Source: Defluviitaleaceae bacterium (GTDB taxonomy: Bacteria > Bacillota_I > Bacilli_A > MOL361 > Turicibacteraceae). From it: a DNA stretch of 46,833 nt. The stretch is from positions 1-46,833 of the forward strand of contig WRKJ01000100.1 in NCBI GenBank assembly GCA_009778135.1, given 5' to 3'. The translations under genes were made by a program, and so were the position numbers. The notes under the pieces are model-generated. The model saw only the letters and a list, made by a program, of their open reading frames with translations, was not told the origin of the DNA and searched no databases. Of the stretch, positions 1 through 46,833 are shown in pieces (position 1 is the stretch's first letter; each line of letters begins with the position of its first letter).

Positions 1-788
1 TTTTCGCCACACATGCCCCAAATAAAGGTATAGTTACTTGTCCCAACGCCTGAATGAATGGACCAACTCGGTGAAATAACGGCTTGTTCATTGGAAACGA
101 CCAAATGTCTTGTTTCTGTCGGTTCACCCATAAAATGCATCACACGGGTGTCCGCTTCCATGTTAAAATAGAGGTAAACTTCCATGCGACGTTCATGCGT
201 GTGACATGGCATCGTATTCCAGGTACTGCCCGGTTCTAAAATGGTCATGCCCATCACCAATTGACAAGACTCAACAAGGCCTGGCACAATGTACTGATTG
301 ATGGTTCGTTTATTTGCAGTCGTTATATCCCCCAAATGAAGTTTCTTCGCTTCGGCTAATGTAATCAACCGATGCGGATAAGCGTGATGAGCGGGTGCTG
401 AGTTTAAATAAAATTTAGCTGGTTTTTCAGGGTCGAAGGATTTAAATTCGATCTCTTTAACACCTTTGCCAATGTAAAGACCGTCTTGATGATCCAATGT
501 AAACGATTCCCCATCCAAGATGACAGCGCCTTTATCACCAATGTTAATGATGCCACCTTCACGACGTTCAAAAAACGTATCAGCACCTAAGTCTTTCCCA
601 CCTGTTAAGGTGAGCGTCTCTTTAACAGGCATCAAGCCACCTGCAATAATGCGATCATGATGAGAATAAGTAAGCAATATGTCGTCTGGGGAAAAAATAT
701 GTTCGATCAAAAAGTGAGACCTTAACGCCTCGGTTGTATAATGTTTCACATCCGCTGGATGATTTGAATAACGTGTTTCTAACTTCAT
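1..788 (-). CDS. kduI: 5-dehydro-4-deoxy-D-glucuronate isomerase, C-terminus cut by window edge
   Basis: Converts 5-keto-4-deoxyuronate, released from unsaturated (oligo)galacturonides, to 2,5-diketo-3-deoxygluconate in the cytoplasm. About 262 codons are visible and the family is usually about 278, so roughly 15 residues are missing beyond base 1. I read the KduI hallmarks directly: YSHHDRIIAGGLMP near the start, FFERREGGIINIG, the zinc-site segment NTMPCHTHERRMEVYLYF, and SWSIHSGVGTSNYTFIWGM near the end. The ATG at 788 has an AGGAGG site 7-8 bases upstream. It is the last visible gene of the pectin operon, 47 bp after the IclR gene. It pairs functionally with the GH105 enzyme, whose unsaturated product feeds it. 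The downstream partners (KduD, KdgK, KdgA) are not in the window and may lie further left. Confidence 0.95.
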   Translation of the reverse strand, partial: MKLETRYSNHPADVKHYTTEALRSHFLIEHIFSPDDILLTYSHHDRIIAGGLMPVKETLTLTGGKDLGADTFFERREGGIINIGDKGAVILDGESFTLDHQDGLYIGKGVKEIEFKSFDPEKPAKFYLNSAPAHHAYPHRLITLAEAKKLHLGDITTANKRTINQYIVPGLVESCQLVMGMTILEPGSTWNTMPCHTHERRMEVYLYFNMEADTRVMHFMGEPTETRHLVVSNEQAVISPSWSIHSGVGTSNYTFIWGMCGE

Positions 789-835
789 TAAAATGCCTCC
801 TGTTATGTAAACTGAGTTCATGATAGATCACTGAT

Positions 836-1588
836 TTAACCTTTATAGCCTTGCAAGCTTGAAATGCGATTTGCTGCTGCTTTCACCAGTTTAATATGCT
901 GGCTTGGATCATAAGATGCTTCATACAACCCTAATGTCCCAATGGCAGCTGTCACATAGCCCCGATGATCAAAAATCGGTGCACCGATAGAGAATGTATA
1001 CGATTCATTTTCTCGGTTGGAAACTGCATAGCCTTGCGCTTTTATTTTTTCAACTTCTCGCATCAGATCCGCTTTTGACGTAATGCTCATGTCCGTCTGA
1101 GCAGCAAAATCAATTTGTTCAAGCAGGCGTTCTTGTTTATGAGAAAAGGCTAAAATTGATTTGCCAATACTTGTTGTATGAATCAGTAGTCGATCCCCGA
1201 TATTGGGGGTTGCAATGATTTTTTTCTCTGGTTCTTGTTTTAATGTAAAGACAATTTCTCCACTTGTTTCTTTCGCAATCAGAATGGTTAGCCTTGTCTG
1301 TGCAGCTAATTCCTTAATAATGGGTTCTGACGCATTCAAAAGCAAAGATGTCTTTGAATAGTTACTTCCAATGGCATATGCTTTAACACCAATTTGATAC
1401 GTTTTTATCCCATTTTCTTTGGTGTATAGCATATTCGCAAAGACCAATGTTTCCAAAATATCAAACGCACTGGTCTTTGGCATGTCTAATGCTTTGGCAA
1501 TGTCAGAAAGGGTTAATTCACGCTCGCTGGATGCAATGAGTTCTAAAATTTCGATGGTTCTTAATGTTGTTCGATTTATTTTCACCAC
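836..1588 (-). CDS. IclR-family transcriptional regulator
   Basis: DNA-binding regulator of the IclR family, by position probably the regulator of this galacturonate operon (KdgR-like role). The N-terminal winged helix-turn-helix covers about residues 5-60 (RTIEILELIA, LSDIAKALDMPKTSAFDILETL). The C-terminal effector domain shows family segments TSIGKSILA, RENESYTFSIGAPIFD and AAIGTLG. An open frame reaches a GTG at 1609 that overlaps the stop of the upstream gene. A GAGGTG site, however, sits 5 bases before the GTG at 1588 and 8 before the GTG at 1585, so 1588 or 1585 is the better start (about 250 aa, normal for the family). It lies inside the operon it would control, so autoregulation is plausible. 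The effector is unknown; 2-keto-3-deoxygluconate is a guess from KdgR. Confidence 0.9.
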   Translation of the reverse strand: MVKINRTTLRTIEILELIASSERELTLSDIAKALDMPKTSAFDILETLVFANMLYTKENGIKTYQIGVKAYAIGSNYSKTSLLLNASEPIIKELAAQTRLTILIAKETSGEIVFTLKQEPEKKIIATPNIGDRLLIHTTSIGKSILAFSHKQERLLEQIDFAAQTDMSITSKADLMREVEKIKAQGYAVSNRENESYTFSIGAPIFDHRGYVTAAIGTLGLYEASYDPSQHIKLVKAAANRISSLQGYKG

Positions 1589-1605
1589 ACATGCACCTCG
1601 CTTCT

Positions 1606-2439
1606 TCACTTCAACAATGTTAACAAAAAATGTCGACTAAAGGTAATATCTTCTCCCACAACCCCTTCTAAAATAAGATCAGGTGTCGTCTGTAACGTTT
1701 CAAGTTTTTCAATTAAATACGGGTAATCTAGCTTTCCTTTTCCAGGCGCAACCTGCACAAGCTTGCCATCTACTACGATAAAATCTTTCGCATGAACGAT
1801 CATGATTTTATCTTTGAAATACCCCACCATCTCATCAATCAGTTGATGTTGTGAGGTTGTATTTTCTGCATGTAACAAATTGAATAAATCAAAAATCACA
1901 CGAACATAGGGCGAGTCTAAAGCGTCTAGCAATCGTTTTAACCGCGCGGGGGTAGAAATCACATGGTGATAAGCAGGTTCAATGGTGACATAAGCACCTG
2001 CTTGTTCTGCCACAGGTAAGAGGTCTTTAAAAATACGAAACACTTCTTGAAAGGCTTCTTCTGATTGATTTTTTTCATGCCACGTCCATTCATCATCGTT
2101 GTAAGATCCCGTTTCAGTTCCAACGAGTTGTGTCCCAAAAAAGGATGCTTTTTTTAAATGATGTTTGAAATTTTCAACACTTTGAGCCACAAGTGCTTTG
2201 TTGCTATGAACGGGGTTAAAGTAAGCACCTAACATGGCGACTTGAATCCCTTTCGCGTCTAATTGATCCTTCACTTCTTGCGTCAATGTCTCATTTAAAA
2301 TAGGCGGCCCTGTTGTTTCATAAACGATGGCTTTTGGTAAAACAAGTTGTAAAGACTCAAGCTGTGCATCGACGACTGACTGAGCAAAAGCTTCAGATGT
2401 GTTTCTTCCTAAATCATGTCCTCTAATTCCTAATCTCAC
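1606..2439 (-). CDS. sugar phosphate isomerase/epimerase-family TIM-barrel protein
   Basis: A 277-residue protein of the xylose-isomerase-like TIM-barrel superfamily (IolE/hexulose-6-phosphate epimerase type). Likely metal-binding acidic and histidine residues lie at strand ends: TIEPAYHH, FDLFNLLH, VHAKDF and LILEGVV. The start is GTG at 2439 behind a GAGGTGA site. It sits between uxaA (20 bp upstream) and the IclR gene (overlapping stop/start), so it is co-transcribed with galacturonate catabolism. The standard UxaC-UxaB-UxaA route needs no such enzyme, so its substrate is unknown. It may epimerise or isomerise a uronate, a side-chain sugar of pectin or a pathway intermediate. Family assignment is fairly sure; function is not. 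Confidence 0.8.
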   Translation of the reverse strand: MRLGIRGHDLGRNTSEAFAQSVVDAQLESLQLVLPKAIVYETTGPPILNETLTQEVKDQLDAKGIQVAMLGAYFNPVHSNKALVAQSVENFKHHLKKASFFGTQLVGTETGSYNDDEWTWHEKNQSEEAFQEVFRIFKDLLPVAEQAGAYVTIEPAYHHVISTPARLKRLLDALDSPYVRVIFDLFNLLHAENTTSQHQLIDEMVGYFKDKIMIVHAKDFIVVDGKLVQVAPGKGKLDYPYLIEKLETLQTTPDLILEGVVGEDITFSRHFLLTLLK

Positions 2440-2459
2440 AACGCGTCACCTCACTTTTC

Positions 2460-3950
2460 TTATAACGTCACCCCGAATTTCCAAACGGCAATTTCGCGGT
2501 AATCATTGGTTTCGTTTTGCGTCCATTTGCCGTTCACCACTTCAATGACATGATCAACAAATTGAGCCAACACGTCATCAACGGATCGTTCTAACATCAG
2601 CGACGCATCAAAGTCGATCCAATGGGGTTTTTTAAGGGCCATTTCGCGATTGGTCGCAACTTTGACTGTGGGAACAAATCCGCCATAAGGGGTTCCTCTG
2701 CCTGTTGTAAATAAGACCAAATGACTCCCTGTAGCACCAAGTGCTGTTGTGGCGACTAAATCATTGCCGGGTGCTTGCAATAAATTAAGCCCTTTTTTCT
2801 TCAAGCGTTCTGTATATAAAAGAACATCCACCACATTAGAAGTTCCCGCTTTTTGGGTGCAACCTAACGATTTGTCTTCAAGGGTTGTAATGCCCCCTGC
2901 TTTGTTGCCTGGCGATGGATTTTCATAACAGACTTGATTGTTGTCTTCGTAATACTGTTTAAAATCATTGATTAAGTTGACTGTTTGATGAAAAACCGCC
3001 TCCGTTTCACAACGGTTCATCAAAATGGTTTCAGCACCGAACATCTCAGGCACTTCCGTCAACACCGTTGTGGCACCTTGCCCGATTAAATAATCCGAAA
3101 AGTAACCCAAGAGGGGATTTGCTGTAATGCCAGAAAAGCCATCACTACCGCCACATTCTAACCCAACCCGTAAACTTGAAAGGGGTGCTGGTTGGCGTTG
3201 ATCATTTTTCATCACCTCATATAAAGCTTGAACAAGGGCGACACCTGCTGCAATTTCGTCGTCTTGCTGTTGGGCGATCATGAATTTAATCCGCTCGGAA
3301 TCATGGTCACCTAACGTTTCTTTAAACGCAGCCACCTGATTATTTTCACAACCGAGACCAATGACAAGTACCGCACCTGCATTCGGATGAAGGGTGATGT
3401 TTTGTAACACTGCTTTCGTAGTGATGTGGTCATCGCCCATTTGCGAGCAACCATAAGCATGCTCAAAGACAAACACCCCATCGACATTGTTAGAAAGTTG
3501 ACCCATTTCCTTTAAAAATGTGGATTTCACGCGCTGTGCCAATTTATTAATACATCCCACTGTTGGAATAATCCACAGTTCATTACGAATGCCAATCTCA
3601 CCATTTTTACGGTGATAGACGTGGATTTCACGGTGTTCAAATGGTGTAACAGTCGTGTTGAGTTCAGGACTGTACGTGTATGCCAATTGGGTATCTAAAT
3701 TCGTCTTCACATTGTGCGTATGTCCGTGACAACCCTTTTTAATGCGCATTGTCGCATGCCCAATGGGAAAGCCATATTTGATCACATTTTCGTTTTCTTT
3801 AATATCCCTAATGGCGATTTTATGGCCACGGTCAACATCTTCTTGAAGCTGAATGGCTTGGCCATCAACCGTGATCACCGTCTTTGCTTTCAAATCTTTT
3901 AATGCAATGACCACATTATCATTTTGATGTAATTGAATGAAATCCTTCAA
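2460..3950 (-). CDS. uxaA: altronate dehydratase
   Basis: Dehydrates D-altronate to 2-keto-3-deoxygluconate, the third step of galacturonate catabolism. The N-terminal SAF-like domain (residues 1 to about 90: DNVVIALKDL, DVDRGHKIAIRDIKENENVIKYGFPIGHA) is followed by the UxaA C-terminal domain (FEHAYGCSQMGDDH, GLGCENNQ, LECGGSDGFSGITANPLLG). An open frame extends to an ATG at 3980. The TTG at 3950 is preferred because an AAGGAG site lies 9 bases before it and because family alignment begins there (MKDFIQLHQNDNV resembles the start of known UxaA). That gives 496 residues, the usual length. It follows uxaB by 82 bp, the largest gap among the uxa genes, but no clear promoter or terminator is seen there. 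Confidence 0.94.
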   Translation of the reverse strand: MKDFIQLHQNDNVVIALKDLKAKTVITVDGQAIQLQEDVDRGHKIAIRDIKENENVIKYGFPIGHATMRIKKGCHGHTHNVKTNLDTQLAYTYSPELNTTVTPFEHREIHVYHRKNGEIGIRNELWIIPTVGCINKLAQRVKSTFLKEMGQLSNNVDGVFVFEHAYGCSQMGDDHITTKAVLQNITLHPNAGAVLVIGLGCENNQVAAFKETLGDHDSERIKFMIAQQQDDEIAAGVALVQALYEVMKNDQRQPAPLSSLRVGLECGGSDGFSGITANPLLGYFSDYLIGQGATTVLTEVPEMFGAETILMNRCETEAVFHQTVNLINDFKQYYEDNNQVCYENPSPGNKAGGITTLEDKSLGCTQKAGTSNVVDVLLYTERLKKKGLNLLQAPGNDLVATTALGATGSHLVLFTTGRGTPYGGFVPTVKVATNREMALKKPHWIDFDASLMLERSVDDVLAQFVDHVIEVVNGKWTQNETNDYREIAVWKFGVTL

Positions 3951-4032
3951 TCGCCACAACTCCTTTCTTTTTATCATCAAGCCTCATTTTTTGTCAATGA
4001 AAGCGCGCTTTAAATAGCTAATGTCGCGATGC

Positions 4033-5502
4033 TTAACCTGATACGGTTAGAAATGCTGACAATGCAGCAGTCATCCCTTTGGATAAAATCGCTTCTACTG
4101 TCTTTTTCACGTGATCTGTTAAACCTGGAACTTCATTTAAATCGGTTTCCCAATAGGTTAAACGTAAAAATGCAGTGACCATCTCGCTTACTGTCAATTC
4201 ACCCGCTTCATAGCCGCCCCACAGTTCTTGATAAAAAGTTAAAAGCAAAGGTTCATCTTGTAAGTGAATGACTTCACCATGGCGATCTCCTTTAAAGAAA
4301 ACGAGCAGACTTCCAAGTGAAAAAGCAATCGCAGCGGGGCATTCGCCTTTTAGTTGCACATAGTCAAGCACAGTTGGTAAAACACGACTTTTAAATTTAG
4401 CAGTGGCATTTAACGCAATGGAGAGTAAGCTGTGTTGAATTTGAGGGTTGCTAAATCGGTCATAAACTTCATTGGCAAAAGCTTGCAATGATTCCTGCGC
4501 CACATGTTGTTTCGTTGCTGGTATCATTTCTAAATCGGTCACTTGCTTGATAAACCGAAGCATTGTCACATCTTTCATCGCTTCTCCTACTGTATCAAGG
4601 CCTTTTAAATAAGCAATTGGGACCATCAATGTATGAAGGCCATTTAAAATGCGCACTTTTTGAATTTTATAGGGCTTAATGTCTTTCACATAATGGATAT
4701 TTAAACCTGCTTTTTGCCCATCTAGCCGGTTGCGAATCGTTCCTCGATCTTCAATGACCCAAAGATGAAACACTTCTGCCATCACCAACTGATGATCCTG
4801 ATAGCCGAGCTTTTTTTCCCACGCATCACGGGTATCAGCAGGATAACCTGGCACAATCCGATCCACTAATGTATTGGTAAACGTGTTGGCTTCAGCTAAC
4901 CAATGCATAAAGTCAGCACCTAAATCATGAATTTCTGCCAAACGTTTTACATGACGATGCAACGTATCACCATTATCGTCGATCAATTCACAGGGAATTA
5001 TCGTTAACCCTTTATCCATCGCACCTGAAAAAACGTGGTAACGGTGATGCAAAAAAGCGAGTAATTTCCCTGGAAATGTATGAGGCGGTTGATGATCCAT
5101 GGTATCGGACTCATCTAACACAATGCCTGATTCTGTTGTGTTAGAAAAGATAAATTCAAGGGTCGGTAATGCTGCTAATGCTAAGTAGGCCTCGTAATCT
5201 TCATAGGGATCGATCGATTTTTGTAGCACATCAATTAATTGCGTTTTCGAAACAAATTCTCCCTGTTGCAAACCTTCTTGAATCAACGTGTATAGCCCAT
5301 CTTGTGCTTCAAAATCAGGTTTTTGACTGGTCGCTCGAAGGGGTTGAACCACTGCAACATCCGTTTCATAGATGCCTTCATCATTTAACACTTGTAAAGC
5401 CGAGTCAACAAACGCCCTTAAAAAGTTGCCACCGCCAAATTGAACGACTTTAATGGGGCGTTTTGGTCGACTTCCAATGAAGTCATTTGTTAATCTTGTC
5501 AT
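4033..5502 (-). CDS. uxaB: tagaturonate reductase (altronate oxidoreductase)
   Basis: NAD-dependent reduction of D-tagaturonate to D-altronate. Member of the mannitol dehydrogenase/long-chain polyol dehydrogenase family. The N-terminal Rossmann signature is VVQFGGGNFLRAFVD (about residues 19-33), and the catalytic-lysine region KIQKVRILNGLHT is followed by the helical C-terminal domain. The open frame begins at 5556, but the ATG at 5502 is chosen because a GAGGAGG site precedes it by about 5 bases. That leaves 489 residues, typical for UxaB, and a 19-bp gap after uxaC instead of a 35-bp overlap. It lies between uxaC and uxaA in pathway order, which supports UxaB over fructuronate reductase UxuB. 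Confidence 0.94.
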   Translation of the reverse strand: MTRLTNDFIGSRPKRPIKVVQFGGGNFLRAFVDSALQVLNDEGIYETDVAVVQPLRATSQKPDFEAQDGLYTLIQEGLQQGEFVSKTQLIDVLQKSIDPYEDYEAYLALAALPTLEFIFSNTTESGIVLDESDTMDHQPPHTFPGKLLAFLHHRYHVFSGAMDKGLTIIPCELIDDNGDTLHRHVKRLAEIHDLGADFMHWLAEANTFTNTLVDRIVPGYPADTRDAWEKKLGYQDHQLVMAEVFHLWVIEDRGTIRNRLDGQKAGLNIHYVKDIKPYKIQKVRILNGLHTLMVPIAYLKGLDTVGEAMKDVTMLRFIKQVTDLEMIPATKQHVAQESLQAFANEVYDRFSNPQIQHSLLSIALNATAKFKSRVLPTVLDYVQLKGECPAAIAFSLGSLLVFFKGDRHGEVIHLQDEPLLLTFYQELWGGYEAGELTVSEMVTAFLRLTYWETDLNEVPGLTDHVKKTVEAILSKGMTAALSAFLTVSG

Positions 5503-5521
5503 AGCATCCCTCCTCGGGTTG

Positions 5522-6934
5522 TTATTTGATGTCAAAACCAAAATACGCTTTGGCATTGTAATAGCAAATATTTTGTACCACTTGTCCTAAAAATTCAAGA
5601 TCGTGGGGATATTCGCCAAGTTCCACATATTCACCTAATAAATTGCAAAGGATTCGTCGAAAATATTCGTGACGCGGAAAAGATAAGAAACTTCTAGAAT
5701 CCGTTAGCATACCAATAAATTGGGATAAAACACCATTTGCCGCAAGCGATCTCATTTGATCAATCATGCCATCTTTTTGATCCATGAACCACCAACCTGA
5801 ACCAAATTGTAGTTTCCCAGGCGTCACACCATCTTGGAAGCATTGCATCAACGTGACCACTTTATGATTATCAGCGGGATTCAAATCATAAATAATGGTT
5901 TTGGGCAGTTGATCAGCAGCATCTAAATCATTTAAAAATTGACCGAGTTTCGCAATGTCAAAAGCATTATGAATGGCGTCATAACCTGTATCAGGTCCTA
6001 TTTCATGAAGCCTTCGGGTATTATTGTTTCGTAAAGCACCAATGTGAAGCTGCATAACCCAATTTCGTTTCGCATAGGCTCTTCCTAAAAATAAGAGCAC
6101 ATAAGCTTTATATTTTTCGATTTCTTCTGGCGTTAAAGCGATTTTGGCACGACCTTTTAAAAAGATCGTTTCAGCTTCTGTTTGCGTCACATCCGTTGTA
6201 TAAACAAACACATCAATGCCATTATCAGCAACCGTGCAGCCACAAGAGACAAAGAAGTCCATTCGGCTTTCTAATGCTTTAAATAAATCAGTTAATTGTT
6301 CAATTTGATAACCCACCACATCAGCCAATTGATCCACCCATGCATTAAACCAGCTTAATTCAATATTCACCGCTTTATCAGGACGAAACGACGGTAAAAC
6401 TTGTAATTCAATGCTGCTATCCTCAGCAATCAGTTGATGAAACTTCAAGTCATCAATCGGATCATCAGTGGTGCACATGGCTTGCACCTTTTGCATGTCG
6501 AGCAACCCTCTGACACGGAATGTCTCTTGTTTTAACATGGCATTACATTGCGTAAAAATTTCCATTGCTGATTGTTCATTTAACAACGTGTCAATGCCAA
6601 AATAACGTTGCAATTCCAAATGGGTCCAATGATACAGTGGATTCCCGATTAAATAAGGTATCGATTGGGCCCATGCTGCAAACTTCTCTTTGGCAGATGC
6701 ATCTCCTGTCACCTTTTCTTCTGCCACGCCTAATGTCCGCATGGCACGCCATTTGTAATGGTCACCGCCTAACCAAACTTCAGCAATATCATTAAATTGT
6801 GTGTTTTCATAAATGTCTTGGGCACTTAAATGATTGTGAAAATCAATAATGGGCATCTTGGCCGCATACGTATGATACAACGTCTTTGCTGTTTCGTTGT
6901 GAAGTAAAAAATCTTGGTCTAAAAATTTTTTCAT
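5522..6934 (-). CDS. uxaC: glucuronate/galacturonate isomerase (uronate isomerase)
   Basis: Isomerises D-galacturonate to D-tagaturonate (and glucuronate to fructuronate). Amidohydrolase-superfamily barrel of 470 residues, full family length. The N-terminal metal ligands are in IIDFHNHLS (H33, H35), and family blocks ALRNNNTRRLHEIGPDTGYD, KTIIYDLNPADN and FLSFPRHEYFRRILCNLLG follow. The ATG at 6934 has an AGAGGA site about 10 bases upstream. It starts 3 bases after the RDD gene stop, so translational coupling is likely. First of the three uxa genes in pathway order. Confidence 0.96.
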   Translation of the reverse strand: MKKFLDQDFLLHNETAKTLYHTYAAKMPIIDFHNHLSAQDIYENTQFNDIAEVWLGGDHYKWRAMRTLGVAEEKVTGDASAKEKFAAWAQSIPYLIGNPLYHWTHLELQRYFGIDTLLNEQSAMEIFTQCNAMLKQETFRVRGLLDMQKVQAMCTTDDPIDDLKFHQLIAEDSSIELQVLPSFRPDKAVNIELSWFNAWVDQLADVVGYQIEQLTDLFKALESRMDFFVSCGCTVADNGIDVFVYTTDVTQTEAETIFLKGRAKIALTPEEIEKYKAYVLLFLGRAYAKRNWVMQLHIGALRNNNTRRLHEIGPDTGYDAIHNAFDIAKLGQFLNDLDAADQLPKTIIYDLNPADNHKVVTLMQCFQDGVTPGKLQFGSGWWFMDQKDGMIDQMRSLAANGVLSQFIGMLTDSRSFLSFPRHEYFRRILCNLLGEYVELGEYPHDLEFLGQVVQNICYYNAKAYFGFDIK

Positions 6935-6937
6935 GTA

Positions 6938-7339
6938 TTAAATTCCTCTTTTCGGTTTAATGATGACTTTGCCATCTACAATTATATCATGAATGCCTGA
7001 TTTTCCCAAAAAAATAGGCAATGTAACCAGGTTAGCTGATAAAATTTTTAAAAGAAAATCCCTTACAAACATTTGAAAGTAGTCAAGATGTGCACCATCT
7101 TCATTTCGAACCACTTTGATGAAGACCAGCGTTTTTCCAATTGTTGTGCTTTCAAGCCAAAATAAAGATTGCAAGCCGATGGGCACTAAAATAATGAGGC
7201 AAACCATGCTAACGGTTAATAAGAAAAAAGGTTCTTCAAACAAGTCTGTCACTTGCCCTGCTAAGTAGACGCCTAATGCAAGCGATCCGATCAAAACGAT
7301 TAAATCAATGATGTTGGCCACCATTCTTCTCATCAACAT
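6938..7339 (-). CDS. RDD-family membrane protein
   Basis: A 133-residue integral membrane protein with three hydrophobic segments (about residues 8-30, 36-60 and 90-112). It has the RDD family pattern: an arginine-rich start followed by a membrane helix with an aspartate (RRMVANIIDLIVLIGS), and TTIGKTLVFIKVV in the middle. It overlaps the 3' end of the GH28 gene by 35 bases and ends 3 bases before uxaC, so it belongs to the operon. A weak AAGGTGG site precedes the ATG at 7339; the ATG at 7324 is an alternative start. Its role is unknown. Some RDD proteins have been linked to ion transport, but nothing here fixes a substrate. An RDD protein inside a pectin operon is unusual. Confidence 0.8.
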   Translation of the reverse strand: MLMRRMVANIIDLIVLIGSLALGVYLAGQVTDLFEEPFFLLTVSMVCLIILVPIGLQSLFWLESTTIGKTLVFIKVVRNEDGAHLDYFQMFVRDFLLKILSANLVTLPIFLGKSGIHDIIVDGKVIIKPKRGI

Positions 7340-8888
7340 GTTGCATCACCACCTTTTCGACATGATTTAAGGTTATTTTCTCACCTGAGACATTTTGAAA
7401 CTGAATGCGATTAATCATGACCGTTTTGACATGATTAAACATTAAACCTGCTCGATGATAAGTCGGGATGTCATCCATCATCGCCGGATAGCCTGATGTC
7501 GCATCTTCAGCAAAGGCAAAATCACAGTTTTTCAACATGAGGCATTCAATCGGTTGCTCAGGTAAACCGTAAAAGAAGCCCGCTGAGATTTCGATGCCCG
7601 TGCAGCGAATGGCTTCAAAAGTTAAGGAACCGATATAAGGGGTTCGATCATCGACAGGTAACTTGTCTTTTGTTTTCACATAATCACTATGACCATCAGG
7701 ATCACAAAAATAAAACGCATTAATGACAAAGGGGACAAGCACGCCTTCCATGTGAATGTTTTTAACTGTTATCCCATCAATGATGCCGTCTTGCCCGCGT
7801 CCACGACGGGTTTTAATCCGCAAACCACGATCCGTTTCATGAAAGCGACATTGACTTACCCAAATGTTTTTAACGCCACCTGCCATTTCACTGCCAATCA
7901 CCACAGCACCATGACCAAAATTCATGCTACAATTTCGAATGGTAATGGCTTCAGAAGCGCTTTTGAGTCGACGTCCTAAATAAATTTTGCCGGATTTTAT
8001 GGCGATACAATCATCTCCCACAGAGAAATAGACGCCGACAATTAAAACATCACGACAACTTTCAGGATTCAACCCATCTGTATTGGGCGAATCTTTCGGA
8101 TTGATGATGGTCAAATCCAAAAAATTCAAGTGATTTGAAAATAAAGGATGAAGGGTCCAAGACGGCGAATTTTGGAACGTCAATCCTTGCACATTCACAT
8201 CTTTGGCATGAATCAATTGTAACAACCGGGGTCGCCACGCACCTCTTTTCACTTTAGGGAACTCCCACCAGTTAACACCGTTTCCTTCTAATAGCCCTTC
8301 TCCAATCAGGTTGACCTGTTCAACATGAATCCCTTGGATGAGTGCCGTATACGTATCAAGCGGATTGCCTTCCCATGAACCTAAATAATAGTCATCATTT
8401 TGACTGTCACTCAAATAACCTGGTAAAATGGCACCTTCATAAGCGGTCATGCAATACGAAAGCGTCGCTCCTTTTGCAATTTCTAATGTCATATGTGATT
8501 TCAAAAAGAGCGTCTTCACTGAATATGTCCCCGCTGAAATCAAGACCCGACCCCCTTTTGGACATGCCATGATCGCTGCTTGAATGGCAAGGGTATCATC
8601 AGTCATGCCATCTCCTTTTGCACCAAATCTTCTAACCGGTAAACAAATCGTTTCCGTTGCTGTTTGAAAATTAACGCTTGATCGTTTCCCAGTTGAATCG
8701 ACTAAGTTCATTTCATATGTCGTATCCGGTTGCAAGCCGTATAAAGAGCAGACATTTTTAGAAATGCCTTTGAAAACAAGCTGATGGTTTAACCAAACAT
8801 CATAAGGATCAGCAACCTCATAAACAGCTTGATTAACAAGCTCAAATGTCACACTCGTTGACGTGATCAAAAGTGATTTACATGTCAT
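7305..8888 (-). CDS. GH28 polygalacturonase, apparently cytoplasmic
   Basis: Glycoside hydrolase family 28 right-handed beta-helix enzyme of 527 residues that hydrolyses alpha-1,4-galacturonosyl bonds. All four family motifs are present: NTDG (269-272), GDDC (291-294), GHG (325-327) and RIK (357-359), giving catalytic D271, D292 and D293 and H326. A small fibronectin-III-like segment (about 5-78) precedes the helix, which opens with RRFGAKGDGMTDDT. There is no signal peptide, so it should act on oligogalacturonides already imported by the neighbouring ABC transporter, probably as an exo-enzyme releasing galacturonate for UxaC. The ATG at 8888 is 15 bp after the GH105 gene. Confidence 0.94.
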   Translation of the reverse strand: MTCKSLLITSTSVTFELVNQAVYEVADPYDVWLNHQLVFKGISKNVCSLYGLQPDTTYEMNLVDSTGKRSSVNFQTATETICLPVRRFGAKGDGMTDDTLAIQAAIMACPKGGRVLISAGTYSVKTLFLKSHMTLEIAKGATLSYCMTAYEGAILPGYLSDSQNDDYYLGSWEGNPLDTYTALIQGIHVEQVNLIGEGLLEGNGVNWWEFPKVKRGAWRPRLLQLIHAKDVNVQGLTFQNSPSWTLHPLFSNHLNFLDLTIINPKDSPNTDGLNPESCRDVLIVGVYFSVGDDCIAIKSGKIYLGRRLKSASEAITIRNCSMNFGHGAVVIGSEMAGGVKNIWVSQCRFHETDRGLRIKTRRGRGQDGIIDGITVKNIHMEGVLVPFVINAFYFCDPDGHSDYVKTKDKLPVDDRTPYIGSLTFEAIRCTGIEISAGFFYGLPEQPIECLMLKNCDFAFAEDATSGYPAMMDDIPTYHRAGLMFNHVKTVMINRIQFQNVSGEKITLNHVEKVVMQHVDEKNGGQHH

Positions 8889-8903
8889 TTAAAAAACGTC
8901 CTT

Positions 8904-10001
8904 TCAGTTGATGCCCTTTAAATATTCGGCATAGGCTGACATGAGCGGACCCACTGCTTTCGCTTCATCAGCAACGACTTTTTCAGAAATATAATACGCA
9001 TAAGAGCCATCACGACGAACCCCTTCAAATTCACCGAGACCTGCGACGCAAACGATGCCGCCAATATGCAACTGGCCTTTTTCTTCGTAACCATGCGTCG
9101 TGAGGATACCTGCTAATGCTTCGATGGCGACTTCTTTTAAAGCGTCGTCTAAAATGTTTAAGCGAATGCCTTTCAAGATGGCGTAAGCGACCATCGCAGT
9201 TCCAGATACTTCTACATAATTACCTGCGCGCTTTCCTTGATCAATGACTTGCCACCACATGCCCGTTGCTTCATCTCGAAACGGCAAAATGTCAGTAATG
9301 GCCCTTTTTGCCAAATCTTTTAAACCTTTATGATACTCAAAAATGGTTTCACTCATTTGATCGACCGTATCAACTAAAGCCATCAACAACCAGCCTTCTG
9401 CACGTAGCCAAAAATTTTCCGATAAGCCCGTTTCCTGATTGGCCCAAAACATCGATTTGCTGTCATCATAAGCATGGTAATAAAGGCCTGTCTTTTCATC
9501 TCGCAAAATCGCTTCAACCGTTTTAAATTGGTTGTAAATATCTGCATAACCCACATGTCCATTGTATTTATGTTCATATTCGGCATAAAATGGCAGTGCC
9601 ATATACAAACCGTCGAGCCAAACTTGATGCGGGTAACGTTTTTTATGCCAAAAATTACCTGCTGGAATACGCGGATGATGGTGCACTTGATCCATTTGTT
9701 TGCGAATGGCTTTTAAGTAACGCGCGTCCTTTGTTTTTTCGTAAGCGAAGAACAAAGCTTTTCCTGCGTTCAAATGGTCGATGTTGTATTCCGAAGCCGT
9801 ATAGCCTTTTAAGTCACCCGCTTCATCGACAAATTCATTTAAATAAGCTTCGAGAAAATGCCAATAAAATTCATCATTTGTCACTTCATATAGGTCAATG
9901 GCGCCTTTTAAAATAACACCGTCTTCATAACACCAAAAGCCTTTGTACGGGGTGAAATGGTTTAAAAATGTTTTAAAGTAAGGTTCATATGGATGAAGCA
10001 T
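8904..10001 (-). CDS. GH105 unsaturated (rhamno)galacturonyl hydrolase
   Basis: Family GH105 (YteR/YesR-like) enzyme of 365 residues that removes a delta-4,5-unsaturated uronic acid from the non-reducing end of pectin oligomers made by lyases. The (alpha/alpha)6-barrel motifs are visible: DHLNAGKALF, HQVWLDGLYMA with the likely catalytic Asp130, NFWLRAEGWLLMALVD, and VSGTAMVAYAI. No signal peptide, so cytoplasmic. Its product converts spontaneously to 5-keto-4-deoxyuronate, the substrate of KduI at the end of this operon. It lies between the permease (27 bp) and GH28 (15 bp) genes. Confidence 0.93.
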   Translation of the reverse strand: MLHPYEPYFKTFLNHFTPYKGFWCYEDGVILKGAIDLYEVTNDEFYWHFLEAYLNEFVDEAGDLKGYTASEYNIDHLNAGKALFFAYEKTKDARYLKAIRKQMDQVHHHPRIPAGNFWHKKRYPHQVWLDGLYMALPFYAEYEHKYNGHVGYADIYNQFKTVEAILRDEKTGLYYHAYDDSKSMFWANQETGLSENFWLRAEGWLLMALVDTVDQMSETIFEYHKGLKDLAKRAITDILPFRDEATGMWWQVIDQGKRAGNYVEVSGTAMVAYAILKGIRLNILDDALKEVAIEALAGILTTHGYEEKGQLHIGGIVCVAGLGEFEGVRRDGSYAYYISEKVVADEAKAVGPLMSAYAEYLKGIN

Positions 10002-10028
10002 CGTTTTTCCTCGCTTTCATGATGTTTG

Positions 10029-10883
10029 TTATTCTTTCGATCCGGTTGAAGCAATGCCATCAATAAAATAACGTTGCATGGCAAAGAAAATGATAATCGC
10101 TGGTAACAACGCCATTACCGACTGCGCAAATAAGTTTCGCCACACAATCGCTGTATCTGCCGGTTGTAAACCTAATCTGAGCGCTTGTTGCAACGACCAG
10201 TTGCTCGCAGATCTTAAATAGATTTGAGGCCCTAAAAAGTCGTTCATTCCCCACATAAATGTCAGGAGCCCAACCGTAATAATCGCTGGCTTCATCACAG
10301 GAACCAAAATAAGCACCAATGTTTGGAAAGAATGACAACCATCAATTTTAGCTGCTTCATCCAGTTCTTTTGGGATACCACGCATAAATTGAATCAACAT
10401 AAAAGTAAAGAAGGAACCTGTCGCAAACGCATTTTCCAACCATAAAGGAAAGAACGTATCCACCAGATCAAAGCGTTGGTAAAGTTGGAACATCGGAATT
10501 CGAAAAATAACTTCTGGCATCAATAGCGTGATGATGACCAATGTGAAGAAGAATTTTTTTCCTTTGAACGTAAAGCGTGTCAAAGCATAAGCGGTTAAGA
10601 CGCTTGACACGACTTGTCCAATCACGCGTGGAATTAAAAATTGTAATGTATTCCAAAAGTAAAAGAGCAAACTGTGTCCACCCGCCATCCAACCTTCACG
10701 AATGCTGTCAAAAACGTTGTACGGATTTTGTGGGATCAAACCAGCGGAAGTAAAGATTTCATGGTTAGGTCTAAACATACCGACGACTAACCACAACAAC
10801 GGGTATAACATCATCATCGCTACCAACCCTAAAGTGAGATAGCGTAACGCATTTAATAGTTTTCTTTTTGTAGAGAAAGTCAT
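10029..10883 (-). CDS. ABC sugar permease, CUT1 family (MalG/LplC-like)
   Basis: Inner-membrane permease (284 aa, about six helices) of a carbohydrate ABC importer. The cytoplasmic EAA loop ELDEAAKIDGCHSFQTLVL (about 173-190) contacts the ATPase. N-terminal LPLLWLVVGMFRPN-like and C-terminal FFAMQRYFIDGI segments are typical of the MalG partner. With the adjacent permease and lipoprotein it forms an oligogalacturonide/rhamnogalacturonan-type transporter. No ATPase gene is in the operon, so a shared MsmX-type ATPase elsewhere is likely. The gap to the upstream permease is 25 bp. Confidence 0.93.
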   Translation of the reverse strand: MTFSTKRKLLNALRYLTLGLVAMMMLYPLLWLVVGMFRPNHEIFTSAGLIPQNPYNVFDSIREGWMAGGHSLLFYFWNTLQFLIPRVIGQVVSSVLTAYALTRFTFKGKKFFFTLVIITLLMPEVIFRIPMFQLYQRFDLVDTFFPLWLENAFATGSFFTFMLIQFMRGIPKELDEAAKIDGCHSFQTLVLILVPVMKPAIITVGLLTFMWGMNDFLGPQIYLRSASNWSLQQALRLGLQPADTAIVWRNLFAQSVMALLPAIIIFFAMQRYFIDGIASTGSKE

Positions 10884-10908
10884 ACAAGTCGCACCTTTCG
10901 CAATAGAC

Positions 10909-11826
10909 TTAGTCGTTATAAAATACCCATTTATTTGAAAATTTAAAGATCATCAAGGTCGCAATCATAATGAGCACAAACATGACCCAAGAAGCTGCTG
11001 CCGCAATACCAAAATTGCCTTGTTCAAAAGCCCGTTGGTAAATAAAGATATTCAGCAATAATGTCGACGTTCCAGGGCCACCTGGTGTCGTAGGAACTAA
11101 AAAGGGACCATTAAACTCTTGAAAAGCAGCCACCATTAATTGAATGATGTTAAATAAAATGGTTGGCGTAATAATCGGAATGGTGATGGTAAAAAACTGT
11201 CGCCATTTTTTGGCACCATCAATGGATGCTGCTTCATACAAGGTGAGTGGCACATTTTGAAGCGCTGACAAGAAAATTAACATGACCGATCCAAATTGCC
11301 ACGCTCTTAGCAATGAAATAACGATCAAAGCCGTCCCACCTTGAACCATCCAACCGACAGGATCAATCCCAAAAACACCAAGAAACGCATTGACCAACCC
11401 TTGATTACCCCATACTGCGCGCCATAAAATGGCAATGGATACAGAGCCTCCTAAAATAGAGGGAATATAAAACGCAGTTCTAAAAAAGCCAATGCCTTTT
11501 AGTTTAAAATTTAAAATAAAGGCAATAAACAACGCCACAACCAAGACCAAAGGGACTGTTAAAAACACATAGCGGAATGTCACAGCCAATGAATCCCGGA
11601 ACAAAACACCATTCATACTCTCGCCAAAGAGAATTTCTTCAAAATTGCCAAAACCAACAAACACGGGTTCTGGCCAGCCAATCCTTTCTTGAAACAGACT
11701 AATTCGAAAAGCTTCAATAAAAGGCATTAATCTAAAGACGAGGATGCCAATGATAAAGGGAATCAAATACAAATAAGCATCGCTTGAGCTTAATCTGACT
11801 TTCTTTTTTTTCATCTGATCACACAC
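10909..11826 (-). CDS. ABC sugar permease, CUT1 family (MalF/LplB-like)
   Basis: Permease of 305 residues with about six membrane helices and the EAA loop LYEAASIDGAKKWRQFF (about 196-212). The basic N-terminus MKKKKVRLSSSDAYLYLIPF is typical of the LplB/MsmF type. The start is GTG at 11826, 8 bases after an AGGAG core; the ATG four codons later is the alternative. It is partner to the permease at 10029-10883 and to the binding protein at 11895-13256, and is co-transcribed with both. Substrate by context: pectin oligogalacturonides. Confidence 0.92.
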   Translation of the reverse strand: MCDQMKKKKVRLSSSDAYLYLIPFIIGILVFRLMPFIEAFRISLFQERIGWPEPVFVGFGNFEEILFGESMNGVLFRDSLAVTFRYVFLTVPLVLVVALFIAFILNFKLKGIGFFRTAFYIPSILGGSVSIAILWRAVWGNQGLVNAFLGVFGIDPVGWMVQGGTALIVISLLRAWQFGSVMLIFLSALQNVPLTLYEAASIDGAKKWRQFFTITIPIITPTILFNIIQLMVAAFQEFNGPFLVPTTPGGPGTSTLLLNIFIYQRAFEQGNFGIAAAASWVMFVLIMIATLMIFKFSNKWVFYND

Positions 11827-11894
11827 AGTACTCTCTCCTCTTATGTAGTGCCCATGTCAATAGTAAAACTAACAAATGCACCTGTTTTAATCAT

Positions 11895-13256
11895 TTAATC
11901 AACAAGGTGTTGATTGATTTCTGCTTGTAAATTGTTGTAGACAAACTGAGCAGCTTCAGATACTGTACTTTCACCAGATTGAATGGCTTCTAGTCTTGAT
12001 TCAATGACTTCACGAACATTTGGAAATTCAAGCATCGGATGAAACGTCACTGTTTCAGCATTTTGATGCAAAGCGACTGCATCAATGACTAAATTGTCAA
12101 GATTTAACGCATCAAAATGGGCACGACCAGCTGTATTCATGGGCACGCCACGATCGGTTTGAAGAATTTCCACTGCCCTTTGATCTGTTAACATGAATTC
12201 TAAAAATGCCGCTGCAACTTCTGGATATTCAGTGTGCTGAGCAATTCCCCAAACCATTGAAGGTCTTGATAACCATCCCGAATTTAATGCACCATCCATG
12301 GTAAAATGAGGACGAATGCGCACCACATCTGGACTTTCTAAATTACCAATCCACGCATTAATGGAAGAATCCCATTCAGATACACCACCATAAGCACCTG
12401 AAATCCACAATGGGTTTTGCGCATTGATCGGATCTGAATCAAATTGTAAATCAGGAATAACACCATTATCTAAAAAATCTTGAATGAGCTGAAAGCCTTG
12501 TGTTAACTCCTCTAATGTATGGTTCAATTCAAAGTCGTCATCGATAAAGGGTCGACCTGTTAATTGCTCTAAATAAGAATAAACCATGTAAGCAAGTGAT
12601 TGTCTGCCAAGCGGTGACAAAGCAAACACATCATTACCGTGATACGCTTGAATGGCATTTCCAGCTGCCATTAACTCTTCCCACGTATGAATCTCATGAA
12701 CATCTAAGCCAGCAGCTTCATAAATATCCGTTCTTAAAAATGGCACACGGGCCGTCATTCCAACTGGGACACCTTGGAGAATACCATTAGTTCTTGTCAT
12801 ATTAAGTTCATCAGCCGTCCAATTCGACAAATCTAAATATGCCGTAATCCGCGGATCCTCTAAATCCATAAAGGTCGTTCCAAAAGGTGAAAATAACGTT
12901 AACCAGTTAAAATTAAGTTGAATCACATCAGAGGTACTATTTGCCAATAAATCTGCAGTAATGCGATCTTGCCAACCTTCAAACACACCGTATTCTGGTA
13001 AAATGGTCACGCCAGGATTTTCTTCAATAAATAAGTCAATAACGGCTTTCGTTGCATCATGACGCCCTTCATTCCCCCACCAGCTGACACGAATGGTTCC
13101 CTGTAACCCCATTAAATTTGGATCTTCAATCGCCGCATCAGTTGGTGCTGTTGGATCTGGTTCGACAGTTACATCAGAATCACCGTTTCCACAAGCCGCT
13201 AAAATGAAGAGGATCCCTGTCAATAAGGCGAACCCTAATACGTTTTTCTTTTGCAT
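11895..13256 (-). CDS. extracellular sugar-binding lipoprotein of the ABC importer
   Basis: Family 1 solute-binding protein (453 aa), membrane-anchored by lipid. The signal peptide MQKKNVLGFALLTGILFILAAC ends in a lipobox (LAAC, Cys22), followed by an acidic linker rich in Asp, Pro and Thr. The mature part begins GTIRVSWWGNEGRHDATKAV, typical of carbohydrate binding proteins. First gene of the pectin operon: a GGAGG site precedes the ATG at 13256 and the promoter lies about 90-120 bases upstream. Binding of galacturonide oligomers is inferred from the genes downstream. Confidence 0.94.
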   Translation of the reverse strand: MQKKNVLGFALLTGILFILAACGNGDSDVTVEPDPTAPTDAAIEDPNLMGLQGTIRVSWWGNEGRHDATKAVIDLFIEENPGVTILPEYGVFEGWQDRITADLLANSTSDVIQLNFNWLTLFSPFGTTFMDLEDPRITAYLDLSNWTADELNMTRTNGILQGVPVGMTARVPFLRTDIYEAAGLDVHEIHTWEELMAAGNAIQAYHGNDVFALSPLGRQSLAYMVYSYLEQLTGRPFIDDDFELNHTLEELTQGFQLIQDFLDNGVIPDLQFDSDPINAQNPLWISGAYGGVSEWDSSINAWIGNLESPDVVRIRPHFTMDGALNSGWLSRPSMVWGIAQHTEYPEVAAAFLEFMLTDQRAVEILQTDRGVPMNTAGRAHFDALNLDNLVIDAVALHQNAETVTFHPMLEFPNVREVIESRLEAIQSGESTVSEAAQFVYNNLQAEINQHLVD

Positions 13257-13306
13257 TTTTACTCCTCCTTGGCATTAACATCTTTTTTCAAAATGCCTTT
13301 TATCGA

Positions 13307-13352
13307 ATGATACGTATTTACGAACGTCATTCGCAAATACTGTATGTATCAT
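13307..13352. promoter_or_regulatory. large inverted repeat, likely operator of the pectin operon
   Basis: The core 13314-13340 is a 27-bp near-palindrome: half-site GTATTTACGAACG, a central T, and CATTCGCAAATAC, with 11 of 13 positions matching. An outer pair, ATGATAC (13307-13313) and GTATCAT (13346-13352), flanks it, and the right arm overlaps the -10 box. Placed at the start point and -10, it would suit repression. The IclR protein encoded in the operon is the first candidate to bind it, although LacI or GntR types elsewhere are possible. Confidence 0.65.
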
Positions 13353-13376
13353 AGCACAGAAGATCAAAATATGCAA
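13348..13376 (-). promoter_or_regulatory. promoter of the pectin/galacturonate operon
   Basis: Reading the minus strand, TTGCAT (13371-13376) is followed by 17 bases and TATGAT (13348-13353), a good sigma-A promoter. Transcription would start near 13341, inside or at the edge of the inverted repeat at 13314-13340. No further strong promoter was seen down to kduI, so all twelve genes are probably read from here. Confidence 0.75.
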
Positions 13377-13461
13377 GCTCTTTTCTTTTTAAATATGATT
13401 TTTTTTGAATTTGCTTTCTTTTTCCAAAAGAAGACGTTCTTTTAAGTTTTGTTCACACATG

Positions 13462-13490
13462 AAAAAGGTATCCTACAAACGTAGCATACC
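13462..13490 (-). terminator. intrinsic terminator of the exporter operon
   Basis: Stem arms 13467-13476 and 13481-13490 (GGTATCCTAC with GTAGCATACC, one C-C mismatch) close a 4-base loop. On the minus strand five T follow (13462-13466). It lies 32 bases after the stop of the gene at 13522 and ends the ABC exporter operon. Confidence 0.75.
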
Positions 13491-13521
13491 AAAGTCATCT
13501 TTCATTTATCTCAAAGGGTTA

Positions 13522-14106
13522 TCAATTGATGAGGTCATCCAGTATCGCAATCAATTGATCGTTTAATCCGAGCATGGATAACAGTAATTCATCTGTAAAA
13601 ATAGGCACCCACAGTAAACCTTCTCTTTCAAGCGGGATTTCAATTGCTTGCGTGGTCGTGATCATTTCAATGTCATCATCTTCTAACAGCGTTAACAACC
13701 CTTGAATCAAAACCTCTTCAAAGCCATCATTTAATGCTGTTGCAAAAAGTGAGCCTAAATTCGACCACATATTTGCCAACAGAATCTTGTGGTTATGCGT
13801 AACCAGTCTAGGTAAGTCAACAACTGTGAGTTCCATGTTCACATAAGCCATTGACCCTTGAATCGTTGAGCCTGTTATTTCATAAGATAATTCATCAAAA
13901 TAAATGTCCCATAAAGCACGAAACAACGCTTCTTGTCCGTCGGTCAATTCTAAAGCCAGCTCATCTAGCTCTAACGTTTCTAATTGTGCCATCATTTGTC
14001 CAACCGTCCATTCAGGTAAACGAGGTCGAACAATGGCGTACCCGATCCCAAGTAGACTGAATAACATGACAACAACTAAGCTGACGATTAACATTTTCTT
14101 GTTCAT
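13522..14106 (-). CDS. membrane-anchored extracytoplasmic protein of unknown function
   Basis: I do not recognise this 194-residue protein. One hydrophobic segment near the N-terminus (about residues 5-26) could be an uncleaved anchor or signal peptide; there is no lipobox cysteine. The remainder is acidic and predicted to be outside the cell, rich in Leu, Asp and Glu (LETLELDELALELTDGQ, LLTLLEDDDIEM), with the pattern of a small ligand-binding or chaperone-like domain but no clear motif. An AAAGGGTG site precedes the ATG. Last gene of the operon with the MacB-like exporter and YwaF-like protein, so it may be an accessory subunit. Confidence 0.7.
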   Translation of the reverse strand: MNKKMLIVSLVVVMLFSLLGIGYAIVRPRLPEWTVGQMMAQLETLELDELALELTDGQEALFRALWDIYFDELSYEITGSTIQGSMAYVNMELTVVDLPRLVTHNHKILLANMWSNLGSLFATALNDGFEEVLIQGLLTLLEDDDIEMITTTQAIEIPLEREGLLWVPIFTDELLLSMLGLNDQLIAILDDLIN

Positions 14107-14142
14107 GGATTCACCCTTTCATTCTGTTTAACCCGCCAACTT

Positions 14143-15105
14143 TCAACACGCAAACTCAATGGCAAATTCAGCAGAAAATTCAGATAGATAGTTTTCATGT
14201 GACGTATGACCAACCGCTTTTGTTCTCGCTGCCACGAGCTTGGTATAAAATTGGCCGACAAATTTTGAAGCAATGAAAATGAGATAAGAAACAGTCGTCG
14301 AACCTGCGAGATAGATGACACAAACTGCTAGATAACCTAAAGCCAAGCTACCGCCTTGAGCTAAAATAAAGCGCTGTAAATGGCTCGCAAAAGGAATATT
14401 CGAAACAAACCAAGGCGAAATATGACCCAAGATCAAAAAGTTCCCTGGATAGCTATCCGCTGCATACATCCGACCGAGTCCGAGATATCCAGGTGTATAA
14501 AATCCCAGTAACGCAGCACCGATCACAATGCTTTGTGAAAGGACGAAATAACCTAAAAACATCATCACTGATCGTTTGAATCCTTGACTTTTAAACTCAA
14601 ACTTAACAAAACCAGTGGTGTACAGATAAACACCGATGACAAACATGATGACATGTAACACGATGGATTGAACAGAAATAAAGATCGGACCACGGAAAAT
14701 CGCTGCAGGCACAAGGACAGCTGCCATGCCACCTAACGTTAAATAAGTCGCCATAAAATAATTTAATTGTTGACGCAAACGTTCTTTTTTAACGAAAGAT
14801 GCCATTAGCATGACTGGCATCGGTAAGCTAGAAAGTTGAAACGGAAATTCACGGAATCTAAAATAATGCTCACCTGTAGATGGGAAAGTCATGATCACAA
14901 TGCGCCAAATTTCGGTCAAGATTAAAAAGATTGAGGTATAAAACATGATTTTTTTATACGTCGTTATGGATGTATTGCCTTTAAAATAAAGGCCAACAAA
15001 GATGGAAAGTAACACCAGTGTCATGATTGATGCGATATGAAAAGGACCTAAGACAGCTGGGACAAGATACCTGTTAATTTCCAATATACTCACTATATTT
15101 TGCAT
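14143..15105 (-). CDS. YwaF-like (TIGR02206-type) polytopic membrane protein
   Basis: A 320-residue protein with about seven or eight membrane helices. The overall pattern resembles the YwaF/TIGR02206 family, including FRFREFPFQLSSLPMPVML, matching the family's conserved polar segment before helix three, and the LxxGHISPWF region late in the protein. No enzyme function is established. It lies about 100 bp after the ABC exporter gene and 36 bp before the anchored unknown gene, all on one transcript. The C-terminal tail (about 285-320) is soluble. Family assignment is from the pattern only. Confidence 0.7.
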   Translation of the reverse strand: MQNIVSILEINRYLVPAVLGPFHIASIMTLVLLSIFVGLYFKGNTSITTYKKIMFYTSIFLILTEIWRIVIMTFPSTGEHYFRFREFPFQLSSLPMPVMLMASFVKKERLRQQLNYFMATYLTLGGMAAVLVPAAIFRGPIFISVQSIVLHVIMFVIGVYLYTTGFVKFEFKSQGFKRSVMMFLGYFVLSQSIVIGAALLGFYTPGYLGLGRMYAADSYPGNFLILGHISPWFVSNIPFASHLQRFILAQGGSLALGYLAVCVIYLAGSTTVSYLIFIASKFVGQFYTKLVAARTKAVGHTSHENYLSEFSAEFAIEFAC

Positions 15106-15207
15106 GCTTTTAACTCCTTAGTTGACATGATATGTCTTGATTATTCTGGGAAGTGTCGATACCACCTAACCCCATTCACCCACCCATTTCTACTTTTTTA
15201 AAGTGGC

Positions 15208-17784
15208 TTACTCTGAACGCAATGCTTCAACTGGATCTTTTTGAGCTGCCATTCGAGCTGGAATCATACCGCCTAATAAAGTCAAGCTCAAGCTGACAAG
15301 AATCAAGATCAACGCATGAAGCGGATTTAAATTTGCCACATTAACCAATTCTGTTGCTTCTTCTACAATGCGATTAATCGGCACAGTCAACCCGTAAGAA
15401 ATCGTAATGGCTAACAGTCCTGAACAAATCCCAATAATAAATGTTTCAGCATTGAACACACGTGAAATGTCCTTTTTTCTTGCACCTAATGCACGTAACA
15501 CACCGATCTCTTTCGTACGTTCGATCACAGAAATATAGGTGATAATCCCAATCATAATCACAGAAATAATTAAAGAAAAAGCGGAAAAAGCAATTAACGT
15601 CATGGTGACACCATCCATAATACCTCTCGTTAAATCTGTCACGGTGCTAGCCAAATCTGTATAAGCAATGCGATAAGCATCGTCTTCTTGATTCGCATTA
15701 AACTCATTAATATGCGCCGTAATCGCATCTTTTCCTTCAAAACTACTCGGATATAAGAAGATCATCATTGGCAAATCATCACCACCCCAAGTCGCAATTA
15801 ACGCATCTCTGACCGTTTCATTAATGTCTTCAAAAGTCATCACATGGTAATCAGCTTCTCTTTGTGCTTGCACAATATCAGATGTCATTTCAATGTCGAT
15901 GAGACGTCTTGCTAATGCATCACTATAAGCAATCCCAGGTCCAAGTATACTAAATGTAAGATCATCTGGACGGCGAATAACACCTGAAATCGTTAAAGTA
16001 ATGCTATCCTCAGACGCATACATGGCTTCAAGATCCTGATTAGGTAAAAAGTTTCCGTGCTCTGTTTGCATATAGAAATCATTATTCGTAATTAACCTAA
16101 ACTCGGTACCAATAATGTCATCAAAATCGACTCTTTCTAAGCCTTCTAGATCAAACCCAATCTCTTCTAATAATGAATCCTCAACTCGATTGTAAATGTC
16201 AACCACGAGAACCAAATCGGTTTCACTTGTTGGAAAAGCACCCGCTAATAGATCAAAGTTCTGCTCAAGAAAAGAAACATCGTCTTCTTCTGAATGTTCA
16301 GGAAATGAGCTTAACCTGGCACCTGCTAGTCCACTCGCCACATCTGCCACAGCCGTATCTTCACCACCTAAAGTTGTCCGGATAAACGCACCATCATCTA
16401 ATTGACGTAATAAATTAAGCGTCGTGAGACGTGTAAAGCCAATGGTGGTTAAATATTCAGAATCTATTTCAGTCAGATGATCTAAAAACTCAGGGGTGAA
16501 CACATTGTTATGTGCCCGAGATTCCTCTTCGCTGTCAATGAGATAAACGCCGTCCGTCTCTGCAAATCTCATGGCTAACAACGGATCGTCGTCCTCAGGC
16601 ATTTGAAGCACTTGTCCAAGTTCGATCAATGTCATCTCAGTTTGCGCAATAATCAATGGGAATTCAGACAAAGCATTCACTTGAAATTGGTCAATTTGGT
16701 CTTGAAACCCATTTGATAAACTCAAAATAAGGGCAATTCCAATAATACCAATGCTTGAAGCGAAAGCAACGAGCGCTGTTCGCCACACTTTCATTAAAAT
16801 GTTTTTTCGAGATAGGTTTAATGCCGTTAAAAAACTCATGCTCGTATGAGTGAGTTCATAAGTTGAATTTGAAGGTCCATTGTCTTTGTTTGAATCTGAA
16901 ATATTCGTGACTTCCCCATTGCAATAATGAATGATTCGATCATCAGCATGTTCAGGCAATGTGGGGTTTTTCGTGATTCGAACAATTAACTGATCATCTT
17001 GATGGTTCACAATTTCTTTCACAACATGAATAATTTGTTCATCTGTTTTTGCACTTAAATCACTTGTTAGCGTATCTGTTAATGTGACATCCGGTGCTTT
17101 CATATAAGGATGAGAATCATAAATGACACACCCATCTTGAAAGCGAATAAGCCGGTCTGCATAAGCTTCTGCCAATTCTGGATTATGCGTCACCATAATG
17201 ACGAGCTTATCTCGTGCAATTTCTTTAATTAATTCCATAATCTGATCGCTGGTTCGCGTGTCTAAAGCACCCGTTGGCTCATCAGCTAAAATAATATCTG
17301 GATCATTGGCAAGTGCACGGGCAATGGCGACGCGTTGCATCTGTCCACCTGAAAGCTGACTCGGCCTTTTATTCATGTGATCTTTTAACCCAACCCGTTC
17401 AAGCACTGTCAGTGTTTTAGCACGTTTGTCTTTAAAATTTAACCCACTTAATGTCATACCCATTTCAACATTATCAATTAAATTTAAATGCGGAATGAGA
17501 TTATAACTTTGGAAGACAAACCCAACACTATTGTTTCGATAAGCATCCCAATCCCCATCTTTAAAGTCTTTCGTTGACTTTTGATTAATGATCAAATCCC
17601 CTTCATCATAGCGATCAAGTCCACCCAAAATATTTAAACATGTCGTTTTTCCAGACCCACTCGTACCTAGAATCGCTACAAATTCATTTTTACGAAAATT
17701 TAAATGAATACCATCCAAAGCAACTTGTTCAAAATTTCCTGTTCTATAGGTTTTTCTTATTCCTTTTAATTGAAGCACAAACAT
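15208..17784 (-). CDS. MacB/FtsX-type ABC exporter, ATPase fused to permease
   Basis: An 858-residue fusion. The ATPase half has Walker [10 protein letters not shown] (40-48), signature LSGGQ (144-148), Walker B IILADEP (164-170) and the switch His200. The permease half has TM1 at about 337-356, a roughly 320-residue extracellular domain, then three helices with the FtsX block ([19 protein letters not shown]) and the terminal [17 protein letters not shown]. Such mechanotransmission exporters move peptides, lipids or antibiotics, or release lipoproteins. Between ATPase and permease, residues 265-298 repeat the end of the ATPase domain (193-226), apparently an internal duplication. AGAGGAG lies close before the ATG at 17784; the GTG two codons later has better spacing. 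First gene of its operon. Confidence 0.9.
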
Positions 17785-17819
17785 ATTCTCCTCTCTGTAA
17801 AATGCATCATGTGTTACAA

Positions 17820-17829
17820 TGAGCGCTCA
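17820..17829. promoter_or_regulatory. 10-bp perfect palindrome in the exporter leader
   Basis: TGAGCGCTCA lies 35 bases before the exporter start codon and about 90 bases after its -10 box. It is the only sharp palindrome in this AT-rich leader and could be a repressor site or a small hairpin. No matching copy was found elsewhere in the window. Confidence 0.3.
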
Positions 17830-17919
17830 ATCAACGAACCTTTTCCATTTTTAATTCGTTATCCCTTGGGCTTTTCTACACTCAGAATCACCACCAACAT
17901 TTTCAAATTAGCTGTTATC

Positions 17920-17947
17920 ATTATAGCATATCATCTCCAAAATGCAA
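17920..17947 (-). promoter_or_regulatory. promoter of the ABC exporter operon
   Basis: On the minus strand TTGCAT (17942-17947), 16 bases, then TATAAT (17920-17925). The transcript would begin near 17913 with a leader of about 130 bases. The stretch 17948-18110 further upstream is AT-rich and shows nothing else. Confidence 0.75.
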
Positions 17948-18113
17948 GTTTTTTTGCCAAATTTTTCTCCACAAGGGCATTATTTCTTATGATTCTATTT
18001 ATAAAACTTAGATTTTTATACAATAAACTACTTATTAGTACTACTTTTAACGAATTTAACAATGATTGGAAAGTGAAAAGTTACACAATTTTTAAAATGA
18101 AGCAGATAGAGGC

Positions 18114-18142
18114 TGTTTTAATCTCGATCAATATGTTATAAT
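18114..18142 (+). promoter_or_regulatory. promoter of the FAD-oxidoreductase/plsY operon
   Basis: TGTTTT (18114-18119), 17 bases, TATAAT (18137-18142). The -10 is perfect and the -35 weak. It is divergent from the exporter promoter. The predicted start near 18149 leaves a leader of about 180 bases. Confidence 0.55.
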
Positions 18143-18148
18143 TTAAAC

Positions 18149-18309
18149 ATGTCGTGTCTAAGCGAACGCTTCACGAAAATGATGCGTTCATTAAAGTCGA
18201 CCATTCAAAGCTTCCTAAGTCCAAGTCATCGCGACACTGCTTAGCAGTTGACACATGTAAAACGTGTAGCTTTAGACAATGTTTATGACAGCGACAGATT
18301 TTTACGACA
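18149..18309 (+). ncRNA. structured 5' leader of unknown class
   Basis: The leader before the FAD oxidoreductase can fold: GTGTC then TAAGC near its start can pair with GCTTA and GACAC about 85 bases later. Inside are GAACGC/GCGTTC and CTGC/GCAG hairpins. I could not match it to any riboswitch, T-box or ribosomal leader I know, and no terminator follows. It may be a regulatory leader or chance pairing. Confidence 0.3.
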
Positions 18310-18327
18310 ATGAAAAAGGTGAAAACT

Positions 18328-19914
18328 ATGATACGTATCTCACAACTAAAACTCAACATTGAAGCATCTAAAGACAATCTCCCCAAATTGATTGCCAAAA
18401 AACTCAAAATCAAACTGTCAGACATCAAAGATTATCGCATTTTCAAGGAATCCATTGATGCCAGGCATGAAACCATCACGTTTGTTTATACAGTTGATGC
18501 AACCCTTTCAAATGAAGCCAGCATCTTGAATAAAAAAATACCTCATGTGGCGCCCACCCCGCAGCTTACTTACAAAATGCCACCAAAACGAGATTTGCCA
18601 CCAACGAAGCGTCCTGTTGTCATCGGATTTGGACCATCTGGCATGTATGCCGCCCTCTTACTGGCGCAATGTGGCTATCATCCCATCATCTTAGAGCGCG
18701 GTGGCTCTGTCGCCGAAAGGGTTAAAAACATTGAAGACTTTTGTACAAAGGGTATCCTTGACCCAGAATCCAACATTCAATTTGGAGAAGGTGGCGCCGG
18801 CACTTTTTCTGATGGAAAGCTCACGACGCGCGTCAAAGATTTACGTGGGCGTAAAGTGTTAGAAGAATTGGTCCATGCCGGTGCACCGGAAGAAATTCTT
18901 TATGAAGCCCATCCTCATGTCGGAACTGATTTACTCCGTGACGTGGTTGTTAATATCCGAAAAACCATCATTGCTTTAGGTGGCGAGATTCACTTTAATA
19001 CCCGCGTTGATGATTTTATCGTCGAAGATGGCCAGATTCGTGGGGTCATCACCCATCAAAATCAAACATTTCACAGTGAACATGTCATTTTAGCTGTCGG
19101 CCACAGCGCTCGGGATACATTTAAAAAGATTTACGATCAGAAAATCGACATTGCTGCCAAGCCTTTCGCTGTGGGCTTTCGCGTTGAACATCCACAAGCA
19201 CTCATTAATAAAGCCCAGTATAAAGCATTTGCCAATCATCCCAAACTTGGTGCAGCAGAATATCGCTTGACGCATCAAGCGAGCAATGGTCGGGGTGTCT
19301 ATACTTTTTGCATGTGTCCAGGTGGCTTTGTGGTGCCTTCTGCGTCAGAGCCAAACAAAGTCGTCACCAATGGGATGAGTGAGCATGCGCGAGGAGAAGC
19401 CAATGCCAATAGTGCCGTTTTGGTGCAAGTCCAACCTTCAGATTTTGAATCAGATCATCCCCTTGCTGGGATTGACTTTCAACGTGAATTAGAATCAAAA
19501 GCTTTTGTGATAGGTGGAGAGAATTACAAAGCTCCTGCTCAACTTATCGGCGATTTCCTTGCTAATCGCCCTTCAACATCTCTTGGAAGCGTCAAACCTT
19601 CTTACGACATTGGGATTCGTTTGACCAACCTTCGCGACTTACTTCCAAAAGCTTTTTGCGATGCCATCGCTGAAGGCTTACAAGCCTTCGATAAAAAACT
19701 GGCTGGATTTTCCATGGATGATGCCCTCTTAACAGGTGTCGAATCACGTTCCTCATCTCCTGTTCGCGTGACGCGAGACAGTGAATCCTTACAGTCAACC
19801 AATCTAAAAGGTTTTTACCCTGCTGGCGAAGGTGCCGGTTTTGCAGGTGGGATTGTTTCCTCTGCCATCGATGGCTTAAAATGTGCTGAAAAGTTAATTG
19901 CCGCATTCAGCTAA
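18328..19914 (+). CDS. FAD-dependent oxidoreductase, COG2509-type
   Basis: A 528-residue flavoprotein of the widespread, uncharacterised FAD-dependent dehydrogenase group. A short N-terminal alpha/beta domain (residues 1-85) precedes the FAD-binding motif VVIGFGPSGMYAALLLA (Gly100, 102, 105). Other family blocks: FGEGGAGTFSDGKLTTRVKD, VILAVGHSARDT, GVYTFCMCPGGFVVP, and the C-terminal second FAD contact GFYPAGEGAGFAGGIVSSA. An ATG at 18310 is in frame, but the ATG at 18328 has an AAGGTG site 6 bases before it and the natural family start. Substrate unknown. It is followed 36 bp later by plsY on the same transcript. Confidence 0.9.
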   Translation: MIRISQLKLNIEASKDNLPKLIAKKLKIKLSDIKDYRIFKESIDARHETITFVYTVDATLSNEASILNKKIPHVAPTPQLTYKMPPKRDLPPTKRPVVIGFGPSGMYAALLLAQCGYHPIILERGGSVAERVKNIEDFCTKGILDPESNIQFGEGGAGTFSDGKLTTRVKDLRGRKVLEELVHAGAPEEILYEAHPHVGTDLLRDVVVNIRKTIIALGGEIHFNTRVDDFIVEDGQIRGVITHQNQTFHSEHVILAVGHSARDTFKKIYDQKIDIAAKPFAVGFRVEHPQALINKAQYKAFANHPKLGAAEYRLTHQASNGRGVYTFCMCPGGFVVPSASEPNKVVTNGMSEHARGEANANSAVLVQVQPSDFESDHPLAGIDFQRELESKAFVIGGENYKAPAQLIGDFLANRPSTSLGSVKPSYDIGIRLTNLRDLLPKAFCDAIAEGLQAFDKKLAGFSMDDALLTGVESRSSSPVRVTRDSESLQSTNLKGFYPAGEGAGFAGGIVSSAIDGLKCAEKLIAAFS

Positions 19915-19950
19915 ACACGAAATGTATTGATAATGAAAGGTTGATTTCAC

Positions 19951-20574
19951 ATGTCTCACTTAACTAGTTTGTTATTTATCTTAATTGCTTATTTAATTGG
20001 GTCGTTCCCTTCAGGTTTGATCATTGGAAAAGCTTTTTATAAAACCGACATTCGGGAACACGGATCCGGCAACCTAGGTGGTTCAAATGCCATGCGCGTC
20101 CTCGGAAAAAAAGGGGGACTCGTCGTTTATTTTCTCGACATTTTAAAAGGCGGCATTGCCGTTTTGGTCGCGATACACTTCCAATCAGAGATTCATCCTT
20201 TAATGGTTACCATTTTCTCACCCGTTGGACATGTGTATCCCATTTTTGCTGGATTTAAAGGCGGAAAAGCCGTGGCGACATCTGCTGGCGTTATTATGTT
20301 TTACGCCCCACTTTTGTTCCTCATGCTACTCGTCGTATTCTTCGCTTCGTTAGCACTGTTTAAAATGATTTCTCTTTCTTCCGTTTTTTCAGCCATTGCC
20401 TTGTTCGTTTTCTCATGGTGGAATCCATTTTCAAACCCTAACTTAATGGGCATCGTTCCTAAAGTCATCTTTACCCTTGTCGCAATTTTGATTTTAATCA
20501 AACACATTCCCAATTATAAGCGCCTCATCGCTGGCACCGAGCCAAAAATTGGAAAAAATAAAAAATCCACTTAA
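19951..20574 (+). CDS. plsY: acyl-phosphate glycerol-3-phosphate acyltransferase
   Basis: Integral membrane enzyme (207 aa) that transfers an acyl group from acyl phosphate to glycerol-3-phosphate, the first step of phospholipid synthesis in Gram-positive bacteria. The three PlsY motifs are present: GSFPSG, the phosphate-binding GSGNLGGSN (about 38-46), and GHVYPIFAGFKGGKAVAT. About five hydrophobic helices are visible. A GAAAGG site lies before the ATG. The stop codon falls within the loop of the minus-strand terminator at 20555-20584. Second gene of the operon. Confidence 0.95.
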   Translation: MSHLTSLLFILIAYLIGSFPSGLIIGKAFYKTDIREHGSGNLGGSNAMRVLGKKGGLVVYFLDILKGGIAVLVAIHFQSEIHPLMVTIFSPVGHVYPIFAGFKGGKAVATSAGVIMFYAPLLFLMLLVVFFASLALFKMISLSSVFSAIALFVFSWWNPFSNPNLMGIVPKVIFTLVAILILIKHIPNYKRLIAGTEPKIGKNKKST

Positions 20575-20584
20575 TTGTGGATTT
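20555..20584 (-). terminator. terminator of the rsmI-alr-trxB operon
   Basis: AAATCCAC (20563-20570) and GTGGATTT (20577-20584) form an 8-bp stem with a TTAATT loop. Read on the minus strand the stem is followed by a T-rich run (20555-20562). It lies next to the plus-strand terminator, so the two convergent operons each have their own. Confidence 0.75.
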
Positions 20585-20585
20585 C

Positions 20586-20630
20586 CAGACTGCTGACGAA
20601 GTTTTCACTTAGCTGGCAGTCTGATTTTTT
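20586..20630 (+). terminator. terminator of the plsY operon
   Basis: CAGACTGC (20586-20593) pairs with GCAGTCTG (20616-20623) and six T follow at 20625-20630. It ends the plus-strand FAD oxidoreductase-plsY transcript. Confidence 0.8.
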
Positions 20631-20646
20631 ATTTTGGGTCAGCTTT

Positions 20647-21579
20647 TTATCCTTCTAAATACTTATGGGCACTTTGGGCTGCAATAGCGCCATCGCTGGT
20701 CGCTGTCACCACTTGGCGCAATTCTTTTTCAAGCACGTCTCCAGCAGCAAAGATGCCCGGTACAGCAGTCGCCATATGCCCATCAGCGACCACATTTCCA
20801 GCATCATTGGTAATGCCAAGTCCATCTAACATATGCGTTACAGGATCATTGCCAATGTAAATAAAAGCACCCGATACGACTAAATCAGTTTCTTCATTAG
20901 AAATTAAGTGCTTCAACGTGACACTTTGGAATTTCCCTTCTTCAGTCACCGTAAATTTCGTCGGCACTGAATCCCAAATGATTTCGATCTTCTCATCTGC
21001 AAAAGCACGATTTTGCAAGACAGTATCTGCTCTTAAGCGATCACGGCGATGAATCACATAAACTTTCGATACAAGTCCCGATAAATAAATGGCTTCTTCA
21101 ATGGCAGAATTGCCGCCACCAATCACGACAACTTCTTGGCCTTTAAAAAAGGCACCATCACAAACTGCACACCAAGAAATCCCACGACCTGCCAGTTCTG
21201 CTTCTCCCGGAATTTCTAGTTTACGGTGTTTCGTTCCTGTTGCAACAATCACACTTCGCGCCATAAATTGATTCATGCCGCATTCAATTAAATGCATACC
21301 ATCTGCTTGTGGAACAATTTTTTGAACATCTCCATACACATATTCAGCGCCTGCTACTTTGGCATGGTCAAACATCTTCATTGAGAGTTCAGGCCCTGTA
21401 ATGCTTTCAAAACCTGTATAATTTTCAATTTCAAAGGTATTGACCATTTGGCCACCCGGTGCACCTGCTTCAATTAACCCCACTGTTAAGCCTGCCCTTG
21501 CTGCATAAACAGCCGCTGTCATACCCGCAGGTCCTGCGCCAATAATTGCTACATCAAATTTCTTCATCTCATTCATCAT
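20647..21579 (-). CDS. trxB: thioredoxin-disulfide reductase
   Basis: Cytoplasmic flavoenzyme (310 aa) that reduces thioredoxin with NADPH. N-terminal FAD motif AIIGAGPAGMTAAVYAARAG, redox-active CAVC (Cys137 and Cys140 in SWCAVCDGAFF), NADPH motif VVIGGGNSAIEEA, and C-terminal FAD block GIFAAGDV. Full family length. A GGAGG site precedes two adjacent ATG codons. Last gene of the rsmI-alr-unknown-trxB run, 11 bp after the unknown gene. Confidence 0.96.
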   Translation of the reverse strand: MMNEMKKFDVAIIGAGPAGMTAAVYAARAGLTVGLIEAGAPGGQMVNTFEIENYTGFESITGPELSMKMFDHAKVAGAEYVYGDVQKIVPQADGMHLIECGMNQFMARSVIVATGTKHRKLEIPGEAELAGRGISWCAVCDGAFFKGQEVVVIGGGNSAIEEAIYLSGLVSKVYVIHRRDRLRADTVLQNRAFADEKIEIIWDSVPTKFTVTEEGKFQSVTLKHLISNEETDLVVSGAFIYIGNDPVTHMLDGLGITNDAGNVVADGHMATAVPGIFAAGDVLEKELRQVVTATSDGAIAAQSAHKYLEG

Positions 21580-21590
21580 TTTTCCTCCGA

Positions 21591-22184
21591 CTAACTATAT
21601 GTACGCCAAACCATGTCTTTACTGATGCCATTTTTAAGGGCATAAGTATAAGCAGCACACTTTGTTTTAAATCGCTCGACTTTTAAAACTGTTAAACGAC
21701 CGTAACGTCTATTATACCCTACATCCTCTGGTTTCATCAAGTAGGTAATAAAATATCGCCCACTGAACGCGTCTTCAAAACTTTCAAAATCAACCACATC
21801 AAAGCTTAATCGATCCAATAGCTCATTTAAAATTTCTGCTGCATCAAAGTCAATCTTGTCATAATCAATCCGTGTATCTGCATCTTCCAAGATGTTAATT
21901 AAGCCATCAAAATCGACCTTCAACTGATTAAGCATTGATTTCACCGTTACAATTTGCAACATCGTAATGGGTTCATCAAGTTGTGTCAATAAATTTTCTA
22001 AAATCTCCATATTGCTTTTAAATGTTGTATAAGCGTCGACAACTTCGAAAAACTCGTCTTTATCAAAGATACAATTGGCAACTTTCAATAACTCTAACAC
22101 TTGAAACTCGCATGTATGGCAGTATAGCAAAATTTCGGTTAACTCTAGCATCACACGCTCATTAAGCGCTTCAACATATGACAT
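21591..22184 (-). CDS. conserved-looking soluble protein of unknown function
   Basis: I do not recognise this protein. An open frame reaches 22241, but the ATG at 22184 has an AAGGGTG site 6 bases before it, giving 197 residues. It is acidic and mainly helical by pattern, with heptad-like Leu/Ile spacing (EILENLLTQL, ILNELLDRLSFDVVDF) in the first two thirds. The C-terminus is basic and aromatic (YNRRYGRLTVLKVERFKTK). It has no signal peptide or membrane helix. It sits 75 bp after alr and 11 bp before trxB, so it is co-transcribed with them. Confidence 0.65.
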   Translation of the reverse strand: MSYVEALNERVMLELTEILLYCHTCEFQVLELLKVANCIFDKDEFFEVVDAYTTFKSNMEILENLLTQLDEPITMLQIVTVKSMLNQLKVDFDGLINILEDADTRIDYDKIDFDAAEILNELLDRLSFDVVDFESFEDAFSGRYFITYLMKPEDVGYNRRYGRLTVLKVERFKTKCAAYTYALKNGISKDMVWRTYS

Positions 22185-22259
22185 GATTATCACCCTTAGT
22201 TGTTTTTCTTCACTCCTATATCTTATGTTTAACCCTGTCAAATGATGACGAATCTTACT

Positions 22260-23402
22260 TCACCGCAAAATGACTCGTGGATAGCTAAACCTACCTAAAT
22301 AACAATCAACCACAACTTCTTGTTTCTTATAAACCCTTGGCACCCGATCACTGATTAACGTCAAGATTTCATAAGGAATCGTGTTAAGCTCACTGGCCAC
22401 GCGCTCAACTGGCATTTCCTTACCAATCAATGTGACGACATCTCCCACTGCAAAGTCAGCTGATGGCAATTTCACCATCATTTGATCCATACAGACCCGA
22501 CCGACAATCTCACATTCTTGACCTTTGATCACCACGGCTCGCCCTTGATTGCTTCGACACCAGCCATCGGCATATCCCACTGACATGGTGCCGATATAAG
22601 TATCCTCAGACGTCACAAAGGTCGACCCATAACTGATGCCTTCACCTTTTTTAACCAAACTCACTTTTGTTAATCTCGTATACATCGAAAAAGTCGCTTG
22701 TAAGTCTAACGTCGTCTTAATCATACGTTGATTTGGATTAATGCCATACAACCCAATCCCAACCCGATGTGCATTCATCTGCGTGCTTTTTAGTTGCAAA
22801 GTCGTTGCTGTATTCGCAACATGACGATATTTAAACGGGTAATCAGTCAACGTATTGAGCACTTGGTAAAAAGTATCTAATTGTGTCAACATGGACCCAT
22901 AATGACTATCTGCGGTCGCAATATGGGTATAAATACCTTCTATGATCACGTTATCATTTTCTGAAAGTCGATCACAAGTCGCTTTCACTTGACGAAGACC
23001 AATTCGATTCATCCCCGTTTCAACTTCTAAATGTAACTTAAGCGGGCCAGATAAAGCGGTTTTAGAAAGCGCATCGACCCATCCTTCATCATAAGCAATC
23101 ACTGTGATCTCAAATTGGACAGCCACATGAATGTCCTTCAGTTTAACCGGCGCTAACACCATAATCGGTAGCTCAATCCCATGATGTCGGAGTTTAAGGG
23201 CTTCATCTAAAGAGCTAACGGCTAAATAAGCAGCACCTAATTCAGCATACAGTCTCGCCATTTGAACATCACCATGTCCATAACCATTGGCTTTAATCAC
23301 AGCAATCATCTCATAAGCGTGAGTGGCATCAAACTGCCGATAATTATGAATGAGCGCATCGATATCAATTTCAATCCAAGTATCTCGATAAAATTCACGC
23401 AT
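22260..23402 (-). CDS. alr: alanine racemase
   Basis: PLP enzyme (380 aa) interconverting L- and D-alanine for peptidoglycan. The PLP lysine is Lys37 in AVIKANGYGHG; the second catalytic tyrosine lies in GISYGSTF, and the conserved GRVCMDQMMV loop follows. The C-terminal beta domain is complete. The start at 23402 overlaps the 3' end of rsmI by 8 bases, indicating coupling. A D-alanine supply gene agrees with the DAP pathway downstream and a walled cell. Confidence 0.95.
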   Translation of the reverse strand: MREFYRDTWIEIDIDALIHNYRQFDATHAYEMIAVIKANGYGHGDVQMARLYAELGAAYLAVSSLDEALKLRHHGIELPIMVLAPVKLKDIHVAVQFEITVIAYDEGWVDALSKTALSGPLKLHLEVETGMNRIGLRQVKATCDRLSENDNVIIEGIYTHIATADSHYGSMLTQLDTFYQVLNTLTDYPFKYRHVANTATTLQLKSTQMNAHRVGIGLYGINPNQRMIKTTLDLQATFSMYTRLTKVSLVKKGEGISYGSTFVTSEDTYIGTMSVGYADGWCRSNQGRAVVIKGQECEIVGRVCMDQMMVKLPSADFAVGDVVTLIGKEMPVERVASELNTIPYEILTLISDRVPRVYKKQEVVVDCYLGRFSYPRVILR

Positions 23403-24252
23403 GATGGTACTCCTTGTAAACCGCTTGACGCGTTCGTCCTAAATCATTGGCAACTTGCTTAATCGCCTCATTGGTTCTTTGACCTTGTGCGACATAATGC
23501 GCCACATGGTCATGTAAAGTCAAGCCTTCCCACCACCTATCCACCACTGCTTCTTCATGATTTCCTTCTACGAGCAAGACCACTTCTCCTTTAACATCTG
23601 TTAAATGCATCAAGATCTCTGTCATGCGACCACGTAAAAATTCTTCAAACAACTTCGTCAACTCACGTGCGACAACAACTTGTCGATTTCCAAAAACTTC
23701 CAACATCATCACCAATGTTTCTTTTAATCGGTGAGGCGATTCATAGAAAATCAACGTGACTGGTAAGGGCTCAACTGTTGTTAATTGGGCTTTTTTCTTT
23801 GATTTTTGACGTTCTAAAAATCCATAGAATAAAAAAGGTTGTGCGGGAAGTCCTGAAGCGATTAAAGCCGTTAAAACAGCATTTGCACCTGGTATTGGGA
23901 CAACTGCATAACCTTGATCAAGGGCCGTTTTGACCAGTTGATCACCCGGGTCACTGATGAGTGGCATTCCAGCGTCACTCACAAGCGCAACAGGGTCTCC
24001 TTCTGAAAGTCTTTGCACGATCAGTTCGGTTTTTTGATGTTTGTTGTGTTCATGATAACTCGTCAAGGGGGTATCAATATCAAAATGATTGCATAATTTC
24101 TTGGTCACGCGTGTATCTTCAGAAGCAATAAGTGCAACTGTTTTCAATGTTTCCACAGCGCGCGGTGTCATGTCTGATAAATTTCCAATTGGCGTGCTCA
24201 CTAAAAACAAAGTGGCTTTATCATGTTGAAAACTTTTTTGAACCTGCATCAA
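23395..24252 (-). CDS. rsmI: 16S rRNA 2'-O-methyltransferase (C1402)
   Basis: SAM-dependent methyltransferase of the tetrapyrrole-methylase fold (285 aa) that modifies C1402 of 16S rRNA. Diagnostic segments: TLFLVSTPIGNLSDMTPRA, ASEDTRVTKKL, SYHEHN, LVSDAGMPLISDPG, VPIPGANAVLTALIASGLP and YESPHRL. A GGAGG site lies before the ATG at 24252. It is the first gene of the minus-strand operon with alr and trxB. Confidence 0.95.
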   Translation of the reverse strand: MMQVQKSFQHDKATLFLVSTPIGNLSDMTPRAVETLKTVALIASEDTRVTKKLCNHFDIDTPLTSYHEHNKHQKTELIVQRLSEGDPVALVSDAGMPLISDPGDQLVKTALDQGYAVVPIPGANAVLTALIASGLPAQPFLFYGFLERQKSKKKAQLTTVEPLPVTLIFYESPHRLKETLVMMLEVFGNRQVVVARELTKLFEEFLRGRMTEILMHLTDVKGEVVLLVEGNHEEAVVDRWWEGLTLHDHVAHYVAQGQRTNEAIKQVANDLGRTRQAVYKEYHHA

Positions 24253-24273
24253 AAACCTCCTTTAAAAACAACT

Positions 24274-24416
24274 CGCTCGCTTACACTTTTAATGATAGCT
24301 AGTTTCAACTCGCAACCCCTCGAGGTCATTTCTCGTCCTGTACTGATCACTTCGTGATAAGTCGGACTTCAAAATGCTTGTCGGGTCTTACACGCTCGTT
24401 TACACTTTTAATTATA
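24274..24416. repeat. 24-base imperfect direct repeat pair before rsmI
   Basis: Copies at 24274-24297 and 24393-24416 share CGCTCG, then TTACACTTTTAAT and ATA; they differ at two positions. On the minus strand each begins with a TATAAT-like or TATCAT-like hexamer. The upstream copy carries the predicted -10 box and initial transcribed bases, so the pair looks like a duplicated promoter start region. Between them is a small hairpin around ATCAC/GTGAT near 24340-24360. Confidence 0.6.
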
Positions 24417-24439
24417 CCAAAAGTAGTCCTTTTATGCAC
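24411..24439 (-). promoter_or_regulatory. extended -10 promoter for the rsmI-alr-trxB operon
   Basis: On the minus strand TGG directly precedes TATAAT (24411-24416), an extended -10 element. The -35 (near 24433-24439) is poor. It lies within the 3' end of the preceding gene and gives a leader of about 150 bases. Confidence 0.5.
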
Positions 24440-24977
24440 GATATTTTAGTAAAAAAATGACAACTGAGGCACTCATTTGCATCATTGCGACGAAATCTGC
24501 TTTCATATCTGGCACCATCCCGTCTAAATTTGCCCTTCGAATGACTTTCCAAATGTGATATTTAACATCTTCTAAACAGCTAAATGCGATGATTTCTGGT
24601 TTATGTTTTCGGATCTTAGCTTGTGCATAAACATGCAATAAGCATTCATATTGCATATGTTGACGCATGGAATTCGCTTCGTTGATGGTCATGTTATTGT
24701 GATAAATACAGGTGTAGTCACAAAGAAAATGGATCAAAACCCCGAGCAAATCAGAGAACGCTTCCGTCGTTAGCGTCGGATCAAATCCACGTTCCAACAA
24801 TTCAAAAACAAAGGCTTCATTCGCTGGATAATAATGACTCACACGTTTATATTCAGGTAACACGTCTGGTTTCACATTACCCCAAACGAATTTTCGGTAA
24901 TGGAGCTTTTTTTTATTTTCTTCATCCAGCATCAAATAGATACACTTTCCCACTAGTCGATGTGTCGGTATAATCAT
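24432..24977 (-). CDS. zinc-dependent phospholipase C-like protein
   Basis: A 181-residue protein with the pattern of the zinc-dependent phospholipase C/S1-P1-nuclease fold group common in Firmicutes. It has an N-terminal THRLVGKCIY helix, FVWGNVKPDVLPEYKRVSHY with the characteristic W-G-x-x-x-P-D and a later His, and the second metal helix VLIHFLCDYTCIYHN. There is no signal peptide, so it is probably cytoplasmic. Substrate unknown. The gene ends within the promoter region of rsmI. ATG at 24977 with a weak GAGG site. Confidence 0.7.
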   Translation of the reverse strand: MIIPTHRLVGKCIYLMLDEENKKKLHYRKFVWGNVKPDVLPEYKRVSHYYPANEAFVFELLERGFDPTLTTEAFSDLLGVLIHFLCDYTCIYHNNMTINEANSMRQHMQYECLLHVYAQAKIRKHKPEIIAFSCLEDVKYHIWKVIRRANLDGMVPDMKADFVAMMQMSASVVIFLLKYRA

Positions 24978-25235
24978 ACAATCGCCTCATTCCCCTCTTT
25001 TTTTGTTATTAGGAGTGTACCCCAAATGCGAAAAAATTATGAACATTCACGAACGATGCTTAATTTCGACAAAAATGACTAAAATTAAACAAAGTTGTGT
25101 TAAAATGGTTTAAAAATGAGTAAAAACCACATTTTCAAGCAAACTATTTTTATTTTTTGCGTAAATCATAAGTGTAGGGCTTTTTTGAAGCACGACAAAG
25201 CTCATACCCATAACTGATTTTAGGAGGATTTATTC
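24978..25235. other. 258-base AT-rich divergent intergenic region
   Basis: Separates the minus-strand phospholipase C-like gene from the plus-strand ssb paralogue. It must hold both promoters, but no convincing -35/-10 pair stands out on either strand. A strong AGGAGG site for ssb lies at its right end. No hairpin with a T-run and no open frame were seen. Confidence 0.5.
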
Positions 25236-25667
25236 ATGTTAAATCAACTGATTTTAATTGGCAGAACAACCCGTGATGTGGAACTTAAAGAAACGACAAA
25301 TGGTCGGACGTTTGGCATTGTCACATTGGCAGTAAACAGACCGTTTAAAAACCAAGAGACAAACACTTATGACACAGATTTTATCGATGTTAGTTTATGG
25401 GGATTAACAGCAGAAAGTGTTGCAAAATATGCTGGAAAAGGTTCTGCAATTTCAATCCGTGGTCGTGTTGCCAACCGCATTCTTGACTTTCCTGGCGAGC
25501 AAACCTTTCGAACGATCAGCATCGTCGGTCAACAAGTGTCTTTTATTCAAACAAAAGCACCCGGTTCAAACACAGAAAGCGACGAAAGCAACGAATCATT
25601 CACATTGGAAGATTTCCCATCAGGTGAAGCCTTTGATGAAGCCATGGACAAATTCGATGAAAGTTAA
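25236..25667 (+). CDS. divergent single-stranded DNA-binding protein paralogue
   Basis: OB-fold SSB of 143 residues. The core is clear: MLNQLILIGRTTRDVELKET, FGIVTLAVNRPFKN, DFIDVSLWGLTAESVAKYAGKGSAISIRGRV. The C-terminus is acidic (EDFPSGEAFDEAMDKFDES) but lacks the D-D-x-P-F tip that recruits partner proteins. It differs strongly from the second SSB at 36540-37097, which keeps that tip and lies in the rpsF-rpsR operon. This one stands alone, like SsbB-type secondary SSBs used in competence or recombination; that role is inference. AGGAGG lies 8 bases before the ATG. Confidence 0.9.
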   Translation: MLNQLILIGRTTRDVELKETTNGRTFGIVTLAVNRPFKNQETNTYDTDFIDVSLWGLTAESVAKYAGKGSAISIRGRVANRILDFPGEQTFRTISIVGQQVSFIQTKAPGSNTESDESNESFTLEDFPSGEAFDEAMDKFDES

Positions 25668-25695
25668 TCATCGCTAAGTCATTTAATCAAACGAT

Positions 25696-27026
25696 TTAAA
25701 TGCTTGATTTTGCGGGGAGCGTCATGGTAAACGTCGTCCCCACTTCTTCTTCACTTTCAACTGTAATTTTCCCTTGATGGGCTTCAATGGTTGCTTTCAC
25801 AATGGCAAGTCCAAGACCCGTGCCACCTGAATGGCGAGAACGGGCACGATCAACACGGTAAAACCGTTCAAAGATATGTGGCAAATCTTTTTTCGGAATA
25901 CCTGTTCCATAATCTTTGATTTTAATCTCAATTTGTGAGCCTGTTTGGGTCATCATCATTTCAATTTGGGTTGTTTCTGGCGTATAATGAATGGCATTGG
26001 TGATCAAATTTAAAAAACATTGGGTTAAACGTAAAGGATCTCCTTCAACATGAATCTGCTCATCACAGATCAATGAAATAGATTGACTTTTTAGCGCAAC
26101 AAGGGTTTCCACTTGCTTGATGACATCTTCAATCAAGTCATTGAGATCAATGGATTCTTTTTTAAGGTCGATTTGGTTCGTATCAAATCGATTGACCAAG
26201 AACAAATCTTTCACCAAGTTTTCAAGTCGTAAATTTTCTTTGGCAATGATGCTCAAAAACTCTTTCTCCATATCTTGAGGTGCTGAACCAGAGATCAAAA
26301 TGTCGACACATCCTTTAATGGCTGTAATCGGTGTTTTTAATTCATGAGACGCATTGCTAAAAAATTCCCGCTGCAGATTTTGGTAAGTTTTAAGCTCTGT
26401 CACATTGTGAAAAAGTAAAACAACACCAGAAAAACGCTGACCATCGTCATATAGCGGCTGTGAAACAGCTTCGTAATACTGCTGCTTGATATCAATTTCT
26501 TTTTTCGAAGCAACTTCGCGGATGAGGACATCTTGCAGTAAAGCTTTTAACGCTTTATTTTTAATCTTTTCGTAAGAGACATTTGTTAACGAATCCCGTT
26601 TGACCAATTTAAGAAAAGAATTGTTCGCGTAATCAACACGTCCATTCGCACCGATGATAATGAGTGGTGCTTCAATGACTGTTGTCACACTGTCAATCAT
26701 CTGTTGGCTTTTTCGGACTTCAGCGGCACGATCACCCACATACTTGATTAACGCATTGTAAGCAGCGCCCAATACTTCGTCTTGAGAGAGTGCAATGGGT
26801 GTGATGTAGTCCACTTTTTCGCCACTGGTCAATTTATTCGAGACCTCTTCATACAGTTGCAGATGTTTTTTCAAATCTTCTCGCTCATAGGAATTGAAAT
26901 AAAATAACAAGCACCTATGCCACCCATGAACAAGGTCGCAACAGTCGGAGGCGTCAATGCAATAACCACCCACATGAGCATCAAGGTGCCAACGATCAAA
27001 CTCAAACGTTTTATCCATGTCATCAT
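25696..27026 (-). CDS. PhoR/WalK-type sensor histidine kinase, interrupted by an apparent one-base frameshift
   Basis: Sensor kinase paired with the response regulator just upstream. The long frame carries a PAS-like region (APLIIIGANGRVDYANNSFLKLV), the phospho-accepting His in FFSNASHELKTPITAIKG, the N box NLITNAIHYT, and the G boxes DYGTGIP and GGTGLGLAIVK. Its own N-terminal extension (to 27084) is not membrane-like. In another frame an ATG at 27026, overlapping the regulator's stop as ATGA, encodes two membrane helices (LSLIVGTLMLMWVVIAL and VATLFMGGIGACYF) before reaching a stop. Adding one T to the short T-run near 26897-26904 joins the two frames perfectly. So the true protein probably runs from 27026 and one base is missing, either by real mutation or by sequence error. 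Activity is uncertain if the mutation is real. Confidence 0.85.
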
Positions 27027-27739
27027 AACGCATCATCTTCCAATAAATAACCAACACCTCTGACTGTTTTAAACGAAATCCCATATGCCTTTAGTTTCTC
27101 TCGTAATTTGAACAAATGAACATCTACCACGCGGGTTCCGCCATAAAAAGTCATGCCCCATAATTGATCGAGTAACAGATCACGCGACACGACACGACCT
27201 TTATTTTGGATCATGAAAGTCAATAGTTCGTATTCTTTCAAGGTGAATTCCAACGGTTCTCCTTCTACTTTAACTTCAAACTTATCAAGATCAACGACCA
27301 TCGACTTATAAGTCAATTGTTGGCGATGAGGCGTGCTCACCACTTTAAGGTCCGTTTGCTGCTGCTTTGTGTTTCCTTTTCGGCGCATCACTGCTTTGAT
27401 TTTTGACGCAACCTCACGAACTGAAAAAGGTTTAACCATGTAGTCATCAGCACCTGTGTCTAAACCGAGCACACGGTCAAATTCTGTATCTCTTGCTGAT
27501 AGTAAAATAATATGGGTATCAATGTTCAAACTTCGTAATTCACGACACACAGTAAAGCCATCTTTTTTAGGTAACATCACATCTAAAATAATGACATCAT
27601 ACTGATCTGTTTTAGCCTTCTCAAAGCCGATTTGTCCATCTGAAGCAAGATCAACTTCAAACCCTGCTTGTTGAATCTCAAACGCTAATATTTTCTGAAT
27701 TGACACTTCGTCTTCTACTACTAAAATTTTCCCGTTCAT
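27023..27739 (-). CDS. OmpR/PhoB-family response regulator
   Basis: A 238-residue two-component regulator. The receiver domain has Asp10/Glu11, phosphorylation site Asp53 in VIILDVMLPKKDG, and the lysine in DDYMVKPFS. The C-terminal winged helix has LTFKEYELL-like LEFTLKEYELLTFMI, SRDLLLDQLWG and RVVDVHLFKLREKL. PhoP- or WalR-like in length and pattern; which one cannot be decided here. The stop overlaps the kinase start at 27026 by 4 bases. An AGAGGTGG site lies before the ATG. A weak promoter may lie in 27740-27804, downstream of the terminator of the signal peptidase gene. Confidence 0.93.
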   Translation of the reverse strand: MNGKILVVEDEVSIQKILAFEIQQAGFEVDLASDGQIGFEKAKTDQYDVIILDVMLPKKDGFTVCRELRSLNIDTHIILLSARDTEFDRVLGLDTGADDYMVKPFSVREVASKIKAVMRRKGNTKQQQTDLKVVSTPHRQQLTYKSMVVDLDKFEVKVEGEPLEFTLKEYELLTFMIQNKGRVVSRDLLLDQLWGMTFYGGTRVVDVHLFKLREKLKAYGISFKTVRGVGYLLEDDAL

Positions 27740-27804
27740 CTTCCACCTCTTGTCGTTAAAAGTTCATAGCTATAAGTTTACAGTATCTCTAAAAGGATGT
27801 CTAT

Positions 27805-27840
27805 AAAAAAGTGACATTTCCTTGGAGAAAACATCACTTT
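27805..27840 (-). terminator. terminator after the SipW-like gene
   Basis: Arms 27808-27821 and 27827-27840 pair over 14 positions (with a few G-T pairs) around a 5-base loop, and on the minus strand six T follow. It lies 32 bases after the stop of the gene at 27873 and separates it from the response regulator. Confidence 0.8.
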
Positions 27841-27872
27841 AACCTATTCTTAACAACTGCTTAACTCACTTT

Positions 27873-28952
27873 TTACGCTGACGTCGTTTTTAACAGTCGG
27901 TCAATCAGCATCTGTTTAGCCGTGTATAATAAAATCAAAACCCCTGTCGCAACTAAAATTTTCAGGGTTAGACTGGTTTCAAAAAATGACAAGAAGCGCC
28001 CTAGGGGATAATTGGTAAAGACAACGCGTCCGAGCATCTGTTCACTTGGCACAACATCTCCATCCCAGTAAAGATCGTTCCTATCTAAGACAAAGCCGAT
28101 GTGATTGCCTTGCTCATCTCGCTCTATTTGATAAATACGATGCGTCATAAATGCGCCTATTGCTTCATCTTTGTACGTCGCCATTTGATTAATTTCTAAT
28201 TCATTTGGATCCAAATTTCTAATAATGATCAACGTATTCGTTTGAAGTTCGGGCTCCCTATTTTCCGCACGCGTGCGTAACATTGAAAAGCCCATAATGT
28301 CTAACAATTCTTCGCCAGATGTATGTTCAATCCCCGATAACAAAACACTCCCCAATATCGCTGCAAATGCTAAATAAAACAAACCGTTAATCACGATCCT
28401 AAACGCTGCACTTTTCTTTTTATCCTGAGTCGTCCTTTTCTGCTTCGGTTGATCGACTGGTTTCACTTTAGGCAGCGCAGGCACGACGCTTGGTTCTGGC
28501 GTTTTTACGTCTTCTTTCAACGCATCAACGGGTGTGCTAACAACAGCTACAGGTGGTTCTACTGAAACGTCTGATGGTTCTTTTATTTCGGTTTCTTTCG
28601 ATTCTTCTAACACAACGTCATCTGCTGGTTGTACGACTGTGGCACCGGTTGGTACTTCCGGTTTATCTGTAAAGTTTCGTATCTCCTGTCGTTGACTGGT
28701 CAGTTCTTTCTTCCGATTACTTTCAGCTAACGAATTTTCGAGCTTTTCTAACAGTTCTAAATTCAACGCTCTTTTTTGAGTCGATAGTTCTTTGTTTCGC
28801 GCATTCTTTTCTGATAATTGTTTAATTCTGTCAACCAAATCTGAATCTGGCGTTTTGAGCTGATGCTCAGATTTTTGCGCTTGCTTAGGTTGAGATGATG
28901 GCGGAATTTTATCTACTTCTTCAACTTCAATCCCTAATTCCGATTCCTTCAT
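27873..28952 (-). CDS. SipW-like type I signal peptidase with long cytoplasmic N-terminus
   Basis: 359 residues. Residues 1-180 are hydrophilic, coiled-coil-prone (about 40-95), then Pro/Val/Glu-rich and basic. A membrane helix (about 185-207) is followed by a signal-peptidase-like domain: catalytic serine candidate Ser223 in MGFSML, NLDPNELEINQMATYKD matching the GDI-type strand, FMTHRIYQI with His271 in the place of the usual Lys (as in the SipW/ER type), and Asp290/Asp293 in VLDRND before GRVVFTNYPLGRF. A second membrane helix (about 331-346) ends the protein. The family normally has only about 20-40 residues before the first helix, so the 180-residue extension is odd. Own promoter at 28998-29026. 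Protease activity is inferred. Confidence 0.75.
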   Translation of the reverse strand: MKESELGIEVEEVDKIPPSSQPKQAQKSEHQLKTPDSDLVDRIKQLSEKNARNKELSTQKRALNLELLEKLENSLAESNRKKELTSQRQEIRNFTDKPEVPTGATVVQPADDVVLEESKETEIKEPSDVSVEPPVAVVSTPVDALKEDVKTPEPSVVPALPKVKPVDQPKQKRTTQDKKKSAAFRIVINGLFYLAFAAILGSVLLSGIEHTSGEELLDIMGFSMLRTRAENREPELQTNTLIIIRNLDPNELEINQMATYKDEAIGAFMTHRIYQIERDEQGNHIGFVLDRNDLYWDGDVVPSEQMLGRVVFTNYPLGRFLSFFETSLTLKILVATGVLILLYTAKQMLIDRLLKTTSA

Positions 28953-28997
28953 TGTAAAGCCTCCTTAAAAACGAGATTAAAAACCTACGATTAGACT

Positions 28998-29026
28998 ATT
29001 TTACACTTTTTTTCTGTTTCTGTAAA
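28998..29026 (-). promoter_or_regulatory. promoter of the SipW-like gene
   Basis: On the minus strand TTTACA (29021-29026), 17 bases, TAAAAT (28998-29003). The start point would be about 40 bases before the ATG, which has a strong AGGAGG site. Confidence 0.6.
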
Positions 29027-29283
29027 CTCTTTTTGCGCCATAATTGTTCATATAACTGAAAAATAAGCAGAATATTACAAAACATCTTTTTCAGATGCTG
29101 AATTTTTCTTCATTTTCGACAAATAAATAAGCAAATAAAGCAAATTGACCATGAACGTCGTTTCATTTCGAGGGTTTCAGAAAAAAAGATTCACTTAAAT
29201 AATTTCTCCACTTTCTCATTTTTTAAACATGATCGGCACATTTACACTTTTTTCTTTCAATTAAAATTTCTGCTCAAAACCAG
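29027..29283. other. 257-base AT-rich gap before the lysine promoter
   Basis: Between two outward-facing promoters. It is full of A and T runs. No open frame, hairpin with T-run, tRNA or repeat was seen; it may hold upstream promoter elements only. Confidence 0.5.
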
Positions 29284-29312
29284 TAGACAAAATGCGTATT
29301 TAATGGTATGAT
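29284..29312 (+). promoter_or_regulatory. promoter of the lysine operon
   Basis: TAGACA (29284-29289), 17 bases, TATGAT (29307-29312). The start point would be near 29319, just before the riboswitch. Confidence 0.7.
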
Positions 29313-29332
29313 TATTCCGACTAAACATTTAA

Positions 29333-29500
29333 ATATTTAGAGGTAGCAATGCAAATGAGTAACATGTAGGAGGCGGCATCCCATGATCACATGTGAAAGG
29401 TAATCATTGCCGAACAAGTCGTGAAGGCATTCATGAGTTGTGGTATAATGGGAAATACGCATTATACTCCCGCTTCGTCAAGGAGCGGTGGCGCTAGTTT
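29333..29500 (+). ncRNA. lysine riboswitch (L box)
   Basis: Binds lysine and controls the lysine operon. Conserved core pieces appear in order: AGAGGTAGC at 29339, AGTAAC and GGAGGC, GTGAAAGG near 29393, GCCGAA near 29409, then GTATAATG (29443-29450) pairing with CATTATAC (29460-29467). The P3 hairpin TCGTGAA/TTCATGA and the P5 hairpin CCGCTTC/GGAGCGG can also be drawn. The element lies between the promoter and a terminator before lysA, exactly where L boxes occur. I did not model the P1 helix in detail. Confidence 0.93.
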
Positions 29501-29528
29501 AATAAAGACATCTGTCTTTTATCCAACC

Positions 29529-29553
29529 AAGCGTCCATTTAGAGGCGCTTTTT
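29529..29553 (+). terminator. riboswitch-controlled attenuator terminator
   Basis: AAGCGTC (29529-29535) pairs with GGCGCTT (29544-29550), including one G-T pair, followed by a T-run to 29553. The segment GGCGCT near 29490-29495, at the 3' side of the lysine aptamer, can pair with AGCGTC of this stem, giving an antiterminator when lysine is absent. That switch is inferred from complementarity. Confidence 0.75.
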
Positions 29554-29578
29554 ATTCGCCCACATACTGGAGGTTCTG

Positions 29579-30865
29579 ATGACCATGTCAATCTTAGAAA
29601 TCGGTGGTGTTAAAGCAACGGCACTTGCTGATCAATTTAAAACACCGCTGTATGTTTATGACCAGCAGCACATTGAGCAAACACTTGCCACTTTTGTTGA
29701 CCGTTTTAAATCAACACAATTCTCGACTCAAATCATCTATGCTTCAAAGGCTTTCCAAGCGATTTACTTACTGAATCTTGTTGCCGAATACGGTTTGGGA
29801 CTTGATGTTGTAACCGGTGGTGAATTGTTCGTCGCAACCCAATCTAACATGCCACGAAATCGCATTTATTTCCATGGAAATAATAAAAGTCTTGAAGAAT
29901 TAGACCTGGCTTTTAAATGGGGTGTCCAACACATCATTTGCGACAATGTGATGGAGCTTGAAGTCATCGGTCAACTCGCCCAAAAGTATCAGCAAGAAAT
30001 GAACATCATGCTCAGGCTAAATGTCGGTATCGAAGCCCATACCCACGAATATATTATAACGAGCCACATCGACTCAAAATTTGGCTTCGCGTGGGAAAGC
30101 GAAGAATGTCGAAAATGCCTCGATTTGCTTGCCAACAACCCTTACTTAAAGTTAGAAGGCATTCATTCACATATCGGTTCACAAATTTTTGACTTGACCG
30201 CTTGGTATGCTTCCATTGATAAATTGGTCACTTATTTAAAAGCATTTAATGAACCACTCGTCCTCAATATTGGCGGTGGCTTCGGCATTCAATACACAGC
30301 AGCTGATCAACCGTTGGACTTAGGTGAATCTTTGACTTCACTTATCAGCTATGTTGAAAAAGCGTTAGCCGAGCAACAGGTCACCATTTCGAAACTCATG
30401 ATCGAACCCGGTCGAAGTCTCGTCGGAAATGCAGGAAGCACTTTATATACAGTTGGCTATCAAAAGCAAACGCCAGAAAAGTTGTATTACTTTGTTGATG
30501 GTGGCATGAGTGATAACTTGCGTCCTTCTTTGTATCAAGCGAAGTATGCATGTGACATCGCCAATCGCATGGATGCACCGAAAACTGAAAAAGTCACCGT
30601 GGCTGGAAAATGTTGTGAATCAGGTGACATTCTCATTGAAGCATGTTTGTTACCTGTGGCAAGCCAAGGCGATTTATTGGTCACCTATGCAACAGGTGCT
30701 TATGGCTATTCCATGAGTAATCAATACAACAAAAATGTGACACCCGCTGTGGTTTTTGTCAAAGATGGCATCGCCCATGAAGTGATTCGTCGACAAACAT
30801 TTGAAGATTTGTTACATTATGAAGTCACTGAAAAAAAGAAACGAGGTTTTAAAAATGACGTTTAA
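29579..30865 (+). CDS. lysA: diaminopimelate decarboxylase
   Basis: PLP fold-III decarboxylase (428 aa) making L-lysine from meso-diaminopimelate, the last step. The PLP lysine is Lys57 in QIIYASKAFQ. Other signatures: GLDVVTGGEL, HSHIGSQIFD, NIGGGFGI, EPGRSLVG, and the substrate-site CCESGD. A GGAGG site is 5 bases before the ATG at 29579. First gene of the lysine-riboswitch operon; its last 11 bases overlap dapA. Confidence 0.96.
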   Translation: MTMSILEIGGVKATALADQFKTPLYVYDQQHIEQTLATFVDRFKSTQFSTQIIYASKAFQAIYLLNLVAEYGLGLDVVTGGELFVATQSNMPRNRIYFHGNNKSLEELDLAFKWGVQHIICDNVMELEVIGQLAQKYQQEMNIMLRLNVGIEAHTHEYIITSHIDSKFGFAWESEECRKCLDLLANNPYLKLEGIHSHIGSQIFDLTAWYASIDKLVTYLKAFNEPLVLNIGGGFGIQYTAADQPLDLGESLTSLISYVEKALAEQQVTISKLMIEPGRSLVGNAGSTLYTVGYQKQTPEKLYYFVDGGMSDNLRPSLYQAKYACDIANRMDAPKTEKVTVAGKCCESGDILIEACLLPVASQGDLLVTYATGAYGYSMSNQYNKNVTPAVVFVKDGIAHEVIRRQTFEDLLHYEVTEKKKRGFKNDV

Positions 30866-31763
30866 CTTGAAAGGTTCAATCCCTGCCTTGATCACGCCGT
30901 TTAAAGCTGATCGAACTGTTGATTACGACAGACTTTCACACTTGATTGAATTTCACATTGAACAAAGCAGTGCGGCCATTTTAATTTTAGGAACAACAGG
31001 GGAATCTTGTACCATGACTTTTGAAGAAGAAAAAGAAATGGTGGCATTCGTCGTCAACCATGCAGCAGGTCGGATTCCCATTATTGCAGGCAGTGGAAGC
31101 AATGCAACAGCAACAGCCGTCGAAGCCAGTTTAGCTTTTGAAGCTTTAGGTGTTGATGCCTTGTTGTTAATTACCCCGTATTATAACCGGACCAATGATT
31201 CAGGCCTGATTAAACATTTTGAAAGTGTCGCAAATGAAGTGAACATCCCCATCATTCTTTACACCGTACCTGCGCGTACTGGCTGTCATTTACCCGTTCA
31301 TGTCGTTGAACAATTGGCTCAGCATGACCGCATTGTCGGCATTAAAGATGCAACAGGTGACTTCTCTTATGCTGTTAAAGTGAGCCGTCTCGTCTCAGAT
31401 ACGTTCCACTTATACAGTGGTAATGATGACACCATTGTGCCGTTATTAAGTTTGGGTGCATCAGGTGTGATCAGTGTGTGGGCCAATTTCATGCCTGCAA
31501 CCGTCCAGAAATTGGTGATGACTTATTTAGCTGGAAACACCGATGAAAGTCTTCGCTTACAACACCATTACTTAGACTTGGTTCATGCCCTTTTCATTGA
31601 AACCAATCCCATTCCACTCAAATATGTGATGCAACAATTAGGTCTTGATTCCGGATTCATGCGATTGCCTTTAGATGAATTAAGTCCAGCGGGCAAGCAA
31701 CACATCAACCCTTTATTAACAACAGAAATTAAGCAACTTGTCAATCAAAAAGGAGGCTCATGA
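30855..31763 (+). CDS. dapA: 4-hydroxy-tetrahydrodipicolinate synthase
   Basis: Condenses pyruvate and aspartate semialdehyde. TIM barrel of 302 residues with the Schiff-base lysine Lys164 in GIKDATG, GTTGES (46-51) and the tyrosine in IILYTVPART (Tyr136). An open frame begins 18 codons earlier, but the ATG at 30855 has a GAGGT site upstream and starts at the family N-terminus (MTFNLKGSIPALITPF). It overlaps lysA by 11 bases, so coupled translation is likely. Confidence 0.95.
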   Translation: MTFNLKGSIPALITPFKADRTVDYDRLSHLIEFHIEQSSAAILILGTTGESCTMTFEEEKEMVAFVVNHAAGRIPIIAGSGSNATATAVEASLAFEALGVDALLLITPYYNRTNDSGLIKHFESVANEVNIPIILYTVPARTGCHLPVHVVEQLAQHDRIVGIKDATGDFSYAVKVSRLVSDTFHLYSGNDDTIVPLLSLGASGVISVWANFMPATVQKLVMTYLAGNTDESLRLQHHYLDLVHALFIETNPIPLKYVMQQLGLDSGFMRLPLDELSPAGKQHINPLLTTEIKQLVNQKGGS

Positions 31764-31767
31764 AACC

Positions 31768-32484
31768 ATGAATGTATTAGTCGTTGGAAATGGCCAAATG
31801 GGAACAGTGGTCTACAAAGAATTAATCGAACGAGGAGATTCAGTTACCATCGTCCCAGATTTAAAACGCGCGACCGAAGCAGCAACAGGACAGTTTGATG
31901 TGTTAATCGACTTCTCTCATCCAGAAGGCATTGAAAGTATTGTGACTTTTTCCAAAGCGAATCAAGTACCTGCTGTCATTGCTACAACGGGCTACACCGA
32001 TGCACAATTTGAATGGATTAACAGCCTGAGTCAGGAAGTGCCTGTTTTATACAGTGGTAACTATAGCCTCGGGATCATTTTAATGGAACGTCTGGTTCGA
32101 GAAGCTGCACATGTTTTAGGGTCGGATTTTGATATTGAAATTATTGAAAAGCACCATCATCACAAAATTGATGCGCCGTCTGGAACAGCAAAAATGCTCC
32201 TACATGCAGCTAATGAACAGCTAGATTACCAAGTGATCTACGGTCGTGAAGGCATTTGCAAACGAAACGAAAAAGAAATTGCCGTTCATACCATTCGTGG
32301 CGGCTCTATCGTAGGGGAACACGAAGTTTTATTTGCAGGTGCTGATGAAATTTTATCGATTAAGCACGAAGCTTTGTCCAAAGCCATTTTTGCTAAAGGC
32401 GCCATCAAAGGTGCCCAGTGGTTAAGTGATCAAGCAGTCGGCTTATATAACATGGAAGATGTTTTATTTGGCAAAAAAGATTAA
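31768..32484 (+). CDS. dapB: 4-hydroxy-tetrahydrodipicolinate reductase
   Basis: NAD(P)H-dependent reductase of 238 residues, slightly shorter than most. The Rossmann motif is VVGNGQMG (5-12), and the catalytic signature is EKHHHHKIDAPSGTA (His129-132, Lys133). The usable ATG is at 31768, with AGGAGG 11 bases upstream overlapping the dapA end; an upstream in-frame ATG would run back into dapA. Third gene of the lysine operon. Confidence 0.95.
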   Translation: MNVLVVGNGQMGTVVYKELIERGDSVTIVPDLKRATEAATGQFDVLIDFSHPEGIESIVTFSKANQVPAVIATTGYTDAQFEWINSLSQEVPVLYSGNYSLGIILMERLVREAAHVLGSDFDIEIIEKHHHHKIDAPSGTAKMLLHAANEQLDYQVIYGREGICKRNEKEIAVHTIRGGSIVGEHEVLFAGADEILSIKHEALSKAIFAKGAIKGAQWLSDQAVGLYNMEDVLFGKKD

Positions 32485-32505
32485 AATCAAAGGGAGTTGC
32501 TCATC

Positions 32506-33501
32506 GTGAATAAAAAGTTTTACGACGTTTGTTTAGTCGGTGCGACTGGTTTAGTCGGTCAAACCTTTTTGAAAGTTTTAGAAGAAGTTGATTTTCCTAT
32601 CCGACGGTTGAGATTACTTGCCTCCGCTAGAAGTGCCGGTAAAGTGATCATTTTTAAAGATAAAGACTATCATGTTGAAACGCTGACTGCTGATGCGTTT
32701 GATGGTTATCAGTTGGCGTTTTTCTCAGCAGGTGGCAGTATTTCAACAGAATATGCACCGATTGCCCGCGATAAAGGCTTAGTCGTCATTGATAATTCGA
32801 GTGCGTGGCGAGAACATCCCGAAATCGGTCTTGTCGTACCAGAAGTTAATTTTCCAGATGCCAAGCTAAATAAGCTGATCGCTAATCCAAATTGTTCAAC
32901 CATTCAATCCGTGCTACCGCTTTCTGCTCTTAAACCTTTCGGTTTAAAAAGCATCTCTTATTCAACTTACCAAGCTGTCAGTGGCAGTGGTGCCTCTGGA
33001 CAAGCTGATTTGGTGCGAACATTAGCAGGCGAAGCACCGATCTTTTATCCCCATGACATTAGCCAAACATGTATTCCCCAAATTGACGTCTTCTTAGAAA
33101 ATGATTACACGAAAGAAGAAATGAAAATGGTCAATGAAACACGTAAAATTTTGAATCTGCCTGACTTACCCGTTTCAGCAACTTGTGTCCGTGTCCCAGT
33201 CATGAATGGTCATGCAGTCAGCGTCCGTGTGGAATTAGAAAATGCTTTTGAAATATCAGACATTGTCGCTGCATTTGAAGCGCATGAAGGCATCGTCATT
33301 GCCAATGATGGTGCTAACCACCTCTACCCGACATCAGTCATGGCTGAAGGCGCTGCGACTGTGTTTGTCGGCCGTATTCGTCGTGATTTATCAGCACCTA
33401 ATGGCCTGCTTTTTTACTGTGTCGCCGATAACATTCGAAAAGGCGCAGCAACCAATGCTGTTCAAATTGCACTCAAAATGGCAAACGAAGATTTAATTTA
33501 A
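32506..33501 (+). CDS. asd: aspartate-semialdehyde dehydrogenase
   Basis: Makes aspartate semialdehyde from aspartyl phosphate, feeding DapA. 331 residues: N-terminal VGATGLVGQTFLKVL NADP motif, catalytic Cys130 in ANPNCSTIQ, SGSGASGQ segment and C-terminal dimerisation region. The GTG at 32506 is preferred to a TTG at 32497 because GGGAG is 9 bases before it. It is 21 bp after dapB. Confidence 0.95.
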   Translation: MNKKFYDVCLVGATGLVGQTFLKVLEEVDFPIRRLRLLASARSAGKVIIFKDKDYHVETLTADAFDGYQLAFFSAGGSISTEYAPIARDKGLVVIDNSSAWREHPEIGLVVPEVNFPDAKLNKLIANPNCSTIQSVLPLSALKPFGLKSISYSTYQAVSGSGASGQADLVRTLAGEAPIFYPHDISQTCIPQIDVFLENDYTKEEMKMVNETRKILNLPDLPVSATCVRVPVMNGHAVSVRVELENAFEISDIVAAFEAHEGIVIANDGANHLYPTSVMAEGAATVFVGRIRRDLSAPNGLLFYCVADNIRKGAATNAVQIALKMANEDLI

Positions 33502-33519
33502 GGGCCGATGGCCCCTTTT
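33502..33519 (+). terminator. small intra-operon hairpin after asd
   Basis: GGGCC (33502-33506), 3-base loop, GGCCC (33510-33514), then CTTTT. A weak attenuator or processing hairpin between asd and lysC. Too short to be sure it terminates. Confidence 0.35.
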
Positions 33520-33545
33520 CAATAGAAGGAGTTGAAGATACAAAC

Positions 33546-34865
33546 ATGTTGGTATGTAAATTCGGTGGGTCATCTTTGTCATCGGAAGACCAGTTTAAAA
33601 AAGTTAAAAAAATCGTAGAAAGTAATGGGGATCGTCGCATCATTGTCGTATCAGCACTTGGCAAAAGAGAAGCCACTGATAACAAATTAACTGACCTTTT
33701 ATATGTCATTCACACGCATGCCAAACATGGAATCAGCTATGAGTCACTTTGGCAAGAAGTCGCCACCCGCTTTATGACGGTCAAAACAGAGCTTAGGTTA
33801 ACCTTCGATATTGAAGCAGCCCTTTCTCGCATTAAAGCTGACTTAGATCAACACTTATTATCCGTTGATGACTTGGTCAGCCGTGGCGAATATTTAACGG
33901 CACATTTGATGAGTGATTATTTGGGGTTTAACTGTGTCGATGCCAAAGATGTCATTATTTTTAATGCCAGTGGTGACGTTGATTTTAAAACAACACAGGC
34001 TAAGTTAAAAGCTAAAGTCGGCACCGCACAAGTTGTCATTCCTGGCTTTTACGGTGCTTATCCCAATGGTAAAATTAAATTGTTTGGTCGGGGTGGGAGT
34101 GACATTTCAGGCGCCATTGTTGCAGCCAGTTTGAAAGCAACCAAGTATGAAAATTTCACAGATGTCTCCGGCGTTTTGGTCGCTGATCCACGCATTATTA
34201 CCGATCCGCCTGCCATTTCAGGACTCACTTACGAAGAGTTAAGTGAACTGACTTATATGGGTGCCAATGTGTTGCATGAAGAAAGTGCGCATCCCGTTCG
34301 CGACGCTGGCATCCCGATTCACATTAAAAATACCAACGACCCTGATGCACCGGGCACCCTTATTTGCAATGGCACAGAATCCGCTGCAACTGAGTCTAAA
34401 GTGGTCGGCATTTCAGGAAAAAAAGACTTTTTATCCTTTACCCTTTACAAAGATCACATGTCAACAGAGCTTGGCTTTTTAGAAAAAGCATTAGAAATTT
34501 TTAGTCGTTATCATGTTAATGTTGAACATGTCCCAACTGGCATTGATCATGTCGGCGTCGTGGTGGAAAAAGCATCAGTGGCACACTGTCTTGAAGATTT
34601 GGTTGACGTTTTAAAACGCGAACTCATTGCGGATGAGATTGAAATTAAAGATGGCATTGCCCTCATGACCATTGTGGGTCGACAAATCATTGATGACGCC
34701 ACGTTTTTAAGTCGTGTCTTTGCTGCTTTAGGAACTGCTAGGATCAACATTTCATTTATTGCACAAAGTCCAAAGTTGTTAAATATGATCATTGGTGTCA
34801 AAAACGAAGATTATATCACAGCAACACAGGCGTTATATAAGGAGTTGATTAGATGCGTTTATTAA
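33546..34865 (+). CDS. lysC: aspartate kinase, monofunctional
   Basis: First enzyme of the aspartate pathway (439 aa). Kinase motif VCKFGGSSLSS at the start, GRGGSDISGA and DVSGVLVADPR in the catalytic domain, and two ACT regulatory domains after about residue 300 (FTLYKDHM, VTGIDHVGVVVE-like, ALMTIVGRQI). Feedback by lysine is usual for this class. An AAGGAG lies 14 bases before the ATG, a longer distance than usual. It ends 13 bases into the next gene. Confidence 0.95.
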   Translation: MLVCKFGGSSLSSEDQFKKVKKIVESNGDRRIIVVSALGKREATDNKLTDLLYVIHTHAKHGISYESLWQEVATRFMTVKTELRLTFDIEAALSRIKADLDQHLLSVDDLVSRGEYLTAHLMSDYLGFNCVDAKDVIIFNASGDVDFKTTQAKLKAKVGTAQVVIPGFYGAYPNGKIKLFGRGGSDISGAIVAASLKATKYENFTDVSGVLVADPRIITDPPAISGLTYEELSELTYMGANVLHEESAHPVRDAGIPIHIKNTNDPDAPGTLICNGTESAATESKVVGISGKKDFLSFTLYKDHMSTELGFLEKALEIFSRYHVNVEHVPTGIDHVGVVVEKASVAHCLEDLVDVLKRELIADEIEIKDGIALMTIVGRQIIDDATFLSRVFAALGTARINISFIAQSPKLLNMIIGVKNEDYITATQALYKELIRCVY

Positions 34866-35944
34866 CGACCTTTAGAATGGATTTACATCAAATTCCTGAA
34901 TTGGGATTTGAAGAATTTAAAACACAAGCTTATCTCTTAAATGTCATCAAAGATTTTGATTGTACGATTCATCAAGTGCAAACCGGTTTGATTTTGCATT
35001 TTGATCATCAAAAAGAACGCACCATTGCGTTTCGTGCTGATATGGATGCCTTACCGATTCAAGAAGCAACGGGTTTGCCTTTTGCATCCACACATGAAGG
35101 TCGCATGCATGCTTGCGGCCATGACGGTCACATGTCGATTTTATTGGGCCTCGCCCATTGGTTAAATGACCATTACACGACCCTTAATCAAAATGTCGTG
35201 TTAATTTTCCAACCTTCTGAAGAAAAAGAAGCGGGTGCCAATGTCATTGTTGATTCGGGTATTTTGCAACACCTACAAGTAGAAGCCATCTTCGGCTTAC
35301 ATCTTTGGCCCGGCAAAGAAAAAAGTTCAATTTGGACACGTGCCAATGAATTGATGGCAACGGCTAGTGAAATAGACCTTCACATCACAGGTCGTGCCGC
35401 TCATGTTGCCGATAGCGAATTAGGGATTGATGCCTGTCATGTGGCAAGCAAACTTCTCGTCGACGCTTACGAGATGGAAGCCGCATTACCAAAAGACGTG
35501 TTTCGTTTATTGAAATTTGGTGAAATGCATGCTGGCACTGTTCGAAATGTCATTTCAGATGATGCGAAACTATATGGCACCCTTCGCTCTTACGACCCCA
35601 TTATTCATCAACAGTTGAAACAAGGCTTGCTGCAAATCGCAGCTGATCATGATGCGACCTTTGGCACAACAACATCGATGCGCTTTCTAGATGGCTACGA
35701 TGCAGTCATCAATGACCCTCACTTAGTCAACCTTGTGAAAACGTCGATCCCAACCATTCGGGAACTAAAAAAGCCTGTTTTACAAGCGGAAGACTTTGGC
35801 GTCTATCGGAAAGTTTGCCCCATCTTGTTTTTCTTCTTAGGTATCGGTGACACCGCACCGCTTCACAATGAAAAATTCGACTTTGACATGGACGTCCTTG
35901 AAGATGGGTTAGCCTTGTTTATCGACATCCTAAAAGCTTATTAA
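34853..35944 (+). CDS. M20-family amidohydrolase, probable N-acetyldiaminopimelate deacetylase
   Basis: Metallopeptidase-like amidohydrolase of 363 residues (M20D; YkuR/hippurate hydrolase group). Metal-site residues are in FRADMDALPI, HACGHDGH (Cys88, His90), PSEEKEAGAN (Glu123/124), FGLHLWPG (His150). In lysine operons this family is N-acetyl-L,L-DAP deacetylase, acting after an acetyltransferase (DapH) and aminotransferase. Neither of those is in the window, so the acetylase route is inferred. An AAGGAG lies 8 bases before the ATG; 13-base overlap with lysC. Last gene of the operon. Confidence 0.88.
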   Translation: MRLLTTFRMDLHQIPELGFEEFKTQAYLLNVIKDFDCTIHQVQTGLILHFDHQKERTIAFRADMDALPIQEATGLPFASTHEGRMHACGHDGHMSILLGLAHWLNDHYTTLNQNVVLIFQPSEEKEAGANVIVDSGILQHLQVEAIFGLHLWPGKEKSSIWTRANELMATASEIDLHITGRAAHVADSELGIDACHVASKLLVDAYEMEAALPKDVFRLLKFGEMHAGTVRNVISDDAKLYGTLRSYDPIIHQQLKQGLLQIAADHDATFGTTTSMRFLDGYDAVINDPHLVNLVKTSIPTIRELKKPVLQAEDFGVYRKVCPILFFFLGIGDTAPLHNEKFDFDMDVLEDGLALFIDILKAY

Positions 35945-36049
35945 AGCCTATTACCCTTCACCTTTCATCCTACCCTTTCAAATCGCTCCTTACTGACCCG
36001 TCGTCAGTTGATAGAAAAAACACGATGAATCAAGTTTTTAAACTTTTTC

Positions 36050-36078
36050 TTGAATTCTAGGCTAGATTGTGGTAGAAT
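36050..36078 (+). promoter_or_regulatory. promoter of rpsF-ssb-rpsR
   Basis: TTGAAT (36050-36055), 17 bases, TAGAAT (36073-36078). The leader from about 36085 to 36163 carries the S6:S18-like element. Confidence 0.75.
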
Positions 36079-36089
36079 ATTTAATTGTT

Positions 36090-36147
36090 AGTATTTTAGA
36101 TAATACTTCTTGCTCGCATACCTACAAGGCAGTGAGCCGCTAGACCA
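36090..36147 (+). promoter_or_regulatory. candidate ribosomal S6:S18 leader
   Basis: The leader has a hairpin AGTATT/AATACT (36090-36107), then GCTC at about 36112 pairing with GAGC at about 36134, followed by CCGCTAGACC. An S6:S18-binding leader with a conserved CCG bulge is known upstream of rpsF in many bacteria and works in feedback control. Position and CCG fit; the fold was drawn by eye only. Confidence 0.5.
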
Positions 36148-36163
36148 TAAGGAGGTGTAAAAC

Positions 36164-36508
36164 ATGAAAAAGTACGAAGTAATGTACATCGTTCGTCCTG
36201 ATGTTGAAGAAGCAGCACGTAAAGCGTTAGTCACCTTTACCACTGAAATCTTCACAAAAATGGATTCAAAAGTTTTAGAGGTGAAAGAGATCGGAATGCG
36301 TAACTTAGCTTACGAAATCAAAAACTTCACGAAAGGATTCTACGTTTTATTAAATGTCGAAGCCACAAGTGAAGCATGCGATGAATTTGATCGACTTGTT
36401 AAAATCAATGAATCAATCATGCGACATATCGTTGTTCGCATTGATGAAGTAAAAGCGCCAGTTATCAAACCAGATACGCGTCCAAAAAGAGAACCAAGAT
36501 CTGAATAA
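36164..36508 (+). CDS. rpsF: 30S ribosomal protein S6
   Basis: Ribosomal protein (114 aa) with MKKYEVMYIVRPDVEEAARKAL, IGMRNLAYEIKNFTKGFYVLLN and NESIMRHIVVRIDE signatures. It binds with S18 to 16S rRNA. An AAGGAGG site precedes the ATG. First gene of rpsF-ssb-rpsR. Confidence 0.97.
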   Translation: MKKYEVMYIVRPDVEEAARKALVTFTTEIFTKMDSKVLEVKEIGMRNLAYEIKNFTKGFYVLLNVEATSEACDEFDRLVKINESIMRHIVVRIDEVKAPVIKPDTRPKREPRSE

Positions 36509-36539
36509 GCTTCATTAAACCATTTGGAGGTTGACAATC

Positions 36540-37097
36540 ATGATTAATAGAGTCGTATTAGTAGGGCGTTTAACACGTGATCCTGAATTAAGATATACAA
36601 CCAATAATATTGCAAATCTGCGTTTTACCGTTGCTGTTAATCGTCAATTCTCCAATCAAAACGGTGAACGTCAAGCAGATTTCATTGGTTGTGTCGCTTG
36701 GCGTGCACAAGCAGAAAACATGGCGAGATTTTTAAAAAAAGGGGCTTTGATTGGTGTTGATGGACGTATTGAAACAGGAAGCTATCAAGGTCAAGATGGT
36801 CAGATGCGTTATACCACTGATGTCATTGCAGATAGCGTGCAATTTTTAGAACCAAAAAGTGCTGCTGGACAAGGGATGCAACCTGGATTTGGTGGCAACG
36901 ATGGTTTCAATGGCTTCCCTGGCTCTGGCACACCCGTCGGGCAACAACCATCTCAACCCTTTCCTACTGGAAATCAAAACCATGGCATGAACAACCCATC
37001 AGCGCAACCCTTCCCAACGCAAACCGGTGGTAACCATGGGACAACACCTGATTTCAATGCTACCATTGACATTTCTGATGATGATTTACCATTCTAA
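36540..37097 (+). CDS. ssb: single-stranded DNA-binding protein, main copy
   Basis: SSB of 185 residues: OB fold MINRVVLVGRLTRDPEL, FTVAVNRQFSNQNGERQADFIGCVAWR, followed by a Gly/Pro/Asn/Gln-rich linker and the partner-binding tip ISDDDLPF. The ATG at 36540 is 9 bases after GGAGG; the frame extends only 3 codons further. Placement between rpsF and rpsR is the classic Firmicute order for the essential SSB. Confidence 0.96.
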   Translation: MINRVVLVGRLTRDPELRYTTNNIANLRFTVAVNRQFSNQNGERQADFIGCVAWRAQAENMARFLKKGALIGVDGRIETGSYQGQDGQMRYTTDVIADSVQFLEPKSAAGQGMQPGFGGNDGFNGFPGSGTPVGQQPSQPFPTGNQNHGMNNPSAQPFPTQTGGNHGTTPDFNATIDISDDDLPF

Positions 37098-37127
37098 ATA
37101 AAAAATGCTAAAAGGAGGCTAAACGAA

Positions 37128-37358
37128 ATGGCTCAATATAATCGTGGACGTCGTCGTCGTAAAGTATGTTACTTCACCGTCAATAAAATTGCAGTTGTCG
37201 ACTATAAAGATGCTGACTTACTGAAAAGATTCATCTCAGATCGCGGTAAAATCTTACCAAGACGTGTGACTGGAACAAGCTCTAAATACCAACGTAAATT
37301 AACTGTTGCAATTAAAAGAGCACGCCATATGGCGTTGCTACCATTCTCAGCTGAATAA
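37128..37358 (+). CDS. rpsR: 30S ribosomal protein S18
   Basis: Ribosomal protein (76 aa), basic N-terminus, then [60 protein letters not shown], read in pieces; it binds with S6. The single cysteine in CYFT is noted. An AAAGGAGG site precedes the ATG. Confidence 0.97.
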
Positions 37359-37364
37359 CAAAAT

Positions 37365-37402
37365 AAAACCTGGAGCGCTTGTTGTTGTGCTCCAGGTTTT
37401 TT
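37365..37402 (+). terminator. terminator of rpsF-ssb-rpsR
   Basis: Twelve-base arms 37365-37376 and 37389-37400 (core CCTGGAGC / GCTCCAGG) close a loop, with a T-run to 37402. Strong intrinsic terminator; A/T flanks on both sides could let it act in both directions. Confidence 0.9.
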
Positions 37403-37513
37403 GTGGCACTTTAAGCTCTACTGTTGCCTTAGCCGTTCCTATTTTTTCTCTAACTTTACTGCTTCACTTTTCAATGCTGTATCATAACTTTGCGCCTTTT
37501 CTGGGGTAACTTT
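37398..37513 (-). mobile_element. IS3-like transposase orfA remnant, broken frame
   Basis: On the minus strand from 37513, KVTPEKAQSYDTALKSEAVK and LEKK are read until a TAG at 37439-37441. In an adjacent frame from 37442, IGTAKATVELKVPQK continues. Joined, they resemble the N-terminal helix-turn-helix region of IS3-family OrfA proteins. Only about 40 codons remain, frameshifted, with no visible inverted repeats. Call based on pattern only. Confidence 0.4.
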
Positions 37514-37533
37514 TATGATACTAGATCATAATC

Positions 37534-37569
37534 AAAAACTGTGATTTCCTATTTGTGGAATCACAGTTT
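37534..37569 (-). terminator. terminator after the acetyltransferase gene
   Basis: Arms 37536-37546 and 37559-37569 (AAACTGTGATT / AATCACAGTTT) form a perfect 11-bp stem, and on the minus strand five T follow. It ends the QueC-like/GNAT transcript. Confidence 0.8.
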
Positions 37570-37599
37570 ATCTAGGTTAGTTCCAGATGATTCTTATAG

Positions 37600-38172
37600 T
37601 TAGTCGTGATTTAAATCATCATAATCCTTTTTCAAAATGCTATAAATCACTGAGTCAGATATTCCATGGCTATGACTCCAAGTAGATTCTCTCAACGTTC
37701 CTTCATATTTAAATCCGCATTTACTCAAAACTTTTCCTGAATTGGAATTTTCTGGAAGAAAATTAGCTGCGATTCGATTAACCTTAACTTCCTCAAAAAA
37801 GAATTTAACAATAGCTGCTAATGCCTCTGATGTAATTCCTTTATTCCACCATTGTTTTCCAATGCAATATCCGATTGCTAATGATTTAACTAAGTCATTT
37901 TTTCCAACTACACTAATACTGCCAACGGGTTCATTACTTTCCTCTTTCATAACAATAGCCCATTGATAGTATGCCATATTTTTATATTCGGATATCCAAT
38001 TCATTAATAGTTGCTTAGTTTCATCAATATTTTCATGAAATTCCCATGAAAGATACTTGGTTACTTCTGGGTTGTTTGCCCAGTTATTGTACATTGAGTT
38101 TGCATCATCGGTTGTAAACGGTCGTAATGATAACCTTTTAGTTTCAATCTTCTTTGTTCCTTTATGCTCCAC
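37600..38172 (-). CDS. GNAT acetyltransferase, RimJ/RimL type
   Basis: Acetyl-CoA-dependent N-acetyltransferase of about 190 residues. The segments KKIETKRLSLRPFTTDDANSM (N-terminus), VGSISVV, AIGYCIGKQWWNKGITSEAL (acetyl-CoA site), RIAANFLPENSNSGKVLSKCGF and YEGTLRES follow the RimJ/RimL order. An ATG at 38196 overlaps the previous stop but has no good ribosome site. The GTG at 38172 lies 7 bases after AGAGGAAGG and gives a natural N-terminus. Base composition is much more AT-rich than the chromosome around, so transfer is likely. Substrate unknown (protein N-terminus, antibiotic or small amine). Confidence 0.88.
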   Translation of the reverse strand: MEHKGTKKIETKRLSLRPFTTDDANSMYNNWANNPEVTKYLSWEFHENIDETKQLLMNWISEYKNMAYYQWAIVMKEESNEPVGSISVVGKNDLVKSLAIGYCIGKQWWNKGITSEALAAIVKFFFEEVKVNRIAANFLPENSNSGKVLSKCGFKYEGTLRESTWSHSHGISDSVIYSILKKDYDDLNHD

Positions 38173-38195
38173 GATGACACCTTCCTCTGAAATCA

Positions 38196-38864
38196 TTAGC
38201 CAGCATTGCTAGTAACAATTAGTTTAGGAATTTCATTTTGATAGTTAGTATTATCAGGTATTTCACTTTTTTCAAATGCTTTTCTACGCGCTTTACAAGC
38301 ACCACATATTCCACATTGAATTATTTGTGCACTTCCACATGAACGAGTTTTTTCTAATTCCACACCCATTTTTTCTCCAAGTAGAATAACGTCTGATTTT
38401 GACATTTCAATAAGTGGTGTAAGTATATTAAACGCTCTTCCTGTTTCTATTTCTACTAACTTAGCCAAAGTATCAAAATAATCTCTTGTATTTTCTGGAT
38501 AAGCGGTTCTATCGTCATCATGAATACCATAATAAATAGTATTTATTCCACGCTGTAAGGCATATGTTATAGCAGTGCTCAAGCCGAATAACGTTCCACC
38601 ATATTTACCCGCAAAAGTATTTGGATGCATCTCAAGCCATTCTATTGGTCCCCTAAATGGTGTAATTGGTGGAACTGAAAAGTTAAGAAACGAAATTGAT
38701 GATTCTTCGTTGCTTACTAAATTTGGAACAGACTGTGAGATATCCAACTCCTCTAATTTGACCCCTAACTTTTCCATAAAATATGATGCGGTTTTTTCTT
38801 CGATAGCACCGGCTTCTTGATCACTTTTTATTACTAAAGCTGAGAAATCAATATGTTCTATCAA
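38196..38864 (-). CDS. QueC-family protein lacking the PP-loop
   Basis: Resembles the C-terminal three quarters of QueC (7-cyano-7-deazaguanine synthase): YGGTLFGLSTAITYALQRG, YYGIHDDDRTAYPENTRDYFDTL, and the zinc cysteines Cys176, Cys184, Cys187, Cys190 (C-x7-C-x2-C-x2-C). The N-terminal SGGxDS ATP-binding loop of QueC is absent, and the start is a TTG at 38864 without a ribosome site. No lost SGG-like codons were found upstream. The gene begins about 2-3 bases after the predicted transcript start, so it would be leaderless unless a later start is used. About 222 residues. AT-rich. Probably an inactive relic or a repurposed fragment. Confidence 0.75.
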   Translation of the reverse strand: MIEHIDFSALVIKSDQEAGAIEEKTASYFMEKLGVKLEELDISQSVPNLVSNEESSISFLNFSVPPITPFRGPIEWLEMHPNTFAGKYGGTLFGLSTAITYALQRGINTIYYGIHDDDRTAYPENTRDYFDTLAKLVEIETGRAFNILTPLIEMSKSDVILLGEKMGVELEKTRSCGSAQIIQCGICGACKARRKAFEKSEIPDNTNYQNEIPKLIVTSNAG

Positions 38865-38872
38865 TTTTTTAA

Positions 38873-38901
38873 ATTATATATCAAACCTACACCTTTGTCA
38901 A
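38873..38901 (-). promoter_or_regulatory. perfect consensus promoter upstream of the QueC-like gene
   Basis: On the minus strand TTGACA (38896-38901), exactly 17 bases, TATAAT (38873-38878). It is the strongest promoter in the window by match. The predicted start near 38866 is almost at the TTG start codon. Confidence 0.85.
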
Positions 38902-39000
38902 CAAAAAACACTCGACAAAAATCGACAAACTAACTACAGTACCCACCTATTTTAAACACTCATTTTCAACTATAGTCTTACCTAAACGGACGTAAAACTC

Positions 39001-39136
39001 TATGTCTAAGTGTTGAGGTACTCTCCCTTTGCCTTGTGTAATTTCTATTCTAGCATCACCTTGTGCTTAGCAGTTAGTAGAGACGAGTACCTCCGCTACG
39101 GACTTTCACCGTTTAGAACATAGCCATGTCTGGCAC
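39001..39136 (-). mobile_element. group II intron 5' fragment (domain I)
   Basis: On the minus strand from 39136: GTGCC, then GACATGGC, ACGGTGAAAGTCCGT, and GCTAAGCACAAGGTG, in the order of group II intron domain I (compare the Oceanobacillus-type GUGUGCC...CAUGG...GGUGAGAGUCC). Stems can be drawn: CTATGT with ACATAG, TCTAA with TTAGA, GAGGTACTC with GAGTACCTC. It lies 2 bases after a terminator hairpin, the known target of class C introns. No domain V, intron-encoded protein or 3' end was seen, so it is truncated. The left limit is uncertain. Confidence 0.7.
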
Positions 39137-39138
39137 AG

Positions 39139-39178
39139 AAGTAAAATAGATTCGACCTAAATCGCATCTATTTTACTT
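39139..39178 (-). terminator. terminator of the acyl-CoA/carbonic anhydrase operon
   Basis: Arms 39139-39151 and 39166-39178 (AAGTAAAATAGAT / ATCTATTTTACTT) form a 13-bp stem, overlapping the stop of the gamma-carbonic-anhydrase-like gene. The T-tract normally expected after it is interrupted by the group II intron fragment that begins at 39136. Confidence 0.7.
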
Positions 39179-39691
39179 TTTAGTTTGCATCTCTTTATAA
39201 ATCTTCGCTTTTTCTTGATAAATCCTAACACCAGCAATCATAGGGGCTTTATCTGCTTCTGTCAACGCTCTAATCACGCGCGCCGGACTTCCCATTGCGA
39301 GTGTGTTAGGTGGGATTTTTTTCCCCGGTGCGACCACACTTCCCGCACCAATTAAAGCACCTTCACCAATTTCAGCCCCATCTAAAATGATCGCACCCAT
39401 TCCAATCAGTGCACCTTTTCGAACCGTTGCGGCATGGACAATACAAGTGTGTCCAATGGTGACATCATCTTCAATGATGAGGGGCATGTTCGTATTTTGA
39501 TGCAACACGGAATTGTCTTGAATATTAACGCGGTCTCCGATAATGGTCGGTGCCATGTCACCTCGGATCGCCGTATTGAACCAAATGGAACAGTTTTCTC
39601 CAATGGTGACATCACCCGTAATCGTGACATAATCAGCAACAAAAGCCGACTCAGCAATTTGTGGTGACTTTCCTTTAAATGGATAGATCAT
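39173..39691 (-). CDS. gamma-carbonic-anhydrase-like hexapeptide-repeat protein (YrdA group)
   Basis: Left-handed beta-helix protein of about 172 residues with the LbH repeat pattern (VTIGENCSIWFNTAIRGD, IGDRVNIQDNSVLHQN, IIEDDVTIGHTCIVHAATV). Putative zinc histidines are His64, His81 and His86. Family activity ranges from carbonic anhydrase to unknown; those in acyl-CoA clusters are sometimes CaiE/PaaY-like thioesterase-linked proteins. The frame opens at 39700 but the ATG at 39691 has an AAAGGA site 9 bases upstream. Last gene of the cluster. Confidence 0.88.
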   Translation of the reverse strand: MIYPFKGKSPQIAESAFVADYVTITGDVTIGENCSIWFNTAIRGDMAPTIIGDRVNIQDNSVLHQNTNMPLIIEDDVTIGHTCIVHAATVRKGALIGMGAIILDGAEIGEGALIGAGSVVAPGKKIPPNTLAMGSPARVIRALTEADKAPMIAGVRIYQEKAKIYKEMQTKK

Positions 39692-39747
39692 CAGCATCAT
39701 TCCTTTATTTTAAAATGTGTTACCCTTTTATGTGACCTCAACTATCG

Positions 39748-40731
39748 TCAACGACACCTGTAAGTATGAATCCCATTGACGTGATGCCTTTGTAGCTTCC
39801 TTAATAAGACGAGATGATCAAGATGTGAAATGGCTTCTCCAACAGCAAACCACCGCTGACCGGGTGGGAAATCAGTCCAATTTGATCGAATGGACCATGT
39901 CATTTTGGATGCAATCTCATAACCTGAAATACCGGGTTGTTCCTTCACAAGCTCAAGCACATCTTGCAATCGATCTGCATGATGTCGTTGTAGTGCTTTA
40001 ACACGCTCATGGAAATTTCCTTCATTGCCTCTATGACCTGTTAACGTCAGCGCCACTTTTAACGTCGATATCCGTTCAAGACTCGTCAAATAATCACCTA
40101 AAGCATCTCTTGAATCATGCCACCATGTGATATTGGGTGTAATGTCAAATAGCACATGATCACCAGCAATCAAAATGCGGTGATGCGGTTCGTACAAACA
40201 AATGTGACCAGGTGTATGACCAGGCGTTAACATGACTTGCCACTGTAACCCACCACAACGCACCACATCTCCATCATCTAATGCTGTGATCTCAAATACG
40301 CCACTTGAAACAAATTTTCGTGCCGGATTCCACAGCCTTGTCTGAGCCATTTCTTCACTTGGATAGCCTTCTTGCTCATACCTGGCTTCAGCGACTTGCC
40401 AATACGTATCACCATCTGTCATGATTCGCAAAAAGATCTCTCTGTCAATACGTCCCATGTAAACATCAGATGTCTCCGACATGATTTGTGAAATCAACCC
40501 GTTGTGATCAGCATGCAAATGCGTTGCTAAAATATCTGTCTTCGTCATATCAAGACCTAGTATTTCAATCGCATTTCGCATGGTTTCAAGACATTCAGGC
40601 ATATTAAAGCCTGTATCTACGATCAGGTGACGATCATTTGAAGTCATGATATAGCTGTTTAACGTTTTCAATGGACTGTTAGGTAATGGAATTTCAATCC
40701 GATATAAATGAGGTAAGATCGACTGTATCAT
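39748..40731 (-). CDS. metallo-beta-lactamase-fold hydrolase with C-terminal winged-helix region
   Basis: MBL-fold protein (327 aa) with the zinc motif THLHADH (His71, His73, Asp75, His76), PGHTPGHICLY, and a later TGHRGNEG histidine. After about residue 240 a winged-helix-like tail appears (QPGISGYEIASKMTW, GEAISHLDHLVLLRKL), as in LACTB2-type enzymes. Substrate unknown; a CoA or glutathione thioester is plausible by context. The ATG at 40731 is 6 bases after GGAG. It is placed between hbd and the carbonic-anhydrase-like gene. Confidence 0.85.
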   Translation of the reverse strand: MIQSILPHLYRIEIPLPNSPLKTLNSYIMTSNDRHLIVDTGFNMPECLETMRNAIEILGLDMTKTDILATHLHADHNGLISQIMSETSDVYMGRIDREIFLRIMTDGDTYWQVAEARYEQEGYPSEEMAQTRLWNPARKFVSSGVFEITALDDGDVVRCGGLQWQVMLTPGHTPGHICLYEPHHRILIAGDHVLFDITPNITWWHDSRDALGDYLTSLERISTLKVALTLTGHRGNEGNFHERVKALQRHHADRLQDVLELVKEQPGISGYEIASKMTWSIRSNWTDFPPGQRWFAVGEAISHLDHLVLLRKLQRHHVNGIHTYRCR

Positions 40732-40747
40732 CAAAAACTCCTTTCAA

Positions 40748-41599
40748 TTAATCATACTGGTAAAATCCACGTCCAACCTTTTTGCCTAGCCATCCCGCTT
40801 TGACATACTGCCTTAAAAGGGGTGACGGTCGGTATTTAGAGTCTGAATACCCTTCGTACAACGTTTCCATAATGGCTAAAACGGTATCTAAACCGATAAA
40901 ATCAGCGAGTTGAAGCGGACCCATGGGATGATTCATCCCGAGCTTCATGACAGTGTCAATGTCTTCCACACTGGCAACGCCTTCGTATACGCAATAAATG
41001 GCTTCATTGATCATCATTTGTAACACACGATTTGAAATAAATCCAGGAACATCCCGCACTTCTACAGGTGTTTTATGAAGCACCAATGTCAAATCGTGAA
41101 TGGCTTGATAGGTTGCATCTGTCGTCGCTAATCCTCTAATAATTTCAACCAATTTCATGATCGGAACTGGATTCATAAAATGCATCCCAATGACTTTCTC
41201 AGGTCGTGTGGTACTTGCTGCAATTTCAGTAATGGGTAATGACGACGTGTTTGAAGCAAGGATACAATCAGGCTGACAAATTTGGTCTAAGCGACTGAAC
41301 ACTTGACACTTGATTTCCATGTTTTCGACAATGGCTTCCACAACCAAATCGCAAGTTGCCGCATCTTCTAGGTTAACAGAAGGATGTAAATTTTGCAACG
41401 TTTTTTCTTTTTCTTCTTCGGTTATTTTATTCTTCGCAACACTTTTCGTTAGCAAACCTTCGATAAATGCGATCCGATGCTGTACAATTTCTAGCTCCAT
41501 GTCATTTAAATAAGTTGGGATGCCAGCTGCTGCCATGACTTGTGCAATCCCGCCTCCCATCTGTCCCGCACCAATGACCATCACTTTTTGAATACTCAT
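40748..41599 (-). CDS. hbd: 3-hydroxybutyryl-CoA dehydrogenase
   Basis: NAD(P)-dependent enzyme (283 aa) interconverting acetoacetyl-CoA and 3-hydroxybutyryl-CoA. The N-terminal motif is VIGAGQMGGGIAQ (Gly10, 12, 15), catalytic His140 in GMHFMNPVPIMKLVEII, Ser119 in ASNTSSLPI; the C-terminal domain follows (DVPGFISNRVLQMMINEA, NHPMGPLQLADFIGLDT). An ATG at 41707 is in frame, but the ATG at 41599 has GGAAGGAG 8 bases upstream and fits the family start. It follows thlA by 16 bp. Confidence 0.95.
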   Translation of the reverse strand: MSIQKVMVIGAGQMGGGIAQVMAAAGIPTYLNDMELEIVQHRIAFIEGLLTKSVAKNKITEEEKEKTLQNLHPSVNLEDAATCDLVVEAIVENMEIKCQVFSRLDQICQPDCILASNTSSLPITEIAASTTRPEKVIGMHFMNPVPIMKLVEIIRGLATTDATYQAIHDLTLVLHKTPVEVRDVPGFISNRVLQMMINEAIYCVYEGVASVEDIDTVMKLGMNHPMGPLQLADFIGLDTVLAIMETLYEGYSDSKYRPSPLLRQYVKAGWLGKKVGRGFYQYD

Positions 41600-41615
41600 A
41601 TTTTCTACTCCTTCC

Positions 41616-42809
41616 TTATTCCGCTTCAATCCAAATCGCATCTCCTTGTCCCATACCAGAACAAATCGCTGCAACGCCTGACTTCTTCCCGCTGCGTCGT
41701 AATTCATTCAACAATGTCATGATGATTCGCGCCCCGGTTGCACCGATCGGATGTCCAACTGCAACAGCGCCACCATTTACATTGACTTTTTGATCTAATG
41801 TTTCTGGATCCATGCCTAAAACACCTAATGCACTAATTAACGTGACAGCAGCAAACGCCTCATTAATTTCGATTAAATCAATGTCATCAAGAGAAAGGTT
41901 ATGTTTTGCCATTAATTTTTTCATGGCAAGTCCAGGAACAGTCGCAATATAACGTGATGCTTGAGAAGCTTGTGCATAATCTTTAACGACCCCTAAAATA
42001 GGTGCGCCGAGTTCTGTCGCTTTTTCACGACTCATTAAAACGAAAGCACCCGCACCATCATTTGTACTCGGCGCATTCCCAGCGGTAATGGTACCCGCTT
42101 TGATGAAGAGTGGCTTTAACTTTTCAAGGGCTTCCTTCGTTGTCTCTGGTCGTGGTTGCTCATCTTTGATCAAAGTCGTCGTTCCTTTTCGACTGACAAT
42201 GTCAACTGGAAATCTTTCTTCATCAAAGACACCTTTTTCTTCTCCAGCCTGCCATCTTTGCTGACTACGCAACGCCCATTCATCTTGCATTTCGCGTGTC
42301 ACTGAAAATTCTGAAGCAACTGATCCACCAATCACTGCCATATGCGCATCATTTTCAGGACACCATAAACCGTCTTTGATCATCGCATCTTCCATGGTGA
42401 CACCATTCATCCGTGCACCCCAGCGCATGTTTTGCGATAAATAAGGAATGTTGGTCATGCTTTCCATGCCACCTGCGACGATCACATCAGCATCTCCTGC
42501 TTTGATGGCTTGAGCTGCCATCGTTACTGCTTTTAATCCTGAAGCACACACTTTATTAATCGTGACAACAGGAACATCATGGGGAATTCCCCCTTTAATA
42601 GATGCTTGACGACCTGGAATTTGACCTTGACCTGCGGGTACAACAACACCATAAATGACTTCATCTACTTTCTTGCCTTCGATACCAGCACGTTTTAACG
42701 CTTCTTTAATCGCTAAACCACCTAAATCGGATGCGCTAAACGGTTTGAGCCCGCCACCATATTTGCCAATCGGCGTCCGTGCCGCACTGACAATGACTAC
42801 TTCTTTCAT
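41616..42809 (-). CDS. thlA: acetyl-CoA C-acetyltransferase (thiolase)
   Basis: Condenses two acetyl-CoA to acetoacetyl-CoA (or the reverse). 397 residues; catalytic Cys88 in NKVCASGLKAV, His353 in VGHPIGATGAR, and Cys383 in AICSGMGQGDA. The frame extends to 42866, but the ATG at 42809 has a GGAGG site before it. Followed at once by hbd, the usual pair in C4 pathways. Confidence 0.96.
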   Translation of the reverse strand: MKEVVIVSAARTPIGKYGGGLKPFSASDLGGLAIKEALKRAGIEGKKVDEVIYGVVVPAGQGQIPGRQASIKGGIPHDVPVVTINKVCASGLKAVTMAAQAIKAGDADVIVAGGMESMTNIPYLSQNMRWGARMNGVTMEDAMIKDGLWCPENDAHMAVIGGSVASEFSVTREMQDEWALRSQQRWQAGEEKGVFDEERFPVDIVSRKGTTTLIKDEQPRPETTKEALEKLKPLFIKAGTITAGNAPSTNDGAGAFVLMSREKATELGAPILGVVKDYAQASQASRYIATVPGLAMKKLMAKHNLSLDDIDLIEINEAFAAVTLISALGVLGMDPETLDQKVNVNGGAVAVGHPIGATGARIIMTLLNELRRSGKKSGVAAICSGMGQGDAIWIEAE

Positions 42810-42892
42810 AAGCTTTCCTCCAGTATTTTTGTTATTGATCATGAGGGCGTGTGCGCATTCCCTCACATGAACATGTTAATCATAGATGTGAA

Positions 42893-43831
42893 TTAAGACA
42901 TCTCAAGTAATTGACGAATGACAGTGTTATATTCAGCAATGGTGTCTTGAATAATTTCAGCTGTCGTTTTTTCACTGTTGACAAGTCCGACAATTTGTCC
43001 AGCCATCACCGATCCATGGATCACATCACCTTCTCTTGACGCTTTGTAAGTCGCACCTTTTCCAATCGCCGCATAGTCTTCCACAGGTGCATTTTTTTCA
43101 TCAAGTGTTGCAAAAGCTTTTGTTAATTCATTTGCAATGCAGCGCACTGCATGATGATGTTTACGACCTGTCACAACACTGTCACCCGAATCAGCTTGAA
43201 TAAGGGCATCTTTGACATTTTGATGAATGGTACATTCTTGACTCACCATAAAAGCTGTTCCCATTTGAATGCCTTCAGCTCCTAACGCAAATGCTGCAGC
43301 CATCCCATGACCAGTTGCAATCCCACCTGCAGCCACAATGGGAACATTAACAGCAGCGACTGCTTGTGGAATGAACGTCATACTGGTCATTTCACCGATG
43401 TGTCCACCTGCTTCTTGACCTTCTACGACGATAACAGATGCACCGAGTTCTTCCATTTTAATGGCTTGTTTAACCGTTGCGACAACAGAAAGAAACGCAA
43501 TACCTGCTTCTTTTAACAACGGAATAAAAGGTTTAGGATTACCAGCTGTTAAGACGACAAAAGGTACCTTTTCTTCAATGGCAACATCAAGAATATCCTT
43601 TGCCGTCTGAGAAATAATCGTAATATTCACTGCAAAAGGCTTCGTTGTTGCTCGTTTAACTTTTTTAATTTCCACACGGATGTTTTCTTTTTGAGCATCT
43701 GCAGAAGCAAGCACCCCGAAGCCACCTGCTTCAGAGACGGACGCAACCAAAGATGCATCTGACACCCACTGCATGGCACCTTGAATAATGGGATATTTAA
43801 TCCCTAAAGCTTGACAGACTCTGTTTGTCAT
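42893..43831 (-). CDS. FabK/nitronate-monooxygenase-type flavin oxidoreductase
   Basis: FMN-dependent TIM-barrel protein (312 aa). YPIIQGAMQWVSDASLVASVSEAGGFG, EGQEAGGHIGEMTSMTF, VAAGGIATGHGMAAAFALGAEGIQMGT and HHAVRCIANELT, seen in pieces, are close to FabK (enoyl-ACP reductase) and somewhat less to 2-nitropropane dioxygenases. In this acyl-CoA cluster it may reduce an enoyl-CoA such as crotonyl-CoA, which would replace bcd-etfAB; that is an inference. GGGAG lies 6 bases before the ATG. The gap of 83 bp to thlA holds a small hairpin. Confidence 0.85.
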   Translation of the reverse strand: MTNRVCQALGIKYPIIQGAMQWVSDASLVASVSEAGGFGVLASADAQKENIRVEIKKVKRATTKPFAVNITIISQTAKDILDVAIEEKVPFVVLTAGNPKPFIPLLKEAGIAFLSVVATVKQAIKMEELGASVIVVEGQEAGGHIGEMTSMTFIPQAVAAVNVPIVAAGGIATGHGMAAAFALGAEGIQMGTAFMVSQECTIHQNVKDALIQADSGDSVVTGRKHHHAVRCIANELTKAFATLDEKNAPVEDYAAIGKGATYKASREGDVIHGSVMAGQIVGLVNSEKTTAEIIQDTIAEYNTVIRQLLEMS

Positions 43832-43864
43832 CGTTCATTCTCCCATCATAAGTTATTAAGTTGC

Positions 43865-45103
43865 TTACTTCGCTTTTCCCAATGCCTTTTTCTTTGCTTG
43901 AACGAGAATAACCGTTAAAACAATGGCGATCATGCCTGTTATCGCAGAGAAAATGAGGCCGCCGTTATGAGAACCCATGTGATCAAAAATAGAACCTTGT
44001 ATCGTTGGTCCGGCAAAAGCGGCAATCGTAAAGCCAAAGAAAACGAGGCCGAAAATAGCACCTGTATGCGTAATCCCAAAATTCTCAGCTGTAATCGCTG
44101 GGAAGACACCTGCAACACCACCGAATCCTTGACCCACGCCCATCACATAAATAATAAACAATGGGAAGACTGTATTCGGGTTAGTCGTTAATAAAAGTAA
44201 GAAACTTGCCACTGAAATGAAAATCATTAAGCCCAATGAAATATTTCTACCGATCTTATCTGAAATTAAACCCCAGATGATTCTTCCGAGTGTATTCGCC
44301 GCACCTAAGAACAAGACAGCCATGGATATTTGCCCCGGGGTCGCATCCAAGCGATGTAAAGCAATATTTCCTGCTTGACCGATAATCCCGATGCCACCAG
44401 TCAACGAGAAAGCAAAGATAAACAAAAGAATCCAGAATCTTCCTGTTTTTAATGCATCTGTTGCTGTTAAATCTGTTGAAGTTGATGGCGTCGCACCTGC
44501 TGCTGGTTTTGGTGGGGTAAAGCCTGCGGGTACATACCCTTCTGGAGGTGGCGAAATAAACAGTGCAGCCACCGGCACGATAATGATAAACGCAATTCCG
44601 AAATTAAGAAATGTTTGTTGAATGCCCCAAGCGGCAATGGTCGCACGAAAGATTTCAGCAAACACCACTGCACCACCACCGAAACCACCGACAATAATCC
44701 CACCTGCAAGACCACGCTTATCTGGAAACCACTTCAAAGCGGTCGGTACACATGTGCCATATACAAGTCCGATGCCAATCGAACCAATCACACCATAATA
44801 CACAAACATGGTCCAAGCAGCATCGGTAATAAAACTAGATAAAATCCAACTGGCACCTGCTGCAAGACCACCAACAAATATAATCGGTTGTGGCCCTACT
44901 TTCGCAATGATTTTTCCTGAAAGTGTCATCCAAATCGCAATCAAGCCTAACGCAAAGGAAAACGCAAGTCCTGTTTGTGCCGTTGTAAATCCAAATTCAT
45001 CCCTGAGTGGTACAGACAAAACACCCCATGCATATGCCGAACCCACAATTAAATTAGCTAAAAAGGCAATACCTAATATGACCCATCGATTTTTTATTTT
45101 CAT
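43865..45103 (-). CDS. MFS transporter, oxalate/formate antiporter (OFA) type
   Basis: A 412-residue carrier with about 12 membrane helices, starting KIKNRWVILGIAFLANLIVGSAYAWGVLSVPLRDEFGF as in the OFA group, with conserved VYGTCVPTALKWFPDKRG between helices 4 and 5. In this cluster it probably moves a monocarboxylate (such as butyrate, crotonate or hydroxybutyrate) across the membrane, though the substrate cannot be fixed. GAGGAG lies 11 bases before the ATG. The gap to the CoA-transferase is 35 bp. Confidence 0.9.
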   Translation of the reverse strand: MKIKNRWVILGIAFLANLIVGSAYAWGVLSVPLRDEFGFTTAQTGLAFSFALGLIAIWMTLSGKIIAKVGPQPIIFVGGLAAGASWILSSFITDAAWTMFVYYGVIGSIGIGLVYGTCVPTALKWFPDKRGLAGGIIVGGFGGGAVVFAEIFRATIAAWGIQQTFLNFGIAFIIIVPVAALFISPPPEGYVPAGFTPPKPAAGATPSTSTDLTATDALKTGRFWILLFIFAFSLTGGIGIIGQAGNIALHRLDATPGQISMAVLFLGAANTLGRIIWGLISDKIGRNISLGLMIFISVASFLLLLTTNPNTVFPLFIIYVMGVGQGFGGVAGVFPAITAENFGITHTGAIFGLVFFGFTIAAFAGPTIQGSIFDHMGSHNGGLIFSAITGMIAIVLTVILVQAKKKALGKAK

Positions 45104-45138
45104 TGGTTGTATGTCTCCTCTTTATTTTTTTAGCGATG

Positions 45139-46437
45139 TTAGAAAGCGACATTGAACCGTTGTTCAAAAGCTGCTTTTAGCTCATCATGAAACTTCGGGT
45201 GGGCAATGTTGATGAGTGCACGTGCTCTTTCCTTTAATGTTTTGTGCTTTAAGTTTGCTACACCAAATTCAGTTACAATATAATGCACATCTTGACGACT
45301 TGTCGTCACAGCGGCACCATGATCTAAGAAAGGCACAATGCGACTGATGGTATCTCCTTTTGCAGTTGCAGGCATCGCAAGAATGGAACGACCCCCTTTA
45401 CTAATAGCTGCTGCTCGTACGAAATCAACTTGACCACCGACACCCGAAAACTGTTGCATCCCCATTGTATCTGAAGCGACTTGGCCGAGTAAATCAACTT
45501 GAATACAACCGTTAATGCTCACTAAATTATCATTTTGACCGGCAATATAGGGATCATTCGTATACGTCACAGGATACATGAGAACTGACGGATTGTCATC
45601 CACAAAATCATAAAGTTTTTGCGTCCCTAATAAGAAAGCAGAAATAATTTTACCAGGGTTAAAATTTTTCTTTGAATTGTTAATCACACCCGCATTCACC
45701 AAATCCACCACACCATCAGAAAACATTTCTGTATGAATCCCGAGGTCTTTTCTATCCGTTAAAAATGAGAGCACCGCATCAGGTATTTTTCCATAGCCCA
45801 GCTGTAAACAATCACCATCTTGAATCAGACTCGCACAATGTTTTCCAATTGCTGTCTCAAGTTCACCAATCGGTTGAGTGGGTGGCGCTAAAAGTGGTTC
45901 TGAATGTTCAACAATTACATCAAGTTCAGAAACATGGATAAAGCTATCACCGTGCGTTCTCGGCATCTGATCGTTGACATGAGCGATCACGAGTTTCGCC
46001 TGATCAGCAGCAGACTTGGTGTAATCTACACCAATCCCGTAGCTACAATACCCATGCTTATCTGGCTTGGAAATTTGAATGAATGCCACATCGACAGGCA
46101 ATTCTCCCGTCCACAACTCAGGCGTTTGGTAAAGGAAACATGGCGTGTAGTCACCGATGCCCTCATTGACAAGTTTTCTTGAAGGGTTATGAACAAATAA
46201 AGAATTTGTATGAAAATGAGATGCGAGCTCATGTTTCAAATAATCTGTTTTAATAATGGGCAAAATATTGACAATTTCCACATTTTGGTAAGCTGCATGA
46301 TTGTTGATCAAAGCTTCATTTAATGTCGCTGATACACCAGCACCAATCCCCATCACAACTCGATCCCCTGATTTAATACGCTTGACTGCTTCATCTGCGG
46401 TCGTTAATTTCTCTTGATACACGTCTTTCCAATTCAT
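45139..46437 (-). CDS. acyl-CoA transferase, 4-hydroxybutyrate/butyrate:acetyl-CoA type
   Basis: CoA-transferase family I member (432 aa), like 4-hydroxybutyrate CoA-transferase and acetyl-CoA hydrolase. Signatures: VVMGIGAGVSATLNEAL, KPDKHGYCSYGIGVDYTKSAA, active-site Glu237 in LGIHTEMFSDGVVDL, and GQVASDTMG / FSGVGGQVDFVRAA. It would exchange CoA between a short acid (acetate, butyrate, hydroxybutyrate or crotonate) and acetyl-CoA. The ATG at 46437 is preferred over the TTG at 46446, judged by spacing to GAAGGGA. The precise acid cannot be read. Confidence 0.92.
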   Translation of the reverse strand: MNWKDVYQEKLTTADEAVKRIKSGDRVVMGIGAGVSATLNEALINNHAAYQNVEIVNILPIIKTDYLKHELASHFHTNSLFVHNPSRKLVNEGIGDYTPCFLYQTPELWTGELPVDVAFIQISKPDKHGYCSYGIGVDYTKSAADQAKLVIAHVNDQMPRTHGDSFIHVSELDVIVEHSEPLLAPPTQPIGELETAIGKHCASLIQDGDCLQLGYGKIPDAVLSFLTDRKDLGIHTEMFSDGVVDLVNAGVINNSKKNFNPGKIISAFLLGTQKLYDFVDDNPSVLMYPVTYTNDPYIAGQNDNLVSINGCIQVDLLGQVASDTMGMQQFSGVGGQVDFVRAAAISKGGRSILAMPATAKGDTISRIVPFLDHGAAVTTSRQDVHYIVTEFGVANLKHKTLKERARALINIAHPKFHDELKAAFEQRFNVAF

Positions 46438-46498
46438 GACTTTCAATCCCTTCGTGGTTTATTATTTTTCCTCAAAACGCTAACATAAAACGCATGAG

Positions 46499-46522
46499 AT
46501 AAAGGTGATTATTCACCTTTAT
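46499..46522 (-). terminator. hairpin across the crotonase stop codon
   Basis: ATAAAGGTGA (46499-46508) and TCACCTTTAT (46513-46522) form a perfect 10-bp stem with a 4-base loop holding the crotonase stop codon. No T-run follows on the minus strand, so it may be an attenuator or an RNA-stability hairpin that lowers expression of the genes downstream. Confidence 0.45.
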
Positions 46523-46833
46523 ACGCATACTTTTCTTTGTTGTTAAAAGCACGTAAACCTGCTTTAGCATCCGTTGTTTCAAAAAGCTTGGAAAACGCAT
46601 GTGCTTCAATTTCCAATCCTTTTTCAAGGGTTGTTTCAATGCCAGCATACATGGCTTTCTTAAGTGCACCAACTGCAATCGGTGCATTTCTCCCCATTTT
46701 ATTCGCGAGTTTCACAGCAACTTCCATGAGCTCAGCTTGCGGATAGACCGCATTGACCAAGCCAATGTCAGCCGCGCGGGCTGCATCAATCCGATGACCA
46801 CTAAACATGAGTTCGCTCGCATGACCAACACCG
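46509..46833 (-). CDS. crotonase-family enoyl-CoA hydratase, N-terminus cut by window edge
   Basis: C-terminal 108 codons only (frame open to the window end). The part VGHASELMFSGHRIDAARAADIGLVNAVYP and ALKKAMYAGIETTLEKGL match the C-terminal helices of crotonase (3-hydroxybutyryl-CoA dehydratase). The oxyanion-hole region lies beyond the edge, so which crotonase it is cannot be decided. With thlA and hbd a crotonase completes the acetyl-CoA to crotonyl-CoA route. Confidence 0.85.
   Translation of the reverse strand, partial: GVGHASELMFSGHRIDAARAADIGLVNAVYPQAELMEVAVKLANKMGRNAPIAVGALKKAMYAGIETTLEKGLEIEAHAFSKLFETTDAKAGLRAFNNKEKYAYKGE

Follow-up and report, generated by a model that had tools for sequence, protein, structure and literature searches.

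A probable 5' remnant of a class C group II intron behind the hairpin of a hexapeptide-repeat protein gene

Gene order and hairpin at the locus

The features described here lie on the minus strand of the window, by which we mean the whole stretch of 46,833 nucleotides that was analysed. Upstream of the insertion is a gene for a hexapeptide-repeat (gamma-carbonic-anhydrase-like) protein (39173-39700, minus strand; Pfam PF00132, E 4.4e-22), and at its end a 13-bp hairpin (39139-39178, minus strand) whose first arm takes in the last codon and the stop codon. The stem is perfect, with 39178-39166 pairing with 39151-39139, and folding gives it -17.0 kcal/mol (z -6.8). From this fold, and from a position like that of the hairpins 5' of intact relatives, we take it to be the insertion site (5' exon) of an intron. 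An earlier note on this DNA had described a 13-bp terminator stem that is not followed by the T-tract to be expected there. The missing T-tract is confirmed and the strong fold speaks for the terminator, but the hairpin begins within a codon, is AT-rich and was not called by a terminator scan. Its position, the strength of its stem and the presence of the intron suggest that it is a terminator nonetheless.

Downstream on the same strand, a junction region without similarity to introns (38865-39002, minus strand) leads to a QueC-like ORF that lacks its N-terminal part (38196-38864, minus strand; Pfam QueC match 37-208 of 210), which is followed by a GNAT acetyltransferase ORF (37600-38196, minus strand; Pfam PF13302, E 7.5e-35). 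The first 36 Pfam positions of the QueC-like ORF, where the ATP-binding loop belongs, are absent, and its match to PDB 3bl5 starts at residue 44. The ATP-loop motif SGGxDS is also absent from the three forward frames upstream of the ORF. Within the junction, a sigma-70-like promoter (38901-38873, minus strand; TTGACA-17-TATAAT, 12/12) is directed at the QueC-like ORF. Elsewhere in the window there is a lysine riboswitch (29330-29504, plus strand; Rfam RF00168, 93.8 bits).

Intron sequence directly 3' of the hairpin

The sequence that starts directly 3' of the hairpin on the minus strand is CTGTGCCAGACATGGCTATGTTCTAAACGGTGAAAGTCC. Its first 87 nt (39138-39052, minus strand) match the 5' end of a class C group II intron, that is the start of domain I, in nhmmer and cmsearch searches and by comparison with a copy in the same genome that is 80% identical. 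The pattern of this firm part of the remnant is GUGCCAGACAUGGC ... GGUGAAAGUCC ... CAAGGUG. The motifs GTGCC, CATGG and GGTGAAAGTCC are present on the minus strand from 39136, and a scan of both strands of the 46.8-kb window finds the combined motif CATGG-N8..20-GGTGAAAGTCC nowhere else. The earlier note had the intron begin at 39136, two bases after the stem. Alignment to RT-bearing introns instead places the first intron base at 39138, abutting the stem; this base is a C, where the relatives have a G (GTGTGCC). With the stem ending at 39139 and the intron starting at 39138, the element shows the class C trait of insertion right after an intrinsic-terminator-like hairpin.

The models used in these searches come from relatives. 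Searching 395 genomes of the class for the RT yielded 30 loci, 12 of which carry the 5' motif. These 12 introns, each adjoining a group II RT gene, were selected through the core motif CATG-N-TGAAAGTCC and represent the motif-bearing subset (12 of 30 RT loci). For the covariance model their first 130 nt were aligned, and for the profile HMM 480 nt of these introns were used; none of the 12 comes from the genome studied here. Using the profile HMM, nhmmer found 39137-39052 (25.5 bits, E 3.5e-8), the next match in the window having an E of 5.6. Using the covariance model, cmsearch found 39138-39003 (41.8 bits, E 6.7e-9), the next match in the window reaching 13 bits. Both searches recover, at the place described earlier, the minus-strand domain I pattern of a group II intron, and they show the remnant to begin like a class C intron, both in its 5' end sequence and in the start of domain I. 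A covariance-model match on contig C32 was rejected as chance, as it lies within an asparagine-synthase-like coding sequence, and so were weak BLASTN matches in two further genomes (G010 and G322), which on reading resembled ordinary coding or AT-rich DNA. BLASTN of the remnant in plasmids and phages gave no match, nor did an IUPAC pattern search of viral contigs.

Next to the firm part, 39051-39003 (minus strand) is probably a degenerate continuation of domain I with an uncertain boundary. The covariance-model match that points to it contains a 22-nt stretch that is not resolved, and sequence-only searches (BLASTN, nhmmer) gave no match to this segment, making the case for it weaker than for 39138-39052. 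Beyond 39003 no intron-like sequence was found. The extent to 38996 proposed previously is therefore firm for 39138-39052, weaker as far as 39003 and not borne out for 39002-38996, which is without any intron sign.

A search of the window with Rfam gave no group II match (D1D4 models and Intron_gpII) at the gathering threshold or at E <= 10. This was the check that had been suggested for the domain I reading, with a missing hit to count as its refutation, and it failed with Rfam but succeeded with our own class C model. The Rfam class C model (RF02001, group-II-D1D4-3) starts 82 nt inside an intact intron (933 versus 851, L034), and for this reason Rfam is blind to the firm remnant. With the opening ~80 bases of class C introns outside the reach of the Rfam group II models, 5' relics of this kind go unannotated.

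Relatives and further intron pieces

A relative from the same family (G002, contig C136) has an intact class C intron composed of a terminator, GTGTGCCCGGCATGGGCGAGAACTTGAGGGTGAAAGTCC, a 465-aa RT and a domain V ending GTGTGAGAGG; in Rfam it is matched by group-II-D1D4-3, group-II-D1D4-1 and Intron_gpII. A relative from the same class (G321) has an RT-bearing intron, located behind a hairpin, whose 5' end is 82% identical to the window over 54 nt. Both introns are among the 12 that carry the 5' motif. Eleven of these 12 training introns could be folded upstream, and nearly all of the 11 have a strong hairpin within 50 nt, L047 being a weak exception. Consistent with the earlier assignment to class C, the same 5' end is thus followed by an RT in relatives and is nearly always preceded by a hairpin.

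In the same-genus relative G001, the orthologous hexapeptide gene is conserved (70%) and the DNA behind it is intron-free but unrelated, so that it is not an exact empty site. No match to the remnant was found in this genome. The comparison of the same locus in relatives, which the earlier note had called for, therefore yields an intron-free gene end and no clean empty site in alignment; this state is consistent with a lineage-specific insertion. G001 also has a second, partial copy of the C-terminal end of the hexapeptide gene (contig C2, L084, 7541-7655), ~5.8 kb downstream of the full gene.

Whole-genome BLASTN revealed two further 5' copies in the genome studied here, on contigs C91 (80% over 85 nt) and C82 (88% over 40 nt), each directly behind a terminator-type hairpin with a T-run. 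The model search added a fourth copy on C58, likewise behind a hairpin. A match on C29 was left out of the 5' relics because the first ~70 intron bases are absent. The class C domain V-VI end is present in two copies, on C91 and C80, each 99% identical to the query, and the one on C91 lies 1.8 kb downstream of the 5' relic. Between the 5' end (990-1095) and the domain V-VI end (2793-2884) on this contig (L018, 990-2884) there is no RT but an FtsX-like permease ORF of 518 aa in antisense orientation. The C91 copy has kept ~100-130 nt of domain I but neither the bulk of this domain nor domains II-III, and the permease ORF may be a chance insertion into the relic. The second class C 3' end (C80, L020, 2500-3040, minus strand) is close to the ackA terminator, from which an IS66-like fragment separates it. 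The sole RT trace in the genome, a 55-aa fragment with stop codons (C80:16526-16693), sits at the start of the same stretch as this 3' end.

Two other contigs carry group II matches. On C47 (L021, 1997-2837, minus strand), ~840 nt are matched by Rfam group-II-D1D4-5 (110.8 bits) and Intron_gpII (69.2 bits), possibly representing an ORF-less group II intron of another class. C89 (L023, 2140-3900, minus strand) has a CRISPR array with the repeat GTCGCATCCTTCATGGGTGCGTGGATTGAAAT and, ~1.1 kb beyond the array, a match to group II domain V (40.5 bits) immediately before a 256-aa ORF. In more distant bacteria, class C 5' pieces without an RT in the fetched DNA were seen behind inverted repeats in Thiotrichaceae, Desulfobacterium and Cloacimonadota (L024 4203, L025 2370 and L026 709), and GTGTGCCAGACATGGC is identical in all three.

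Short 5' pieces with no RT close by are thus a repeated find: this genome has four and unrelated phyla have three, each of them directly behind an inverted repeat. Such recurrence is what one might see if the intron-derived fragment still served as a small functional RNA, perhaps one that gives the transcript of the upstream gene a structured 3' end or stabilises it, and the window copy could form a long helix of 14 bp in its minimum-free-energy fold (39032-39020 with 39094-39080). We nevertheless regard this as highly improbable. The fold of the whole remnant has a z-score of only -1.1, no better than shuffles, the copies within the genome are strongly diverged from each other and share no common 3' boundary, and the same-genus relative gave no match. 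Moreover, fragments of this kind are known from the literature to arise when an intron loses its 3' end (PMC4496777). It also seems very unlikely that the 5' pieces recurring behind terminators, here and in unrelated phyla, have been co-opted as mRNA 3'-end structures or as neutral landing sites for repeated insertion of accessory genes (QueC/GNAT, permeases).

Loss of the 3' part and comparison with known introns

No match to domain V (RF00029) was found on the window contig in a whole-genome search up to E 10, and this contig carries no copy of the genome's own domain V-VI sequence. The group II maturase domain GIIM was not found in the whole genome, and no group II protein domain is located near the remnant. 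The locus in the window therefore has neither the domain V/VI at the 3' end nor the intron-encoded RT/maturase of class C. With domain V and the RT missing, the element is a relic and not an active intron, as had been concluded earlier from the absence of domain V and the protein gene. As the remnant lacks both the catalytic domain V and a 3' splice site, neither splicing nor retromobility would be expected of it.

The QueC-like and GNAT genes come after the 5' end on the same strand, and on C91 both intron ends enclose the permease ORF in place of an RT. One could accordingly imagine the intron as a carrier with cargo genes in place of its RT, namely QueC-like and GNAT in the window and the permease on C91. 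This can hardly be right, however. A cargo-carrying intron in the window is rejected because no intron 3' end is present there, and the C91 copy, without most of the ribozyme, could not splice. In addition, the QueC-like gene is cut at its N-terminus, as expected at a deletion junction. That the 3' part of the intron and the 5' part of QueC are both missing at one junction fits a deletion.

Overall, the feature is very probably what remains, at the 5' end, of a class C group II intron retroelement whose 3' side has been deleted. Its homology, its place behind the hairpin, its missing parts and the sister relics in the genome are direct observations. An intact copy of ~1.9 kb, with ribozyme and RT, would have reverse-spliced into the DNA directly 3' of the hexapeptide-gene hairpin. 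Some later deletion or recombination would then have removed what followed in the ribozyme, including domains V-VI, as well as the RT gene and the start of the QueC-like gene. We infer this order of events, and the remnant presumably does nothing today. It is an ordinary genomic fossil, one of several decayed copies in the genome. The relics record a past invasion of the lineage by class C introns, an intact RT not being found in the genome, and the understanding of group II introns is unchanged by the remnant.

The feature fits two published properties of group II introns. Intrinsic transcription terminators are the insertion sites of class C (IIC) introns (PMC4424553; PMC8919778), and group II introns have been reported to fragment and lose their 3' end, as discussed for RmInt1 of Sinorhizobium meliloti (PMC4496777). 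Like the window copy, fragmented introns of the RmInt1 type have kept the 5' part and lost the 3' part; they are without mobility, as would be expected of the window copy too. In contrast to the window copy, RmInt1 is not known to belong to class C or to target terminators. Compared with the intact class C (IIC) intron of the family relative G002 (C136; Firmicutes), the window copy is without domains II-VI, the RT and the remainder of domain I, and it starts with C rather than G. Both nevertheless have the same GUGUGCC..GCAUGG..GGUGAAAGUCC pattern and the same position directly 3' of a terminator hairpin.
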